Source: a virus
Direction: 5' to 3' (one strand)
DNA: 41,291 nucleotides
IMG/VR virus record: IMGVR_UViG_3300009509_000045
Span: 1 to 41,291 of that record
Shown: positions 1 to 41,291 of the stretch, one piece after another
Layout of the letters: each line of letters begins with the position of its first letter
How positions within the stretch are numbered: the first letter of the stretch is position 1
Position numbers and translations under genes: made by a program
Notes under the pieces: model-generated
What the model saw: only the letters and a program-made list of their open reading frames with translations
What the model was told of the DNA's origin: nothing
Databases searched by the model: none

Positions 1-143
1 TTATCGGTATACAATGGGACGACCAAGAGGACTTAATAGACGCGATATACGACGCCATAGACTCCGGAGAGCCTTATAGTGAATATAACGAACTCTCCAA
101 AAAAGAGAGAGAGGCATACGATAAAGGGGAGCTACGCTTTTAA
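1..143 (+). CDS. 3' end of the MuF-peptidase minor head gene (continues from the right edge)
   Basis: From base 3 an open frame of 46 codons runs to TAA at 141-143 with no start codon of its own. The last base of the window (a) plus bases 1-2 (tt) make one Ile codon, which joins this frame to the one open at 41291. Together they encode about 706 residues starting at 39314. The tail is acidic and helical-looking (for example WDDQEDLIDAIYDAID). This assignment depends on the window being circular. Codon use (GAC, TAC, CTA) matches the upstream part. Confidence 0.75.
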   Translation, partial: IGIQWDDQEDLIDAIYDAIDSGEPYSEYNELSKKEREAYDKGELRF

Positions 144-171
144 CTCGTCCTCTATAATCTCTCCGCACTCG

Positions 172-354
172 TTACACTCGTAGCGTATCATTTTCTACCC
201 CCGTATCGTAGTTATAGGCCTTAACGTAGACTATCCATAGGCCGGCTTTTTCGGCCTCCCATTTACGCTTTAATTGGCGCATAGCCTCGTAGGTCTTACC
301 GAAGTGTTTAGCGAGCTTGTACGCGCTCATATCCTCGTTTTTGATTTTAGACAT
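172..354 (-). CDS. small HTH-like protein, last gene of the antisense block
   Basis: A 60-residue protein. Residues about 10-31 (AYKLAKHFGKTYEAMRQLKR) look like a helix-turn-helix, followed by a basic helix, so DNA binding is plausible but not shown. A GAGGT ribosome site lies 8 bases before ATG, and the start overlaps the end of the upstream gene by 8 bases, which supports translational coupling. It is the last gene read from the promoter at 1643-1672 and converges on the MuF gene end at 143. I do not recognise a named family. Confidence 0.7.
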   Translation of the reverse strand: MSKIKNEDMSAYKLAKHFGKTYEAMRQLKRKWEAEKAGLWIVYVKAYNYDTGVENDTLRV

Positions 355-625
355 TTATGTAGACCTCATTAACTCTAGTATATCCGTACTCGTCCGCTAA
401 CTTATTTAGACTCTCCGTATCGTGTCCGAAATGTTCTAGCATAAGCTCGTCGGCAGTAGACGCCTCGTAGTCCTCGTTATAGACGTCATTTATTGCCTCG
501 AAGTGTCTATTATCTCCTAGCTTTATAATCCTATCTATATCCTCTTGCTCGTGTATGTACCCATCGCCTACTTGGTCGTATAGAAGCACCATATCGTAGA
601 ACTTTTTAAGTTCTCTTAACTCCAT
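347..625 (-). CDS. acidic hypothetical protein, 92 aa
   Basis: Function unknown. The protein is strongly acidic (many Asp and Glu, few Lys and Arg), with a predicted helical N-terminus (MELRELKKFYDMVLLYDQ). A GGAGG site precedes the ATG by 7 bases. Its start overlaps the stop of the neighbouring gene at 616-864 by 10 bases. Acidic small early proteins of phages often bind host nucleic-acid enzymes or mimic DNA, but nothing specific can be assigned here. Confidence 0.75.
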   Translation of the reverse strand: MELRELKKFYDMVLLYDQVGDGYIHEQEDIDRIIKLGDNRHFEAINDVYNEDYEASTADELMLEHFGHDTESLNKLADEYGYTRVNEVYINV

Positions 626-864
626 TTTTTAACCTCCACTCTCATATAGTCATAAAACGACTCGAAGTCCTCAGGCTCAAAAGTAGCGTTTTCTCCGTCC
701 TTAGAAGCCAAGTAAAGCAAGAGCATATCTCTAAGAGTCGTAAAAGTCTCGAACACGTAGCGCTCAAAGTATGAACTAGTCCTAAAGCCGTTCGCCACCT
801 CCTCGTACGGCTTGTCTATCTCATTATCTAGCCTATTCTCTATCCATAGCTTAATCGTATCCAT
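616..864 (-). CDS. acidic hypothetical protein, 82 aa
   Basis: Unrecognised protein rich in Glu, Asp, Tyr and Phe, probably all-helical. CGGAGGCG lies 7 bases before the ATG. Only two bases separate its start from the stop of the upstream gene (867-1064), so it belongs to the same leftward operon. No signal peptide, membrane segment or cysteine motif is visible. Confidence 0.75.
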   Translation of the reverse strand: MDTIKLWIENRLDNEIDKPYEEVANGFRTSSYFERYVFETFTTLRDMLLLYLASKDGENATFEPEDFESFYDYMRVEVKKWS

Positions 865-866
865 AA

Positions 867-1064
867 TTACGCCTCCGCTCTTTCATAGTATCTATTTAGC
901 GTAGCAGTCTTAGCCATTTTGCTTTTTCCGGTCTTAACGCTTCTAAGTACAGTATCTCTACTATCGAAGTGAGTACACTCGAAAACCTCTCCGCGTCCAT
1001 TTACTACAAAAGAGCCTCTCATACTCTTTGTAGCTTCTCTTAGTGTAATTTTAGGGATATTCAT
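867..1064 (-). CDS. small basic hypothetical protein, 65 aa
   Basis: A 65-residue protein with several Arg/Lys and a compact pattern (GSFVVNGRGEVFECTHFDSR) that suggests a small beta barrel or SH3-like fold; this is only an impression. GAGGAGG precedes the ATG by 7 bases, one of the best ribosome sites in the block. It follows the 177-residue gene by 12 bases and shares its promoter. Confidence 0.75.
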   Translation of the reverse strand: MNIPKITLREATKSMRGSFVVNGRGEVFECTHFDSRDTVLRSVKTGKSKMAKTATLNRYYERAEA

Positions 1065-1076
1065 TTTCGCACCTCC

Positions 1077-1610
1077 TCACACTTCGCAGTCGAAGCGTCG
1101 AGAGTAAGCGTCTAGGTCAGCGTCTACGCGGTCGTCGTCGTAGTTCTTATTTACCTCCTCGATACGGGCGTCTATAACCCTAGAGTCGTATTGAGATACA
1201 TACTCTAGCAGTCCGTCTCCTACGCATACCATCATCGCTATATCGTGGTAGGCGATGTAGTCCCCAGCCTTACCTATCTTTTGGTCGTAGATTTTATCCG
1301 CCTTAGCGATTACCACGTCTAGTTGTTCGTTCGTTAATGTTCTCATACCTTTAGTCTCCTCTTTTGCTTCTCGTCTTTGAAAGTCTCTAGCTACAGCGTC
1401 GATAATATCCATCTTAGAGAACTTATCTCTAAGTTTTACGCCGTTATGCTCCGCGTATGCTCTCATATCGCTTACACTAACAGACTTTAGCCAATTACTG
1501 TAAGGCTTTACGTTCCGTAATACGTACCCGTCTCTATGCGCGTAAACCATCATACCTATCTTTTTAGATGAACTCATACTCTCTCTAGTTCTTTGTCCTC
1601 TTACTGCCAT
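1077..1610 (-). CDS. hypothetical protein with SAP/HeH-like helical motif, 177 aa
   Basis: First gene behind the promoter at 1643-1672. Start ATG at 1610 with AAGGACGG upstream. Residues about 44-78 (SVSVSDMRAYAEHNGVKL and the helix after it) resemble the helix-extension-helix pattern of SAP/HeH/LEM domains used for nucleic-acid or protein binding; I infer this by eye. The C-terminus is acidic. It is the largest protein of the antisense block and the best candidate for its main effector. No enzyme motif is seen. Confidence 0.75.
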   Translation of the reverse strand: MAVRGQRTRESMSSSKKIGMMVYAHRDGYVLRNVKPYSNWLKSVSVSDMRAYAEHNGVKLRDKFSKMDIIDAVARDFQRREAKEETKGMRTLTNEQLDVVIAKADKIYDQKIGKAGDYIAYHDIAMMVCVGDGLLEYVSQYDSRVIDARIEEVNKNYDDDRVDADLDAYSRRFDCEV

Positions 1611-1642
1611 TTTTTCCGTCCTTTTATTTAATTTATACCGCT

Positions 1643-1672
1643 ATCTTACCACAAGTTTTCTTGGTATGTCAA
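1643..1672 (-). promoter_or_regulatory. sigma70-type promoter P2 with operator-like spacer
   Basis: On the - strand: TTGACA (1672-1667), an 18-base spacer (TACCAAGAAAACTTGTGG) and TAAGAT (1648-1643), 33 bases before the 1610 start codon. The spacer holds one intact arm (CTTGTGG) and one degenerate arm of the palindrome seen at 2996-3013, and the flank AAAAACCCTTGACA is also shared. Likely read by the host polymerase and controlled by the same regulator as P1. Confidence 0.7.
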
Positions 1673-1692
1673 GGGTTTTTAGTTAATTCTTT

Positions 1693-1953
1693 TTATTTTG
1701 TCTCAAGTTCTAGTCTTATGGCCTCTATGCACTCCTCGCGAGTACCCTTACATAGGAGCTTAGAGTCGAACGTGTAGCCTCTCATTTTGTCGTATCTAGT
1801 AGACCATTGATTAACCGGCGCTCTAAACAACTTTGTAGCGATATGGAGGTCGTCAGTCCTACCGGTAGGCTTACCTAGCATACAGTAGGTATTCTCTAGG
1901 TCTCCGGCGTATAGTACGCCTTTAAGCGCTCTTGGCATTTGTTTAAGCTCCAT
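1693..1953 (-). CDS. hypothetical protein, 86 aa
   Basis: Last gene of the first leftward unit (2958 to 1693). The protein is basic to neutral with two isolated cysteines and no recognised family. GGGGGAG lies 4 bases before the ATG at 1953. The 3' end sits 20 bases before the -35 box of promoter P2, so read-through into the second unit is possible; no terminator hairpin is visible between them. Confidence 0.75.
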   Translation of the reverse strand: MELKQMPRALKGVLYAGDLENTYCMLGKPTGRTDDLHIATKLFRAPVNQWSTRYDKMRGYTFDSKLLCKGTREECIEAIRLELETK

Positions 1954-1962
1954 CTACTCCCC

Positions 1963-2118
1963 CTATCTACCGGTACTAGGATTAGTTCTTAACCCTAGCT
2001 CGTAGCATACGTCCACTAAGAAACTTAGGTGTACAGGACGGACGCTCTCCGCCTTAGCCTTTAGCGCTCTTAGCTCCTCTACTGTCTTGCTCTTTAGGTC
2101 TATGTTCTTGCTTATCAT
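1963..2118 (-). CDS. small hypothetical protein, 51 aa
   Basis: Open frame from ATG at 2118 to TAG at 1963-1965. A near-perfect AGGAGG lies 6 bases upstream of the ATG, and the frame fills the gap between two operon genes exactly (11 and 9 bases to its neighbours), which supports a real gene despite its length. The N-terminal half is basic and helical (KTVEELRALKAKAE); the C-terminal half may fold as a short helical hairpin. No family recognised. Confidence 0.7.
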   Translation of the reverse strand: MISKNIDLKSKTVEELRALKAKAESVRPVHLSFLVDVCYELGLRTNPSTGR

Positions 2119-2129
2119 TTTTGGCCTCC

Positions 2130-2417
2130 TTATGCGCTATGGCCGTATTTTTCTCTAAACGCGCTCTCTTTAGCTTGTAGTTCAGCACTAAAAGAGTTAG
2201 CCGTGTTTATACCGCTTCGTATCGCCTCCATACTAGAGCTTTGGATATTGTTATAGTTATGGTACACGTTAGACGCTAGTACGCGTCTCATAGTGTATAT
2301 ATTATGGCGCTCTCTCTTCTCGTCAGCGCGTAGAGCCTCTAACTCTACGTTATGCTCCTCTAGCGAGATACACCCGCACTTATACGCCTCGAATATTAAT
2401 GACTCAGCTCTACCCAT
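2130..2417 (-). CDS. hypothetical helical protein, 95 aa
   Basis: Predicted mostly helical (EALRADEKRERHNIYTMRRV), rich in Glu and Arg. AAGGAGGCG precedes the ATG at 2417 by 5 bases, and the ATG abuts the stop of the upstream gene. Unknown function; nothing catalytic seen. Confidence 0.75.
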   Translation of the reverse strand: MGRAESLIFEAYKCGCISLEEHNVELEALRADEKRERHNIYTMRRVLASNVYHNYNNIQSSSMEAIRSGINTANSFSAELQAKESAFREKYGHSA

Positions 2418-2713
2418 TACTCGCCTCCTTTAATTAGGTCGTGTTGTCTCTTTAAGTTCGCCTCGAACTCGTCTAGGTCTATCTCTCTTATAGGCTCGTG
2501 TCCTATCTTTCCGTCTACTACTTTCCAAAACAGAATAAAGCGACCGTCGTAGTCAATCTCCGCGTATTGCTTGTCTAGGATACCTTTAACGTATACTCCC
2601 TCCTTAGCCTTAGTTACTTTCATATCTCTAAAGCCGATAGCGTTCTTAAAGAAAAAGCGCATCTTGTCGTAGTTGGTCTCTAGCGCCTTGTATTGCTCGT
2701 AGTATGTTCTCAT
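2417..2713 (-). CDS. hypothetical protein, 98 aa
   Basis: The frame is open upstream to a TTG at 2728, but I choose the ATG at 2713 because GGAGGG sits 7 bases before it and it overlaps the previous stop as TAATG, a coupling arrangement used throughout this genome. The protein alternates strands and helices (GVYVKGILDKQYAEIDYDGR) and ends in a charged helix. No family recognised. Confidence 0.75.
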   Translation of the reverse strand: MRTYYEQYKALETNYDKMRFFFKNAIGFRDMKVTKAKEGVYVKGILDKQYAEIDYDGRFILFWKVVDGKIGHEPIREIDLDEFEANLKRQHDLIKGGE

Positions 2714-2958
2714 TACATCGCCCTCCAATCGTTCAAGTCGTAGCAGTTAGTAAGATTAAACTCGCTCTCTATAACACTACATAGGCTACGTGTACCTATG
2801 TTCTCGTCTAGCTCTAGCTTCTTAGGAACGCAAGTAGAGATATGCGGTAGAGAATAATCAGCTCTATATCTTTGCACTCTAAAGGAGTATCTAGTACCCG
2901 TTGCCATAACTGAAACCAAAGCCTCCGTAGTCTCGAACTCTCTAAAATATGTATTCAT
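2713..2958 (-). CDS. hypothetical protein, 81 aa, first gene of the antisense block
   Basis: First gene behind promoter P1 (2990-3019). AAAAGGAT lies 6 bases before ATG 2958. The sequence is slightly basic with three cysteines and a predicted beta-rich N-terminal half (ALVSVMATGTRYSFRVQRYR). Being promoter-proximal it should be among the strongest-expressed products of the block. Function unknown. Confidence 0.75.
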   Translation of the reverse strand: MNTYFREFETTEALVSVMATGTRYSFRVQRYRADYSLPHISTCVPKKLELDENIGTRSLCSVIESEFNLTNCYDLNDWRAM

Positions 2959-2989
2959 TTGTAATCCTTTTTTCTTATTTATTTAACGT

Positions 2990-3019
2990 AGTTTACCACA
3001 AGTTTTCTTGTGGTGTCAA
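2990..3019 (-). promoter_or_regulatory. sigma70-type promoter P1 with palindromic operator in the spacer
   Basis: On the - strand: TTGACA (3019-3014), an 18-base spacer and TAAACT (2995-2990). The spacer is itself a perfect inverted repeat, CCACAAG-AAAA-CTTGTGG (2996-3013), placed where a bound dimer would block polymerase. It drives 2958 to 1693. It lies back to back with the proposed late promoter at 3070-3103, so the two transcripts diverge from here. Confidence 0.75.
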
Positions 3020-3069
3020 GGGTTTTTGATAAATTCGTAAAAATTTCCTACTTTTTCCTACTTTTTGGC

Positions 3070-3103
3070 TAACCGCAAGGCTCTACCCCTAATCTCGTAA
3101 AAT
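3070..3103 (+). promoter_or_regulatory. proposed late promoter L1 (scaffold/capsid operon)
   Basis: TAACCGCAA at 3070-3078, 19 bases, then TAAAAT at 3098-3103. The same 9-mer at the same distance from a -10-like hexamer occurs before the tail tube, tape measure and portal genes. There is no good TTGACA box, so activation by a phage factor bound near -40 is inferred. It restarts late transcription immediately after the antisense block. Confidence 0.6.
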
Positions 3104-3153
3104 TGTTTCAAGGCTTGGACTTGCCTAACAAAAAAACAAACAAGGGGTATCTA

Positions 3154-3897
3154 ATGGACTTTAGAGACTTAATCTCGCAGTTAGAGGCGGGAGACACGGA
3201 CAAAGCACTAGAGACGGCGAAAGCGCTACAGCCTAAATTCGACAAGACCGTTTCGGACTTGAACGGGTACGAGACGAAATTCGTAGACGCGGTATCGACG
3301 CGGGATAAAGCGAAAGCGAAACTAAACTCGTTAGTGGACGCACTAGGGCTAACAGTAGAGGACGCTACTCCGGAAGCGGTAGAGGCTCTTATCAAAAAAG
3401 GTAAGACCGACGAGACACTAAAGGCAGAGATAGACGACCTTAAAAAGCTACTAAAAGCTAATGAGGACAACCATAAGCTAGCTCTAGCCGACAAAGATAA
3501 GGCCTTTACCGAGAAGCTCTTAGAGGTGGATATTTCTAAGGTCGGACTCACGGCTAACGTGGTGAACGAAAAAGCTCTATCAATGGTCGTAGAAGCTCTT
3601 AAATCAGGTGCAACACTTGAGGACGGAGCGATAGTCTACAAAGACCAAAACGGCGTTATCGTAAAAGACGCCACAGGACAACCTATAACCGTAGGCCAAA
3701 GGCTAGAACAGTTCAAAGCGGACGAAAGTAACGCTTTCCTATTCAAAGCTACGACTAACGGAGGCGGTGGCTCTCAGAACGGAGGGACTACTACGGCTAA
3801 GAAGTGGGCGGACTTGTCTACGGCGGAAAAAGTAGATTTACATAAATCTAACCCGTCAGAGTACGAGCGCCTAAGAGACGAACATAACAAACTATAA
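3154..3897 (+). CDS. capsid scaffolding protein (Phage_GP20-like)
   Basis: A 247-residue internal scaffold, expected to organise capsid subunits during prohead assembly and then leave. The frame is open from a TTG at 3103, but ATG 3154 has AAGGGG 8 bases upstream and is preferred. Residues about 30-140 are charged coiled coil (KAEIDDLKKLLKANEDNHK), then a globular part, a Gly/Ser/Asn/Thr linker, and a C-terminal segment WADLSTAEKVDLHKSNPSEY typical of phage scaffold and GP20-like proteins. Placement directly before the capsid gene supports the role. Confidence 0.75.
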   Translation: MDFRDLISQLEAGDTDKALETAKALQPKFDKTVSDLNGYETKFVDAVSTRDKAKAKLNSLVDALGLTVEDATPEAVEALIKKGKTDETLKAEIDDLKKLLKANEDNHKLALADKDKAFTEKLLEVDISKVGLTANVVNEKALSMVVEALKSGATLEDGAIVYKDQNGVIVKDATGQPITVGQRLEQFKADESNAFLFKATTNGGGGSQNGGTTTAKKWADLSTAEKVDLHKSNPSEYERLRDEHNKL

Positions 3898-3910
3898 ACG
3901 GAGGTAAGTT

Positions 3911-4918
3911 ATGGCATTAACACAACTAGCAGACATCATCGACGTAACGGTGTTTCAAGACATCGAAGCGGTAAACTCGCCGGAAAAAACGGCTTTATTT
4001 GAGAGCGGTATCATCGTAAGAACGCCTCTACTTGACGCTTTGGCTAGCGCAGACGGTAAAATCGCCGAGCTACCATTTTGGAAAGACCTAGACGCTACAA
4101 GCGAAACGAACTACTCAGACGACAGCGAGAACTCGGCTACTCCGGTCAAATTGGCGCAAGGTGAGCAAATCGCACGTAAAGCGTTCGTAAACAAGGCTTG
4201 GAAGCAGAGCGACCTATCGGCAGAGTTGGCTATGGGCGGTAACGCACTAGACAGAGTAAAAGAGAGAGTAGAGTCTTACTTTACTAAACAATGGCAACGT
4301 AGAGTTATCGCTACTTGTAGGGGTATTATGGCGGACAATATCGCTAACGACTCCGGAGATATGGTTATCAGTATCGGAGCGGAAGCTATCGCGTCTCAGT
4401 CAGCGTCTACGAAGTTCTCAAGAGGTGCTTTCACTTCGGCGGTGTTCACGATGGGAGACTCTCAAGACGAAATTAAAGCGATGGCGGTACACTCGAAAAT
4501 CTATAAAGATATGGTAGACGCTAACGACATCGACTTCATTCCGGACTCAGAGGGTAAAGGCGAAATTCCTACATACTTGGGTAGAAGAGTAATCGTAGAC
4601 GACGGCTTACCGGTAATCGCGGGAACTACAGACGGTCTTAAATACGTTACTGTACTATTCGGTGGCGGAGCGTTCGGATACGGCGAGGGTATGTCTACAG
4701 TACCGGTCGAGGTAGAGAGAAACGCTCTTGAGGGTAACGGAGGCGGTACGGAAGCGCTTATCGTTCGTAAGACTTGGTTGCTCCACCCGTTCGGTTTTCA
4801 AGCGACAGGAACTCCGTCGGGAGTATCTTTCACACAGGCGGAACTAATGAACGCTACCTCTTGGGATAGAGTGGTAGACAGAAAGAACGTACCGCTAGCG
4901 TTCCTAGTAACTAACTAG
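3911..4918 (+). CDS. major capsid protein
   Basis: A 335-residue coat protein, position and size as expected for an HK97-fold subunit. It follows the scaffold by 13 bases with GGAGGTAAG before the ATG. The sequence resembles the phage coat family containing motifs such as KTALFESGIIVRTPLLD near the N-terminus and a Gly-rich loop (VLFGGGAFGYGEG). No N-terminal protease-cleaved region is apparent, and no prohead protease gene was found. A GC-rich hairpin follows the gene (4927-4941). Confidence 0.85.
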   Translation: MALTQLADIIDVTVFQDIEAVNSPEKTALFESGIIVRTPLLDALASADGKIAELPFWKDLDATSETNYSDDSENSATPVKLAQGEQIARKAFVNKAWKQSDLSAELAMGGNALDRVKERVESYFTKQWQRRVIATCRGIMADNIANDSGDMVISIGAEAIASQSASTKFSRGAFTSAVFTMGDSQDEIKAMAVHSKIYKDMVDANDIDFIPDSEGKGEIPTYLGRRVIVDDGLPVIAGTTDGLKYVTVLFGGGAFGYGEGMSTVPVEVERNALEGNGGGTEALIVRKTWLLHPFGFQATGTPSGVSFTQAELMNATSWDRVVDRKNVPLAFLVTN

Positions 4919-4926
4919 GTTACGCT

Positions 4927-4941
4927 CCCCCTATGCGGGGG
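4927..4941 (+). terminator. hairpin after the capsid gene
   Basis: CCCCC-TATGC-GGGGG, starting 9 bases after the capsid stop. Only a weak T stretch follows, so it may work as a partial terminator or as a 3'-end stabiliser of capsid mRNA rather than a full stop, since downstream structural genes have no obvious promoter of their own. Confidence 0.45.
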
Positions 4942-4983
4942 TTACATCAACTACAGAAAAATAAACTTACAAGGGGTTAAAAA

Positions 4984-5316
4984 ATGGCAAAACTTGACGA
5001 CTTAAAACAACAGGCTACGGACTTAGGTATCAGCTTCACAACTAAAGCGACTATCGCAGAATTGGAGCAAGCTATCGCGGAAAAAGTAAACGAAGTAAAC
5101 ACTAGCACGGACGCAGAGACTACAGCGCCGACAGAAACTACGGAGGTTACAGAAACCACAGAGCCGGAAGTTACGGAGACTACCGAAGTAATCGAGCCGG
5201 AAGTAATCGACGACAAGCCGAAGCTAAATAACGACGGACTCGTAGCCGGTAAAATGCTTACAGACGAAGAGTACCGAGCGTATATCGCAAAACAGAAAAC
5301 TAAGTTACTCGCGTAG
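4984..5316 (+). CDS. head protein with HeH/LEM-like N-terminus, 110 aa
   Basis: Residues 1-35 (LDDLKQQATDLGISFTTKAT) match the HeH/SAP-like domain common in small proteins beside phage capsid genes. Residues 38-75 are a low-complexity Thr/Glu/Val linker, and the C-terminus is a short basic helix. AAGGGG lies about 9 bases before the ATG. Probably a capsid-associated or connector accessory protein; exact role unknown. Confidence 0.7.
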   Translation: MAKLDDLKQQATDLGISFTTKATIAELEQAIAEKVNEVNTSTDAETTAPTETTEVTETTEPEVTETTEVIEPEVIDDKPKLNNDGLVAGKMLTDEEYRAYIAKQKTKLLA

Positions 5317-5323
5317 CTTTACT

Positions 5324-5345
5324 ATGCCTCCTCTTTCGGAGGTAT
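5324..5345 (+). terminator. intergenic hairpin
   Basis: ATGCCTCC (5324-5331), loop TCTTTC, GGAGGTAT (5338-5345): an 8-pair stem with one G-U pair. No T run follows, so an RNA-stability or processing element is as likely as termination. Confidence 0.35.
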
Positions 5346-5372
5346 GGATAAATCTATAAAAGGACTCACACT

Positions 5373-5831
5373 ATGGCTTTAATCGTAAACGACAACGCAT
5401 ACCTAGACGTAGCAACCGCAGAGCTATACTTCGCAGATAGACTCCATACTAGCACGTGGGACAATGCTACAGAAGCGGACAAGAGCGCCTCTTTGATACA
5501 AGCGACGAGAGAGATAGAGTCTATGAACTTCTTAGGGAGTAGATACGACGCTACGCAAAAGCTATCGTTTCCTAGAAGCGGTCTAGTTATTGACGGTATC
5601 GAAGTGGACGAGACCACAGTACCGCAAGACGTAAAGAGCGCCGTATGTGAGTACGCTATATTAATGCTAGCAGAGGATTACACAGCGCCGGACGATTTAA
5701 GCGCTTTTGACTCCGTTTCGGTAGGCTCTATCTCTTTAACTACAAGCAAGAGCAAAAAACAACCTCCGCCTATGGTCTCTAAATTGCTAACAAAATATAA
5801 AGATACTACGCTACGATTAGTAAAGGGCTAA
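5373..5831 (+). CDS. head-tail connector / adaptor protein (DnaT-like phage family)
   Basis: A 152-residue protein with the pattern of phage adaptor proteins filed as putative DnaT-like: an aromatic N-terminal helix (YLDVATAELYFADRL), an invariant-looking Trp, a helix ALIQATREIESMNFLGSR-type segment and LSFPRSGL. Expected to bind the portal ring and form the first connector layer. It follows the HeH-like gene and precedes the head-closure gene, the standard siphovirus order. Confidence 0.7.
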   Translation: MALIVNDNAYLDVATAELYFADRLHTSTWDNATEADKSASLIQATREIESMNFLGSRYDATQKLSFPRSGLVIDGIEVDETTVPQDVKSAVCEYAILMLAEDYTAPDDLSAFDSVSVGSISLTTSKSKKQPPPMVSKLLTKYKDTTLRLVKG

Positions 5832-5835
5832 AATT

Positions 5836-6180
5836 ATGGCGCTTAATACTACGCTTAAAAAGGTGGCGACTAAACTTATCGCCAAGTTCGGAAGCGACGT
5901 TACGCTCGTATCAGTTACGGAGGGTAAATATAATCCGGCTACGGGTACGTCCAAGACAGAAACGCAAAGCACTATAAAGGCGTTTATATCGGTCTATAAA
6001 TCTATGGATTATAACGAAGTGGTAAAGGTTGGAGACGCGCCTATGATGTCTACCGCAGAGGTAAAAGTAAGCGACGAGATTATCGCGAACGGTAAAAGGT
6101 ATAGAGTCGTCCACTCGGAGGCCTTACCGCTAGAGAACGGTATCGTAATGTATCAATGTAATCTAAGGGCGCTCGTATGA
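5836..6180 (+). CDS. head closure protein
   Basis: A 114-residue protein, beta-rich, with size, position and pattern of SPP1 gp16/HK97-type head-closure proteins (motif VKVSDEIIANGKRYRVVHSE near the end). It should cap the connector after DNA packaging. It starts 5 bases after the adaptor gene and overlaps the next start as ATGA at 6177-6180. Confidence 0.65.
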   Translation: MALNTTLKKVATKLIAKFGSDVTLVSVTEGKYNPATGTSKTETQSTIKAFISVYKSMDYNEVVKVGDAPMMSTAEVKVSDEIIANGKRYRVVHSEALPLENGIVMYQCNLRALV

Positions 6181-6518
6181 GCTTCGGAGACGATATAGGT
6201 AAAGAGTTCGGCAAGATAGACAAAAATGCAGATACGCTTATACGTTCGGCGGTCGTAAATCTACAGGGAGACCTAGTAGAAGCCTCTCCGGTAGATAGCG
6301 GGGAGCTTAGGCTATCTTGGGAGCAACCTAAAAAGAGCGGTAATGCGTGGGTTATAACCAATATCGCACCGCACGCCATCGTCATAGACGGAGGGAGAAG
6401 AGAGATACCTATAAACGGTAAGGCGGTATGGGTAGGCTCGGAGCAATTACCGGACGGCTTCGCTCCTATAGTGGACGCTACAAAAAGAGAACTACAAAAG
6501 AGGTTTAACAGGCTATGA
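6177..6518 (+). CDS. HK97 gp10-like neck/tail completion protein
   Basis: A 113-residue protein with the family signature: SPVDSGELRLSW in the middle, then PHAIVIDGG and a C-terminal helix. HK97 gp10-like proteins act at the head-tail joint or tail end. The ATG overlaps the upstream stop (ATGA), and its own stop overlaps the next start, so it is translationally coupled on both sides. Confidence 0.8.
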   Translation: MSFGDDIGKEFGKIDKNADTLIRSAVVNLQGDLVEASPVDSGELRLSWEQPKKSGNAWVITNIAPHAIVIDGGRREIPINGKAVWVGSEQLPDGFAPIVDATKRELQKRFNRL

Positions 6519-6943
6519 GAGCATTAATAAAAACAGACTTCGAGAAGTGGCTACTATCTCAGCTAACAGAGGATACGGAGGGCTTTTATTTAACCGTAGG
6601 AGCGAATAAGGTCTATTTCTATTTCGAGGGAGAGGACGGCAAGACAAAGGACGCCTACGCAAAAATGAAAGTAATCCCTCTTGATACGACGAGACCGGCT
6701 ACAGGGTTAAAGTACCATACAGGGCGCTACAAGTTCTTTATATATGGCCTTAACGCTCTCATACCGGACAAGATAACCGACGCTCTAGCCGACATCATAG
6801 AGGAGAAGATTATCGAGGAGACCGGAGGCTTTAGGATAGAGACCGAGCTACTCGTAACTCGCCAAAGAGGTAACAAATTCTACGGGAGTACCCACTACGA
6901 GAATATAGTCGATATTGCTTTCCATCATTGGGAGAACGGCTAA
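6515..6943 (+). CDS. tail terminator protein
   Basis: A 142-residue protein in the position of the tail terminator, between the gp10-like protein and the tail tube. The mix of an N-terminal helix (ALIKTDFEKWLLSQL), a beta sheet and the ending VDIAFHHWENG fits phage tail-terminator proteins (DUF4128-like). Expected to cap the tail tube and fix its length. Its stop codon is also the start of a 21-base tandem repeat. Confidence 0.7.
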   Translation: MRALIKTDFEKWLLSQLTEDTEGFYLTVGANKVYFYFEGEDGKTKDAYAKMKVIPLDTTRPATGLKYHTGRYKFFIYGLNALIPDKITDALADIIEEKIIEETGGFRIETELLVTRQRGNKFYGSTHYENIVDIAFHHWENG

Positions 6944-6982
6944 CCCCTAGAGCTAACCCCCTAACCCCTAGAGCTAACCGCA
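6941..6982 (+). repeat. 21-base tandem duplication ahead of late promoter L2
   Basis: TAACCCCTAGAGCTAACC at 6941-6958 recurs at 6962-6979, period 21 bases. The second copy flows into the TAACCGCAA motif of L2; the first copy has TAACCCC at that place. It looks like a recent duplication, or a pair of half-sites for the late activator. Confidence 0.8.
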
Positions 6983-7008
6983 ACCCTCCACAGCATACGC
7001 GCTACTAT
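6975..7008 (+). promoter_or_regulatory. proposed late promoter L2 (tail tube)
   Basis: TAACCGCAA at 6975-6983, 19 bases, TACTAT at 7003-7008, then 31 bases to the tail-tube ATG. Same geometry as L1, L3 and L4. An extra promoter here would suit the high demand for tube protein. Confidence 0.6.
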
Positions 7009-7039
7009 TAGTTATCTTAAACACTAAAAAGGTAGCACT

Positions 7040-7975
7040 ATGGCACTAAAAGACTCTAAAAAGGTTGTCGTAGCCGTTAAATATGGCGCAACGGTAGCCG
7101 GTACGGACGCGGTATCTGTAAGTAACGAGGACGTAAGACTACAGCCGGAAGTATCTAACGGCTCATTTAAAGACTTAAACGGGAAACTAGGCAATAAGGT
7201 AGCGTGGCGTAATATGGACGACGTATACGTAAACGGCGCTAACGTGGACGGGTACTTGCTCGGTAACGACGCGACAGGACTAGCGCTAGACACGCCTCCG
7301 TCTTGGGGAGAGTTCTATAAACTTTGTGGTATGGCCGAGACTATCGGGGTAGCGGACGTAGCCTATACTCCTAGCCAAACACAGCCTAGCGACGCTTCAC
7401 AGGTAGCAGTATGGAGAGACGGCGCTAAGAGAGTATTAACAGGCGCTCTTGGTACGCTTACTATCAATGGTAAAGCTGGAGAGCCTCTTACTCAGTCCGT
7501 TTCAGTATCAGGCTTCACAACACTAGAGAGCGTGGTAGAAGCTAACCCGTCGGCGTCTCCTATAGACGAGAGCCTACTACTTATCCTTAAATCTACGGAT
7601 ACTATGACGGTTACAGGAACGGCGTACAAAGGCGAGAGCTTTACATTTACGCAAGGTAACGAAATTCAAAAGCTATACGCTATCAATACGAAAGACTACG
7701 AGAGAGTAGACTTCGACTCTATGCTAGAGATAACGTACTTCAAAGAAAACGAGTCTATCTATACAGACTTCGCGAACGGTACAGAGCATAGCGTAGTTAT
7801 TCAAGCGGGAAGCGTAGATGGTAAGGCGGTAAGACTCACAGCCGGACAAGCTACGGTAGAGAATATCACGGAGTCAAGTATCAACGGTAAAGAGGCGGTT
7901 ACGGTCAAGTTCAACCTCAAGGGCGACGCTACAGGAGAAAATCAGTTCTCTATCTTATTCGGAACTATGGCGTAA
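7040..7975 (+). CDS. major tail tube protein
   Basis: A 311-residue protein that polymerises into the tail tube. It resembles phage tail-tube proteins by its beta-rich pattern and motifs such as NKVAWRNMDDVYVNG and PPSWGEFYKLCGMAE, and by position between tail terminator and tail chaperone. AAAAAGG precedes the ATG. It has its own proposed promoter and a hairpin 10 bases after the stop, fitting abundant expression. Confidence 0.85.
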   Translation: MALKDSKKVVVAVKYGATVAGTDAVSVSNEDVRLQPEVSNGSFKDLNGKLGNKVAWRNMDDVYVNGANVDGYLLGNDATGLALDTPPSWGEFYKLCGMAETIGVADVAYTPSQTQPSDASQVAVWRDGAKRVLTGALGTLTINGKAGEPLTQSVSVSGFTTLESVVEANPSASPIDESLLLILKSTDTMTVTGTAYKGESFTFTQGNEIQKLYAINTKDYERVDFDSMLEITYFKENESIYTDFANGTEHSVVIQAGSVDGKAVRLTAGQATVENITESSINGKEAVTVKFNLKGDATGENQFSILFGTMA

Positions 7976-7984
7976 GCATAGCTC

Positions 7985-8012
7985 CGGCGGTTTTCGTCCC
8001 CTTGTACCGCCG
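7985..8012 (+). terminator. hairpin after the tail tube gene
   Basis: CGGCGG (7985-7990) and CCGCCG (8007-8012) form a 6-pair stem with a 16-base loop, 10 bases after the tail tube stop. No T run follows directly. Possible attenuator or mRNA stabiliser. Confidence 0.35.
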
Positions 8013-8089
8013 ACTATTCAGGAAAACAAGAGACACTTTTTTAAACACGCTATAACGAACATTTTAAAAATATCATACAAGGGGAATTT

Positions 8090-8548
8090 ATGATACTACT
8101 AGACCTTAATAATCCATTTTCTTTTACGTTAAGAGACCAAGACGGTAACGAGACAGAGCTAAAGGGTACTTTCAGAGAGTACACTAAAAAAGAACAGGCG
8201 GACGCCAAAAACAAGCACGAAAGCACGCTAAAGTCAATTAATAGAATGAGAGATATTAGCCGTACTATCGCTCGTAACGAGAGGACTATCACAGTAAAAG
8301 AGAAGCTAGAGGACTACAAAGCAGTAGACAAGCTCATTACGGCCAATAACAAGCTAGAGGACGAGTTAAAGACTCTTTCGGAGACCATCGACAAGGATAG
8401 CGCAGATAACAGCTTAAAAGAGCGTTTCGAGCTATGTCTAGGAGGCGACGATAAAGAGACGATACTTACCCTAGCCGAGCAAGTAGGCTACGAGACAGTA
8501 TACTCCAAGATATTAGAGGGCGTAAAGGCGGGAAAGCCAAAAGGCTAG
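8090..8548 (+). CDS. tail assembly chaperone, short form (lambda gpG-like)
   Basis: The 152-residue zero-frame product, highly charged and helical (TFREYTKKEQADAKNKHE). In siphophages this small protein and its frameshifted longer form coat the tape measure while tube subunits assemble. CAAGGGG lies about 8 bases before the ATG. The order tube, chaperone, tape measure is diagnostic. A slippery heptamer lies four codons before its stop. Confidence 0.85.
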   Translation: MILLDLNNPFSFTLRDQDGNETELKGTFREYTKKEQADAKNKHESTLKSINRMRDISRTIARNERTITVKEKLEDYKAVDKLITANNKLEDELKTLSETIDKDSADNSLKERFELCLGGDDKETILTLAEQVGYETVYSKILEGVKAGKPKG

Positions 8549-8880
8549 AGCGCCTACAAGATTGGCTCTCTCAGAACATACGAAAGGTAGGAGAAAACCA
8601 TCTTACCGAAAAAGAGAAAACGTTTCACTTGAACGAGCCGGACTCTAGGATAGTTTTCCTAGAAGAACGAGAAAGAGTCTTTATCCATATCGCTACACTA
8701 TGTCCCTTTGAGATAAGTTTTAACGGTGCTACCGGCTTTAGGTATGACGCCATAAAAGACTTTATTAGGTGGCATACGGACGAGAGCGAAGATATAGACG
8801 ACATATATAAAGAATACCTCCCTACTTTCCTACAGATAGGCACTTTTTTAGTAAACGAGCTAAAGAGTAACCGCAATTAA
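8090..8880 (+). CDS. tail assembly chaperone, frameshifted long form (lambda gpGT-like)
   Basis: A -1 shift at GGGAAAG (8530-8536) takes ribosomes out of the short-form frame and into a frame that is open from the shift to TAA 8878-8880, giving about 263 residues. The extension begins KAKRLERLQDWLSQN and ends NELKSNRN. The -1 frame has no ribosome site for independent translation at its internal ATG 8629. The heptamer reads G GGA AAG in frame, the same one lambda uses for gpG-T. By family, the T domain recruits tube protein. Confidence 0.85.
8530..8536 (+). promoter_or_regulatory. -1 frameshift slippery heptamer GGGAAAG
   Basis: In-frame codons are GCG GGA AAG, so the heptamer fits X-XXY-YYZ. 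The zero frame ends 10 bases later (TAG 8546-8548), while the -1 frame stays open for 114 codons. Identical to the lambda G-T heptamer. Confidence 0.85.
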
Positions 8881-8901
8881 GCGGGACTCTTAGGCAATAA
8901 T
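8868..8901 (+). promoter_or_regulatory. proposed late promoter L3 (tape measure)
   Basis: TAACCGCAA at 8868-8876 (inside the last codons of the chaperone extension), 19 bases, AATAAT at 8896-8901, 24 bases before the tape-measure ATG. Same spacing as L1, L2 and L4. Confidence 0.5.
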
Positions 8902-8925
8902 ACAACTAAAACATAAAGGTAGCCT

Positions 8926-11900
8926 ATGTCCGCAGTATTAGACGTACGTATCGAAGTCAATAAAGACGGCGCGATAGAGATTAACAAGGTCAAAAGAGAA
9001 GCTAACGAGGCCGAAAAAGCGACCAATAAGCTAGAAAGCTCTACTAGAAACCTAGATAGCTCTATGGCAAGTCTAGCCAAAAAGGTAGGCTTGGCCGTCG
9101 GCTCTATGTACGCACTTAAACAGGCGTTCGACTTTGGCGCTAGCTTTGTAGCAACCTCCGCACAGTTCGAGAGCTTCGAGACAACCCTTACAAGTATTAC
9201 AGGCTCTAGCGAAAAAGCTAAAGCGTCTATGGCGTGGATACAGGACTTTACGGCCTCTACTCCTTTCGAGCTAGCGCAAGTTACGGAGGGCTTCGTCAAG
9301 ATGAAAGCCTACGGACTAGAGCCTATGGACGGGACGCTTAGAACGCTAGGAGATACAGCTAGCGCTATGGGTAAAGACATCGTACAGGCCGTAGAAGCGA
9401 TGGCGGACGCAGTAACCGGAGAGAACGAAAGACTAAAAGAGTTCGGTATCAAAGCCTCCAAAGAGGGAGATACTATAACCTACGCGTGGTCGGATAGCTC
9501 CGGAAAAGCTAGAAATATCGTCATAGAGAACAATAAAGACATAATCCAAAGCACACTTAACGCTATTTTTAATGAGAAGTATATCGGCGCTATGGACGCG
9601 CAGTCTAAAACGTGGGACGGTATGATGTCTAACCTATCGGACAGATGGACGCTCTTTAAAAAGGACTTTATGGACGCGGGACTATTTACCTACCTAAAGG
9701 CCATCTTGGGAGTCATAGGCGACAGGCTAGGCGAAGCGTTCGGAGACGCCAAAGCGGGAGCGAAAACATTTAGCGACAACGTGATAGGCGGGATTAAGAG
9801 TATTATACTAGCCTTTGGTAATATGTCGGATATGTGGAACGGCGTAAAGTTCGCGTTTAAATCGGTAGAGAGCGTATTCTATGCTCTAGTGGCCGGTATC
9901 GGGGACGGTATAAATACGATAGCCGACGGGTGGGACTCTATGACGGTAGCACTAAAGAACGGCTTTAAGGGCTTCGTGGACGGCGTAGGTACAGCGTTCT
10001 ACTCTATGATAAATTATCTACTATCCGGTATCAACTCTCTAGTAAATGGAGCGAGCGACGGACTAGGCGGACTCTTTGAGTATATAGGCGTATCTAACCC
10101 GTTCGGAAAGATAAACCTAAGCGTAGGGCAATATGTCTCTAGTATTGAGACGGCCACCAAAAGCACGGAGAAGCTCGTAAATACTGATTGGTCTAACAAT
10201 AACCTAAAAGAGTCTCTAGCAGAGGCGGACAAGCTACTAGAGAACATCATAAACGAGGACGGTAAGAACGGCGCTATAAAGATTATAAGCGACATCGACA
10301 AAAAAGTAGCGGAGCTTAATACCAAAGAGGCCAAAGGGAACGACGAAAAAGAAAAGGCCAAAAAATTACTAGACGAAATGGGAGCGGGATACGGGAGTGT
10401 AGCGGACTCGGCCAAGAAGTCTAGCAAGGCACAGGCCAAAGCACTTAAAGACAAAGAGAGGGAGCTAGCTAGGATACAAAAGCTAGAGGATAGAGCGCTA
10501 GTCGAGAGAGAGCAAGCGATACAGGATTATAACGAGCGCTTTGCTAACGACTTCTATAGCTCCTTTGACTCTATGTTACACGGCGACCTAATGGGTAGCT
10601 TCGATAGCTTTTTCGGAGGTGTATCTAGTCAGCTTATGCAACCGTTCCTAGATGATATGAGCAAGAGCTTTTCTACCTCCCTTAACAGCATACTCGGAGG
10701 GCTAGGCTCTTTTGGTAGCTTTTTAGGCGGAGGGCTTTTAAGTCTTGGGGGTATGCTACTCGGTAGCCTATTCGGAGACAGCGAAGAACCCGCTCCAATA
10801 TTGGGCGATAACGGCAAGACTTCGGAGACGCTAAGAAACGCTCTTGATGATATGCTAGACGTCCAATATCCTATGTTAGAGCTTACGCGCGAAATGACCG
10901 GATACCTACAGACTATCTCTAAGGCGTTCGGAGGTGTTGAAAACTCCCTACTTCGCTCAGGTATAGACATAGGCGGGAACTTGTTTCAAGACACCTATAA
11001 AAAAGGTACGCTATTCGGAGGCAAGTCTACCTCTCTTTACGGTACATCTATCGAGTTTACGGCTACCTCTATGGTCGCGCTTATGGAGGGACAGGTAGAG
11101 GCGGTACTTGATACGGTTACCAAGACAGTTAAGACAAAGTGGTACGGAGCTAAAAAGACATCGTACAGCCATAAATATACCGATATTTCCGATATGGTAA
11201 GCCAATACATACAGGACGGAACTATCGCGATATTCGAGAGCCTTACAGCTTCGGCGGAGGCGCTAGGACTAAGCACTACCGTAGAAGAGGAGGTAACGAC
11301 GTGGGTAGCTGACACTACGGACGGTATCTACAAAGGCTTTTACGGAGGTTTTACAAGCGGGTTTAATACTTGGTTTAATAAGGCCGGCGGAGGCTTTAGA
11401 GGACTATTCTCTCTCTTTGGTAGGAGATTTTCAGAGGAGACAGGACAGTACGTAACAGAGACGGTTATATCCTCGCTAGAGAACGAGATTATAGATATAG
11501 GGAAGTTCGATACTACCGGTATGAGCGCGGACGAGGTAGCGCAAGAGATACAAGACAGATTTAGCGCACAGTTAGACGCCATTACAGAGAAATACTTTGG
11601 AGCGGTCAAAGAATTTCAAAAGGCCGGAGAGGGACTAGGAGAGACACTCTTTAGGGTTGTAAGGAACTTCGACCAAATAGGACACTCTCTAGGCCTAATA
11701 GACAAGGCGGTAGATTGGAGAACGGCGAACATTATCGCGGACGTGGCCGGAGGGTTGGATAAGTTTAACGCGAGTTTTAACAGCTATACGGAGAACTTTT
11801 ACAGCGACGCAGAGCAGTACGAAATGAAGCTAAAGACAATGACTAGCTACTTCGCCTCCATAGGTCAAACTATGCCTAGCAATAATGCGGGCTTTAGAGC

Positions 11901-12354
11901 ATTGGTAGAGAGCATAGATACCACTACGGACGCGGGAGCTACACTCTTCGCGGAGCTTATGAGTATTAACGACGCCTTTACGGATATGACTAGCTCAGGG
12001 GAAGCTCTAAGAGAGACTACTAGAGGATACCTAGACGAGATTAGCTCTTTCCTTATGAGTAAGTACAGCTTTTTAACCGCACAGGGTAAAACCGACTACG
12101 CTAATATGATGTTAGAGCAGTCCATAGGCGGAAACGGCCTTATATCACAGGCGGACGCTTCAAGGCTAAGATTAGAACAGGCATACAGCACGGCTACGAC
12201 CAAAGAGGATTTTAATTTAATCTCTATGGAGCATCTACAAGTATTAGTAGATAATGCCGAAAAAGACGCTACAAACACGGATATAGTAAACGAGCTTAGG
12301 GTTATTCAAGACAAACTAAGCGAACTAGAAGAGACTACGAGGATAAAAATTTAA
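8926..12354 (+). CDS. tape measure protein
   Basis: 1142 residues, the longest gene, setting tail length (about 170 nm if 1.5 Angstrom per residue applies). The N-terminal region carries the tape-measure signature (FETTLTSITGSSEKAKASM, then STPFELAQVTEGFVKMKAYG). It is followed by long coiled coil, several small hydrophobic stretches in the middle (for example GGLGSFGSFLGGGLLSLGGM around residue 600) that could contact the host membrane, and a charged helical C-terminus. AAAGGTAG precedes the ATG. It overlaps the next gene (TAATGA). Confidence 0.9.
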   Translation: MSAVLDVRIEVNKDGAIEINKVKREANEAEKATNKLESSTRNLDSSMASLAKKVGLAVGSMYALKQAFDFGASFVATSAQFESFETTLTSITGSSEKAKASMAWIQDFTASTPFELAQVTEGFVKMKAYGLEPMDGTLRTLGDTASAMGKDIVQAVEAMADAVTGENERLKEFGIKASKEGDTITYAWSDSSGKARNIVIENNKDIIQSTLNAIFNEKYIGAMDAQSKTWDGMMSNLSDRWTLFKKDFMDAGLFTYLKAILGVIGDRLGEAFGDAKAGAKTFSDNVIGGIKSIILAFGNMSDMWNGVKFAFKSVESVFYALVAGIGDGINTIADGWDSMTVALKNGFKGFVDGVGTAFYSMINYLLSGINSLVNGASDGLGGLFEYIGVSNPFGKINLSVGQYVSSIETATKSTEKLVNTDWSNNNLKESLAEADKLLENIINEDGKNGAIKIISDIDKKVAELNTKEAKGNDEKEKAKKLLDEMGAGYGSVADSAKKSSKAQAKALKDKERELARIQKLEDRALVEREQAIQDYNERFANDFYSSFDSMLHGDLMGSFDSFFGGVSSQLMQPFLDDMSKSFSTSLNSILGGLGSFGSFLGGGLLSLGGMLLGSLFGDSEEPAPILGDNGKTSETLRNALDDMLDVQYPMLELTREMTGYLQTISKAFGGVENSLLRSGIDIGGNLFQDTYKKGTLFGGKSTSLYGTSIEFTATSMVALMEGQVEAVLDTVTKTVKTKWYGAKKTSYSHKYTDISDMVSQYIQDGTIAIFESLTASAEALGLSTTVEEEVTTWVADTTDGIYKGFYGGFTSGFNTWFNKAGGGFRGLFSLFGRRFSEETGQYVTETVISSLENEIIDIGKFDTTGMSADEVAQEIQDRFSAQLDAITEKYFGAVKEFQKAGEGLGETLFRVVRNFDQIGHSLGLIDKAVDWRTANIIADVAGGLDKFNASFNSYTENFYSDAEQYEMKLKTMTSYFASIGQTMPSNNAGFRALVESIDTTTDAGATLFAELMSINDAFTDMTSSGEALRETTRGYLDEISSFLMSKYSFLTAQGKTDYANMMLEQSIGGNGLISQADASRLRLEQAYSTATTKEDFNLISMEHLQVLVDNAEKDATNTDIVNELRVIQDKLSELEETTRIKI
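12074..12107 (+). promoter_or_regulatory. possible internal late promoter L6
   Basis: TAACCGCAC at 12074-12082 and TAATAT at 12102-12107, with the same 19-base gap as the intergenic sites, but inside the tape-measure coding sequence, 246 bases before the next gene. It could boost the tail-tip genes or be a chance match. Confidence 0.3.
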
Positions 12355-14276
12355 TGACGATAAGCGTACCTACCTCCGTTTACCTAGTAGATACCGACGT
12401 TGTGGACTATACGGACACGTTCTACAATACAGTTAGACAGAACTACCCAAAAGGCTCTAAGGTGCAATACGGAGACAATATCTACTACGCTCCACAAGAT
12501 ATAAATATACCCGAATACGACGCGGGAGCTACTTACGTATTGGGCGACCTATCTTTTAAGGACGGCTACGTAATGAAGTATATCTCTAGCGTACTAGGAG
12601 AGATACCAAAACAGCCGGACGCCTATACTTTTGATACGAGTTTAGACCATACGACTTGGACGCAAAGATACGCAAAGCTAGGCGGAGTTTGGTCGGGGTA
12701 TCCGGATACGCCTTATACGGTAGAGCAAGTCATAGGTAGCGACACTATAAAGCACACTATCGCAAAGAATACTAGCAATAAATGGGAGCATACCGTAGAG
12801 GCTACAGTAGCAAATACGGGCGTGGTGTTGAATACAGGTAACATAAACGCTAGCTCGGCCACAGCTTCAACTTGGGCTAACTTGGCGAATATATCAAATG
12901 AGGACGGGGTATATACGTCCACTTATCTTTCAAAATCTACAACGTCAGGTCTATTATTGGCTAAATTCAACCTAAGCGCGATACCGGACGACGCTATCAT
13001 AAAGGGCGTCGAGTTAATCGTTAAGCGTAGGTCTTACGACAAGAACGACATAACAAGGGACAACTCTATAAGTATATACTCCGGAGCGTCTACAAAAGTA
13101 GGCGACGACAAGTCTACGGGCGACCTATGGGGTACTTTATTGAGTAGCGTATCTTATGGAGGAAGTACCGACCTATGGGGACTAGCACTAACTCCGGCAT
13201 ACTTAAAGAGCGCGGACTTCGGCATAGGGATAAAGACGCAAAATACATCTGCTTTTTACGGTCAATATATGCTAGTGGACGTTATTAAGCTAAAGGTGTA
13301 CTATGAGCCGGTAGCTACTACTACGGTCATATCAAAAGTAGAGTCTAGCATCATAGAGAGCCTACAAATTTCTACCGTAGAGGAAAAAGCTATCGTCCCT
13401 ACCTCTAGCATCTATCAGAACTACGCACACTCGTTTAGGAATATCACAGTAAGGCCGGACGGCGTGTATGGTAGAACGAATAAAGACGCTCCGGTAGAAT
13501 ATACTACCGCTACTACTGAGTTTTTCGCTCAAATAGAAGCGCCTACGGACGTAGGGTTTTACTTTCTTGAAAAACTAATGAAGTTTAGACCTTTTGACGA
13601 AAAAAACTACACTACTGCTATAAAAGATACAAGTATGACGTATACCGTAAGGGGATTAGGCCGATTTGATACTTTGGCGCTAGGCAGAGTTATAGCGGAC
13701 TCTATAGACGTTACTTTTAAAGACAGCATAGGAAACACTATCACACAACTTACAAAGACGATAGATAGCTCTAGGGACGCGGACGGAAACCTAGAGAATT
13801 GGTACACTACCGCGATATACTACTCGTCGCAGTCGCTAGAGCCGGACTCTACCGTAGAGTTTACGCTTCACGGAGACAGCATATCTTTAGGTAATGTTAT
13901 ATTGGCGCAAAGTGTAGACGCCGGTTTTACAAACCTAACACTAAAAAGCTCATACAAAGACCTAAGTGTATTGGACGAGGACGAGTTCGGGAATATAGCC
14001 TATGTAGAGCGTGCAAAAATATCAAAATACGAGGGAAGCGTAGACGTTCCAATATCAGACTACGACAGAGTAGACCGACTTATGACATCGCTAGGAGCTA
14101 AACTTATAGTTATGAACGGCTCAGATGCAAAAAACGAAGCGCCAAACGGCAGAAACATATTCGCGTCCACTAGAAAGATAGGCCGTATAAGAGGATATTC
14201 ACAACAAAACAAGCTAAAAGGAAATGATATAGACAGAATGGCGACCTACACATTTAACCTAGAGGAGATAGTGTAA
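12354..14276 (+). CDS. tail tip / baseplate protein with a beta-sandwich insertion, 640 aa
   Basis: Directly follows and overlaps the tape measure, the usual place of distal-tail or baseplate hub proteins. The N-terminus has short repeats of a YDAGATYVLGDLSFKDGYV type, seen in phage tail proteins. Residues about 155-320 look like a beta-sandwich, carbohydrate-binding-type domain ending in VDVIKLKVYYE. The C-terminal half is a typical tail-protein fold with no enzyme motif visible. I cannot tell a distal-tail from a hub protein. Confidence 0.6.
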   Translation: MTISVPTSVYLVDTDVVDYTDTFYNTVRQNYPKGSKVQYGDNIYYAPQDINIPEYDAGATYVLGDLSFKDGYVMKYISSVLGEIPKQPDAYTFDTSLDHTTWTQRYAKLGGVWSGYPDTPYTVEQVIGSDTIKHTIAKNTSNKWEHTVEATVANTGVVLNTGNINASSATASTWANLANISNEDGVYTSTYLSKSTTSGLLLAKFNLSAIPDDAIIKGVELIVKRRSYDKNDITRDNSISIYSGASTKVGDDKSTGDLWGTLLSSVSYGGSTDLWGLALTPAYLKSADFGIGIKTQNTSAFYGQYMLVDVIKLKVYYEPVATTTVISKVESSIIESLQISTVEEKAIVPTSSIYQNYAHSFRNITVRPDGVYGRTNKDAPVEYTTATTEFFAQIEAPTDVGFYFLEKLMKFRPFDEKNYTTAIKDTSMTYTVRGLGRFDTLALGRVIADSIDVTFKDSIGNTITQLTKTIDSSRDADGNLENWYTTAIYYSSQSLEPDSTVEFTLHGDSISLGNVILAQSVDAGFTNLTLKSSYKDLSVLDEDEFGNIAYVERAKISKYEGSVDVPISDYDRVDRLMTSLGAKLIVMNGSDAKNEAPNGRNIFASTRKIGRIRGYSQQNKLKGNDIDRMATYTFNLEEIV

Positions 14277-14755
14277 TGGCAATACCAATTTATAACATAG
14301 ATACACTACCTACTATTACGTTTCCTATGAAGAACACGCACGTATCTACCAAAAAATACTTGGGCGGACGTGCCGTAACCGGAGAGGTAGAGATAAACAT
14401 TAACCTAATAGCCAATAGCAATATAGAGCTAAAGGCGCTATACGACTTTTGGCTAACAGATTGCAACTATGGGCTAGAGCCTTTTGTTATACCTCTACCT
14501 CTTTTTGGTAGCGAGCCTAGCCTAACAAACCCTACGCTATTGGTTAAATTTATAAGCGATATTGAGACGGAAAAAGTAAGCTCTATATGGAGAGCCAATT
14601 TAAAGCTAGAGGTGTTCGGTACTCTTGATTATATTATAAACGACTTAGGCGAGTTTGTAGTCACAGACAATGGAGAGTATACACTAGGAGACGGTGGGGA
14701 ATATGTACCTACCGGAAACGTAATTAATTCATACAGAGAGGTATTTTATGGCTAA
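14276..14755 (+). CDS. tail protein, 159 aa
   Basis: A beta-rich protein coupled to its upstream neighbour (TAATGG) and overlapping the downstream start by 8 bases. The middle (ELKALYDFWLTDCNYGLEPF) resembles small phage tail proteins that fold like tube subunits. The C-terminus has a repeat-like GEFVVTDNGEYTLGDGGEY. Probably part of the tail tip. Confidence 0.6.
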   Translation: MAIPIYNIDTLPTITFPMKNTHVSTKKYLGGRAVTGEVEININLIANSNIELKALYDFWLTDCNYGLEPFVIPLPLFGSEPSLTNPTLLVKFISDIETEKVSSIWRANLKLEVFGTLDYIINDLGEFVVTDNGEYTLGDGGEYVPTGNVINSYREVFYG

Positions 14756-15467
14756 CTTGACCGACGCTCTACTAGGAGAGGATAGAAGCACTATAGAGGA
14801 GATAGTCGGCCTAATGGCGGACAGTACGCCTAACGATACCAATAAGATACTAACGCAAGTCACAATAGTAGATAACCTACTAAGCGCCTATATAGATAAG
14901 CCGTTATCGGCTAATCAAGGGTTAGTGTTAAAGACAGCGATAGACAATATAACGACTATGCTATCTAGCGACGATACAACGCTAGACGAGATACAAGAGA
15001 TAGTAAACTTCATTAAGCTGAACAAGTCCACGCTAGACACGCTAGGAATATCAAACATAGCCGGATTACAAACGGCGCTAGATGCAAAAATAAACGCTAC
15101 GGATATAGGCGTAACAGTTCAAGCCTACGATGCTAACACGGCTAAGAGCAATATTAAAAACAAGTTCTCCACTAGGCAGACTGTAACGCAGACAGTAGAA
15201 GCGTCAAACACGATACCGTTTAACACTACGGTAGACCATATCGTTACGCTAGGCTCTTCTCTTAATATTATCGTAGGAACTCTACCTACGCTAGACGCTA
15301 ACGAGATACAAAGAGGTCGCATTATCATTACGGATACGGAAAACGTAGCGGGTTGGACGGGGTTTACTTGGTTAGGCACTATCCCTACAGGAATGAGTGG
15401 ACTAGGCTACTTTGGCTACGAGATAGTAGGCTCAACAGTTTATATAGTTAAGGCTTCAAATGCTTGA
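14748..15467 (+). CDS. tail fibre / fibre-base protein, 239 aa
   Basis: Contains PLSANQGLVLKTAIDNI at about residues 50-67, a phrase found in many phage tail-fibre and baseplate proteins ahead of a trimeric region. The C-terminal 100 residues are beta-rich. Likely connects the receptor-binding LamG protein downstream, whose start codon it overlaps by 8 bases. Codon use is phage-like until its last codons. Confidence 0.65.
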   Translation: MANLTDALLGEDRSTIEEIVGLMADSTPNDTNKILTQVTIVDNLLSAYIDKPLSANQGLVLKTAIDNITTMLSSDDTTLDEIQEIVNFIKLNKSTLDTLGISNIAGLQTALDAKINATDIGVTVQAYDANTAKSNIKNKFSTRQTVTQTVEASNTIPFNTTVDHIVTLGSSLNIIVGTLPTLDANEIQRGRIIITDTENVAGWTGFTWLGTIPTGMSGLGYFGYEIVGSTVYIVKASNA

Positions 15468-18039
15468 TTTTCTTAAAGGCTCTAATGGTATCGGCGCTTT
15501 ACCTACAGTAGACCTATCACAAGGTCTTGTAGCTCATTATCTGCTTAACAATAATGCAGATGATGTAGCAGGTACTTATGATGGTACAGCATTTAATGGG
15601 ATAGACTTTCAAGGGGATATAGCTAAGTTTGATGGTATAGATGATTATATTACTTTACCATCAGCAGTTTATAATCAAGGGAATAGTTTTACAATCAGTG
15701 GTTGGTTTTCTATTAGTGATAAAATAACTGATTATAGAATAGCACACGCAAAAGATGGGACAGGTACAGGTAGAGCAATTTTATCGTACTATTATGTAGA
15801 AGATACATTTACAACATTTATTGGTGGTACTCCAAAAGCAAGTTCTATAACTCCTAGTAGTGCTACTATGTATTTTTTTGCTCTTAGTTTTAATTCTTCA
15901 ACACAAGTTTTAGAGATGTATATAAATGGTGTAAAAGATACTTTTACATCAGTTACTGTAGAATTAAATACAGCAGAAGTAGCTATAGGTATTTCTAAAG
16001 ACTTAGTAAGCTATCCACATAAGGGTATTATGTCTAACTTTAGATTTTATAACGAAGCAAAAGACCAAACTTTCATAGATGCTCTATATGCAGAAGGGTA
16101 CTATCCTAAACCATTACCTTTACCTACAACAGATGGACTTGTAGCTCACTATCCTTTGACTGGTACAGCAGAAGATGCTTGGGGTACAGGCGGTAATGAG
16201 AGTGGTACAGAGTATAACGGTGTAGCTTTTGTATCTGATGTAGATAGAGGGAGTTGTGCAAAATCTGATGGAGTAAATGATTATATATATTATCCATCAT
16301 TTGATGTATATAATACGGCAGTAACTAGACCTATTACAATATCTCAAAAAGTTAAAGTACAATCTGGTGCTACAAGAGGATATAGTGCAAAAAGTGGATA
16401 TAGATATAGGTTAGGAGTTGGTACTACTGGGTATGTATATGCTATTATTGTTAATTCTATTGGTGGCTCATTAGTTAGGATTGACAGTGTTAATCCAGTA
16501 ACATTAGATGAATGGCATACTATAACAGTTACATTCTTTAATAAGACTGCTACTCTATGGATTGATGGTGTTTTCCAAAACACTTTAACAGGAACAGATA
16601 GTCTTAGTACAAGTACAACAGATGGTGTAGGTATAACATTACAAAAAATAGATTTTGGCAGTTCTGTATACTGGTATGACTCTTACTTTAGTGATTTTTA
16701 TATCATAGATAAACAAATTTCTAATGATGAAGCACTATCATTACACAATGAAACATACAATATGGATAAAGTTGTTACTTGGTCTCCACTCACAACAGAA
16801 GCAAGAGCTAATGATATGTGGGTAGCTTATGACGGTACAGAGGTTGGTGGGCTTACTTATGTAGATGATGCAGAGTTTGGAAGTGTAGCTAATTTTGATG
16901 GTGTAAATGATTATATTGATATAAGTTCTATAGCTGATGATGTACCAAATAGTCTAACCTTATCATTTTGGTATAGTGGAACAAATACTTGCTATACTTA
17001 TATGCATAGAGATGATGATACAACCTTATACCAAATACTTATAGCAACAAATAAAGTAACTGTTCAGTTAAGGACTACAACATACAGTCTAATAACAATA
17101 AACTCTGTAGCAACTTTAAGTTCATCTCAGTTTTCTCATATAACTGTTAGTTTAGATATAGTTGCAGGTGAGTGTAAAATATATATAAATGGTGTATTGG
17201 ACTCTACTAACCCATTTACTATAAATAATTCATTCAATAGTACATCTACACTTATCAATGCTTATAGAAATACCAGTGGTATTACAATAAATACTGTTAA
17301 TTCTTGCAAATTAAGAAATATGAGAATATATAGCAAAATACTATCCGTACAAGAAATAACAGACATATACAACTATGAAAAGAACTTTAGACACATAGAT
17401 ATTGATGATGGTTTAATAGCTTACTATCCACTTGCAGAGAATAGTTTAGATAACTATAGAAATCAGTATGATATGACAGATGTAGATATGACTTATAGTG
17501 GTTTATGTGGTGTATATAATGGTTCAACATCACATAACTATAAGAGTGGAACATCGAATAATGTAATGGGGTTTCCTTATGCACCATCAAATATTAGTTT
17601 TTCGTGTTGGGTGAATTTTACTACATTAGATGTAAATATGGGGATATTTATGCTTGTAGTACACGATGCCACAAACACAACAAGAAGATTCAATAGATTA
17701 TTTTTCTCATCTACATATATTTCGTATTTTGGCACAAACATACCTTTCGTAGCCGAGACAAATAAATGGTATCACCTTACATATACTAGAAGTTCAACAA
17801 ATGAAATAAAAGTATATATAGATGGCGTATTGCTAAATACAGCAACATTTGATGATACATCAAGTAAAGACTCTACTTTATATTCAGGATATAACATAGG
17901 TGGCTTTAAGTATAATTTGTCTAGCTTCGCAAATCCATTAAACGGAAAAATATCAAAAGATAGAATTTTTAACAAAGTCTTAACAGCAGAACAAGTACAA
18001 GTAATTTACAATTCAGAAAAAGGAGACTTCGGACTATGA
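15460..18039 (+). CDS. receptor-binding tail protein with four LamG/concanavalin-like domains
   Basis: 859 residues with four repeats, each opening with a GLVAHYPL-type strand and continuing with FDGxxDYI and a SGWFxxxD-type strand: about residues 22-210, 225-430, 435-640 and 645-855. This is the LamG-3/concanavalin lectin fold, usually binding surface glycans, so host recognition is inferred. No ribosome site stands out; it is coupled to the upstream gene. Base composition is sharply more AT-rich than all neighbours (GAT, AAT, TAT, TTT codons instead of GAC, AAC, TAC, TTC), a sign of module transfer. Confidence 0.85.
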   Translation: MLDFLKGSNGIGALPTVDLSQGLVAHYLLNNNADDVAGTYDGTAFNGIDFQGDIAKFDGIDDYITLPSAVYNQGNSFTISGWFSISDKITDYRIAHAKDGTGTGRAILSYYYVEDTFTTFIGGTPKASSITPSSATMYFFALSFNSSTQVLEMYINGVKDTFTSVTVELNTAEVAIGISKDLVSYPHKGIMSNFRFYNEAKDQTFIDALYAEGYYPKPLPLPTTDGLVAHYPLTGTAEDAWGTGGNESGTEYNGVAFVSDVDRGSCAKSDGVNDYIYYPSFDVYNTAVTRPITISQKVKVQSGATRGYSAKSGYRYRLGVGTTGYVYAIIVNSIGGSLVRIDSVNPVTLDEWHTITVTFFNKTATLWIDGVFQNTLTGTDSLSTSTTDGVGITLQKIDFGSSVYWYDSYFSDFYIIDKQISNDEALSLHNETYNMDKVVTWSPLTTEARANDMWVAYDGTEVGGLTYVDDAEFGSVANFDGVNDYIDISSIADDVPNSLTLSFWYSGTNTCYTYMHRDDDTTLYQILIATNKVTVQLRTTTYSLITINSVATLSSSQFSHITVSLDIVAGECKIYINGVLDSTNPFTINNSFNSTSTLINAYRNTSGITINTVNSCKLRNMRIYSKILSVQEITDIYNYEKNFRHIDIDDGLIAYYPLAENSLDNYRNQYDMTDVDMTYSGLCGVYNGSTSHNYKSGTSNNVMGFPYAPSNISFSCWVNFTTLDVNMGIFMLVVHDATNTTRRFNRLFFSSTYISYFGTNIPFVAETNKWYHLTYTRSSTNEIKVYIDGVLLNTATFDDTSSKDSTLYSGYNIGGFKYNLSSFANPLNGKISKDRIFNKVLTAEQVQVIYNSEKGDFGL

Positions 18040-18701
18040 AACTATACAACTCAAATATAGACAGAATAGAGCAATTACAGATTATACATACAGAGGATAG
18101 CACCCTATACGTAGACAAAATAGCAGAGGAACAGCTAAACGAACTAGGATACTATAAAGTAGAGTATCAAGGGCAACCTAGTAGACGATACTATAGCGCC
18201 GTAGAGAATAGAGGCATAGTAGGAAATAAATTTATCATAGGCTATACAGCTACAGAGAAGCCTATTAGCGAAGTGCGTGAAGCTATGCTTATAGACCTAA
18301 AAGAAGCATTTAGCGGTTATTCGGAACGTCCTAAAGTAGATACGGGCTTAGGATACTTCGTAGACGGTGGGCGTAACGACTTAACAAACTTTCAGATAGG
18401 TAAAGAGTTCGGTTTTCCGGCAGTAAAGGACGCTAATGGGGATATGCAACCTATCACAGTAGAACAGTACGACACTATCATAACCGCTATAAAAGCTAAA
18501 GGGGTATCGCTTTATCAAGTGAAATGGAGCAAAGAGGACGAAATAAAGGCTCTTGAAACGGTAGCGGACTGTATACTTTATGAGGCTACCCCATACGATT
18601 ACACGGTAACGCAAGAGGACGTCGATAACGACATAGACGGAACGCTTACAGTAGGTCAGATTTTGACTAGGTATAAGAACAAGGTAAAAGAGTGGGAGTA
18701 A
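18036..18701 (+). CDS. tail-associated protein (DUF4376-like), 221 aa
   Basis: ATGA overlap with the LamG gene. The pattern VDTGLGYFVDGGRNDLTNF followed by an INxIKxxG-type helix and VKWSKEDEIKALETV matches the DUF4376 domain found at the end of phage tail-fibre modules, residues about 80-200; it may act as a fibre chaperone or tip piece. Composition returns to the phage norm here, so the transferred segment ends exactly at the gene boundary. Confidence 0.65.
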   Translation: MKLYNSNIDRIEQLQIIHTEDSTLYVDKIAEEQLNELGYYKVEYQGQPSRRYYSAVENRGIVGNKFIIGYTATEKPISEVREAMLIDLKEAFSGYSERPKVDTGLGYFVDGGRNDLTNFQIGKEFGFPAVKDANGDMQPITVEQYDTIITAIKAKGVSLYQVKWSKEDEIKALETVADCILYEATPYDYTVTQEDVDNDIDGTLTVGQILTRYKNKVKEWE

Positions 18702-19036
18702 GATACTCCGACGTATCCATAACGCCACTAAAGGGCGACCGTTATAAACTCAATAAGACTTTAACATACAAAGACGTAACCGTGCCGGAGGGATACCGAA
18801 CGAACGGAGCGGATATACCGCGTATATTTTGGTCTATCTTTCCTCCGAATAAGAGCGACTATCTACCGGCGGTTATCGTACACGACTACCTATGCGACCT
18901 AGAAGAATATCAAAAGGCCGACCAATACTTCGAGGAGATACTAAAAGAGCTAGGCATAGACTTTATAAGCGTTTTTCTTTTGGTAAAGGCCGTAACGCTC
19001 TACCATAAGTACAGATACGGGACAACCACAGCCTAG
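18692..19036 (+). CDS. DUF1353 family protein, 114 aa
   Basis: Residues 25-75 carry the family hallmark: GYRTNGADIPRIFWSIFPP followed by PAVIVHDYLC. DUF1353 proteins sit between tail-fibre and lysis genes in many phages; their role is unknown. The start is GTG at 18692, the only suitable start, with AAGG 7 bases upstream, overlapping the previous stop by 10 bases. Confidence 0.8.
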   Translation: MGVRYSDVSITPLKGDRYKLNKTLTYKDVTVPEGYRTNGADIPRIFWSIFPPNKSDYLPAVIVHDYLCDLEEYQKADQYFEEILKELGIDFISVFLLVKAVTLYHKYRYGTTTA

Positions 19037-19082
19037 ACACTATTACGCGCTATTATACATCATATAAACGATAAGGCGCGAA

Positions 19083-19427
19083 ATGTACAACGTATACACT
19101 CTAAAGGCTATGCAGATATTTAACGAGGTTCAAATGATGGTAGCCGTTCTTTTTGGTATGGCTATGCAGTTCTTTTTAGGGGAGAATAAGACGGCTAAAG
19201 TAGCTATAGCGGTTATCGCCTCCTCAGTGTTTGTGGCTATGTATGTGGTCTCTCCGGCCATAGAGTTTTTAGGGCTACAGACGGACAGTAAGCTAGCTAT
19301 CGCTCTTTACGCTATGTCATCTCTTATTAGTATGGAGATTATCGCCCTACTTATCATTATCGCGCCAAAAATGCTTAGACAAAAACTATTTACGTGGCTA
19401 GGGGTTAAAGATGATGGTGTTAAATAA
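19083..19427 (+). CDS. putative holin, 114 aa
   Basis: Three hydrophobic stretches (residues about 13-33, 39-60, 74-99) separated by short charged loops, a soluble C-terminus with Lys, and position at the head of the lysis genes fit a holin that makes lesions in the inner membrane. GGCG lies before the ATG. No named holin family was recognised, so the call rests on topology and place. Confidence 0.55.
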   Translation: MYNVYTLKAMQIFNEVQMMVAVLFGMAMQFFLGENKTAKVAIAVIASSVFVAMYVVSPAIEFLGLQTDSKLAIALYAMSSLISMEIIALLIIIAPKMLRQKLFTWLGVKDDGVK

Positions 19428-19530
19428 TAGAAACAGAAAAAGAGAATATAGCTACTACGTGGCAGGTATCGCACTTTTACTATGCGCTCTTGAGGTGGTG
19501 CGAAAATGTATACAAGTATACGGGGGTTAG
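19411..19530 (+). CDS. small membrane protein, 39 aa (possible second holin or antiholin)
   Basis: ATG 19411 with AGGGG 6 bases upstream, overlapping the holin gene end by 17 bases. A basic N-terminus (NNRNRKRE) precedes one membrane helix (YVAGIALLLCALEVV) and a short tail, so the N-terminus should stay inside. Single-helix small proteins in this place often tune or form holes. Short, but with a good ribosome site and topology. Confidence 0.5.
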   Translation: MMVLNNRNRKREYSYYVAGIALLLCALEVVRKCIQVYGG

Positions 19531-19531
19531 T

Positions 19532-19801
19532 ATGAATTTTATTACAGGGGTGAGAGACTACATAATAGCTATTTTAGCGATAGTGATTATAGCGCTATTC
19601 GGACGCAGTACATACCATAAGTACAGGGCAGACAGGAACGCAAAGAGAGCCGAAGAGCTAGAGGACGAGATACAGGCGAACGACATCACGAACGAAGTAA
19701 AGACCTTTCAAGAGGTGAACAAAACCAAAAAAGAGCGTACAGATGAAACTATCAAGACTTCTCATACTCATATCGAGCCTAATACTACTTACAGCTTGTA
19801 G
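19532..19801 (+). CDS. inner-membrane spanin-like protein (Rz-type), 89 aa
   Basis: The start ATG 19532 follows the previous stop by one base; the frame is open further upstream to 19490 but that would overlap a better-supported gene. It has one N-terminal membrane helix (YIIAILAIVIIALFG) and a long charged periplasmic coiled coil (NAKRAEELEDEIQANDITNE). With the lipoprotein gene nested in its 3' part it forms an Rz/Rz1-type pair that would fuse inner and outer membranes, implying a Gram-negative host. Confidence 0.65.
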   Translation: MNFITGVRDYIIAILAIVIIALFGRSTYHKYRADRNAKRAEELEDEIQANDITNEVKTFQEVNKTKKERTDETIKTSHTHIEPNTTYSL

Positions 19802-20030
19802 CGAGAAGCGCGTACCCGCTCCTTGCCCTAGTATCGTAGTCCTTAGCAAAGTGGACGCGGTAGACATTAGGACGAACAGCGAGACAGGGCTAGACAAAGA
19901 CAATACGCTAAAGGCCTTTACGCTTATCGCTAGATTAAGAGAGGTAGAGCGCTACTACTCAGAGGAGGCCACGCGCCTAGAGGCATACGTCAAAGAGAGA
20001 AACGAGGGGTTAATAGATGGCGAACTTTAA
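19743..20030 (+). CDS. outer-membrane spanin-like lipoprotein (Rz1-type), 95 aa
   Basis: The signal sequence MKLSRLLILISSLILLTAC ends in a lipobox, so Cys19 should be lipidated. The gene starts inside the Rz-like gene in another reading frame (59-base overlap), the classic nested spanin arrangement. It is longer than lambda Rz1 and less Pro-rich, with a helical C-terminal half. Ribosome site weak (AAAGAG). Confidence 0.65.
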   Translation: MKLSRLLILISSLILLTACSEKRVPAPCPSIVVLSKVDAVDIRTNSETGLDKDNTLKAFTLIARLREVERYYSEEATRLEAYVKERNEGLIDGEL

Positions 20031-20580
20031 CGAAGCGTTTAATCGCTTTAACGGGATAGAGTTTAACTCTCCGGAGAACGTGCTACACCAAAACAAAGGC
20101 GAGACCGGTCTTACCTTTTACGGCATTTATAAAAAAGCGCACCCTACTTGGAGGGGGTGGGACTTGATAGATAGGCATATCGTAAAAAACCACTACAGCC
20201 GAGTAAAGGCCTCCGTGTCGGCGTATCACGATAAAGAGCTTATAGGTTACGTAGAGGACTTTTACCGCGTTCTCTATTGGGACTCGTTAAACCTAGACTA
20301 TATAAAGTCTCAAAAGATGGCAGAGGAGTTATTCTTTTTCTATCTAAACATAGGGGACAAGAAAAAGGTCGTAAAATTCGCTCAGTCTATTATCGGCGTA
20401 AAAGTGGACGGCGTTCTAGGCTCTAAGACCATACAGGCGCTTAACGGTTTTGACGAGGACGTGTTCGACAAAGAGTACGATAAAAAAGAGATAAGCCACT
20501 ATAAGAGATTAGTCGCTAGATACCCTCTTAGGTTTACCCGTTTTTTAAAGGGTTGGATTAATCGCGCTAAAATGATATAA
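20017..20580 (+). CDS. endolysin, GH108-type muramidase with peptidoglycan-binding segment
   Basis: 187 residues. N-terminal GH108 (secretion-activator/N-acetylmuramidase) pattern: HQNKGETGLTFYGIYKKAHP, with Glu29 the likely catalytic acid in place of the usual EGG context. A C-terminal segment FAQSIIGVKVDGVLGSKTI resembles the peptidoglycan-binding domain 3 that accompanies this family. No signal peptide, so export depends on a holin. GAGGGG lies before the ATG; it overlaps the Rz1-like gene by 14 bases. Confidence 0.75.
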   Translation: MANFNEAFNRFNGIEFNSPENVLHQNKGETGLTFYGIYKKAHPTWRGWDLIDRHIVKNHYSRVKASVSAYHDKELIGYVEDFYRVLYWDSLNLDYIKSQKMAEELFFFYLNIGDKKKVVKFAQSIIGVKVDGVLGSKTIQALNGFDEDVFDKEYDKKEISHYKRLVARYPLRFTRFLKGWINRAKMI

Positions 20581-20581
20581 T
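20553..20581 (+). promoter_or_regulatory. promoter ahead of the attP/integrase region
   Basis: TTGGAT (20553-20558), 17 bases, TATAAT (20576-20581), overlapping the end of the endolysin gene. It would start transcripts about 20588 and read through the arm sites into the integrase gene. Confidence 0.6.
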
Positions 20582-20590
20582 ACTCTCATT

Positions 20591-20749
20591 ATGAGAGAAG
20601 CAATAGCGACAGAGAGAGTCTATAATATCTTTAGGCAGTTGGTAGCCGTGAAATACTATTACGAAGATGGAGAAGTACGTACAGTACAACTCCATAAAAA
20701 AAGGGTAGACACAAAACGGACAAAGGGTAGATTTAAGGGTAGATTTTAA
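20591..20749 (+). CDS. possible small basic protein, 52 aa
   Basis: Open frame from ATG 20591 to TAA 20749, almost at the expected transcript start of the promoter at 20553-20581, so it would be read from a nearly leaderless mRNA. There is no ribosome site. The last codons (TKRTKGRFKGRF) are created by GGGTAGA repeats, which could mean the frame is incidental. If real, it is a small basic protein, perhaps a recombination accessory factor. Confidence 0.3.
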   Translation: MREAIATERVYNIFRQLVAVKYYYEDGEVRTVQLHKKRVDTKRTKGRFKGRF

Positions 20750-20968
20750 ATCGCCCTCCTCTCAAAGCTCGTAAATGCGAGCGCTATCTAAAAAAGTTCG
20801 ACAGACTTCCTCTCTGTACTCGCCTAATCCGTACCTATCCCATACTATCCGGAAATAACGCTATACTCGATAAACTACTTTCCTATGATGTCCGTATCTA
20901 CCCCATACTAACCTAAGCGACAAAGGGTAGAAAAAAGGGTAGAATTAGGGTAGACAAAAAATCTACCC
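20703..20968 (+). repeat. putative attP: GGGTAGA arm-type repeats in two clusters
   Basis: Direct GGGTAGA copies at 20703, 20725, 20737, 20925, 20937 and 20948; inverted copies (TCTACCC) at 20897 and 20962. Spacings of 11-12 bases within clusters put sites about one helical turn apart. Two clusters flanking about 150 bases next to a tyrosine integrase gene is the layout of arm-type sites around a crossover core. A candidate core, ACAGA-CTTCCTC-TCTGT, lies at 20801-20817 (7-base spacer between 5-base inverted arms). The last inverted copy is next to the integrase ribosome site, hinting at autoregulation. Confidence 0.6.
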
Positions 20969-20985
20969 ACTTTAGGAGTAACTCT

Positions 20986-22149
20986 ATGCAGTTATCAGAC
21001 AATAAAATCAAGGCACTAAAGCCAAAAGAAAAAGAATATAAGCTAGGAGACGGTAACGGCCTTTGGCTATTCGTTACGCCTAACAATACGAAGCTATGGA
21101 GATTTAGGTATACGCTTAACGGAAAAAGCTCTACGAAGTCTATCGGCAAGTATCCGGCCGTATCACTAAGGGACGCTCGCGCAAAATGCGAAGAGTACAG
21201 GGCGCAACTATCCGGAGGTATAAAACCTAGAGAGATTAGCTCCGGTATGAGCTTTAGGGAGGTATCAGAAGAGTACCTATCCAAGAGGCCGGAACTTAGC
21301 GAAAGATACCTAAAGGACATCAAGGCACTATTAGAGAGAGACTTCTACCCCACTCTTAAGGGACTAGACCTAGAGAGTATCACGGTATCGCACTTTATAG
21401 ACATATTCTCCTCTATGGAGGCGAGAGGCATAAAGACGGCTACGAAAAAAGCCGGCAGTCTCGTAAACCGTATCTTTAAGTATGCAGTAACGAAGCAGTA
21501 CACTACAAATAACCCTATGGCTAGCTTAGACCTAGATACGCTACTTACAAAGCATAAGCCGGAGAACTTCGCGCATATAACGGACGAGAAGCTATTTAAA
21601 GAGCTACTTATAGCCATAGAGGAGTACGAGGGGGACATATTCACCAAAACGGCGCTTAGGCTTATGCCTTACGTCTTTTTACGACCGGCGAACATACGAG
21701 GCCTGCTTTGGAGCGAGATAGACTTCGATAAGAAGCGTATACTCATACCGGCCGAGAAGATGAAGCTACCTAGAGACCATATCGTCCCGCTTACGGACTC
21801 TATGATAGAGATATTAAACAATGCAAAAAATAATAATAGTGATTATGTTTTTCCTAGTCCGCAGAGTACCAAAAGGCAGTTAAGTAACAATACGTTAAAC
21901 GTAGCACTAAAGAGACTAGGCTTTAAAGATAAAATGACCTCGCACGGTTTTAGGCATACAGCGAGTACGATACTCCACGAAAATATACATATTCACGGCG
22001 TACCGAGCGAGGCTATAGAAATGCAACTAGCGCACGTAGAGAAGAACTCCGTTAAGGGCGTCTACAACAAGGCGCTATACTTGTCGGAGCGGTCGCGCCT
22101 AATGGAGTGGTGGAGCAACTACCTAGACTCTCTAAAAGCGTCAAAATAG
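20986..22149 (+). CDS. int: tyrosine-type integrase (P4/DUF4102 family)
   Basis: 387 residues, full length for P4-type integrases. N-terminal DUF4102 arm-binding domain, residues 1-85 (GDGNGLWLFVTPNNTKLWRF), core-binding helices 90-185, catalytic domain 200-370 with Arg233, a candidate Lys near 258, His320-x-x-Arg323, His350 and the nucleophile Tyr360. All active-site residues are present. AGGAGT precedes the ATG. It catalyses integration and, with an excisionase, excision. The 3' end overlaps the convergent YopX-like gene by 98 bases. Confidence 0.95.
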   Translation: MQLSDNKIKALKPKEKEYKLGDGNGLWLFVTPNNTKLWRFRYTLNGKSSTKSIGKYPAVSLRDARAKCEEYRAQLSGGIKPREISSGMSFREVSEEYLSKRPELSERYLKDIKALLERDFYPTLKGLDLESITVSHFIDIFSSMEARGIKTATKKAGSLVNRIFKYAVTKQYTTNNPMASLDLDTLLTKHKPENFAHITDEKLFKELLIAIEEYEGDIFTKTALRLMPYVFLRPANIRGLLWSEIDFDKKRILIPAEKMKLPRDHIVPLTDSMIEILNNAKNNNSDYVFPSPQSTKRQLSNNTLNVALKRLGFKDKMTSHGFRHTASTILHENIHIHGVPSEAIEMQLAHVEKNSVKGVYNKALYLSERSRLMEWWSNYLDSLKASK

Positions 22150-22588
22150 ACGCGTAGTCCCTAGCGTTCTCCGGCAGTAGCTCGCTATCCTCGAACACGT
22201 TACCTATGACCGTACACTCCCTACTTAAAAACTCCATCTTTTGAGAGTGGGAGTAGCCTAGATACTCAGAACATACTATGTTACTAAGGCATACGATACC
22301 TAGAGTAGACTCGTGGTACGTGATAACGCCTATCGTCATTTTCCCGCTTATGTCCTTTATACCGGACGTAACGATGTCTCCCTCGTATACCTCTGTACCG
22401 TGCATATCCTTATAGGGTAGATTTTGCGTAAGTATAAACCTATCCCGCTCTAGTAGCTCCCATTTTCCGGAGTCGCAGTCTTGGCGAAATACGCCTATAT
22501 TCGTAACCTTTAAAGGGACGAACTCTTGCTCGTGAGTAATAAGTCTTTTATCGCTCTTGTCCCACGCTCTAAACTTATTTTGTGTCAT
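22052..22588 (-). CDS. YopX-like phage protein, 178 aa
   Basis: N-terminal KFRAWDKSDKRLI and the middle PYKDMHGTEVYEGDIVTSG are the signature of the YopX family, common in temperate phages and of unknown role. The family core ends near IGNVFEDSELL (about residue 138). The last 40 residues are extra and overlap the end of the convergent integrase gene, so the tail may have grown by loss of a stop codon. AAAAGG lies 7 bases before the ATG. It is the last gene of the leftward direction and has its own promoter-like region. Confidence 0.8.
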   Translation of the reverse strand: MTQNKFRAWDKSDKRLITHEQEFVPLKVTNIGVFRQDCDSGKWELLERDRFILTQNLPYKDMHGTEVYEGDIVTSGIKDISGKMTIGVITYHESTLGIVCLSNIVCSEYLGYSHSQKMEFLSRECTVIGNVFEDSELLPENARDYASILTLLESLGSCSTTPLGATAPTSIAPCCRRP

Positions 22589-22623
22589 TTTGTACCTTTT
22601 TATTGTCGATTTATTTCGTCAAT

Positions 22624-22644
22624 GGGCGGGGATTATACCCGCCC
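22624..22644 (-). promoter_or_regulatory. palindrome around a TATAAT box upstream of the YopX-like gene
   Basis: GGGCGGG-GATTATA-CCCGCCC: perfect 7-base arms. Read leftward, TATAAT falls in the centre (22641-22636), 48 bases before the 22588 start codon. A -35 box is poor. It could be an operator overlying a -10, or a strong hairpin ending the transcript that comes from the excisionase side. Confidence 0.5.
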
Positions 22645-22719
22645 TATGTTAAGACTTTGTTAAATTGATAAACTTTTATACAGGTGATTAAAATTTAATC
22701 AACCCGTATAGATTAAAAA

Positions 22720-22902
22720 TTAAGCAGTTTTAGCCATTCTCTCTATAACCTCGCTTTTTAGGTAGCGAGGCATATCCTTAGAGATAGGGTAATGCGGTGG
22801 CGGTATCCTACCCTTTTTACGCAACTCGTAGAACGTCGTACTAGACATATCGTAGAGTTTTTGTACCGACTTGGCAGATAAGTAACAATCGTCCTTACTC
22901 AT
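22720..22902 (-). CDS. excisionase-like HTH protein (AlpA/MerR-type), 60 aa
   Basis: ATG 22902 is preferred over an upstream GTG because GGAGG lies 7 bases before it. The sequence LSAKSVQKLYDMSSTTFYEL followed by a basic loop and PPPHYPISKDMPRYLKSEV matches winged-helix AlpA/excisionase proteins: a short HTH, then a wing and the recognition of the next helix. Near int it most likely directs excision or regulates int. Confidence 0.75.
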   Translation of the reverse strand: MSKDDCYLSAKSVQKLYDMSSTTFYELRKKGRIPPPHYPISKDMPRYLKSEVIERMAKTA

Positions 22903-23305
22903 TATCACGCCTCCATATCGACATATCTATAACCGTTAAGTCCTCTATCTTTAGCGACATTACGCCTTGCGCGTAATACCCTACGTTCTTAGTGTATCTA
23001 CTAAGGCCTCTTATCACGATGTCGCTTTGCTCTTTGCGGGAGAGTATCTCTCTAGTAAATTGCGTTATAGAACAACCGTTCTTACGACAATACTCGCTTA
23101 GTGTTTTCTCCGGAGTATCTAAATGCTCTAGCTTTATACGTCTTACTTGCTCCAAGTACGCCACTACGACCTTATCTAGTATAAAGAGGCTATTCTTACC
23201 GGCTCTCGTTTTTAGATAAGCTCTACGCGCGTCTAGCATTTTCTCGTTAATGCGCTCTAGCGCTCTCTCTTTTTCTATCAAATTTCTTTTTACAGGGCAT
23301 ATCAT
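22895..23305 (-). CDS. hypothetical protein, 136 aa
   Basis: Basic, helical protein. The middle (TLSEYCRKNGCSITQFTREI) reads like a helix-turn-helix, so a role in DNA binding is possible. GAGGAG precedes the ATG at 23305. It overlaps the excisionase-like gene by 8 bases and the upstream gene by 4, so it belongs to the leftward operon. No named family recognised. Confidence 0.7.
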   Translation of the reverse strand: MICPVKRNLIEKERALERINEKMLDARRAYLKTRAGKNSLFILDKVVVAYLEQVRRIKLEHLDTPEKTLSEYCRKNGCSITQFTREILSRKEQSDIVIRGLSRYTKNVGYYAQGVMSLKIEDLTVIDMSIWRRDNE

Positions 23306-23862
23306 ACGGCTAGTCTCCTCTTATTCCATTTAATCCTATTCTTAATCATTTTTAAAGCCTTTGGCTTCGCCTTGTCCCTCTCTTTTTTAACCGCTTTTGT
23401 CTTGATAGGTTTTACCATCACTCTAGCGATACTATCTCTTGTAGCCGTAGCCTCTAGCGAGAACATTTTATTAAGCATAGCGTCAAGCTCCATCACGGCC
23501 ACCAATAGCGACGATTTTCTTTTGTCGCGTACATTTTGGCTAGTGGTATAACTGATACCTAAAAACGCTTTCATATCGGCTCTAGGTAGGAGATTTAAGA
23601 CCATATCTATAAAGACCTCTACCTCGTCTACGGTCAGCTTATTATCGTGTCTCTCGGCCATCTTAGACCAAAGCTCTTGTATATCGTGCGATATTACGTA
23701 GTAGTCCCTACTTGCCTTTATGCTAAATACTTTCATAGCCTTATCTATCTGTACTTTAAGCGCTACGAGCTTAGGTCTCCCACTATTGGCCGTCATTATC
23801 ATAGCTCCGGCAATAGAGGCCAAAGCGAAAGCCTTTTTTACTTTAGAGTTAGGCTTTGGCAT
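23302..23862 (-). CDS. hypothetical protein, 186 aa
   Basis: Helical protein with a short hydrophobic stretch near the N-terminus (AFALASIAGAMIMTANSG), too weak to call a signal or anchor, and a strongly basic C-terminus (KTKAVKKERDKAKPKALKMI) likely to bind nucleic acid. AAGGAGAG lies before the ATG. It overlaps both neighbours by a few bases. No family recognised. Confidence 0.7.
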   Translation of the reverse strand: MPKPNSKVKKAFALASIAGAMIMTANSGRPKLVALKVQIDKAMKVFSIKASRDYYVISHDIQELWSKMAERHDNKLTVDEVEVFIDMVLNLLPRADMKAFLGISYTTSQNVRDKRKSSLLVAVMELDAMLNKMFSLEATATRDSIARVMVKPIKTKAVKKERDKAKPKALKMIKNRIKWNKRRLAV

Positions 23863-24199
23863 ACTCTCTCCTTACTATGTTTACTATGTATCCGAATACC
23901 TTAAAGGTAAAGACATTTACTAGCTTACTATCGCTCTTGTTTCGTCCGGTATTACACCTATGGCACAGTAGCTCCACGTTATCCCACGTATGGCTACCTC
24001 CTCTCGATAGAGGTATGATATGCTCTATAGAAGCGCTATCGTGTCTAGGCGGGTGGATACGCTTCGTCTCTATCCCGCACTCTTGGCAGATACCGCCGTA
24101 CGTAGTGAACACAGCCGAGAGCGTTACGCTCTTGTCTACGTTCTTTGTCCCGTACTTGGCTACCCTCTTTTTTAGGTTAGGAGTCATTTTAGCGTTCAT
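23849..24199 (-). CDS. HNH endonuclease, 116 aa
   Basis: A compact HNH protein: zinc pair CQECG, central EHIIPLSRGGSHTWDN with the catalytic His, and a second pair CHRC before a basic Asn/Arg segment (NTGRNKSD). A free-standing HNH nuclease in the early leftward operon may be a recombination or anti-competitor nuclease rather than the packaging HNH, which usually sits beside terminase. GAGGCGGTG lies before the ATG. Confidence 0.85.
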   Translation of the reverse strand: MNAKMTPNLKKRVAKYGTKNVDKSVTLSAVFTTYGGICQECGIETKRIHPPRHDSASIEHIIPLSRGGSHTWDNVELLCHRCNTGRNKSDSKLVNVFTFKVFGYIVNIVRREYAKA

Positions 24200-24320
24200 T
24201 TTTCACCGCCTCTATCTTGTTATTTCTATCCTCTATATACTTAGATATATCAGATACTCCGGAGCTAATCTTTAGCAGAGCAAAAAATGACACTAATAAT
24301 AAAAGTTCTTTAATTCCCAT
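24189..24320 (-). CDS. small membrane protein, 43 aa
   Basis: ATG 24320 with AGAGG about 8 bases upstream, ending 11 bases inside the HNH gene start. A single N-terminal membrane helix (GIKELLLLVSFFALLKISSG) is followed by a charged cytoplasmic-type tail. Its start overlaps the end of the next upstream small membrane-protein gene (24310-24507), so two tiny membrane proteins are made in tandem. Function unknown; superinfection exclusion is a possibility for such genes. Confidence 0.6.
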   Translation of the reverse strand: MGIKELLLLVSFFALLKISSGVSDISKYIEDRNNKIEAVKNER

Positions 24321-24507
24321 CTTTGCAACCTCTATCTACTAGGGCTATCTTACCGCCCACAAAGCCTACCACTCTATCGTCGTATCGCTCTATATAATGC
24401 TCCTCGTCGTCGTCGTCTAACATACCCTTAACTCCGTATCCTACAACGCCTACGGCTAATAAAATTATCGCTAGCTCTATCATCTTATACCCCTTTTTAT
24501 TATTCAT
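24310..24507 (-). CDS. small membrane protein with acidic stretch, 65 aa
   Basis: An N-terminal helix (MIELAIILLAVGVVGYGVKG) that spans the membrane, then an acidic run (DDDDEEHYIERYDD) and a beta-like tail. The start follows the gene at 24500-24907 with an 8-base overlap. Unknown function; the tandem with the 43-residue membrane protein suggests the two work together. Confidence 0.65.
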   Translation of the reverse strand: MNNKKGYKMIELAIILLAVGVVGYGVKGMLDDDDEEHYIERYDDRVVGFVGGKIALVDRGCKDGN

Positions 24508-24907
24508 AAATTCCGGCCTCTTGTTTAAGGCGCTCCCATTTTTCTATATCGTGGTCGAACTCTATACCGTTCTCGTTAAGTATCTTTGTAATCCAATCTA
24601 TATGCCTACAAAGTTGTACGTTTTCTATCTCCGTAGTAGAGACCTTTTTATCTCCGGTCTCGTCTATCTCGTAGTCTAAATTCATCATTTTAAAGATAGT
24701 CTTTAATGATGTATCTAGCTCGAACGGAGTCCCTTTAGCACACGCTACACAGTCGTAGTCTCCCTCCGGAGCTTCGCCCTTGTAAAAGACTAGACAGCCG
24801 TTACCGCTATCGTCCCGCCACTCCCTAAAAGAGATAGAGCGGGCTTTCGTGAACGCTTCGGATAGTATCGCGTGGTAAAACCGGTTAAACCTATCCGTAA
24901 TAGTCAT
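24500..24907 (-). CDS. hypothetical protein, 135 aa
   Basis: Acidic soluble protein with four cysteines, two of them in CVAC, and a C-terminal helical part. ATG 24907 lies against the stop of the Gp157-like gene. It sits between the annealing genes and membrane genes of the leftward operon. No family recognised. Confidence 0.7.
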   Translation of the reverse strand: MTITDRFNRFYHAILSEAFTKARSISFREWRDDSGNGCLVFYKGEAPEGDYDCVACAKGTPFELDTSLKTIFKMMNLDYEIDETGDKKVSTTEIENVQLCRHIDWITKILNENGIEFDHDIEKWERLKQEAGIYE

Positions 24908-25404
24908 TATTTCACTAAGAGAGATACGCTCTCTTTGAAGTCAGCGCCTAGCACCACTTCGCCGTTATCCATAGCCTCTTTAATGGCCTTTTTATCAGGA
25001 GTAACCGTCTCTTTATGCACCTTAAAGCGCTCGTCTAGCAAGGCTTCGTCGATTATCTCTACGCTCTTGGTGCGTCGAGAGCTAAACTTGTAGAAGCTCG
25101 TCTCTATCTTATTGCCTCCGGTGAGTATCATCTGTAACTCTATAAGACGCTCGTTATTCTTTTTAATCTGATTAGCGAACGCTTGTAGACGATTAACCTC
25201 CGCTCCTATAGCGTCGATTTTGGAGGCGTTATCTCTCTTTAGTCTCTCGATAGAGTCTAGCTTATCGCCTCTACTAAGCTCTAGGGCGTCGATATACTCT
25301 TGTATATCATCGGCCGAGTTTAAAAATTCTCCCGTCTCAGGGTTAATCTCATTCATAAGCTCGTCGAGAGCTTTAAATTCTTGCGTTAAATCAAAAGTAT
25401 TCAT
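24907..25404 (-). CDS. Siphovirus Gp157-like protein, 165 aa
   Basis: The long helical core with ETGEFLNSADDIQEYIDALE near the N-terminus, a coiled coil, and FSSRRTKSVEIIDEALLDER near the C-terminus match the Siphovirus Gp157 family. These proteins accompany phage recombination genes and have been linked to phage resistance in streptococci; their mechanism is unclear. The gene overlaps the annealing-protein gene by a base. Confidence 0.75.
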   Translation of the reverse strand: MNTFDLTQEFKALDELMNEINPETGEFLNSADDIQEYIDALELSRGDKLDSIERLKRDNASKIDAIGAEVNRLQAFANQIKKNNERLIELQMILTGGNKIETSFYKFSSRRTKSVEIIDEALLDERFKVHKETVTPDKKAIKEAMDNGEVVLGADFKESVSLLVK

Positions 25405-26189
25405 TAGCTAGCCTTTCTTGTCTTGCTTGTTAGAAGCGCTATCGCTTTTTCGACGTGCGCTTTTGGCATATCGTTTAAGTTCTCTATATGGAACGCCTTT
25501 AAGAACTTGTCCTTATCGCTATTGGTAGAAGTGATAAGCGCCTCTATGGTTAGAATATCGTCAGGCGTAGCAACGTCTACTAGAGGCGTAGCCGGTGGCG
25601 TCTCCTCTTTTGCTTTTTGGTTATTGGCCGGTTTATTTTGGTTTACCGGCTTCGTGGCCGTCTTTTTATTCTTATCCATAGAGAAGATTACACCCTTGCC
25701 TTTATACTCGATAGTCAGCTTCGTAAAGTGGCCGTCCTTAACCTCGTACTCAGTGATAGTCAGGTCGGACGCGTAGAAGTCTTTAGGGTTTTTCTTGCCT
25801 TTGAACTCTGTTATAGTGAAAGCAGTAATCCAAATAAAAGGAGCGTTATAAAGCTCTAGGCCTATCCCCCATCTAAAACCGGCTCTCTTGAAGCTATCGG
25901 AGTAGTTCCCTTTTTCGGCCTCCGTATTGCTCTCGCGTCCTATATCCTCTCTAGGTATCCAAATGCTATGCTCGGCGTCATAGATAGATATAACACACTT
26001 TAAAAGGTTTTTGTCGTCGTACTTATGCTCGTTAGTCCAAAGAGCGCCGGAGTCATTTAGGCGCTTAATATCTACTCTAGCAGTCTTGTAAAGCAGTAAG
26101 CTAAAGCCTTTATCTGTAACTTGACCTACTCTAAGCTCCACGTCCTCTTTTGCGAGAGGCTCGCTTAGTTTTTCTAAAATCTCTTTCAT
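25404..26189 (-). CDS. single-strand annealing protein, Sak/Rad52-like
   Basis: A 261-residue protein expected to anneal complementary single strands in phage recombination. Residues about 95-118 (SDSFKRAGFRWGIGLELYN) and the FIWI after it match the conserved helix of Sak/Rad52-like annealases (usual pattern DAFKRAAVKFGIGRYLY). Then a Lys/Pro/Asn linker and a small C-terminal helical domain of the kind that binds SSB or a nuclease. No partner exonuclease gene was seen; SSB is encoded at 31074. Confidence 0.75.
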   Translation of the reverse strand: MKEILEKLSEPLAKEDVELRVGQVTDKGFSLLLYKTARVDIKRLNDSGALWTNEHKYDDKNLLKCVISIYDAEHSIWIPREDIGRESNTEAEKGNYSDSFKRAGFRWGIGLELYNAPFIWITAFTITEFKGKKNPKDFYASDLTITEYEVKDGHFTKLTIEYKGKGVIFSMDKNKKTATKPVNQNKPANNQKAKEETPPATPLVDVATPDDILTIEALITSTNSDKDKFLKAFHIENLNDMPKAHVEKAIALLTSKTRKAS

Positions 26190-26191
26190 AG

Positions 26192-26350
26192 TTACCCCCT
26201 ATTCGTAATCAATGTAACTTTTAAAGGTCTAGCGTTCCCGCTTAACCACTCTAGGCCGTCGTTCTCTTTGGTAGCTTTGGCGAACTCTCCGGCGCTTAGG
26301 CCTTTGAGTTTTTCGTCTTGTAGCGCTTTGGTTAAATCTTTAGAACTCAT
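26192..26350 (-). CDS. small hypothetical protein, 52 aa
   Basis: ATG 26350 with GGGAGG 7 bases upstream, TAA at 26192-26194, fitting exactly between its neighbours with a 1-base overlap upstream. The sequence (LTKALQDEKLKGLSAGEFAK) is helical and charged. Spacing and ribosome site make it a convincing small gene. Function unknown. Confidence 0.65.
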   Translation of the reverse strand: MSSKDLTKALQDEKLKGLSAGEFAKATKENDGLEWLSGNARPLKVTLITNRG

Positions 26351-26679
26351 TACGCTACCTCCCTTTCGTCTTTCACGCCGAATAGCTCTCGATGTGAGTT
26401 AAGGATACGGTCTAGCTTCTCTACCGTAATATCTTCCCAAAATTCGTTTTTTGAGTAATCGCTAATTAGATTTAATTGCATAACCTCAAAAGGCGTTATC
26501 CACTCTTTAGTCGTAAGCGTAGCCTCTCCGTTATCCGTATTTATTTCGTACTCGTCGTATAGCGCAGTATCAAAACAAAATCGCTCTAAAATCTCTTGTC
26601 TAGCCTCACCTTTGAAGCTCTCTTTTAACTCGTATGTAACAGGAGTCTCTATCCCGTCTCCGTCGTACTCTTTAAACAT
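26350..26679 (-). CDS. acidic hypothetical protein, 109 aa, first gene of the leftward operon
   Basis: First gene after the leftward promoter region. Very acidic (about a quarter Asp/Glu), with alternating helices and strands (NGEATLTTKEWITPFEVMQL). AAAAGGG lies about 6 bases before ATG 26679. Promoter-proximal acidic proteins of temperate phages can be inhibitors of host enzymes, as with lambda Gam in this region, but no homology is seen. Confidence 0.7.
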   Translation of the reverse strand: MFKEYDGDGIETPVTYELKESFKGEARQEILERFCFDTALYDEYEINTDNGEATLTTKEWITPFEVMQLNLISDYSKNEFWEDITVEKLDRILNSHRELFGVKDEREVA

Positions 26680-26712
26680 CGCGTACCCTTTTTGTAAATA
26701 AATGAATTTTTG

Positions 26713-26737
26713 GCTACACTATGTAGCACCGTTTTTT
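26713..26737 (+). terminator. terminator-like hairpin on the + strand
   Basis: GCTACA-CTA-TGTAGC (26713-26727), four bases, then six T (26732-26737). Only on the + strand does the T run follow the hairpin, although all nearby genes are on the - strand. Confidence 0.5.
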
Positions 26738-26746
26738 AATCCGTGT

Positions 26747-26784
26747 AAAGCCTTGTTTTCCGTCCAAAGTAGCAAGGCTTTTTT
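26747..26784 (+). terminator. intrinsic terminator on the + strand
   Basis: AAAGCCTTG (26747-26755) and CAAGGCTTT (26773-26781) form a perfect 9-base stem with a 17-base loop, and three more T follow. The orientation is rightward. On the - strand the stem also exists but is followed by only three U. It may stop rightward read-through before the immunity region, or attenuate the leftward leader. Confidence 0.65.
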
Positions 26785-27007
26785 AAATGCTCCAATGAAC
26801 ACTTAAAAAAATAAAACTCAAATAAACTCAAATTTTCATTTTTGCGTTAAGCTCTTTAGTGAGTGGTAAAACTCAGGTAGTAAAGTTTTAAAAAGGGAGA
26901 ACATAAATAAAATTCAGGAGTCTACCGTCTAAAACCACTCGCTAAAAAGCTCGTCTCTTAACAATGCTAAGTTAAATATCATCGTAGCGACTTGCTACAG
27001 TTGAATT

Positions 27008-27055
27008 GTACATAATGTACTATAAAATTAAACTTAAAAAAAGTACCTTATGTAC
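27008..27055 (-). promoter_or_regulatory. leftward operators OL (two GTAC-N5-GTAC sites)
   Basis: GTACATAATGTAC at 27008-27020, a perfect palindrome, and GTACCTTATGTAC at 27043-27055 (11 of 13 symmetric), centre to centre 35 bases. The first is identical to the site at 28051-28063 before the Cro-like gene, so one repressor likely binds both. A leftward -10 may lie in or beside the first site (CATTAT or TATAGT). Confidence 0.7.
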
Positions 27056-27169
27056 TATTTTGTTAAAAATTGTATAAATTGTATAGGAGGGTATGGGACA
27101 GCATAGGAAATGCTTACTATATATATGCGATAAATTGTAAAGTTGTAATTTTGTGTAGTGTTTAGGAGC

Positions 27170-27201
27170 TTCGTACTACGTTCGTACTACGGTAGTACGA
27201 A
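27170..27201. repeat. TTCGTACTACG repeats, two direct and one inverted
   Basis: TTCGTACTACG at 27170-27180 and 27181-27191, then the inverted GTAGTACGAA at 27192-27201. The last two make CGTACTAC-G-GTAGTACG, a 17-base palindrome. Related words (ACGTACGG, AGTAGTACG) follow to 27223. It lies downstream of the repressor gene; perhaps a binding site for a second regulator, or an RNA hairpin at the repressor mRNA end. Confidence 0.65.
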
Positions 27202-27284
27202 AGACGTACGGTAAGTAGTACGTCGCCTATCTTATCTATATATCTACTATCTAATATCTAATAAAGAGAAAAAAATTTAAAAAT

Positions 27285-27962
27285 TCATCGACCTATAAGA
27301 GAGAGCCGGCTTTGTCTATTGTCGAACGTAATCTTATTGATACCTACCACCTTAGCCATAACTAGGTCGTCGTATCTATCGTCGTCCATACGTATAGTCG
27401 TCGTCTTAAAGTCGTCGGTAATCTTGTACGGTATTAACTGTATGATATTGGCCTCGTTATCTATCCAAAGCACCTTTACGCAGTTCTCGCCGTTAATCTT
27501 GTAGTGTACTAGGTCTCCGCTTACCGGCTCTACTCTTGGATTACAGATAATCTCGTCCCTAGTCTCTATCTCCGGAGACATAGAGCTACCGTTCGCTATA
27601 AGACAGTACATATCGCTATTAAAGTCCACACCGTTATAGTACGCGGTCTTTTTTACAGAGTATAGGAAATTACTAGGCTTGTCGCCACAGGATACGAGAC
27701 CTATCACCGGAACGGTTACGACGGCCTTAGTCTCTATCCCTAGTAGAAAGTCGGTAGTAACGTCCAATACGTCGGCCATATACCCTATAAGCACAGGGTT
27801 AGGAGTCCTATCATTATTTCGATACTTAGCGATACTCTCTTTACTTATTTTGTATCCGAAAGTATCTTGCAGTCTTTCAGATAGTCCCTTATTCGTTACT
27901 CTCTTCTCTCTCATTAGCGTGTCTAGCGCGTCTCCGAACATAATAAAGTCCTTAGTAGTCAT
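27285..27962 (-). CDS. CI/LexA-like repressor with S24 peptidase domain, 225 aa
   Basis: The lysogeny repressor. The frame is open upstream to 28193 but that stretch is operator DNA; ATG 27962 has AAAGGG upstream and begins the conserved part. HTH at residues about 20-60, a Cys92-Gly93 bond as the likely self-cleavage site (SCGD), Ser127 in NGSSMSP and Lys163 in CVKVL as the catalytic dyad. RecA-stimulated self-cleavage and SOS induction are expected from the family. It faces the Cro-like gene across the operators. Confidence 0.9.
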   Translation of the reverse strand: MTTKDFIMFGDALDTLMREKRVTNKGLSERLQDTFGYKISKESIAKYRNNDRTPNPVLIGYMADVLDVTTDFLLGIETKAVVTVPVIGLVSCGDKPSNFLYSVKKTAYYNGVDFNSDMYCLIANGSSMSPEIETRDEIICNPRVEPVSGDLVHYKINGENCVKVLWIDNEANIIQLIPYKITDDFKTTTIRMDDDRYDDLVMAKVVGINKITFDNRQSRLSLIGR

Positions 27963-27994
27963 TTTTTCCCTTTCATAGAATACAAATTTTAAAA

Positions 27995-28063
27995 GTACAA
28001 AATGTATAAAAAATACAAAAAAGTACAAGTTTTTAAAGTTATGTTTAAGAGTACATAATGTAC
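27995..28063. promoter_or_regulatory. rightward operators OR and divergent promoters
   Basis: Between the repressor and Cro-like start codons. GTACATAATGTAC (28051-28063) is identical to the left operator; GTACAAAATGTAT (27995-28007) is a degenerate copy, and AGTACAAG near 28022 a half site. The rightward -10 is probably CATAAT (28054-28059) inside the operator, so bound repressor would cover it. A leftward promoter for the repressor may be TTGTAC with TACATT in the A/T-rich middle. Confidence 0.65.
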
Positions 28064-28064
28064 A

Positions 28065-28325
28065 ATGCTTGCTATGGACGGAAAACAAATTAAAAACATA
28101 CTCAAGACAGAGGGATACTCCGAGAGTATGATAGCCTCTATAATGGTCGGGAGACGGAAACCTAATGCGGACTTGCGCTACAAGTTGGAGCAAAAGTTTT
28201 CTATCCCTTTTGGAGCGTGGGTAGACATAAAAACTTACCTACAAGAGAATAGTAACATTAAAAATAGTAATACATCAAGATTACAAGAGGCATACGATGG
28301 AAAAACAAAAGTACGACAATCCTAA
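28065..28325 (+). CDS. Cro-like HTH protein, 83-86 aa
   Basis: Small XRE/Cro-type DNA-binding protein: helix-turn-helix about residues 16-38 (YSESMIASIMVGRRKPNADL) and the ending IPFGAW. Start ATG 28065 or 28074; neither has a ribosome site, and the -10 inside the operator predicts a transcript starting almost at the ATG, so a leaderless mRNA is likely. Opposed to the repressor gene and first in the rightward operon, it should repress the repressor promoter. Confidence 0.75.
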   Translation: MLAMDGKQIKNILKTEGYSESMIASIMVGRRKPNADLRYKLEQKFSIPFGAWVDIKTYLQENSNIKNSNTSRLQEAYDGKTKVRQS

Positions 28326-28494
28326 GACGATTAAGTTTAGCGACAGAGAGCTAGATAAGTTACAGACGATTACGGACGATAGGCACTTCGACAGCGACGC
28401 AGAGGCGCAGAGATTTTGCTTAAACTTCACGTATGCCCTACTAGAGAAAAACCTACTAGCTAGTACGATGGCTAGGTTACTAGAGGATATATAG
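28297..28494 (+). CDS. ribbon-helix-helix-like small protein, 65 aa
   Basis: Starts inside the Cro-like gene (29-base overlap) with AAGAGG upstream. KTIKFSDRELDKL can form a beta strand plus helix and SDAEAQRFCLNFTYALLEK a second helix, the plan of ribbon-helix-helix repressors/activators; inferred by pattern only. It is a candidate for the factor that reads the twin P1/P2 operators or the late-promoter motif. Confidence 0.6.
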   Translation: MEKQKYDNPKTIKFSDRELDKLQTITDDRHFDSDAEAQRFCLNFTYALLEKNLLASTMARLLEDI

Positions 28495-28500
28495 CAAAAC

Positions 28501-28721
28501 GGTAGCAGTAGCTACCCTCTAGCGTCTTACGAGGCGTTAAGGGGTGGCTATGGTCGGGTACGGCAAATACTAACGACCATAGCTTTAAACACGCGTTACA
28601 CTAAGGTAACTTGAAATTTTACCATAGTGTTATTTAAAGAGCCTATTTAAAACCTCTCTCGCTCTTTGACTCCCATAGTTTTAGGGGAGAGGTGTTTTAA
28701 GTGGCTTTAAATCTATGGGAG
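28501..28721 (+). ncRNA. structured leader: row of hairpins and a possible SD-masking switch
   Basis: The gap between 28494 and 28730 holds consecutive inverted repeats: GGTAGC-AGTA-GCTACC (28501-28516); a wobble-containing stem around 28515-28544; GCTATGGTCG/CGACCATAGC (28547-28556, 28574-28583, perfect); ACACTAAGGTAA/TTACCATAGTGT (28598-28609, 28619-28630, 11 of 12); AAAACCTCTC (28649-28658) with GAGAGGTGTTTT (28687-28698). CCCATAG (28672-28678) can pair with CTATGGG (28713-28719), which holds the start of the ribosome site of the 28730 gene. No coding frame fits. Confidence 0.6.
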
Positions 28722-28729
28722 ATTTTATT

Positions 28730-28939
28730 ATGAGCAAAAGAACAAATACACAGCATAGCAATATCAAAAAGTATTTAGAGGACGGAAACGCTATCACGCC
28801 TATAGAGGCGCTTAATATGTTCGGGTGTTTTAGGCTTTCGGCGGTTATTTTCAACCTTAAAGAGCAAGGCCTAGACATATCTACCACTATGGTAAAAGAC
28901 GGCGACAAAAGATACGCCTCCTATAAGGCGGTCGCGTAA
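28730..28939 (+). CDS. phage helix-turn-helix domain protein, 69 aa
   Basis: ATG 28730 chosen over 28715 because GGGAG (28717-28721) lies 8 bases upstream. The sequence NAITPIEALNMFGCFRLSAV, then LKEQGLDISTTMV and RYASYK, matches the small winged-helix proteins (HTH_39-like) found before phage replication genes, residues about 18-66. Likely a replication or transcription accessory factor. Its ribosome site can be masked by an upstream CCCATAG. Confidence 0.75.
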   Translation: MSKRTNTQHSNIKKYLEDGNAITPIEALNMFGCFRLSAVIFNLKEQGLDISTTMVKDGDKRYASYKAVA

Positions 28940-29571
28940 TGAACACTAACAGCTTTACGGACGAGCAGTTACTTAACCTAGTGAATAACACTATCATAGA
29001 GAAAACGCCTTACACTCCTAGCGAGTTTACGGGTGGCTCTATCCAAGTAACAGCTACGCATAACGGTAAGATAATCTCTACCAAAGCGGTACTTATGTTC
29101 GGTTACGACAGGAATAAGAACTCGCGCTCGGTACAAGTAGACATCGAAGAGGGTATCTATTTTATATGGTCTAAGGCGCTACTCCTAAAGGTTAAATCTA
29201 TCCTTATGGAGAGTACAGGCGCAGACTTCGACGAGATAAATAGGCTTATGAACTCCAAGAGCGAAAAACCACAGGCAGAAGAGACAAAAGAAGAGACTAG
29301 CTCGCCTAAGATTTTCAGCTTTACGCTCAGTAGAAAAACATCTGTAGGAAACCTTAGCAAAGTCTACCTAGAGAAGCTAAGAGAGTATATCGAGAACTCT
29401 ACCTATAAGCTAACGTACGAGGAGTTTATCAACGGCCTAGAGTCAAAAGGAAACCAATACGTAAACTTTAAGAGCGCCTATAACACGTGGGCGAAAAATA
29501 AGGCTAAATGGGACGCGGAGCGTAACGGTAGCACTACTCAAAAGAGCTTAGGGGGTAGACAATGGGCGTAA
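28939..29571 (+). CDS. hypothetical replication-region protein, 210 aa
   Basis: Unrecognised protein ahead of the helicase genes. Two parts: residues 1-95 beta-rich (GGSIQVTATHNGKIISTKAV), a Glu/Lys/Ser linker around 105-125, and a helical C-terminal part with YNTWAKNKAKWDAERNG. By place it could be the initiator or helicase loader of this phage, since no other initiator was found; this is inference from position. Confidence 0.65.
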   Translation: MNTNSFTDEQLLNLVNNTIIEKTPYTPSEFTGGSIQVTATHNGKIISTKAVLMFGYDRNKNSRSVQVDIEEGIYFIWSKALLLKVKSILMESTGADFDEINRLMNSKSEKPQAEETKEETSSPKIFSFTLSRKTSVGNLSKVYLEKLREYIENSTYKLTYEEFINGLESKGNQYVNFKSAYNTWAKNKAKWDAERNGSTTQKSLGGRQWA

Positions 29572-29906
29572 TACTCAGGGACAGAGAGAACGCGGTCTTA
29601 TCGGCGTTCCTATTCGCTAACGACACTCACGAGGACTTATCTAACGCTTTCCTTATGGACGTGGACGTGTTCAGCACGAAGCTACAAAAGAGGATAGTAG
29701 AGAAGCTAAACGAGGAGACTAAGGGCGATAAAATGTACGGATACCAAAGTATCACGATAGAGAGCGCTATAGCTAAGTCTCCTCTACTTGCGGAGTGGAT
29801 AGAGATACTAGCACAGCTACCTATGCCTTTGAGCGTCGCTAAGAGAGTCTACGACGACCTAGAAAAAGAGCATAGACAACGTATCGCTAGGGGGTTGGTA
29901 TGCTAA
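29562..29906 (+). CDS. DnaB N-terminal-domain-like protein, 114 aa
   Basis: Helical protein with the DnaB N-domain pattern: an opening AVLSAFLFANDTHEDL, FSTKLQKRIVEKLNEE and YGYQSITIESAI, then a hinge-like helix. It ends 7 bases inside the next gene, which encodes the RecA-fold ATPase. I read the pair as the two halves of a replicative helicase carried on separate proteins. The start overlaps the previous gene by 10 bases. Confidence 0.55.
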   Translation: MGVILRDRENAVLSAFLFANDTHEDLSNAFLMDVDVFSTKLQKRIVEKLNEETKGDKMYGYQSITIESAIAKSPLLAEWIEILAQLPMPLSVAKRVYDDLEKEHRQRIARGLVC

Positions 29907-30853
29907 AAGAAAAAGCGTTACAGGCTAGAAGCCTCCAAGAGCAGTATATAAGAGCGTACGAGACAGACTTTGAAGAGGGACGCAGACTAGAGCTAGAGTA
30001 CCTAGACCTAAAAAGAGAGGTACTCCTAAGCGTAGACGACAATATCAAAAGGCAGAAGTCGCTACCTATCCACGTGATTAAGAAGCGCGTAGCAGAAATG
30101 CCAAAGAGACCAAAGAGAGAGACGGGTATTCGCTCTTTAGATATGGAACTCGTAACAGAGGCGCAGAAAATGAGAGGCGAGAGAGGCGGACTCTCTTTAG
30201 GGAACTATATACAGATAGCCGGAAGCAGAGGCGCGGGTAAGTCCTCTTTTATGCTAAAGATACTTACAAGCCTAAGTAACTACGAGCCGGTATGTTGGAT
30301 AGATTTTGAAATGGGGGAGAAGAGAGTCGTAGAGAAGCTAAAAGACTTCGACCACAGCGACGACAACCTACTCTATTACAACTCTAGCAGATACCTAGAC
30401 GAGATTATCGCAGAGATTAAGTTCTTAAACGCGTCCGGAGTAAATCACTTCGTTATCGACTCTACGATGAAAATTATGGTTAAGGGCGTGGCGGACAAGT
30501 ACGACAGATTTTCGCTTATCTCTCAAATGCTCTCAGAGCTTACAAGTACGCTTATGGTGAATATCTACATTATTAACCAAATGAGCCAAAGTGCAGAACG
30601 CGACGGCGTGCTATCTATTAAGCACGGTAACGACGCAGAGTACGACGCGGACTATATCTTTTACGTCCTAAAGATGAAAAAAGAGGTAAACGGAGAGATA
30701 GTAAAAGACGAGCTAGGCTTTGAAATGTACGACGAGGATATGAGGGTAATCAAATGCACTAAGAATAGAGAGGACGATAGAACATTTACGGCGGTGATTA
30801 ATAAATCGGAGATATTCGGCATTAAGCCTATAGAGATTACGTACGAGGGGTAG
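29900..30853 (+). CDS. RecA-fold ATPase, DnaB/RepA-like replicative helicase
   Basis: 317 residues. Walker A GSRGAGKSS at residues 108-116, acidic WIDFEMGE near 133-140, Walker B HFVIDST with Asp187, a sensor-like IYIINQMSQ around 216, and the DnaB-type HGNDAEYDADYIFYV segment. It should unwind DNA at the phage fork as a hexamer. The 100 residues before Walker A are helical and could dock the preceding DnaB-N-like protein. No zinc-finger primase domain is present. Confidence 0.8.
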   Translation: MLKEKALQARSLQEQYIRAYETDFEEGRRLELEYLDLKREVLLSVDDNIKRQKSLPIHVIKKRVAEMPKRPKRETGIRSLDMELVTEAQKMRGERGGLSLGNYIQIAGSRGAGKSSFMLKILTSLSNYEPVCWIDFEMGEKRVVEKLKDFDHSDDNLLYYNSSRYLDEIIAEIKFLNASGVNHFVIDSTMKIMVKGVADKYDRFSLISQMLSELTSTLMVNIYIINQMSQSAERDGVLSIKHGNDAEYDADYIFYVLKMKKEVNGEIVKDELGFEMYDEDMRVIKCTKNREDDRTFTAVINKSEIFGIKPIEITYEG

Positions 30854-30855
30854 CT

Positions 30856-31077
30856 ATGGAAGTGGACGACATTAAAGAGCCTAGCCATTATAAATTTTTT
30901 GATATGGAGGCCTTAGACATCATAGAGGCCTCTTTGACTCCGGAAGAGTTTAAAGGGTATCTAAAAGGCAATGGTCTCAAGTACAGGCTAAGACTAGGGA
31001 AAAAAGACGAGGCGCTTAAAGATTTAGGCAAGGCAGAACAATACGAAAAAATCTATAAAGAGAGGGTTACAAAATGA
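30856..31077 (+). CDS. DUF3310 family protein, 73 aa
   Basis: EPSHYKFFDMEALDIIEASL followed by GYLKGNGLKYRLRLGKKDEA and DLGKAEQYEKI is the DUF3310 signature (called SaV-like in some phages), nearly full-length. Found next to replication genes in many phages; proposed to bind nucleotides or nucleic acid but unproven. It lies 2 bases after the helicase gene and overlaps the SSB start by 4. Confidence 0.85.
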   Translation: MEVDDIKEPSHYKFFDMEALDIIEASLTPEEFKGYLKGNGLKYRLRLGKKDEALKDLGKAEQYEKIYKERVTK

Positions 31078-31514
31078 ACAATATTAACATACTAGGAACG
31101 ATTACGAGAGACATAGAAACAAGACAAACTAATGGAGGCCTAACTATTGCCTCTTTTGGTATCGCGTGGAACAAAAAAGTAAAACAGACGGACGGAAGCT
31201 ACACAGACAAGGCGCACTTTTTCGAGGTAACGGCTTTTGGGAAAAAAGGCGAGATTATAAATAATCACTTTGGTAAAGGAGACCGTATCTTAATAAACGG
31301 AGAGCTAGCGTATGACTCTTGGACGGGTACAGACGGCGCTAAGAAGAGTAAAACATATATCGCTCTAAACGACTTCGACTTCTACGGAAGCAATAAGAAC
31401 GGCGGACAAGGCGGAGGAAATAGAAGCTCTTACAGCGCTCCACATCAAGAAGAGGAGTCTCCAAGTAGCGACGTACCGGAGATAGATATTAACGAGGACG
31501 AGATACCGTTCTAG
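31074..31514 (+). CDS. ssb: single-stranded DNA-binding protein
   Basis: 146 residues. OB fold at residues 1-105 (NILGTITRDIETRQTNGG, FFEVTAFGKKGEIINNHF), a Gly/Ser/Asn-rich linker, and the acidic tip DINEDEIPF that recruits partner enzymes. It protects single strands during replication and recombination and probably loads the Sak-like annealase. Coupled to DUF3310 by an ATGA overlap. Confidence 0.9.
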   Translation: MNNINILGTITRDIETRQTNGGLTIASFGIAWNKKVKQTDGSYTDKAHFFEVTAFGKKGEIINNHFGKGDRILINGELAYDSWTGTDGAKKSKTYIALNDFDFYGSNKNGGQGGGNRSSYSAPHQEEESPSSDVPEIDINEDEIPF

Positions 31515-31525
31515 GAGGTTGGAAA

Positions 31526-31714
31526 ATGTTTAAGCGCACGTTTAGGATACATAAAAAAGAGAATTGTCTTTACTACCTACAGGAGCGAAAGCTCTTTAAG
31601 TGGAGGGACGTAACAATCAAGGGTATGAAGATAAAGGACGCGAGCTATAACGCGATATTGAAATACTCAGCTACCTACGTGGTTAGACACGCAGTAAATT
31701 TTAAGAACATATAA
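31526..31714 (+). CDS. small basic hypothetical protein, 62 aa
   Basis: Preceded by AGGAGGTTGG, a very strong ribosome site. Basic and rich in Tyr, Phe and Lys (RIHKKENCLYYLQERKLFKW), which suggests nucleic-acid binding; no family recognised. It lies 11 bases after ssb. Confidence 0.7.
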   Translation: MFKRTFRIHKKENCLYYLQERKLFKWRDVTIKGMKIKDASYNAILKYSATYVVRHAVNFKNI

Positions 31715-31726
31715 GGAGATAAAAAA

Positions 31727-31969
31727 ATGATGAACGGAATAGCAAAAGAGCCTAAATACAAATTCGAGCCTAAAGAGGTCAATAGCGTTAAGGATAAAAA
31801 CGGGGTTTTCCTCTCTATTGGTAACAGGGTGAAAGACGCTAAGGGTAAAGAGTGGAAGCTAGACAATATCGGAGGCGTCTCTATGCTCGTCTATCCGGTT
31901 GTAGGAGCGGTAAAAAAGACTCAGGTACTTAGTAAAGTGGACTTTAAAGAGTACGAAAAGGTCGCATAA
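31727..31969 (+). CDS. small beta-rich hypothetical protein, 80 aa
   Basis: AAGGAGAT lies before ATG 31727. The middle (GVFLSIGNRVKDAKGKEWKL) has the pattern of a small SH3-like or KOW-like barrel. Its stop overlaps the next start. Function unknown. Confidence 0.7.
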   Translation: MMNGIAKEPKYKFEPKEVNSVKDKNGVFLSIGNRVKDAKGKEWKLDNIGGVSMLVYPVVGAVKKTQVLSKVDFKEYEKVA

Positions 31970-32382
31970 TGAGCGCAAAATGTAACTACCTCCTACCTCT
32001 AGCGGAAGCCGGAGAGGAGCTAGGCGTAAACCCGTGTACGTTCTACGATAAGCAGTACGAAAAATACACGGAGTTTATACACGAAGTAGACGGCGTTAAG
32101 ATGATGGACGTTATCGGCTTCAAGGATAAACAGGCCAAGAAGTCCGAGCTACTCCACAGGGTTAGGCAGTTCGTCTCCTATATGCACGAAGAAGAGGGAG
32201 AGACGTACTCTAAGATAGCGACAGTATCAGAGGCCGACCATCAATCTATCTCTAAGCTAGAGTTCGGGTACGACATAGCGCTAAAGATACTTTTATGGTA
32301 TGCCAAAAACGACCGCTTTGCGATAGTACGCTTCGACAAGTTCTACGGGTGGGACTTCAAGCTAAAAACAAGGTCTAAGTAA
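31969..32382 (+). CDS. hypothetical protein with HTH-like N-terminus, 137 aa
   Basis: Residues 8-30 (LAEAGEELGVNPCTFYDKQY) resemble a helix-turn-helix, followed by a second helical region (GETYSKIATVSEADHQSISK) of similar type. A DNA-binding protein of the rightward operon is plausible; no family recognised. The ATG overlaps the previous stop (TAATGA), and its stop is next to the following start. Confidence 0.65.
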   Translation: MSAKCNYLLPLAEAGEELGVNPCTFYDKQYEKYTEFIHEVDGVKMMDVIGFKDKQAKKSELLHRVRQFVSYMHEEEGETYSKIATVSEADHQSISKLEFGYDIALKILLWYAKNDRFAIVRFDKFYGWDFKLKTRSK

Positions 32383-32606
32383 TGCAGAGTAAGAGAGCCT
32401 CGCATATAGAGGCCGGAGTTAATCAGGTGGCCGGACTAGCGATAGGTTGGAGCTTGGTCTACTTCGTTTTTCCGGTTATGGGAGTGGCTACCACAGCCAC
32501 GCAAGCGACTATCTCTAGCGCTATGTTCTTTATCAGTTCATACGCTAGGACATACGTAATTAGACGAATATTTAATAAATACACTACGGGGGTTAAAAAT
32601 GGGTAA
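32382..32606 (+). CDS. phage membrane protein (DUF7220-like), 74 aa
   Basis: Two membrane helices (VAGLAIGWSLVYFVFPVMGV and TISSAMFFISSYARTYVI) followed by the conserved RRIFNKY. This pattern, with an N-terminal Ser/Arg segment and the RxYxxRRxF ending, occurs in many phage early regions; function unknown. Its stop overlaps the next gene by 8 bases. Confidence 0.7.
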   Translation: MQSKRASHIEAGVNQVAGLAIGWSLVYFVFPVMGVATTATQATISSAMFFISSYARTYVIRRIFNKYTTGVKNG

Positions 32607-32835
32607 AGGTCAGAGCGACGAAAAAGGGACGGGAGTATGTAAATGCGGGGTAAAGATAAGTTTTTACTCCAAAATGTGTTTACCTTGTACGAAAGAGGAC
32701 AGGATTAAAAACCCTAGAAAATACAAGAAAAAAGACACTATCGACAAGAACATAAAGCCGTATATGTTAAGACGCCATAGTGGGGAGCTTAATACTAGGA
32801 CGAGCAACTCTTGTATGTCCGGAGGCGAGATATGA
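32599..32835 (+). CDS. small zinc-ribbon-like protein, 78 aa
   Basis: CKCG at residues 14-17 and CLPC at 28-31 make a likely zinc site, then a basic tail (KNPRKYKKKDTIDKN). This suits a small nucleic-acid-binding protein. GGGGGT lies before the ATG inside the membrane-protein gene end. Function unknown. Confidence 0.65.
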   Translation: MGKGQSDEKGTGVCKCGVKISFYSKMCLPCTKEDRIKNPRKYKKKDTIDKNIKPYMLRRHSGELNTRTSNSCMSGGEI

Positions 32836-32838
32836 AGT

Positions 32839-32872
32839 AAACCGCACGTACACGGGGATAATAGACTAAGAT
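32839..32872 (+). promoter_or_regulatory. proposed late-type promoter L5 (variant)
   Basis: AAACCGCAC at 32839-32847 (seven of nine as in L1-L4), 19 bases, TAAGAT at 32867-32872. The next gene starts at 32880, so the mRNA would be leaderless or nearly so. It falls in one of the few gaps of the rightward operon, which raises the chance that it is real. Confidence 0.5.
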
Positions 32873-32879
32873 AAGTTAT

Positions 32880-33179
32880 ATGGATACGACTAGATACTTA
32901 TACGGAATTGACGCTAAAGAGTTTATGTATATGCCTTACCATAAGGCGCTACGTTACAAGTTGGAAAAAGGTAAAGCGCTCTACGAGAAGCTCTACTACT
33001 CCGACACTAGACCTTACGAAGTTGCGCTACGGCTTCATAGGGTTTTTAAAGCGATTAGACATAATGAAAAACTTTTAAGGGAGTTAGAAAATGAACTTAG
33101 GCCTACAAAGACACTCTACGCACGCTTCAAAAAAGCACTCACTCACACACGCTACAGGATACGCGCACTCCTCTACTAG
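32880..33179 (+). CDS. basic hypothetical protein, 99 aa
   Basis: Strongly basic, Tyr- and Arg-rich helical protein (KFMYMP-type N-terminus, then KALRYKLEKGKALYEKLYY). No ribosome site precedes the ATG, and a proposed promoter lies immediately upstream, so leaderless translation is likely. The predicted pI is very high; nucleic-acid binding is plausible. No family recognised. Confidence 0.6.
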   Translation: MDTTRYLYGIDAKEFMYMPYHKALRYKLEKGKALYEKLYYSDTRPYEVALRLHRVFKAIRHNEKLLRELENELRPTKTLYARFKKALTHTRYRIRALLY

Positions 33180-33203
33180 ACTACCGGTAATAGGAGCGTA
33201 ACT

Positions 33204-33410
33204 ATGCTACTTGATATATACCTAGACGGCGTTATCGTCGCTTTTATTTTGATACTTATTGCGAACTATATCTCTTGGGACAACTTTAAGGCTAGATACG
33301 GGACGTATAAGACTATTTTCTACGCTACGACTTGGACGCTTACAAGTTGGCTCTATGTTTTCCTACTACTTAGGGTTATTCTCAAAAAGGCGAATAATGA
33401 CGCTAAGTAA
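33204..33410 (+). CDS. small two-helix membrane protein, 68 aa
   Basis: Two hydrophobic stretches (DGVIVAFILILIANYI and TLTSWLYVFLLLRVIL) joined by a charged loop. TAGGAG lies about 8 bases before the ATG. Unknown function. It overlaps the following HNH gene by 14 bases. Confidence 0.65.
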   Translation: MLLDIYLDGVIVAFILILIANYISWDNFKARYGTYKTIFYATTWTLTSWLYVFLLLRVILKKANNDAK

Positions 33411-33720
33411 ATCTAAGCAGTTGAATTGGAATAAGGCCAAGAACGACAAAAAGCTATCGAAGCCGGAGCTAGAGTCTTTCGTAGGTACGATAGACCGTAT
33501 CTCTAAAGGCTTTTGTCAGCTATGTAAGGTCAATAAGATAGGCGAGTATCACCACTCACTCTATGGGAGCTTCGGCGCGGACAAGGACGACCGCTCTCTT
33601 ATGGGTATATGTGTACCTTGCCACTACGCCATACATCACGGCAAGGACGGCGGAAGCCAAGAGCTAAGAGCGAGAGCCATAGTTATAGGCGCTCGTAATT
33701 GGAGGGTACATAATGGCTAG
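33397..33720 (+). CDS. HNH nuclease-like protein (DUF968/Ref-type), 107 aa
   Basis: ATG 33397 with AAAAAGG 6 bases upstream is preferred to an open extension back to 33259 that would overlap the membrane gene. CQLC, EYHHSLYG, then CVPCHYAIHHG gives two Cys pairs and the His residues of a compact HNH domain, similar to phage recombination-associated HNH proteins. It precedes DUF1064 and a phosphoesterase, together a set of DNA-processing enzymes. Confidence 0.75.
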   Translation: MTLSKSKQLNWNKAKNDKKLSKPELESFVGTIDRISKGFCQLCKVNKIGEYHHSLYGSFGADKDDRSLMGICVPCHYAIHHGKDGGSQELRARAIVIGARNWRVHNG

Positions 33721-34144
33721 ACATAACAACGCTAAAAAAACTACTGTTACCTTTCAGCACGAGAGCTACGAATTTCCGTCTAAGGCAGAGGCAGACCATT
33801 TTCTAATCTTGGCTAACAGGCTAAAGCGCTTCGAGATAGACAAGCTAAAGCTACAACCTCTCTTTATGCTTACGGACAGCATTACCGTAGAGTCGGACAA
33901 GACAAAAAGCGGGAAAGCGACCATAACCGGACTTAAATATACTCCGGACTTTGAATACTGCGAGAACGGTAAGAAAATCGTCGTAGAGGTAAAGGGCAGA
34001 AAAACAAAAGACTACCAAATGCGATATAAACTATTTTTGGCCGTAGCCTATAGTAAGTACGGGGTAGATACGTTTATCGAGGTAAATAACGGCGTAGAGA
34101 CTCGCTACGAGTGTAATACTGTAAAAGCTAAGGCGGTGGCATAA
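33713..34144 (+). CDS. DUF1064 PD-(D/E)XK nuclease-like protein, 143 aa
   Basis: SKAEADHFLILANRL at the N-terminus, then LQPLFML, YTPDFEY and VVEVKGR: the DUF1064 layout. Glu26, Asp79, Glu92 and Lys94 form a complete PD-(D/E)XK active site, so a structure-specific or nicking endonuclease is likely. It overlaps its upstream neighbour by 8 bases and abuts the next (TAATG). Confidence 0.8.
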   Translation: MARHNNAKKTTVTFQHESYEFPSKAEADHFLILANRLKRFEIDKLKLQPLFMLTDSITVESDKTKSGKATITGLKYTPDFEYCENGKKIVVEVKGRKTKDYQMRYKLFLAVAYSKYGVDTFIEVNNGVETRYECNTVKAKAVA

Positions 34145-35334
34145 TGAACGTAATCAGTAAATACGAGAGATACCTAGAGGTATGCGAGACTCCAAGACAA
34201 AAGGAGATAATCAAGAAGCTCATAGAGATAAACCACGTCAAAAAAGCCGGTAAAGCTCTAGGCGTAAAAGAGCGTACCATATACGCGACTCTAGCACTAC
34301 TTAAAAAGAAAATGTCCGCAATAGGTAAAGGCGACCACTTCATCGCGGACAGTAACCTAGCAGATACAGGCCTAGCAGTTACCGGAACGTCTACGGCATA
34401 CAATAAGGACGGAGAGGCGGTCATACAATGGGTAAAGACCAATAAGGCAGTAGAGGACAAAGCCAAAGCATTAAAAGACGCGATAGACGCTATCGTAGCT
34501 AATGCAGAGGGCAAGGCCACAGTAACGGAAGTACCTACTCACTCTATGGACGAAAACCTACTTAACGTCTATATCAGTAACGACCTACACTTCGGCGCGT
34601 ATATGTGGGGAGAAGAGACACTAGACAGGGATTACGACCTAACCATAGCGGACACTCAGCTTAAAAGCGCAATATCATATCTAGTAGAGAACTCTCCGGC
34701 CACTAAGGTAGCCATTATCGCAGACTTGGGAGACACTACAGAGGGGGACAACTTCAAAAACCAAACGCCTACGAACGGACATAACCTAGACGTAGACGGT
34801 AGATATTCTAAGGTACTAACCGTAGCTATGGAGGCTATGGTAAATCTAGTCAATGAAGCGCTAAAAAAACACGAGACCGTCCACTTTATCAATATAGGCG
34901 GAAACCACGACATCGTTACATCGCACGCGATAAGAGCTTTCGTAAAGGCTTGGTTTAAAGACGAGCCTAGAGTAATCGTAGACACTTCTCCAGCTCCACA
35001 AAAATACTACCTACACGGAAGCACGCTACTAGGCTTTGCTCACGGGGACGGCCTACGTATGCACGACGCCGGCGAGTGTATGGCTATGCACAACGAAAGC
35101 GTATGGAGCGAGACACGTAACCGCTACTACCACTTCGGACACAACCATAAGGATAAGGTCGTAGACGGTAGGCTCTGTAAGGCGGAGTCCCATCGTAATA
35201 TCGCTCCTCTAAATGCGTGGGCGTCAAATAACGGCTTTGGTAGACAGATAGGCACGATGAAGTCTATAACGTACTGTACCGTACAAGGCGAGAAGAGTAG
35301 AAACCTCTTTAACGTATCCGTAGGAGGGAACTAA
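34144..35334 (+). CDS. HTH plus calcineurin-type metallophosphoesterase, 396 aa
   Basis: Residues 15-58 are a helix-turn-helix (KAGKALGVKERTIYATLALL). The catalytic part starts near 140: DLH at 147-149, GDTTEGD near 194, GGNHD near 253, FAHGD near 298 and GHNH near 331, all metal-binding motifs of the calcineurin-like family. Such phage proteins are usually called DNA-repair exonucleases by similarity to Mre11/SbcD, though phosphodiesterase action on nucleotides is an alternative. No separate SbcC-like ATPase is present. Confidence 0.8.
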   Translation: MNVISKYERYLEVCETPRQKEIIKKLIEINHVKKAGKALGVKERTIYATLALLKKKMSAIGKGDHFIADSNLADTGLAVTGTSTAYNKDGEAVIQWVKTNKAVEDKAKALKDAIDAIVANAEGKATVTEVPTHSMDENLLNVYISNDLHFGAYMWGEETLDRDYDLTIADTQLKSAISYLVENSPATKVAIIADLGDTTEGDNFKNQTPTNGHNLDVDGRYSKVLTVAMEAMVNLVNEALKKHETVHFINIGGNHDIVTSHAIRAFVKAWFKDEPRVIVDTSPAPQKYYLHGSTLLGFAHGDGLRMHDAGECMAMHNESVWSETRNRYYHFGHNHKDKVVDGRLCKAESHRNIAPLNAWASNNGFGRQIGTMKSITYCTVQGEKSRNLFNVSVGGN

Positions 35335-35777
35335 TGGACGCGAATATCGAGGCTTTGTATTACGTATGTATAGACAGGATAGACGACGAAAACCTAGAGC
35401 TAGCAGAGGAGTACCTTATCGGGTGTATCACGTTCCTACATAGACAAGCGAACGGGAGAGCGGATAGAGACCGCATTAAAGAGGACTTCGACCTAGACAG
35501 GGGAGTAGAGAAGTACGAGGACGAGCTTATCATAATCTCACGTATGAGAGACGAGACACTACGTACACTTATAGCCTCTAGCTTAGACCTTAGTAGCTAC
35601 GTGGATATGCTTACGGACGTACACGATAAGATTAACGGAGCGGTATACGACAAAGTACAGGCCTATAACCAAACGGCCAAGATACGCAAGGCCATCAAGA
35701 TACTAGAGAGTATGGAGCTTATCATCAACGACAAAGGCAATTATATACAGCCTAGCCTATTTAGCGAAGAGGACTAA
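35334..35777 (+). CDS. hypothetical helical protein, 147 aa
   Basis: Acidic and all-helical, with a coiled-coil-like middle (KYEDELIIISRMRDETLRTL) and the ending IQPSLFSEED, whose QxSLF motif resembles a sliding-clamp-binding peptide (QLSLF type). If so it would tether to the host beta clamp; inference. TAATG overlap with the phosphoesterase gene and GGAGGG upstream. Confidence 0.7.
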   Translation: MDANIEALYYVCIDRIDDENLELAEEYLIGCITFLHRQANGRADRDRIKEDFDLDRGVEKYEDELIIISRMRDETLRTLIASSLDLSSYVDMLTDVHDKINGAVYDKVQAYNQTAKIRKAIKILESMELIINDKGNYIQPSLFSEED

Positions 35778-35957
35778 ATGAGAAATAAAAATAAATCATT
35801 TACAGGCTACAAAAGACAAGACAGGCCTAGACAAAAAGATATGTCGGATATTAAGCTACCCAAAGCGTATAAGGTGAACGGGTTTTATGTAATAGGAGAG
35901 CGAGAAGCCTCTCTCTTTGCAGAAGCGGGGTTTAAAGTCGAGGGACTAGATGGCTAA
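35778..35957 (+). CDS. small hypothetical protein, 59 aa
   Basis: ATG 35778 directly after the previous stop (TAAATG) and stop at 35957, 8 bases inside the TerS gene. Basic N-terminal third (KNKSFTGYKRQDRPRQK), then a small fold (AYKVNGFYVIGEREASLFAE). It fills the space between two genes completely, so it is probably real. Function unknown. Confidence 0.65.
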   Translation: MRNKNKSFTGYKRQDRPRQKDMSDIKLPKAYKVNGFYVIGEREASLFAEAGFKVEGLDG

Positions 35958-36570
35958 ATTAACCGAGAGACAAAAGAGCAATATCGTAGCCAAGTATAAG
36001 ACCGGACAGTATACGAAAGCGGAGTTAGCCAAGAGCTACAAAGTGGACGAGAAAACGATACGGAATATTACTAAGGACGTAGAGCCGGAAAACGCCCATA
36101 TCGTCGAGGCGCAGTTAATCATCGAGCGAGAGAAAAAGTCCGGTAAAAGTCCGGCAGAAGTCCGAGAGATAGACAACGCAGTAAAGTACCGGTTAGAACA
36201 GGAGTTTAACGACGACAATAACAGGGTAAAGGTATACGACGTTACGAGCAAGATACTAGACCAAGTAGCTAAGATTATGAATAACGGAACGGTACAGAGG
36301 ATAGAGAAAGACTTTAAGGACGGAGCGACTCTACGCAAGGTCGTAGACCACCCTCTTACTCCTAGAGACCTAAAAGAGTCTATGGAGGCAGTAGACAAGG
36401 CGAGCGTAACGCTAAACGTAAACCAAAGACACGCGCCAAAGACGGAGATTAAGAACACTAACGGACTTATGGCTAACTTTGAAGTACCGGAGATAGAGGG
36501 TTACGATGTAGAGGTTATCAATATGGACGAGATAGAACAGGCTAAGGCGATGGCAAGAGGTGAAGAGTGA
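35950..36570 (+). CDS. terminase small subunit
   Basis: 206 residues. The N-terminal helix-turn-helix (KYKTGQYTKAELAKSYKVDE) is the DNA-binding part of many TerS proteins; a central oligomerisation region (VYDVTSKILDQVAKIMNNG) follows and an acidic C-terminal tail contacts TerL. Position next to TerL with an ATGAG overlap confirms the call. It selects the packaging start site. Confidence 0.75.
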   Translation: MAKLTERQKSNIVAKYKTGQYTKAELAKSYKVDEKTIRNITKDVEPENAHIVEAQLIIEREKKSGKSPAEVREIDNAVKYRLEQEFNDDNNRVKVYDVTSKILDQVAKIMNNGTVQRIEKDFKDGATLRKVVDHPLTPRDLKESMEAVDKASVTLNVNQRHAPKTEIKNTNGLMANFEVPEIEGYDVEVINMDEIEQAKAMARGEE

Positions 36571-37928
36571 GTCAAGCGCCAATAGTCCCACGTATCAGGG
36601 TTAAGAAAAAGTCCTTAATCCATCAAGTCGCTTTTGTAACGAGCGACGCCAAGTATCCGGCTCTTATCGGAGGTCTTGGAAGCGGTAAGACGGACGCAGG
36701 TATCGCTCGTATCCTTAACCTAAAGTACAAGTACCCTACCCTAGACGTGGCCTACTATATGCCCGACTACAACCTTATACGGGATAGAGGTATGTCCGGA
36801 GTGGAGGCAGAGCTAAAGCGTACAGGACAGCCGTTTACGACCAATAAGACGGACAAGACGATAGAGCTATGGGGACGTACCGGTAAGCGTGGTAAGATAT
36901 TCTTTCGGTCTATGTCTAATCCGGAGAAGATTATCGCCTATGAAGTGGCCGACTCTGTAATCGACGAACTCGATACGATGAAACCCGCAGACGCGAAGCA
37001 CGTCTATAAGAAGATAAGGGAGCGTAACCGTCAAAAGAAACCCGACGGAAAGCCTAACACTATCGGGGTTATCACTACGCCGGACTACGGGACGGAGGGA
37101 TACGTCTACGAGCTATATAACCGGTGCATAGATAAGGCCACTATGGACGGAGCGGGTAACTACGAGCTACTCAACGGGGGACGCGTAGGAGACTACCACT
37201 TGATAGAGGCGTGTACGGCGGATAATCCATTTTTACCGGACGACTACCTCGACGATATTCTCGAAATGTACGACGCTATCCTCGCTAATCTCTTTACGCG
37301 TGGTAAGATGGTCTCCCTTACGCAAGATAAGGTCTACCACTTCTACGACGTCCACGAGCATAACTCTAACGAGAGGGTGGAGAGAGGAGATAGGCTACTT
37401 ATAGGCCTAGACTTCAACGTAGGCGGGTGCGCGGTAACGGTACACGTGGAGAGGGACGGAAAACCGCACGCAGTAGACGAGTTCGCTCCAAAGGATACGT
37501 ACGCCATAGCCATAGAGATAAACAAGCGCTACAAAGGCCACGCGATTACGTTCTATCCGGACAGTTCAGGGGATAACGAAAGCTCTAACGCCTCCAAGAC
37601 GGATATACAGATACTAAAGGATAACGTCAATACAGGAGAGCCTATCAAGTTCGACTACCCTAGCGTAAACGGCTCGGTAAGGGACAGGGTAAACTCGGTT
37701 AATAATATGTTCTCTAAGGGGTTATACCGTATCAATAAGGCGCGATGTCCTCGTCTCTCTCACGCTTACGCGGTACAGGGGTGGGACAAAAACGGGAAGC
37801 CGGAGAAGTACGACGAGCATACAGGCGGAGCGATAGACGATTATACAGACTCCGGCGGATATGTAATAGTACGTAGGTATGGACTAATCAAACATAGGCT
37901 AAGTGTAGACGACTACGTAATGCGATAA
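36567..37928 (+). CDS. terminase large subunit
   Basis: 453-residue packaging motor. ATPase domain: Walker A GGLGSGKT at residues 35-42, Walker B SVIDE at 130-134, and a coupling-type motif VITTPDYGT near 170. Nuclease domain: first acidic motif LLIGLDFNVGG near 280 and a later YPDSSGDNE. Complete, with both domains present. It starts 4 bases inside the TerS gene. Confidence 0.9.
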   Translation: MSQAPIVPRIRVKKKSLIHQVAFVTSDAKYPALIGGLGSGKTDAGIARILNLKYKYPTLDVAYYMPDYNLIRDRGMSGVEAELKRTGQPFTTNKTDKTIELWGRTGKRGKIFFRSMSNPEKIIAYEVADSVIDELDTMKPADAKHVYKKIRERNRQKKPDGKPNTIGVITTPDYGTEGYVYELYNRCIDKATMDGAGNYELLNGGRVGDYHLIEACTADNPFLPDDYLDDILEMYDAILANLFTRGKMVSLTQDKVYHFYDVHEHNSNERVERGDRLLIGLDFNVGGCAVTVHVERDGKPHAVDEFAPKDTYAIAIEINKRYKGHAITFYPDSSGDNESSNASKTDIQILKDNVNTGEPIKFDYPSVNGSVRDRVNSVNNMFSKGLYRINKARCPRLSHAYAVQGWDKNGKPEKYDEHTGGAIDDYTDSGGYVIVRRYGLIKHRLSVDDYVMR

Positions 37929-37959
37929 CCGCAAAAGTCTACGCTAGCTATGCGATACT
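37926..37959 (+). promoter_or_regulatory. proposed late promoter L4 (portal)
   Basis: TAACCGCAA at 37926-37934 overlaps the TerL stop codon; after 19 bases comes GATACT at 37954-37959, 28 bases before the portal ATG. Same geometry as L1-L3. Confidence 0.55.
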
Positions 37960-37987
37960 AAGCCTAATTATCAAAAAAAGGCTAAAA

Positions 37988-39310
37988 ATGTCCGACTCAC
38001 CTAAATTTACCGACGGATTATACGAGAACAGGAAAGAAGCTCTCGCAGTAATGAACGCTTTTAAAGGCGGTAAGGCTACGGCCAAGAAGCTATTAAACAA
38101 GTGGGAGAGAGAGGGAGACAAGGGGTACAAGTGGAGACAGGATAACTCTACCCTCTTTAACCAAACACGAAAGACCATCAAGACCGCTAACGGTATGATA
38201 TTCAGAAAAGACATATCGCTTATAGACCTAGACGCGGACTTTATGAAGCGTATAGAGGACATCGACGACGCGGACACTAACTTTAACGAGTTCGCTAAGG
38301 ATACCGAAGAGTCGAGCCTATGGGACGGTATCTCTTACGTTCTAGTGGACGTACCAAGACACGAGGGAGAGGTAGCAAGCCTAGCACAGCAAAAGGCGCT
38401 AGGTCTCGTCCCTTACTTCATCAAGTACGAAGCTAACCAAGTCCTTAACCGACGTATCGAGAACGGGAAGCTAATACAGATAACCCTAAAAGAGACAGTA
38501 ACGGAGTACGAGGGAAAGTTCAAGGAAAAAAGCGTAGAGCAAGAGCGCGTCTTATTCATCGGAGGGGGAGCGGTCTATAGAGACAATATCCTACAATACG
38601 AATGGACGAATAACCTATCGTATATCCCTATCGTACCGTTCTACTCCAATAAGGCCGGCTTTTTTGACGCTACGCCTAGATACCTAGACCTTGCAGAGCT
38701 TAACCTAAAGCATTATAACTATCAGTCTCAGCTAGATAAGACGCTCTTTATCGCCTCTAACCCTATACCGGTTATCTCAGGGGACATAGATAACGAAACG
38801 CAAGTAGACATCGGGGTAGATAAGGCCGTCAAGTTCGAGCGCGTCGGAGAGGGTAAGTTCGAGTGGGTAGAGTTCGCCGGCACGTCAGTAGACAAGCTAC
38901 AAGCGGAGATAAAGAACATAGAGGAGCGTATGTTATCTATCGGTATCTCTATCCTTACGCAAAAAGAGCAGACCGCTACGGAGGCGGGTATCACGTCGGC
39001 CGGAGAGACAAGCGACCTCTCTAGTATGGCCTCCTCTTTGGAGAAGAGTCTTAACCTCGCCTATTCGTATTGGTGCGACCTTATGGGTAAGCCGACCATA
39101 GGAGAGATAACGGTAAATAGAGACTTTACAGGTGTAGCACTATCTCCGGCAGAGGCGAAAATGTACCTCGAAATGTATCAGGCCGGCACTATCACGCTCG
39201 CGCAATTTTGGGACGAAATGGAGAAGAGAGAATTTTTAGGAGAGGTAGACAGAGAGCTAGCCTTAGCAGAGCTAGAAGCTCGTAACCAAAACACCGACCT
39301 ACTAGGGTAG
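37988..39310 (+). CDS. portal protein (DUF4055 family)
   Basis: 440 residues, forming the dodecameric DNA entry ring. The start FTDGLYENRKEALAVMNAFK and the following YKWRQDNSTLFNQTRKTI resemble the DUF4055 portal family, which often occurs with MuF proteins of this kind. The wing, stem and long helical C-terminal region (LNLAYSYWCDLMGKPTIGE) are in order. It is followed after 3 bases by the MuF gene. Confidence 0.85.
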   Translation: MSDSPKFTDGLYENRKEALAVMNAFKGGKATAKKLLNKWEREGDKGYKWRQDNSTLFNQTRKTIKTANGMIFRKDISLIDLDADFMKRIEDIDDADTNFNEFAKDTEESSLWDGISYVLVDVPRHEGEVASLAQQKALGLVPYFIKYEANQVLNRRIENGKLIQITLKETVTEYEGKFKEKSVEQERVLFIGGGAVYRDNILQYEWTNNLSYIPIVPFYSNKAGFFDATPRYLDLAELNLKHYNYQSQLDKTLFIASNPIPVISGDIDNETQVDIGVDKAVKFERVGEGKFEWVEFAGTSVDKLQAEIKNIEERMLSIGISILTQKEQTATEAGITSAGETSDLSSMASSLEKSLNLAYSYWCDLMGKPTIGEITVNRDFTGVALSPAEAKMYLEMYQAGTITLAQFWDEMEKREFLGEVDRELALAELEARNQNTDLLG

Positions 39311-39313
39311 TAA

Positions 39314-41291
39314 ATGTTAGACGCAGTAACAAAACTCTCTATGCTACAAGAGCGTTTCAAGTCCGGAACGCAAAAGATATACATAGACGCACTTAACGAA
39401 GCGCTTACGACCGTATACGGCAATTTAGAGCGCTTAGACGACCTTACGCAGATAAAGAGACAAGTAGCGCTAGAAAAGCTCTTAAATCAAGAGATAGACA
39501 CGCTATACGGTAAATTAATCGAGCCTATCCAAGAGGATATGCAAGAGTTCGCCAAGATAGAACACGAGAGTATCTTTGAAGCGCTAAACGGAGCTACGGG
39601 AGTAGGATACGCTTACGCCGGTCTACCTAGAGAGACTATGAAGCGTATTATCTCTATGGACGAGATACGCCTAGTAGGAGACAAGGCCTACACACTTAGG
39701 GAGCTATTCGATAATGCCAAGACCGCGCAGATTAATAGTTATAAGCAGATTATCGCCGGAGGTCTCGCCTCTAACATCGGATACAAGGCCATCACGCAAA
39801 AGGTAAAAGAGGCCGGAGCGAGAGCGACTACGAATATGGAGGCTATCATACATACGGCTATCTCTAGCGCTAGGGACGAAGCGGACGGCGTGGCCTATGA
39901 TGAATTTAGCGACGTAATAACCGGTTGGAAAAGCGTATCGGTACTAGACTCTAGGACGTCTTTGCTATGCGCCTCTATGGACGGGCGTATGTACTACAAG
40001 AAGCAAGGCTATCCGACCTACGACAAGATACCTAACCGCCCTCCTCGTCATTTTCGATGTAGAAGTAGGCTCGTAGCAGTAACGGACTTCAAGACGGACA
40101 CTACAAGAGCGCAGAACGGGGACACTAAAGGGCAGATAAGCGCTAAGACCAAGTTCGGGGAGTGGTTTAGCGGACAGAGCGATAGCTTTCAATTAAACTA
40201 TCTAGGCAAGGGACGCTACGACCTATACAAGACCGGAAAACTAGAGATAAAGGACTTCGTAGACATCAAGACCGGCGAGCTATTCACTATCGCGGAGATT
40301 AGAGAGAAGTTCTTAAACAAGCCGGTAGTACCTCCGAAAGAGAAGCCGGTAAAAGCGCCTACTAAGGCCAAAGATAACGACGTAAGGCCGGTTATAGACT
40401 TCGGCTTCGGTAAAGTGTATAACGACTATCTAAAAAAAGGTATGACCAGAGCGCTACAGGTCATAGACAAGCTAGAGAAGCCTAAAAACCTTATTACGGG
40501 TAACGGGTGGTATAACCACTACTCAAAGACTATCTCTACGCCAAAAGGCAAAGAGGGGGTATTCTTTCACGAGTACGGACACTTTATAGACAATATCCTA
40601 AATAAAGACAAGCATACCTTTTTCTTGTCTCATACAGCGCTAAAAGAAGCTAGCGAAGCGGACGCTAAACTACTAGGGCTTATTGACGACGGCAGTACGC
40701 ACCCGCAATTCTTTAGAGAAAAAAGAGACAAAACTCTAACCGCTCTTAGGGATAAGTGGTTTACCAAAAAGGACGTATTCTTTACGAGAGGGGTACGTAA
40801 GGGTATGAGAAAGGGATACAAGTACGAGCCGGAGTTCGACTACCATAGAGGCTTTAGCGACATTATAGACTCTATGACTAAGGGGAAGTTCTTTAACGAC
40901 TATTACGTAGCGGGACACGGCATAAGATATTACGCTAGCGTAGAAAACCAAATGACGGAGAACTTCGCTAACCTATTTAGAGCTTACGCGCATAAGGAGG
41001 GGTGGGAAGAGGCTAAGGCGCTATTTCCTAACCTTACGAAAGCATTTAGTGAGATAATGGACGGCATACGCCTAGAGGGGTTAGATGATGTACCGGACAA
41101 TATTAAGGATATTAGGGAGATATTCGACTATAAAAAGCTCTTTAATTTAAGCGAGGCCGACATAATAGACCTACGGCAGAGACATAGCCTAGAGAAGATA
41201 GTAGGCGACGACAAGATAGGGAACGCTCTATTAAATTGGACGCGAGAGGATTATACGGAGGTGCGTAAGCACTATCTAGGGGTAAGCAATA
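39314..41291 (+). CDS. MuF-type minor head protein fused to a metallopeptidase-like domain (5' part)
   Basis: Open from ATG 39314 to the window end (659 codons plus one base), completed by 1-143. Residues 1-190: helical portal-binding region. Residues about 205-260: MuF core, with SVLDSRTSLLCASMDGRMYY and PPRHFRCRSRLV. Residues 335-360: Lys/Pro linker. Residues about 370-570: HEYGH at 419-423 plus TENFANLF with Glu549, the HExxH ... E pattern of gluzincin peptidases such as the anthrax-lethal-factor-like group. MuF proteins enter the cell with the DNA, so the second domain may be an injected effector. Confidence 0.8.
   Translation, partial: MLDAVTKLSMLQERFKSGTQKIYIDALNEALTTVYGNLERLDDLTQIKRQVALEKLLNQEIDTLYGKLIEPIQEDMQEFAKIEHESIFEALNGATGVGYAYAGLPRETMKRIISMDEIRLVGDKAYTLRELFDNAKTAQINSYKQIIAGGLASNIGYKAITQKVKEAGARATTNMEAIIHTAISSARDEADGVAYDEFSDVITGWKSVSVLDSRTSLLCASMDGRMYYKKQGYPTYDKIPNRPPRHFRCRSRLVAVTDFKTDTTRAQNGDTKGQISAKTKFGEWFSGQSDSFQLNYLGKGRYDLYKTGKLEIKDFVDIKTGELFTIAEIREKFLNKPVVPPKEKPVKAPTKAKDNDVRPVIDFGFGKVYNDYLKKGMTRALQVIDKLEKPKNLITGNGWYNHYSKTISTPKGKEGVFFHEYGHFIDNILNKDKHTFFLSHTALKEASEADAKLLGLIDDGSTHPQFFREKRDKTLTALRDKWFTKKDVFFTRGVRKGMRKGYKYEPEFDYHRGFSDIIDSMTKGKFFNDYYVAGHGIRYYASVENQMTENFANLFRAYAHKEGWEEAKALFPNLTKAFSEIMDGIRLEGLDDVPDNIKDIREIFDYKKLFNLSEADIIDLRQRHSLEKIVGDDKIGNALLNWTREDYTEVRKHYLGVSN

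Follow-up and report, generated by a model that had tools for sequence, protein, structure and literature searches.

The window analysed here, i.e., the whole stretch of DNA, is the record of a virus, 41,291 bases long, which, judged by its sequence, is a temperate phage with relatives among Campylobacterota phages. A Campylobacterota host is suggested by its named relatives, Sulfurimonas phage SNW-1 and Nitratiruptor phages NrS-2/3. Besides an integrase gene, the window contains a set of immunity and regulatory genes and, behind an intergenic gap, a replication block (Table 1). The 65-aa gene that precedes the gap has a 44% identical counterpart in a related contig, L083, where it lies at the equivalent place just 5′ of a minimal form of the pseudoknot described below.

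Table 1. Genes and predicted RNA elements around the intergenic leader of the window
Feature	Position	Strand	Details
Integrase gene	20986		
S24-type CI-like repressor gene	27285-28064	-	Pfam Peptidase_S24
Cro-like gene	28065		
65-aa gene	28297-28494		phrog_30638; directly before the gap
Intergenic leader, complete	28495-28729	+	235 nt, from the stop of the 28297 gene to the start of the 28730 gene; z -6.2; equivalent position in L047, L080, L082 and SNW-1
Hairpin H1	28501-28516	+	GGTAGC-AGTA-GCTACC; L047 has a hairpin of other sequence at the equivalent place
Hairpin H2	about 28516-28544	+	CTCTAGCGTC..GGCGTTAAGGG; computed fold
Hairpin H3	28547-28583	+	GCTATGGTCG/CGACCATAGC; 10 perfect pairs
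Core hairpin	28598-28609/28619-28630	+	ACACTAAGGTAA/TTACCATAGTGT; outer ACACU/AGUGU, inner GGUAA/UUACC, internal loop
S1 5′ arm	28647-28660	+	TTAAAACCTCTCTC; pseudoknot stem
S2 5′ strand	28670-28678	+	CTCCCATAG; anti-SD, within the S1 loop
S1 3′ arm	28687-28700	+	GAGAGGTGTTTTAA; pseudoknot stem
S2 3′ strand	28713-28721	+	CTATGGGAG; contains the SD GGGAG, 28717-28721
Winged helix-turn-helix gene, 69 aa, HTH_39	28730-28939	+	Pfam PF14090, E 2e-11; proposed first controlled gene, head of the replication block
Gene with weak replication-initiator match	28939		
DnaB-type ATPase gene	29900		
Gene with product SSB-like on reading	31074		
Terminase gene	farther downstream than 31074		

The leftward gap on the other side of the repressor gene has features of its own. 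It holds a long imperfect hairpin at 26841-26961 (TTAAGCTCTTTAGTGAGTGG..CCACTCGCTAAAAAGCTC), and the region 26690-27000 folds with a z of about -4 on both strands, unlike the right-hand element. Two terminator-like hairpins with T runs, one identified by program and the other by eye, lie at 26713-26785 in the + direction, opposing the leftward operon. A cluster of short direct and inverted repeats around GTACTACG/CGTAGTAC lies at 27160-27230, with the repressor gene on one side and the leftward operon on the other; it is possibly an operator or promoter array.

A DNA search of phages and plasmids with the right-hand gap gave no homolog. Queries with the helicase, the replication protein and the 28297 gene in viral and genome contigs yielded no relatives with this neighbourhood, and a terminase query of genome contigs yielded none. 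A terminase search led to the contig L047, in which a repressor gene, cro, a gene of the CII family, a gap of 272 nt and a gene for a winged-HTH protein are ordered as in the window. About 50 bases of the two gaps are alignable, better than in 200 of 200 shuffles. Repressor alignment added L080, L082, L083 and L079, and the CII gene of L082 led to SNW-1 and NrS-2/3. The layout and position of the leader are as in the window in L047, L080, L082 and SNW-1, and also in L083 and NrS-2/3. Relatives of the HTH_39 gene (41 loci) occur in other contexts and were used as controls.

The RNA of the gap is strongly structured, with a minimum free energy of -85.9 kcal/mol against -58.0 ± 4.5 for 200 dinucleotide shuffles, none of which folded as well; both strands of the gap fold well. 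The leaders of L047, SNW-1 and L080 also have low z values (-5.2, -5.6 and -4.8, respectively), and that of L082 folds weakly (-1.7). The row of hairpins noticed here in the preliminary description is present as H1, H2, H3 and S1 (AAAACCTCTC/GAGAGGTGTTTT). Hairpin H3 has counterparts with an AUGG/CCAU core in L080 (GCTATGGG/CCCATAGC), L082 (CGATGGT/ACCATCG) and SNW-1 (AGATGG/CCATCT), the core being common across the relatives and the flanking pairs changed. No intrinsic terminator or attenuator (a G+C-rich hairpin with a T run) is found on the + strand of 28495-28729, and matches to sigma-70-like promoters near the gap are not above chance. An apparent enrichment of CTATGG (57 against 14) was rejected, as a fourth-order model gives 48 and composition thus explains the count; the three copies of CCATAG are therefore no evidence by themselves.

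At the 3′ end of the leader, the pairing of CCCATAG (28672) with CTATGGG (28713) proposed earlier is present and had been understated. It extends to a helix, S2, of nine perfect pairs that covers the whole GGGAG ribosome site (SD) of the 28730 gene. S2 interleaves with S1, as had also been recognised, and the topology is thus that of a true H-type pseudoknot. The nested fold of the window leader has an energy of -85.6, and the pseudoknot form one of -77.2 - 13.6 = -90.8 before the pseudoknot penalty, which was not computed; the two are close. The nested fold also hides the SD, through the 3′ arm of the core hairpin (probability unpaired 0.08); masking in the window can therefore do without the pseudoknot. 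In L082, SNW-1 and L083, the SD is 0.95-0.99 unpaired in the nested fold; it is left open there, and S2 would close it. The modelled energetics are compatible with a switchable RNA, which is not to say that they prove switching.

An SD-region pseudoknot heading replication genes is found in six further temperate phages, namely the IMG/VR contigs L047, L080, L082 and L083, Sulfurimonas SNW-1 and Nitratiruptor NrS-2/3. Five leaders (those of the window, L047, L080, L082 and SNW-1) are extended: hairpins occupying roughly 110 to 190 nt follow the upstream stop codon before the pseudoknot is reached. In these, the S1 hairpin lies within the last 110 nt or so before the start codon, and its loop forms pairs with a strand that holds the SD or directly adjoins it. 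The pseudoknot alone is kept in NrS-2/3 and L083, where S1 begins about 8 nt past the upstream stop codon. The letters of S2 differ among the phages (TTCCTATTACA/TGTAATAGGAA in SNW-1, CCTAGTTC/GAACTAGG in L080, and, with G-U pairs, TGGTTCTTG/CAGGAACCA in L082 and TGGTTGGTG/TACCGACCA in L047), except for one pair of phages, NrS-2 (GTTGGTCCTT/AAGGACCAAC) and L083 (TTGGTCCTT/AAGGACCAA). These two have common S2 letters and different S1 stems that still pair, which is a compensatory pattern. Likewise, the S2 strands differ and yet pair across the relatives. The SD lies inside S2 in the window, L080, SNW-1, L083 and NrS-2, and just outside, abutting it, in L047 and L082.

Several statistics support this recurrence, on an evidence base of seven phages, four of them with the core hairpin and none very close. 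In the five extended leaders, the best partner of each loop is the downstream strand of that very leader (combined p about 2e-8). As a duplex of loop and downstream strand, S2 of the window has p = 0.0004, and that of L082 alone is weak (p 0.06). A free automated search for S1 and S2 in the 110 nt before the start gave scores better than all 160 shuffles in 5/5 extended leaders (Fisher 1.9e-7), with another interleaved pairing preferred in L047; in that leader, few bases link S1 to the following strand, so S1 must partly open. Because raw energy scores mislead for G+C-rich controls, a strict shuffle-normalised test was used, with gap-free helices, the SD region fixed in the shuffles and a score of -26 or better. 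With a criterion of SD overlap that was chosen after the window and L080 had been seen, this test gave 10 SD-touching pseudoknots against 1.0 expected in 489 leaders of related phages, compared with 8 against 7.0 in 703 leaders of control phages; L082 just misses the line (-25.4). Plain MAFFT alignment of the whole element misaligned the pseudoknot.

In a scan of the leaders of related phages, the known sites ranked near the top, and NrS-2/3 and L083 were added, together with the SNW-1 CII gene, L044 4382 and L079 8338. The SNW-1 leader at 31734(-) (L084:3880-3991), before the CII gene, is a second SD-touching candidate in that phage, with S1 ATATTTAGAGATG/CATCTCTAAGTAT and S2 CTCCTT/AAGGAG. 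At L044:4302-4381, an S2 of CCTCCTAAAG/CTTTAGGAGG covers the entire SD of a gene for a 94-aa product, with an SSB-like gene following it. The leaders of L079 8338(+) and NrS-4 (L096) 8955(-) are further strict candidates over the SD. At the place equivalent to that of the window element, no such pseudoknot is present in L079 or NrS-4. In NrS-4, alternative G-rich/C-rich hairpins replace it at L096:14126-14191, where ACCCCTT/AAGGGGG could hide the SD; the gene behind this hairpin is related to the one downstream of the L083 pseudoknot.

The core hairpin is common to the window, L047, L082 and SNW-1, and its apical loop (CUUGAAAUU) is conserved, being close to CUUGRAAUU among the relatives. The GTTAC-ACTAAG-GTAAC stem of the preliminary description belongs here: it exists, one base away from the position given (28595-28610, not 28596-28611), and is better read as part of this larger conserved hairpin (28598-28630). 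A covariance model, R1, built from the window, L082 and SNW-1, independently detects L047 where expected (E 0.002 in the L047 record) and finds no core hairpin in L080, L083 or L079. In the three-row core alignment, 87.5% of cells are paired against at most 68% when the rows are slid, with too few pairs for significance alone. Among 28 viral contigs with the exact core motif, L047 is the single homolog, the others having it within unrelated sequence. In the window, the ACCATAG of the core 3′ arm can pair with the SD stretch as well; core hairpin, pseudoknot and SD are therefore rivals for one set of letters.

The genes downstream of the element encode an HTH_39-like protein (the window, PF14090), DnaB-N, a 43-aa product before DnaB, DUF6291 and an unknown product, and each heads a replication block. 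The element therefore seems to regulate the block rather than one protein family; none of these products can be the regulator common to all, and autoregulation by the element's own downstream product is unlikely. The 43-aa ORF of SNW-1 is unannotated (L084:5005-5136; record 30721-30590, - strand); it lies just after the pseudoknot and overlaps the dnaB start by one base, at a site where the deposited record leaves 352 nt empty.

Taken together, the gap is best explained as a cis-acting RNA leader between the immunity and regulatory genes (CI-like repressor, Cro-like and 28297) and the replication block, with a probability of about two in three for the explanation as a whole. The structure of this leader is well supported, its fold, position and SD overlap being shown by sequence and covariation; in the cell, the pseudoknot would form and probably masks the ribosome site of the gene that heads the replication block until it is opened. 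A pseudoknot or switch able to mask this site had already been suggested, and the recurrence in seven phages of an interleaved pairing that covers or adjoins the SD, with mostly unrelated letters, supports that suggestion. The refuting conditions named in the preliminary description, a lack of compensatory changes or an equally good fold of shuffled sequence, were checked, and neither was found. Since related phages keep the fold with quite different letters, the element is probably a genuine translation switch, so far without a name. A putative direction of control, trigger and effect on later genes can be outlined. With S2 holding the SD, ribosomes would be kept off the first gene as long as the pseudoknot stands. 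The core hairpin would be the likely receptor of a factor (a protein of the phage or the host, or a small ligand) that, on binding, may shift the RNA between masked and open states. In the minimal forms of NrS-2/3 and L083, a ribosome terminating on the upstream gene could open S1 and thereby couple the translation of both genes. As a tentative extension, against which the odds lie, the leaders may form an undescribed family of RNA sensors (core hairpin plus SD pseudoknot) in temperate Campylobacterota phages, with a phage protein, host factor or metabolite at the core loop opening or closing the pseudoknot and thus deciding on the replication block and lytic growth.

Four other explanations were weighed. 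The pseudoknot might be a translational activator, in which pairing beside the SD frees it from stronger competitors (the core hairpin's ACCATAG, for example) or brings in ribosomes, and in which an antisense RNA or factor blocks formation, as in IncI-alpha repZ. The abutting SD of L047 and L082, the replication genes downstream (as with repZ) and the nested fold of the window, where the SD is masked by the core 3′ arm and an alternative pairing could matter, fit this proposal. However, an SD inside S2, as in the other phages, should block initiation rather than help it, and where the nested fold leaves the SD open, closure would come from S2; activation is thus unlikely. A device for translational coupling only, opening the downstream SD only when ribosomes have translated the upstream gene to its end and needing no ligand or regulator, would suit NrS-2/3 and L083, whose S1 starts within reach of the terminating ribosome. 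It is quite unlikely as a general explanation, as coupling needs none of the hairpins that precede the pseudoknot in the five extended leaders, four of which have the core hairpin.

A processive antitermination element of the nut or put kind, raised in the preliminary description, would act on RNA polymerase so that terminators in the replication operon are passed, the SD pairing being incidental. This is very improbable. A processed RNA, likewise raised there, is not supported either. The position after cro and before the replication genes is that of nutR/putR, a boxA-like word (CGCTCTTTGACT) occurs at 28660, and the downstream genes vary among the phages. Yet the leftward gap (26680-27284) contains no similar element, though put has left and right copies (PMC9378689). 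There are 10 boxA-like words with at most 2 mismatches in the window, where chance would give 4.8 ± 2.2, and they are scattered; there is no Rfam match, and the repeated contact of S2 with the SD is left unexplained. Finally, a DNA-level element (a replication origin or operator array with inverted repeats that look like RNA hairpins by accident) adjoining the replication genes would account for good folding on both strands, but is hardly credible, as the G-U pairs in S2 of L047 and L082, the interleaved topology and the repeated SD contact fit RNA and not cruciforms, and strict pseudoknots are in excess in the leaders of related phages.

The favoured reading, an RNA leader that masks the ribosome site, is of interest because most of what is known of RNA control over the choice between lysis and lysogeny comes from a few enterobacterial phages. 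In the present case, the immunity and replication genes of several phages related to vent Campylobacterota phages, including the published SNW-1 and NrS-2/3, have between them a structured leader that carries a pseudoknot at the ribosome site and offers a directly testable translation switch. It may represent a new phage RNA family, absent from Rfam 15: neither the window nor the relatives' elements match any family above the gathering threshold (SAM-II, SAM/SAH and preQ1-II included), and a lax threshold gives chance miRNA matches alone (E about 4). When the papers on SNW-1 and the Nitratiruptor phages were searched by keyword, no such RNA element came up, and a wider literature search of partial coverage found no such RNA described.

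Among known systems, HK022 putR and lambda nutR are RNA elements at the equivalent position of the early rightward operon, as a comparison with the lambda map indicates. HK022 put has about 70 nt, two stem-loops and left and right copies (PMC9378689), whereas the present element has 235 nt, a pseudoknot, SD contact and no left copy, and is not of the put type. Nor is it of the type of lambda nut, which has boxA/boxB near cro, a leftward copy and an N-type protein: the boxA-like word is near chance, left and right gaps are not similar, and no N-like gene was recognised among the window genes searched. In T4, T2 and RB69, a pseudoknot upstream of gene 32, likewise a replication gene, serves translation control and was described in 2010 as perhaps the only viral example in translational autoregulation (PMC3014915). 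That pseudoknot, at 67 nt upstream, is where binding by the product of gene 32 itself nucleates, whereas the present one contains or abuts the SD and is followed by genes unrelated to each other, so that regulation by the product of the downstream gene is unlikely.

In repZ, the pseudoknot activates translation and an antisense RNA opposes it. The IncI-alpha, IncB and IncL/M plasmid rep genes (repZ of ColIb-P9), treated in works listed in PMC10724649, have a polycistronic leader in which a pseudoknot adjoins the SD of a replication gene, an arrangement like the present one. Activation by the pseudoknot and an opposing antisense RNA would both be hypothetical for the window element. The SAM-II and preQ1-II riboswitches are H-type pseudoknots that sequester the SD, the loop being paired with the 3′ strand. 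The SAM/SAH riboswitch also has a hairpin and a second helix, in which the loop pairs with the SD-containing 3′ strand (PMC7367207). These riboswitches differ from the present element in that the latter spans 100-235 nt, mostly with upstream hairpins, and lies in a phage replication leader rather than before a metabolic gene, with no ligand known. They share with it the helix between a hairpin loop and a 3′ strand holding the SD. Indeed, the predicted structure of the window leader is that of an SD-sequestering H-type pseudoknot, in which the loop pairs with a 3′ strand over or next to the SD and this pairing is kept through compensatory changes.
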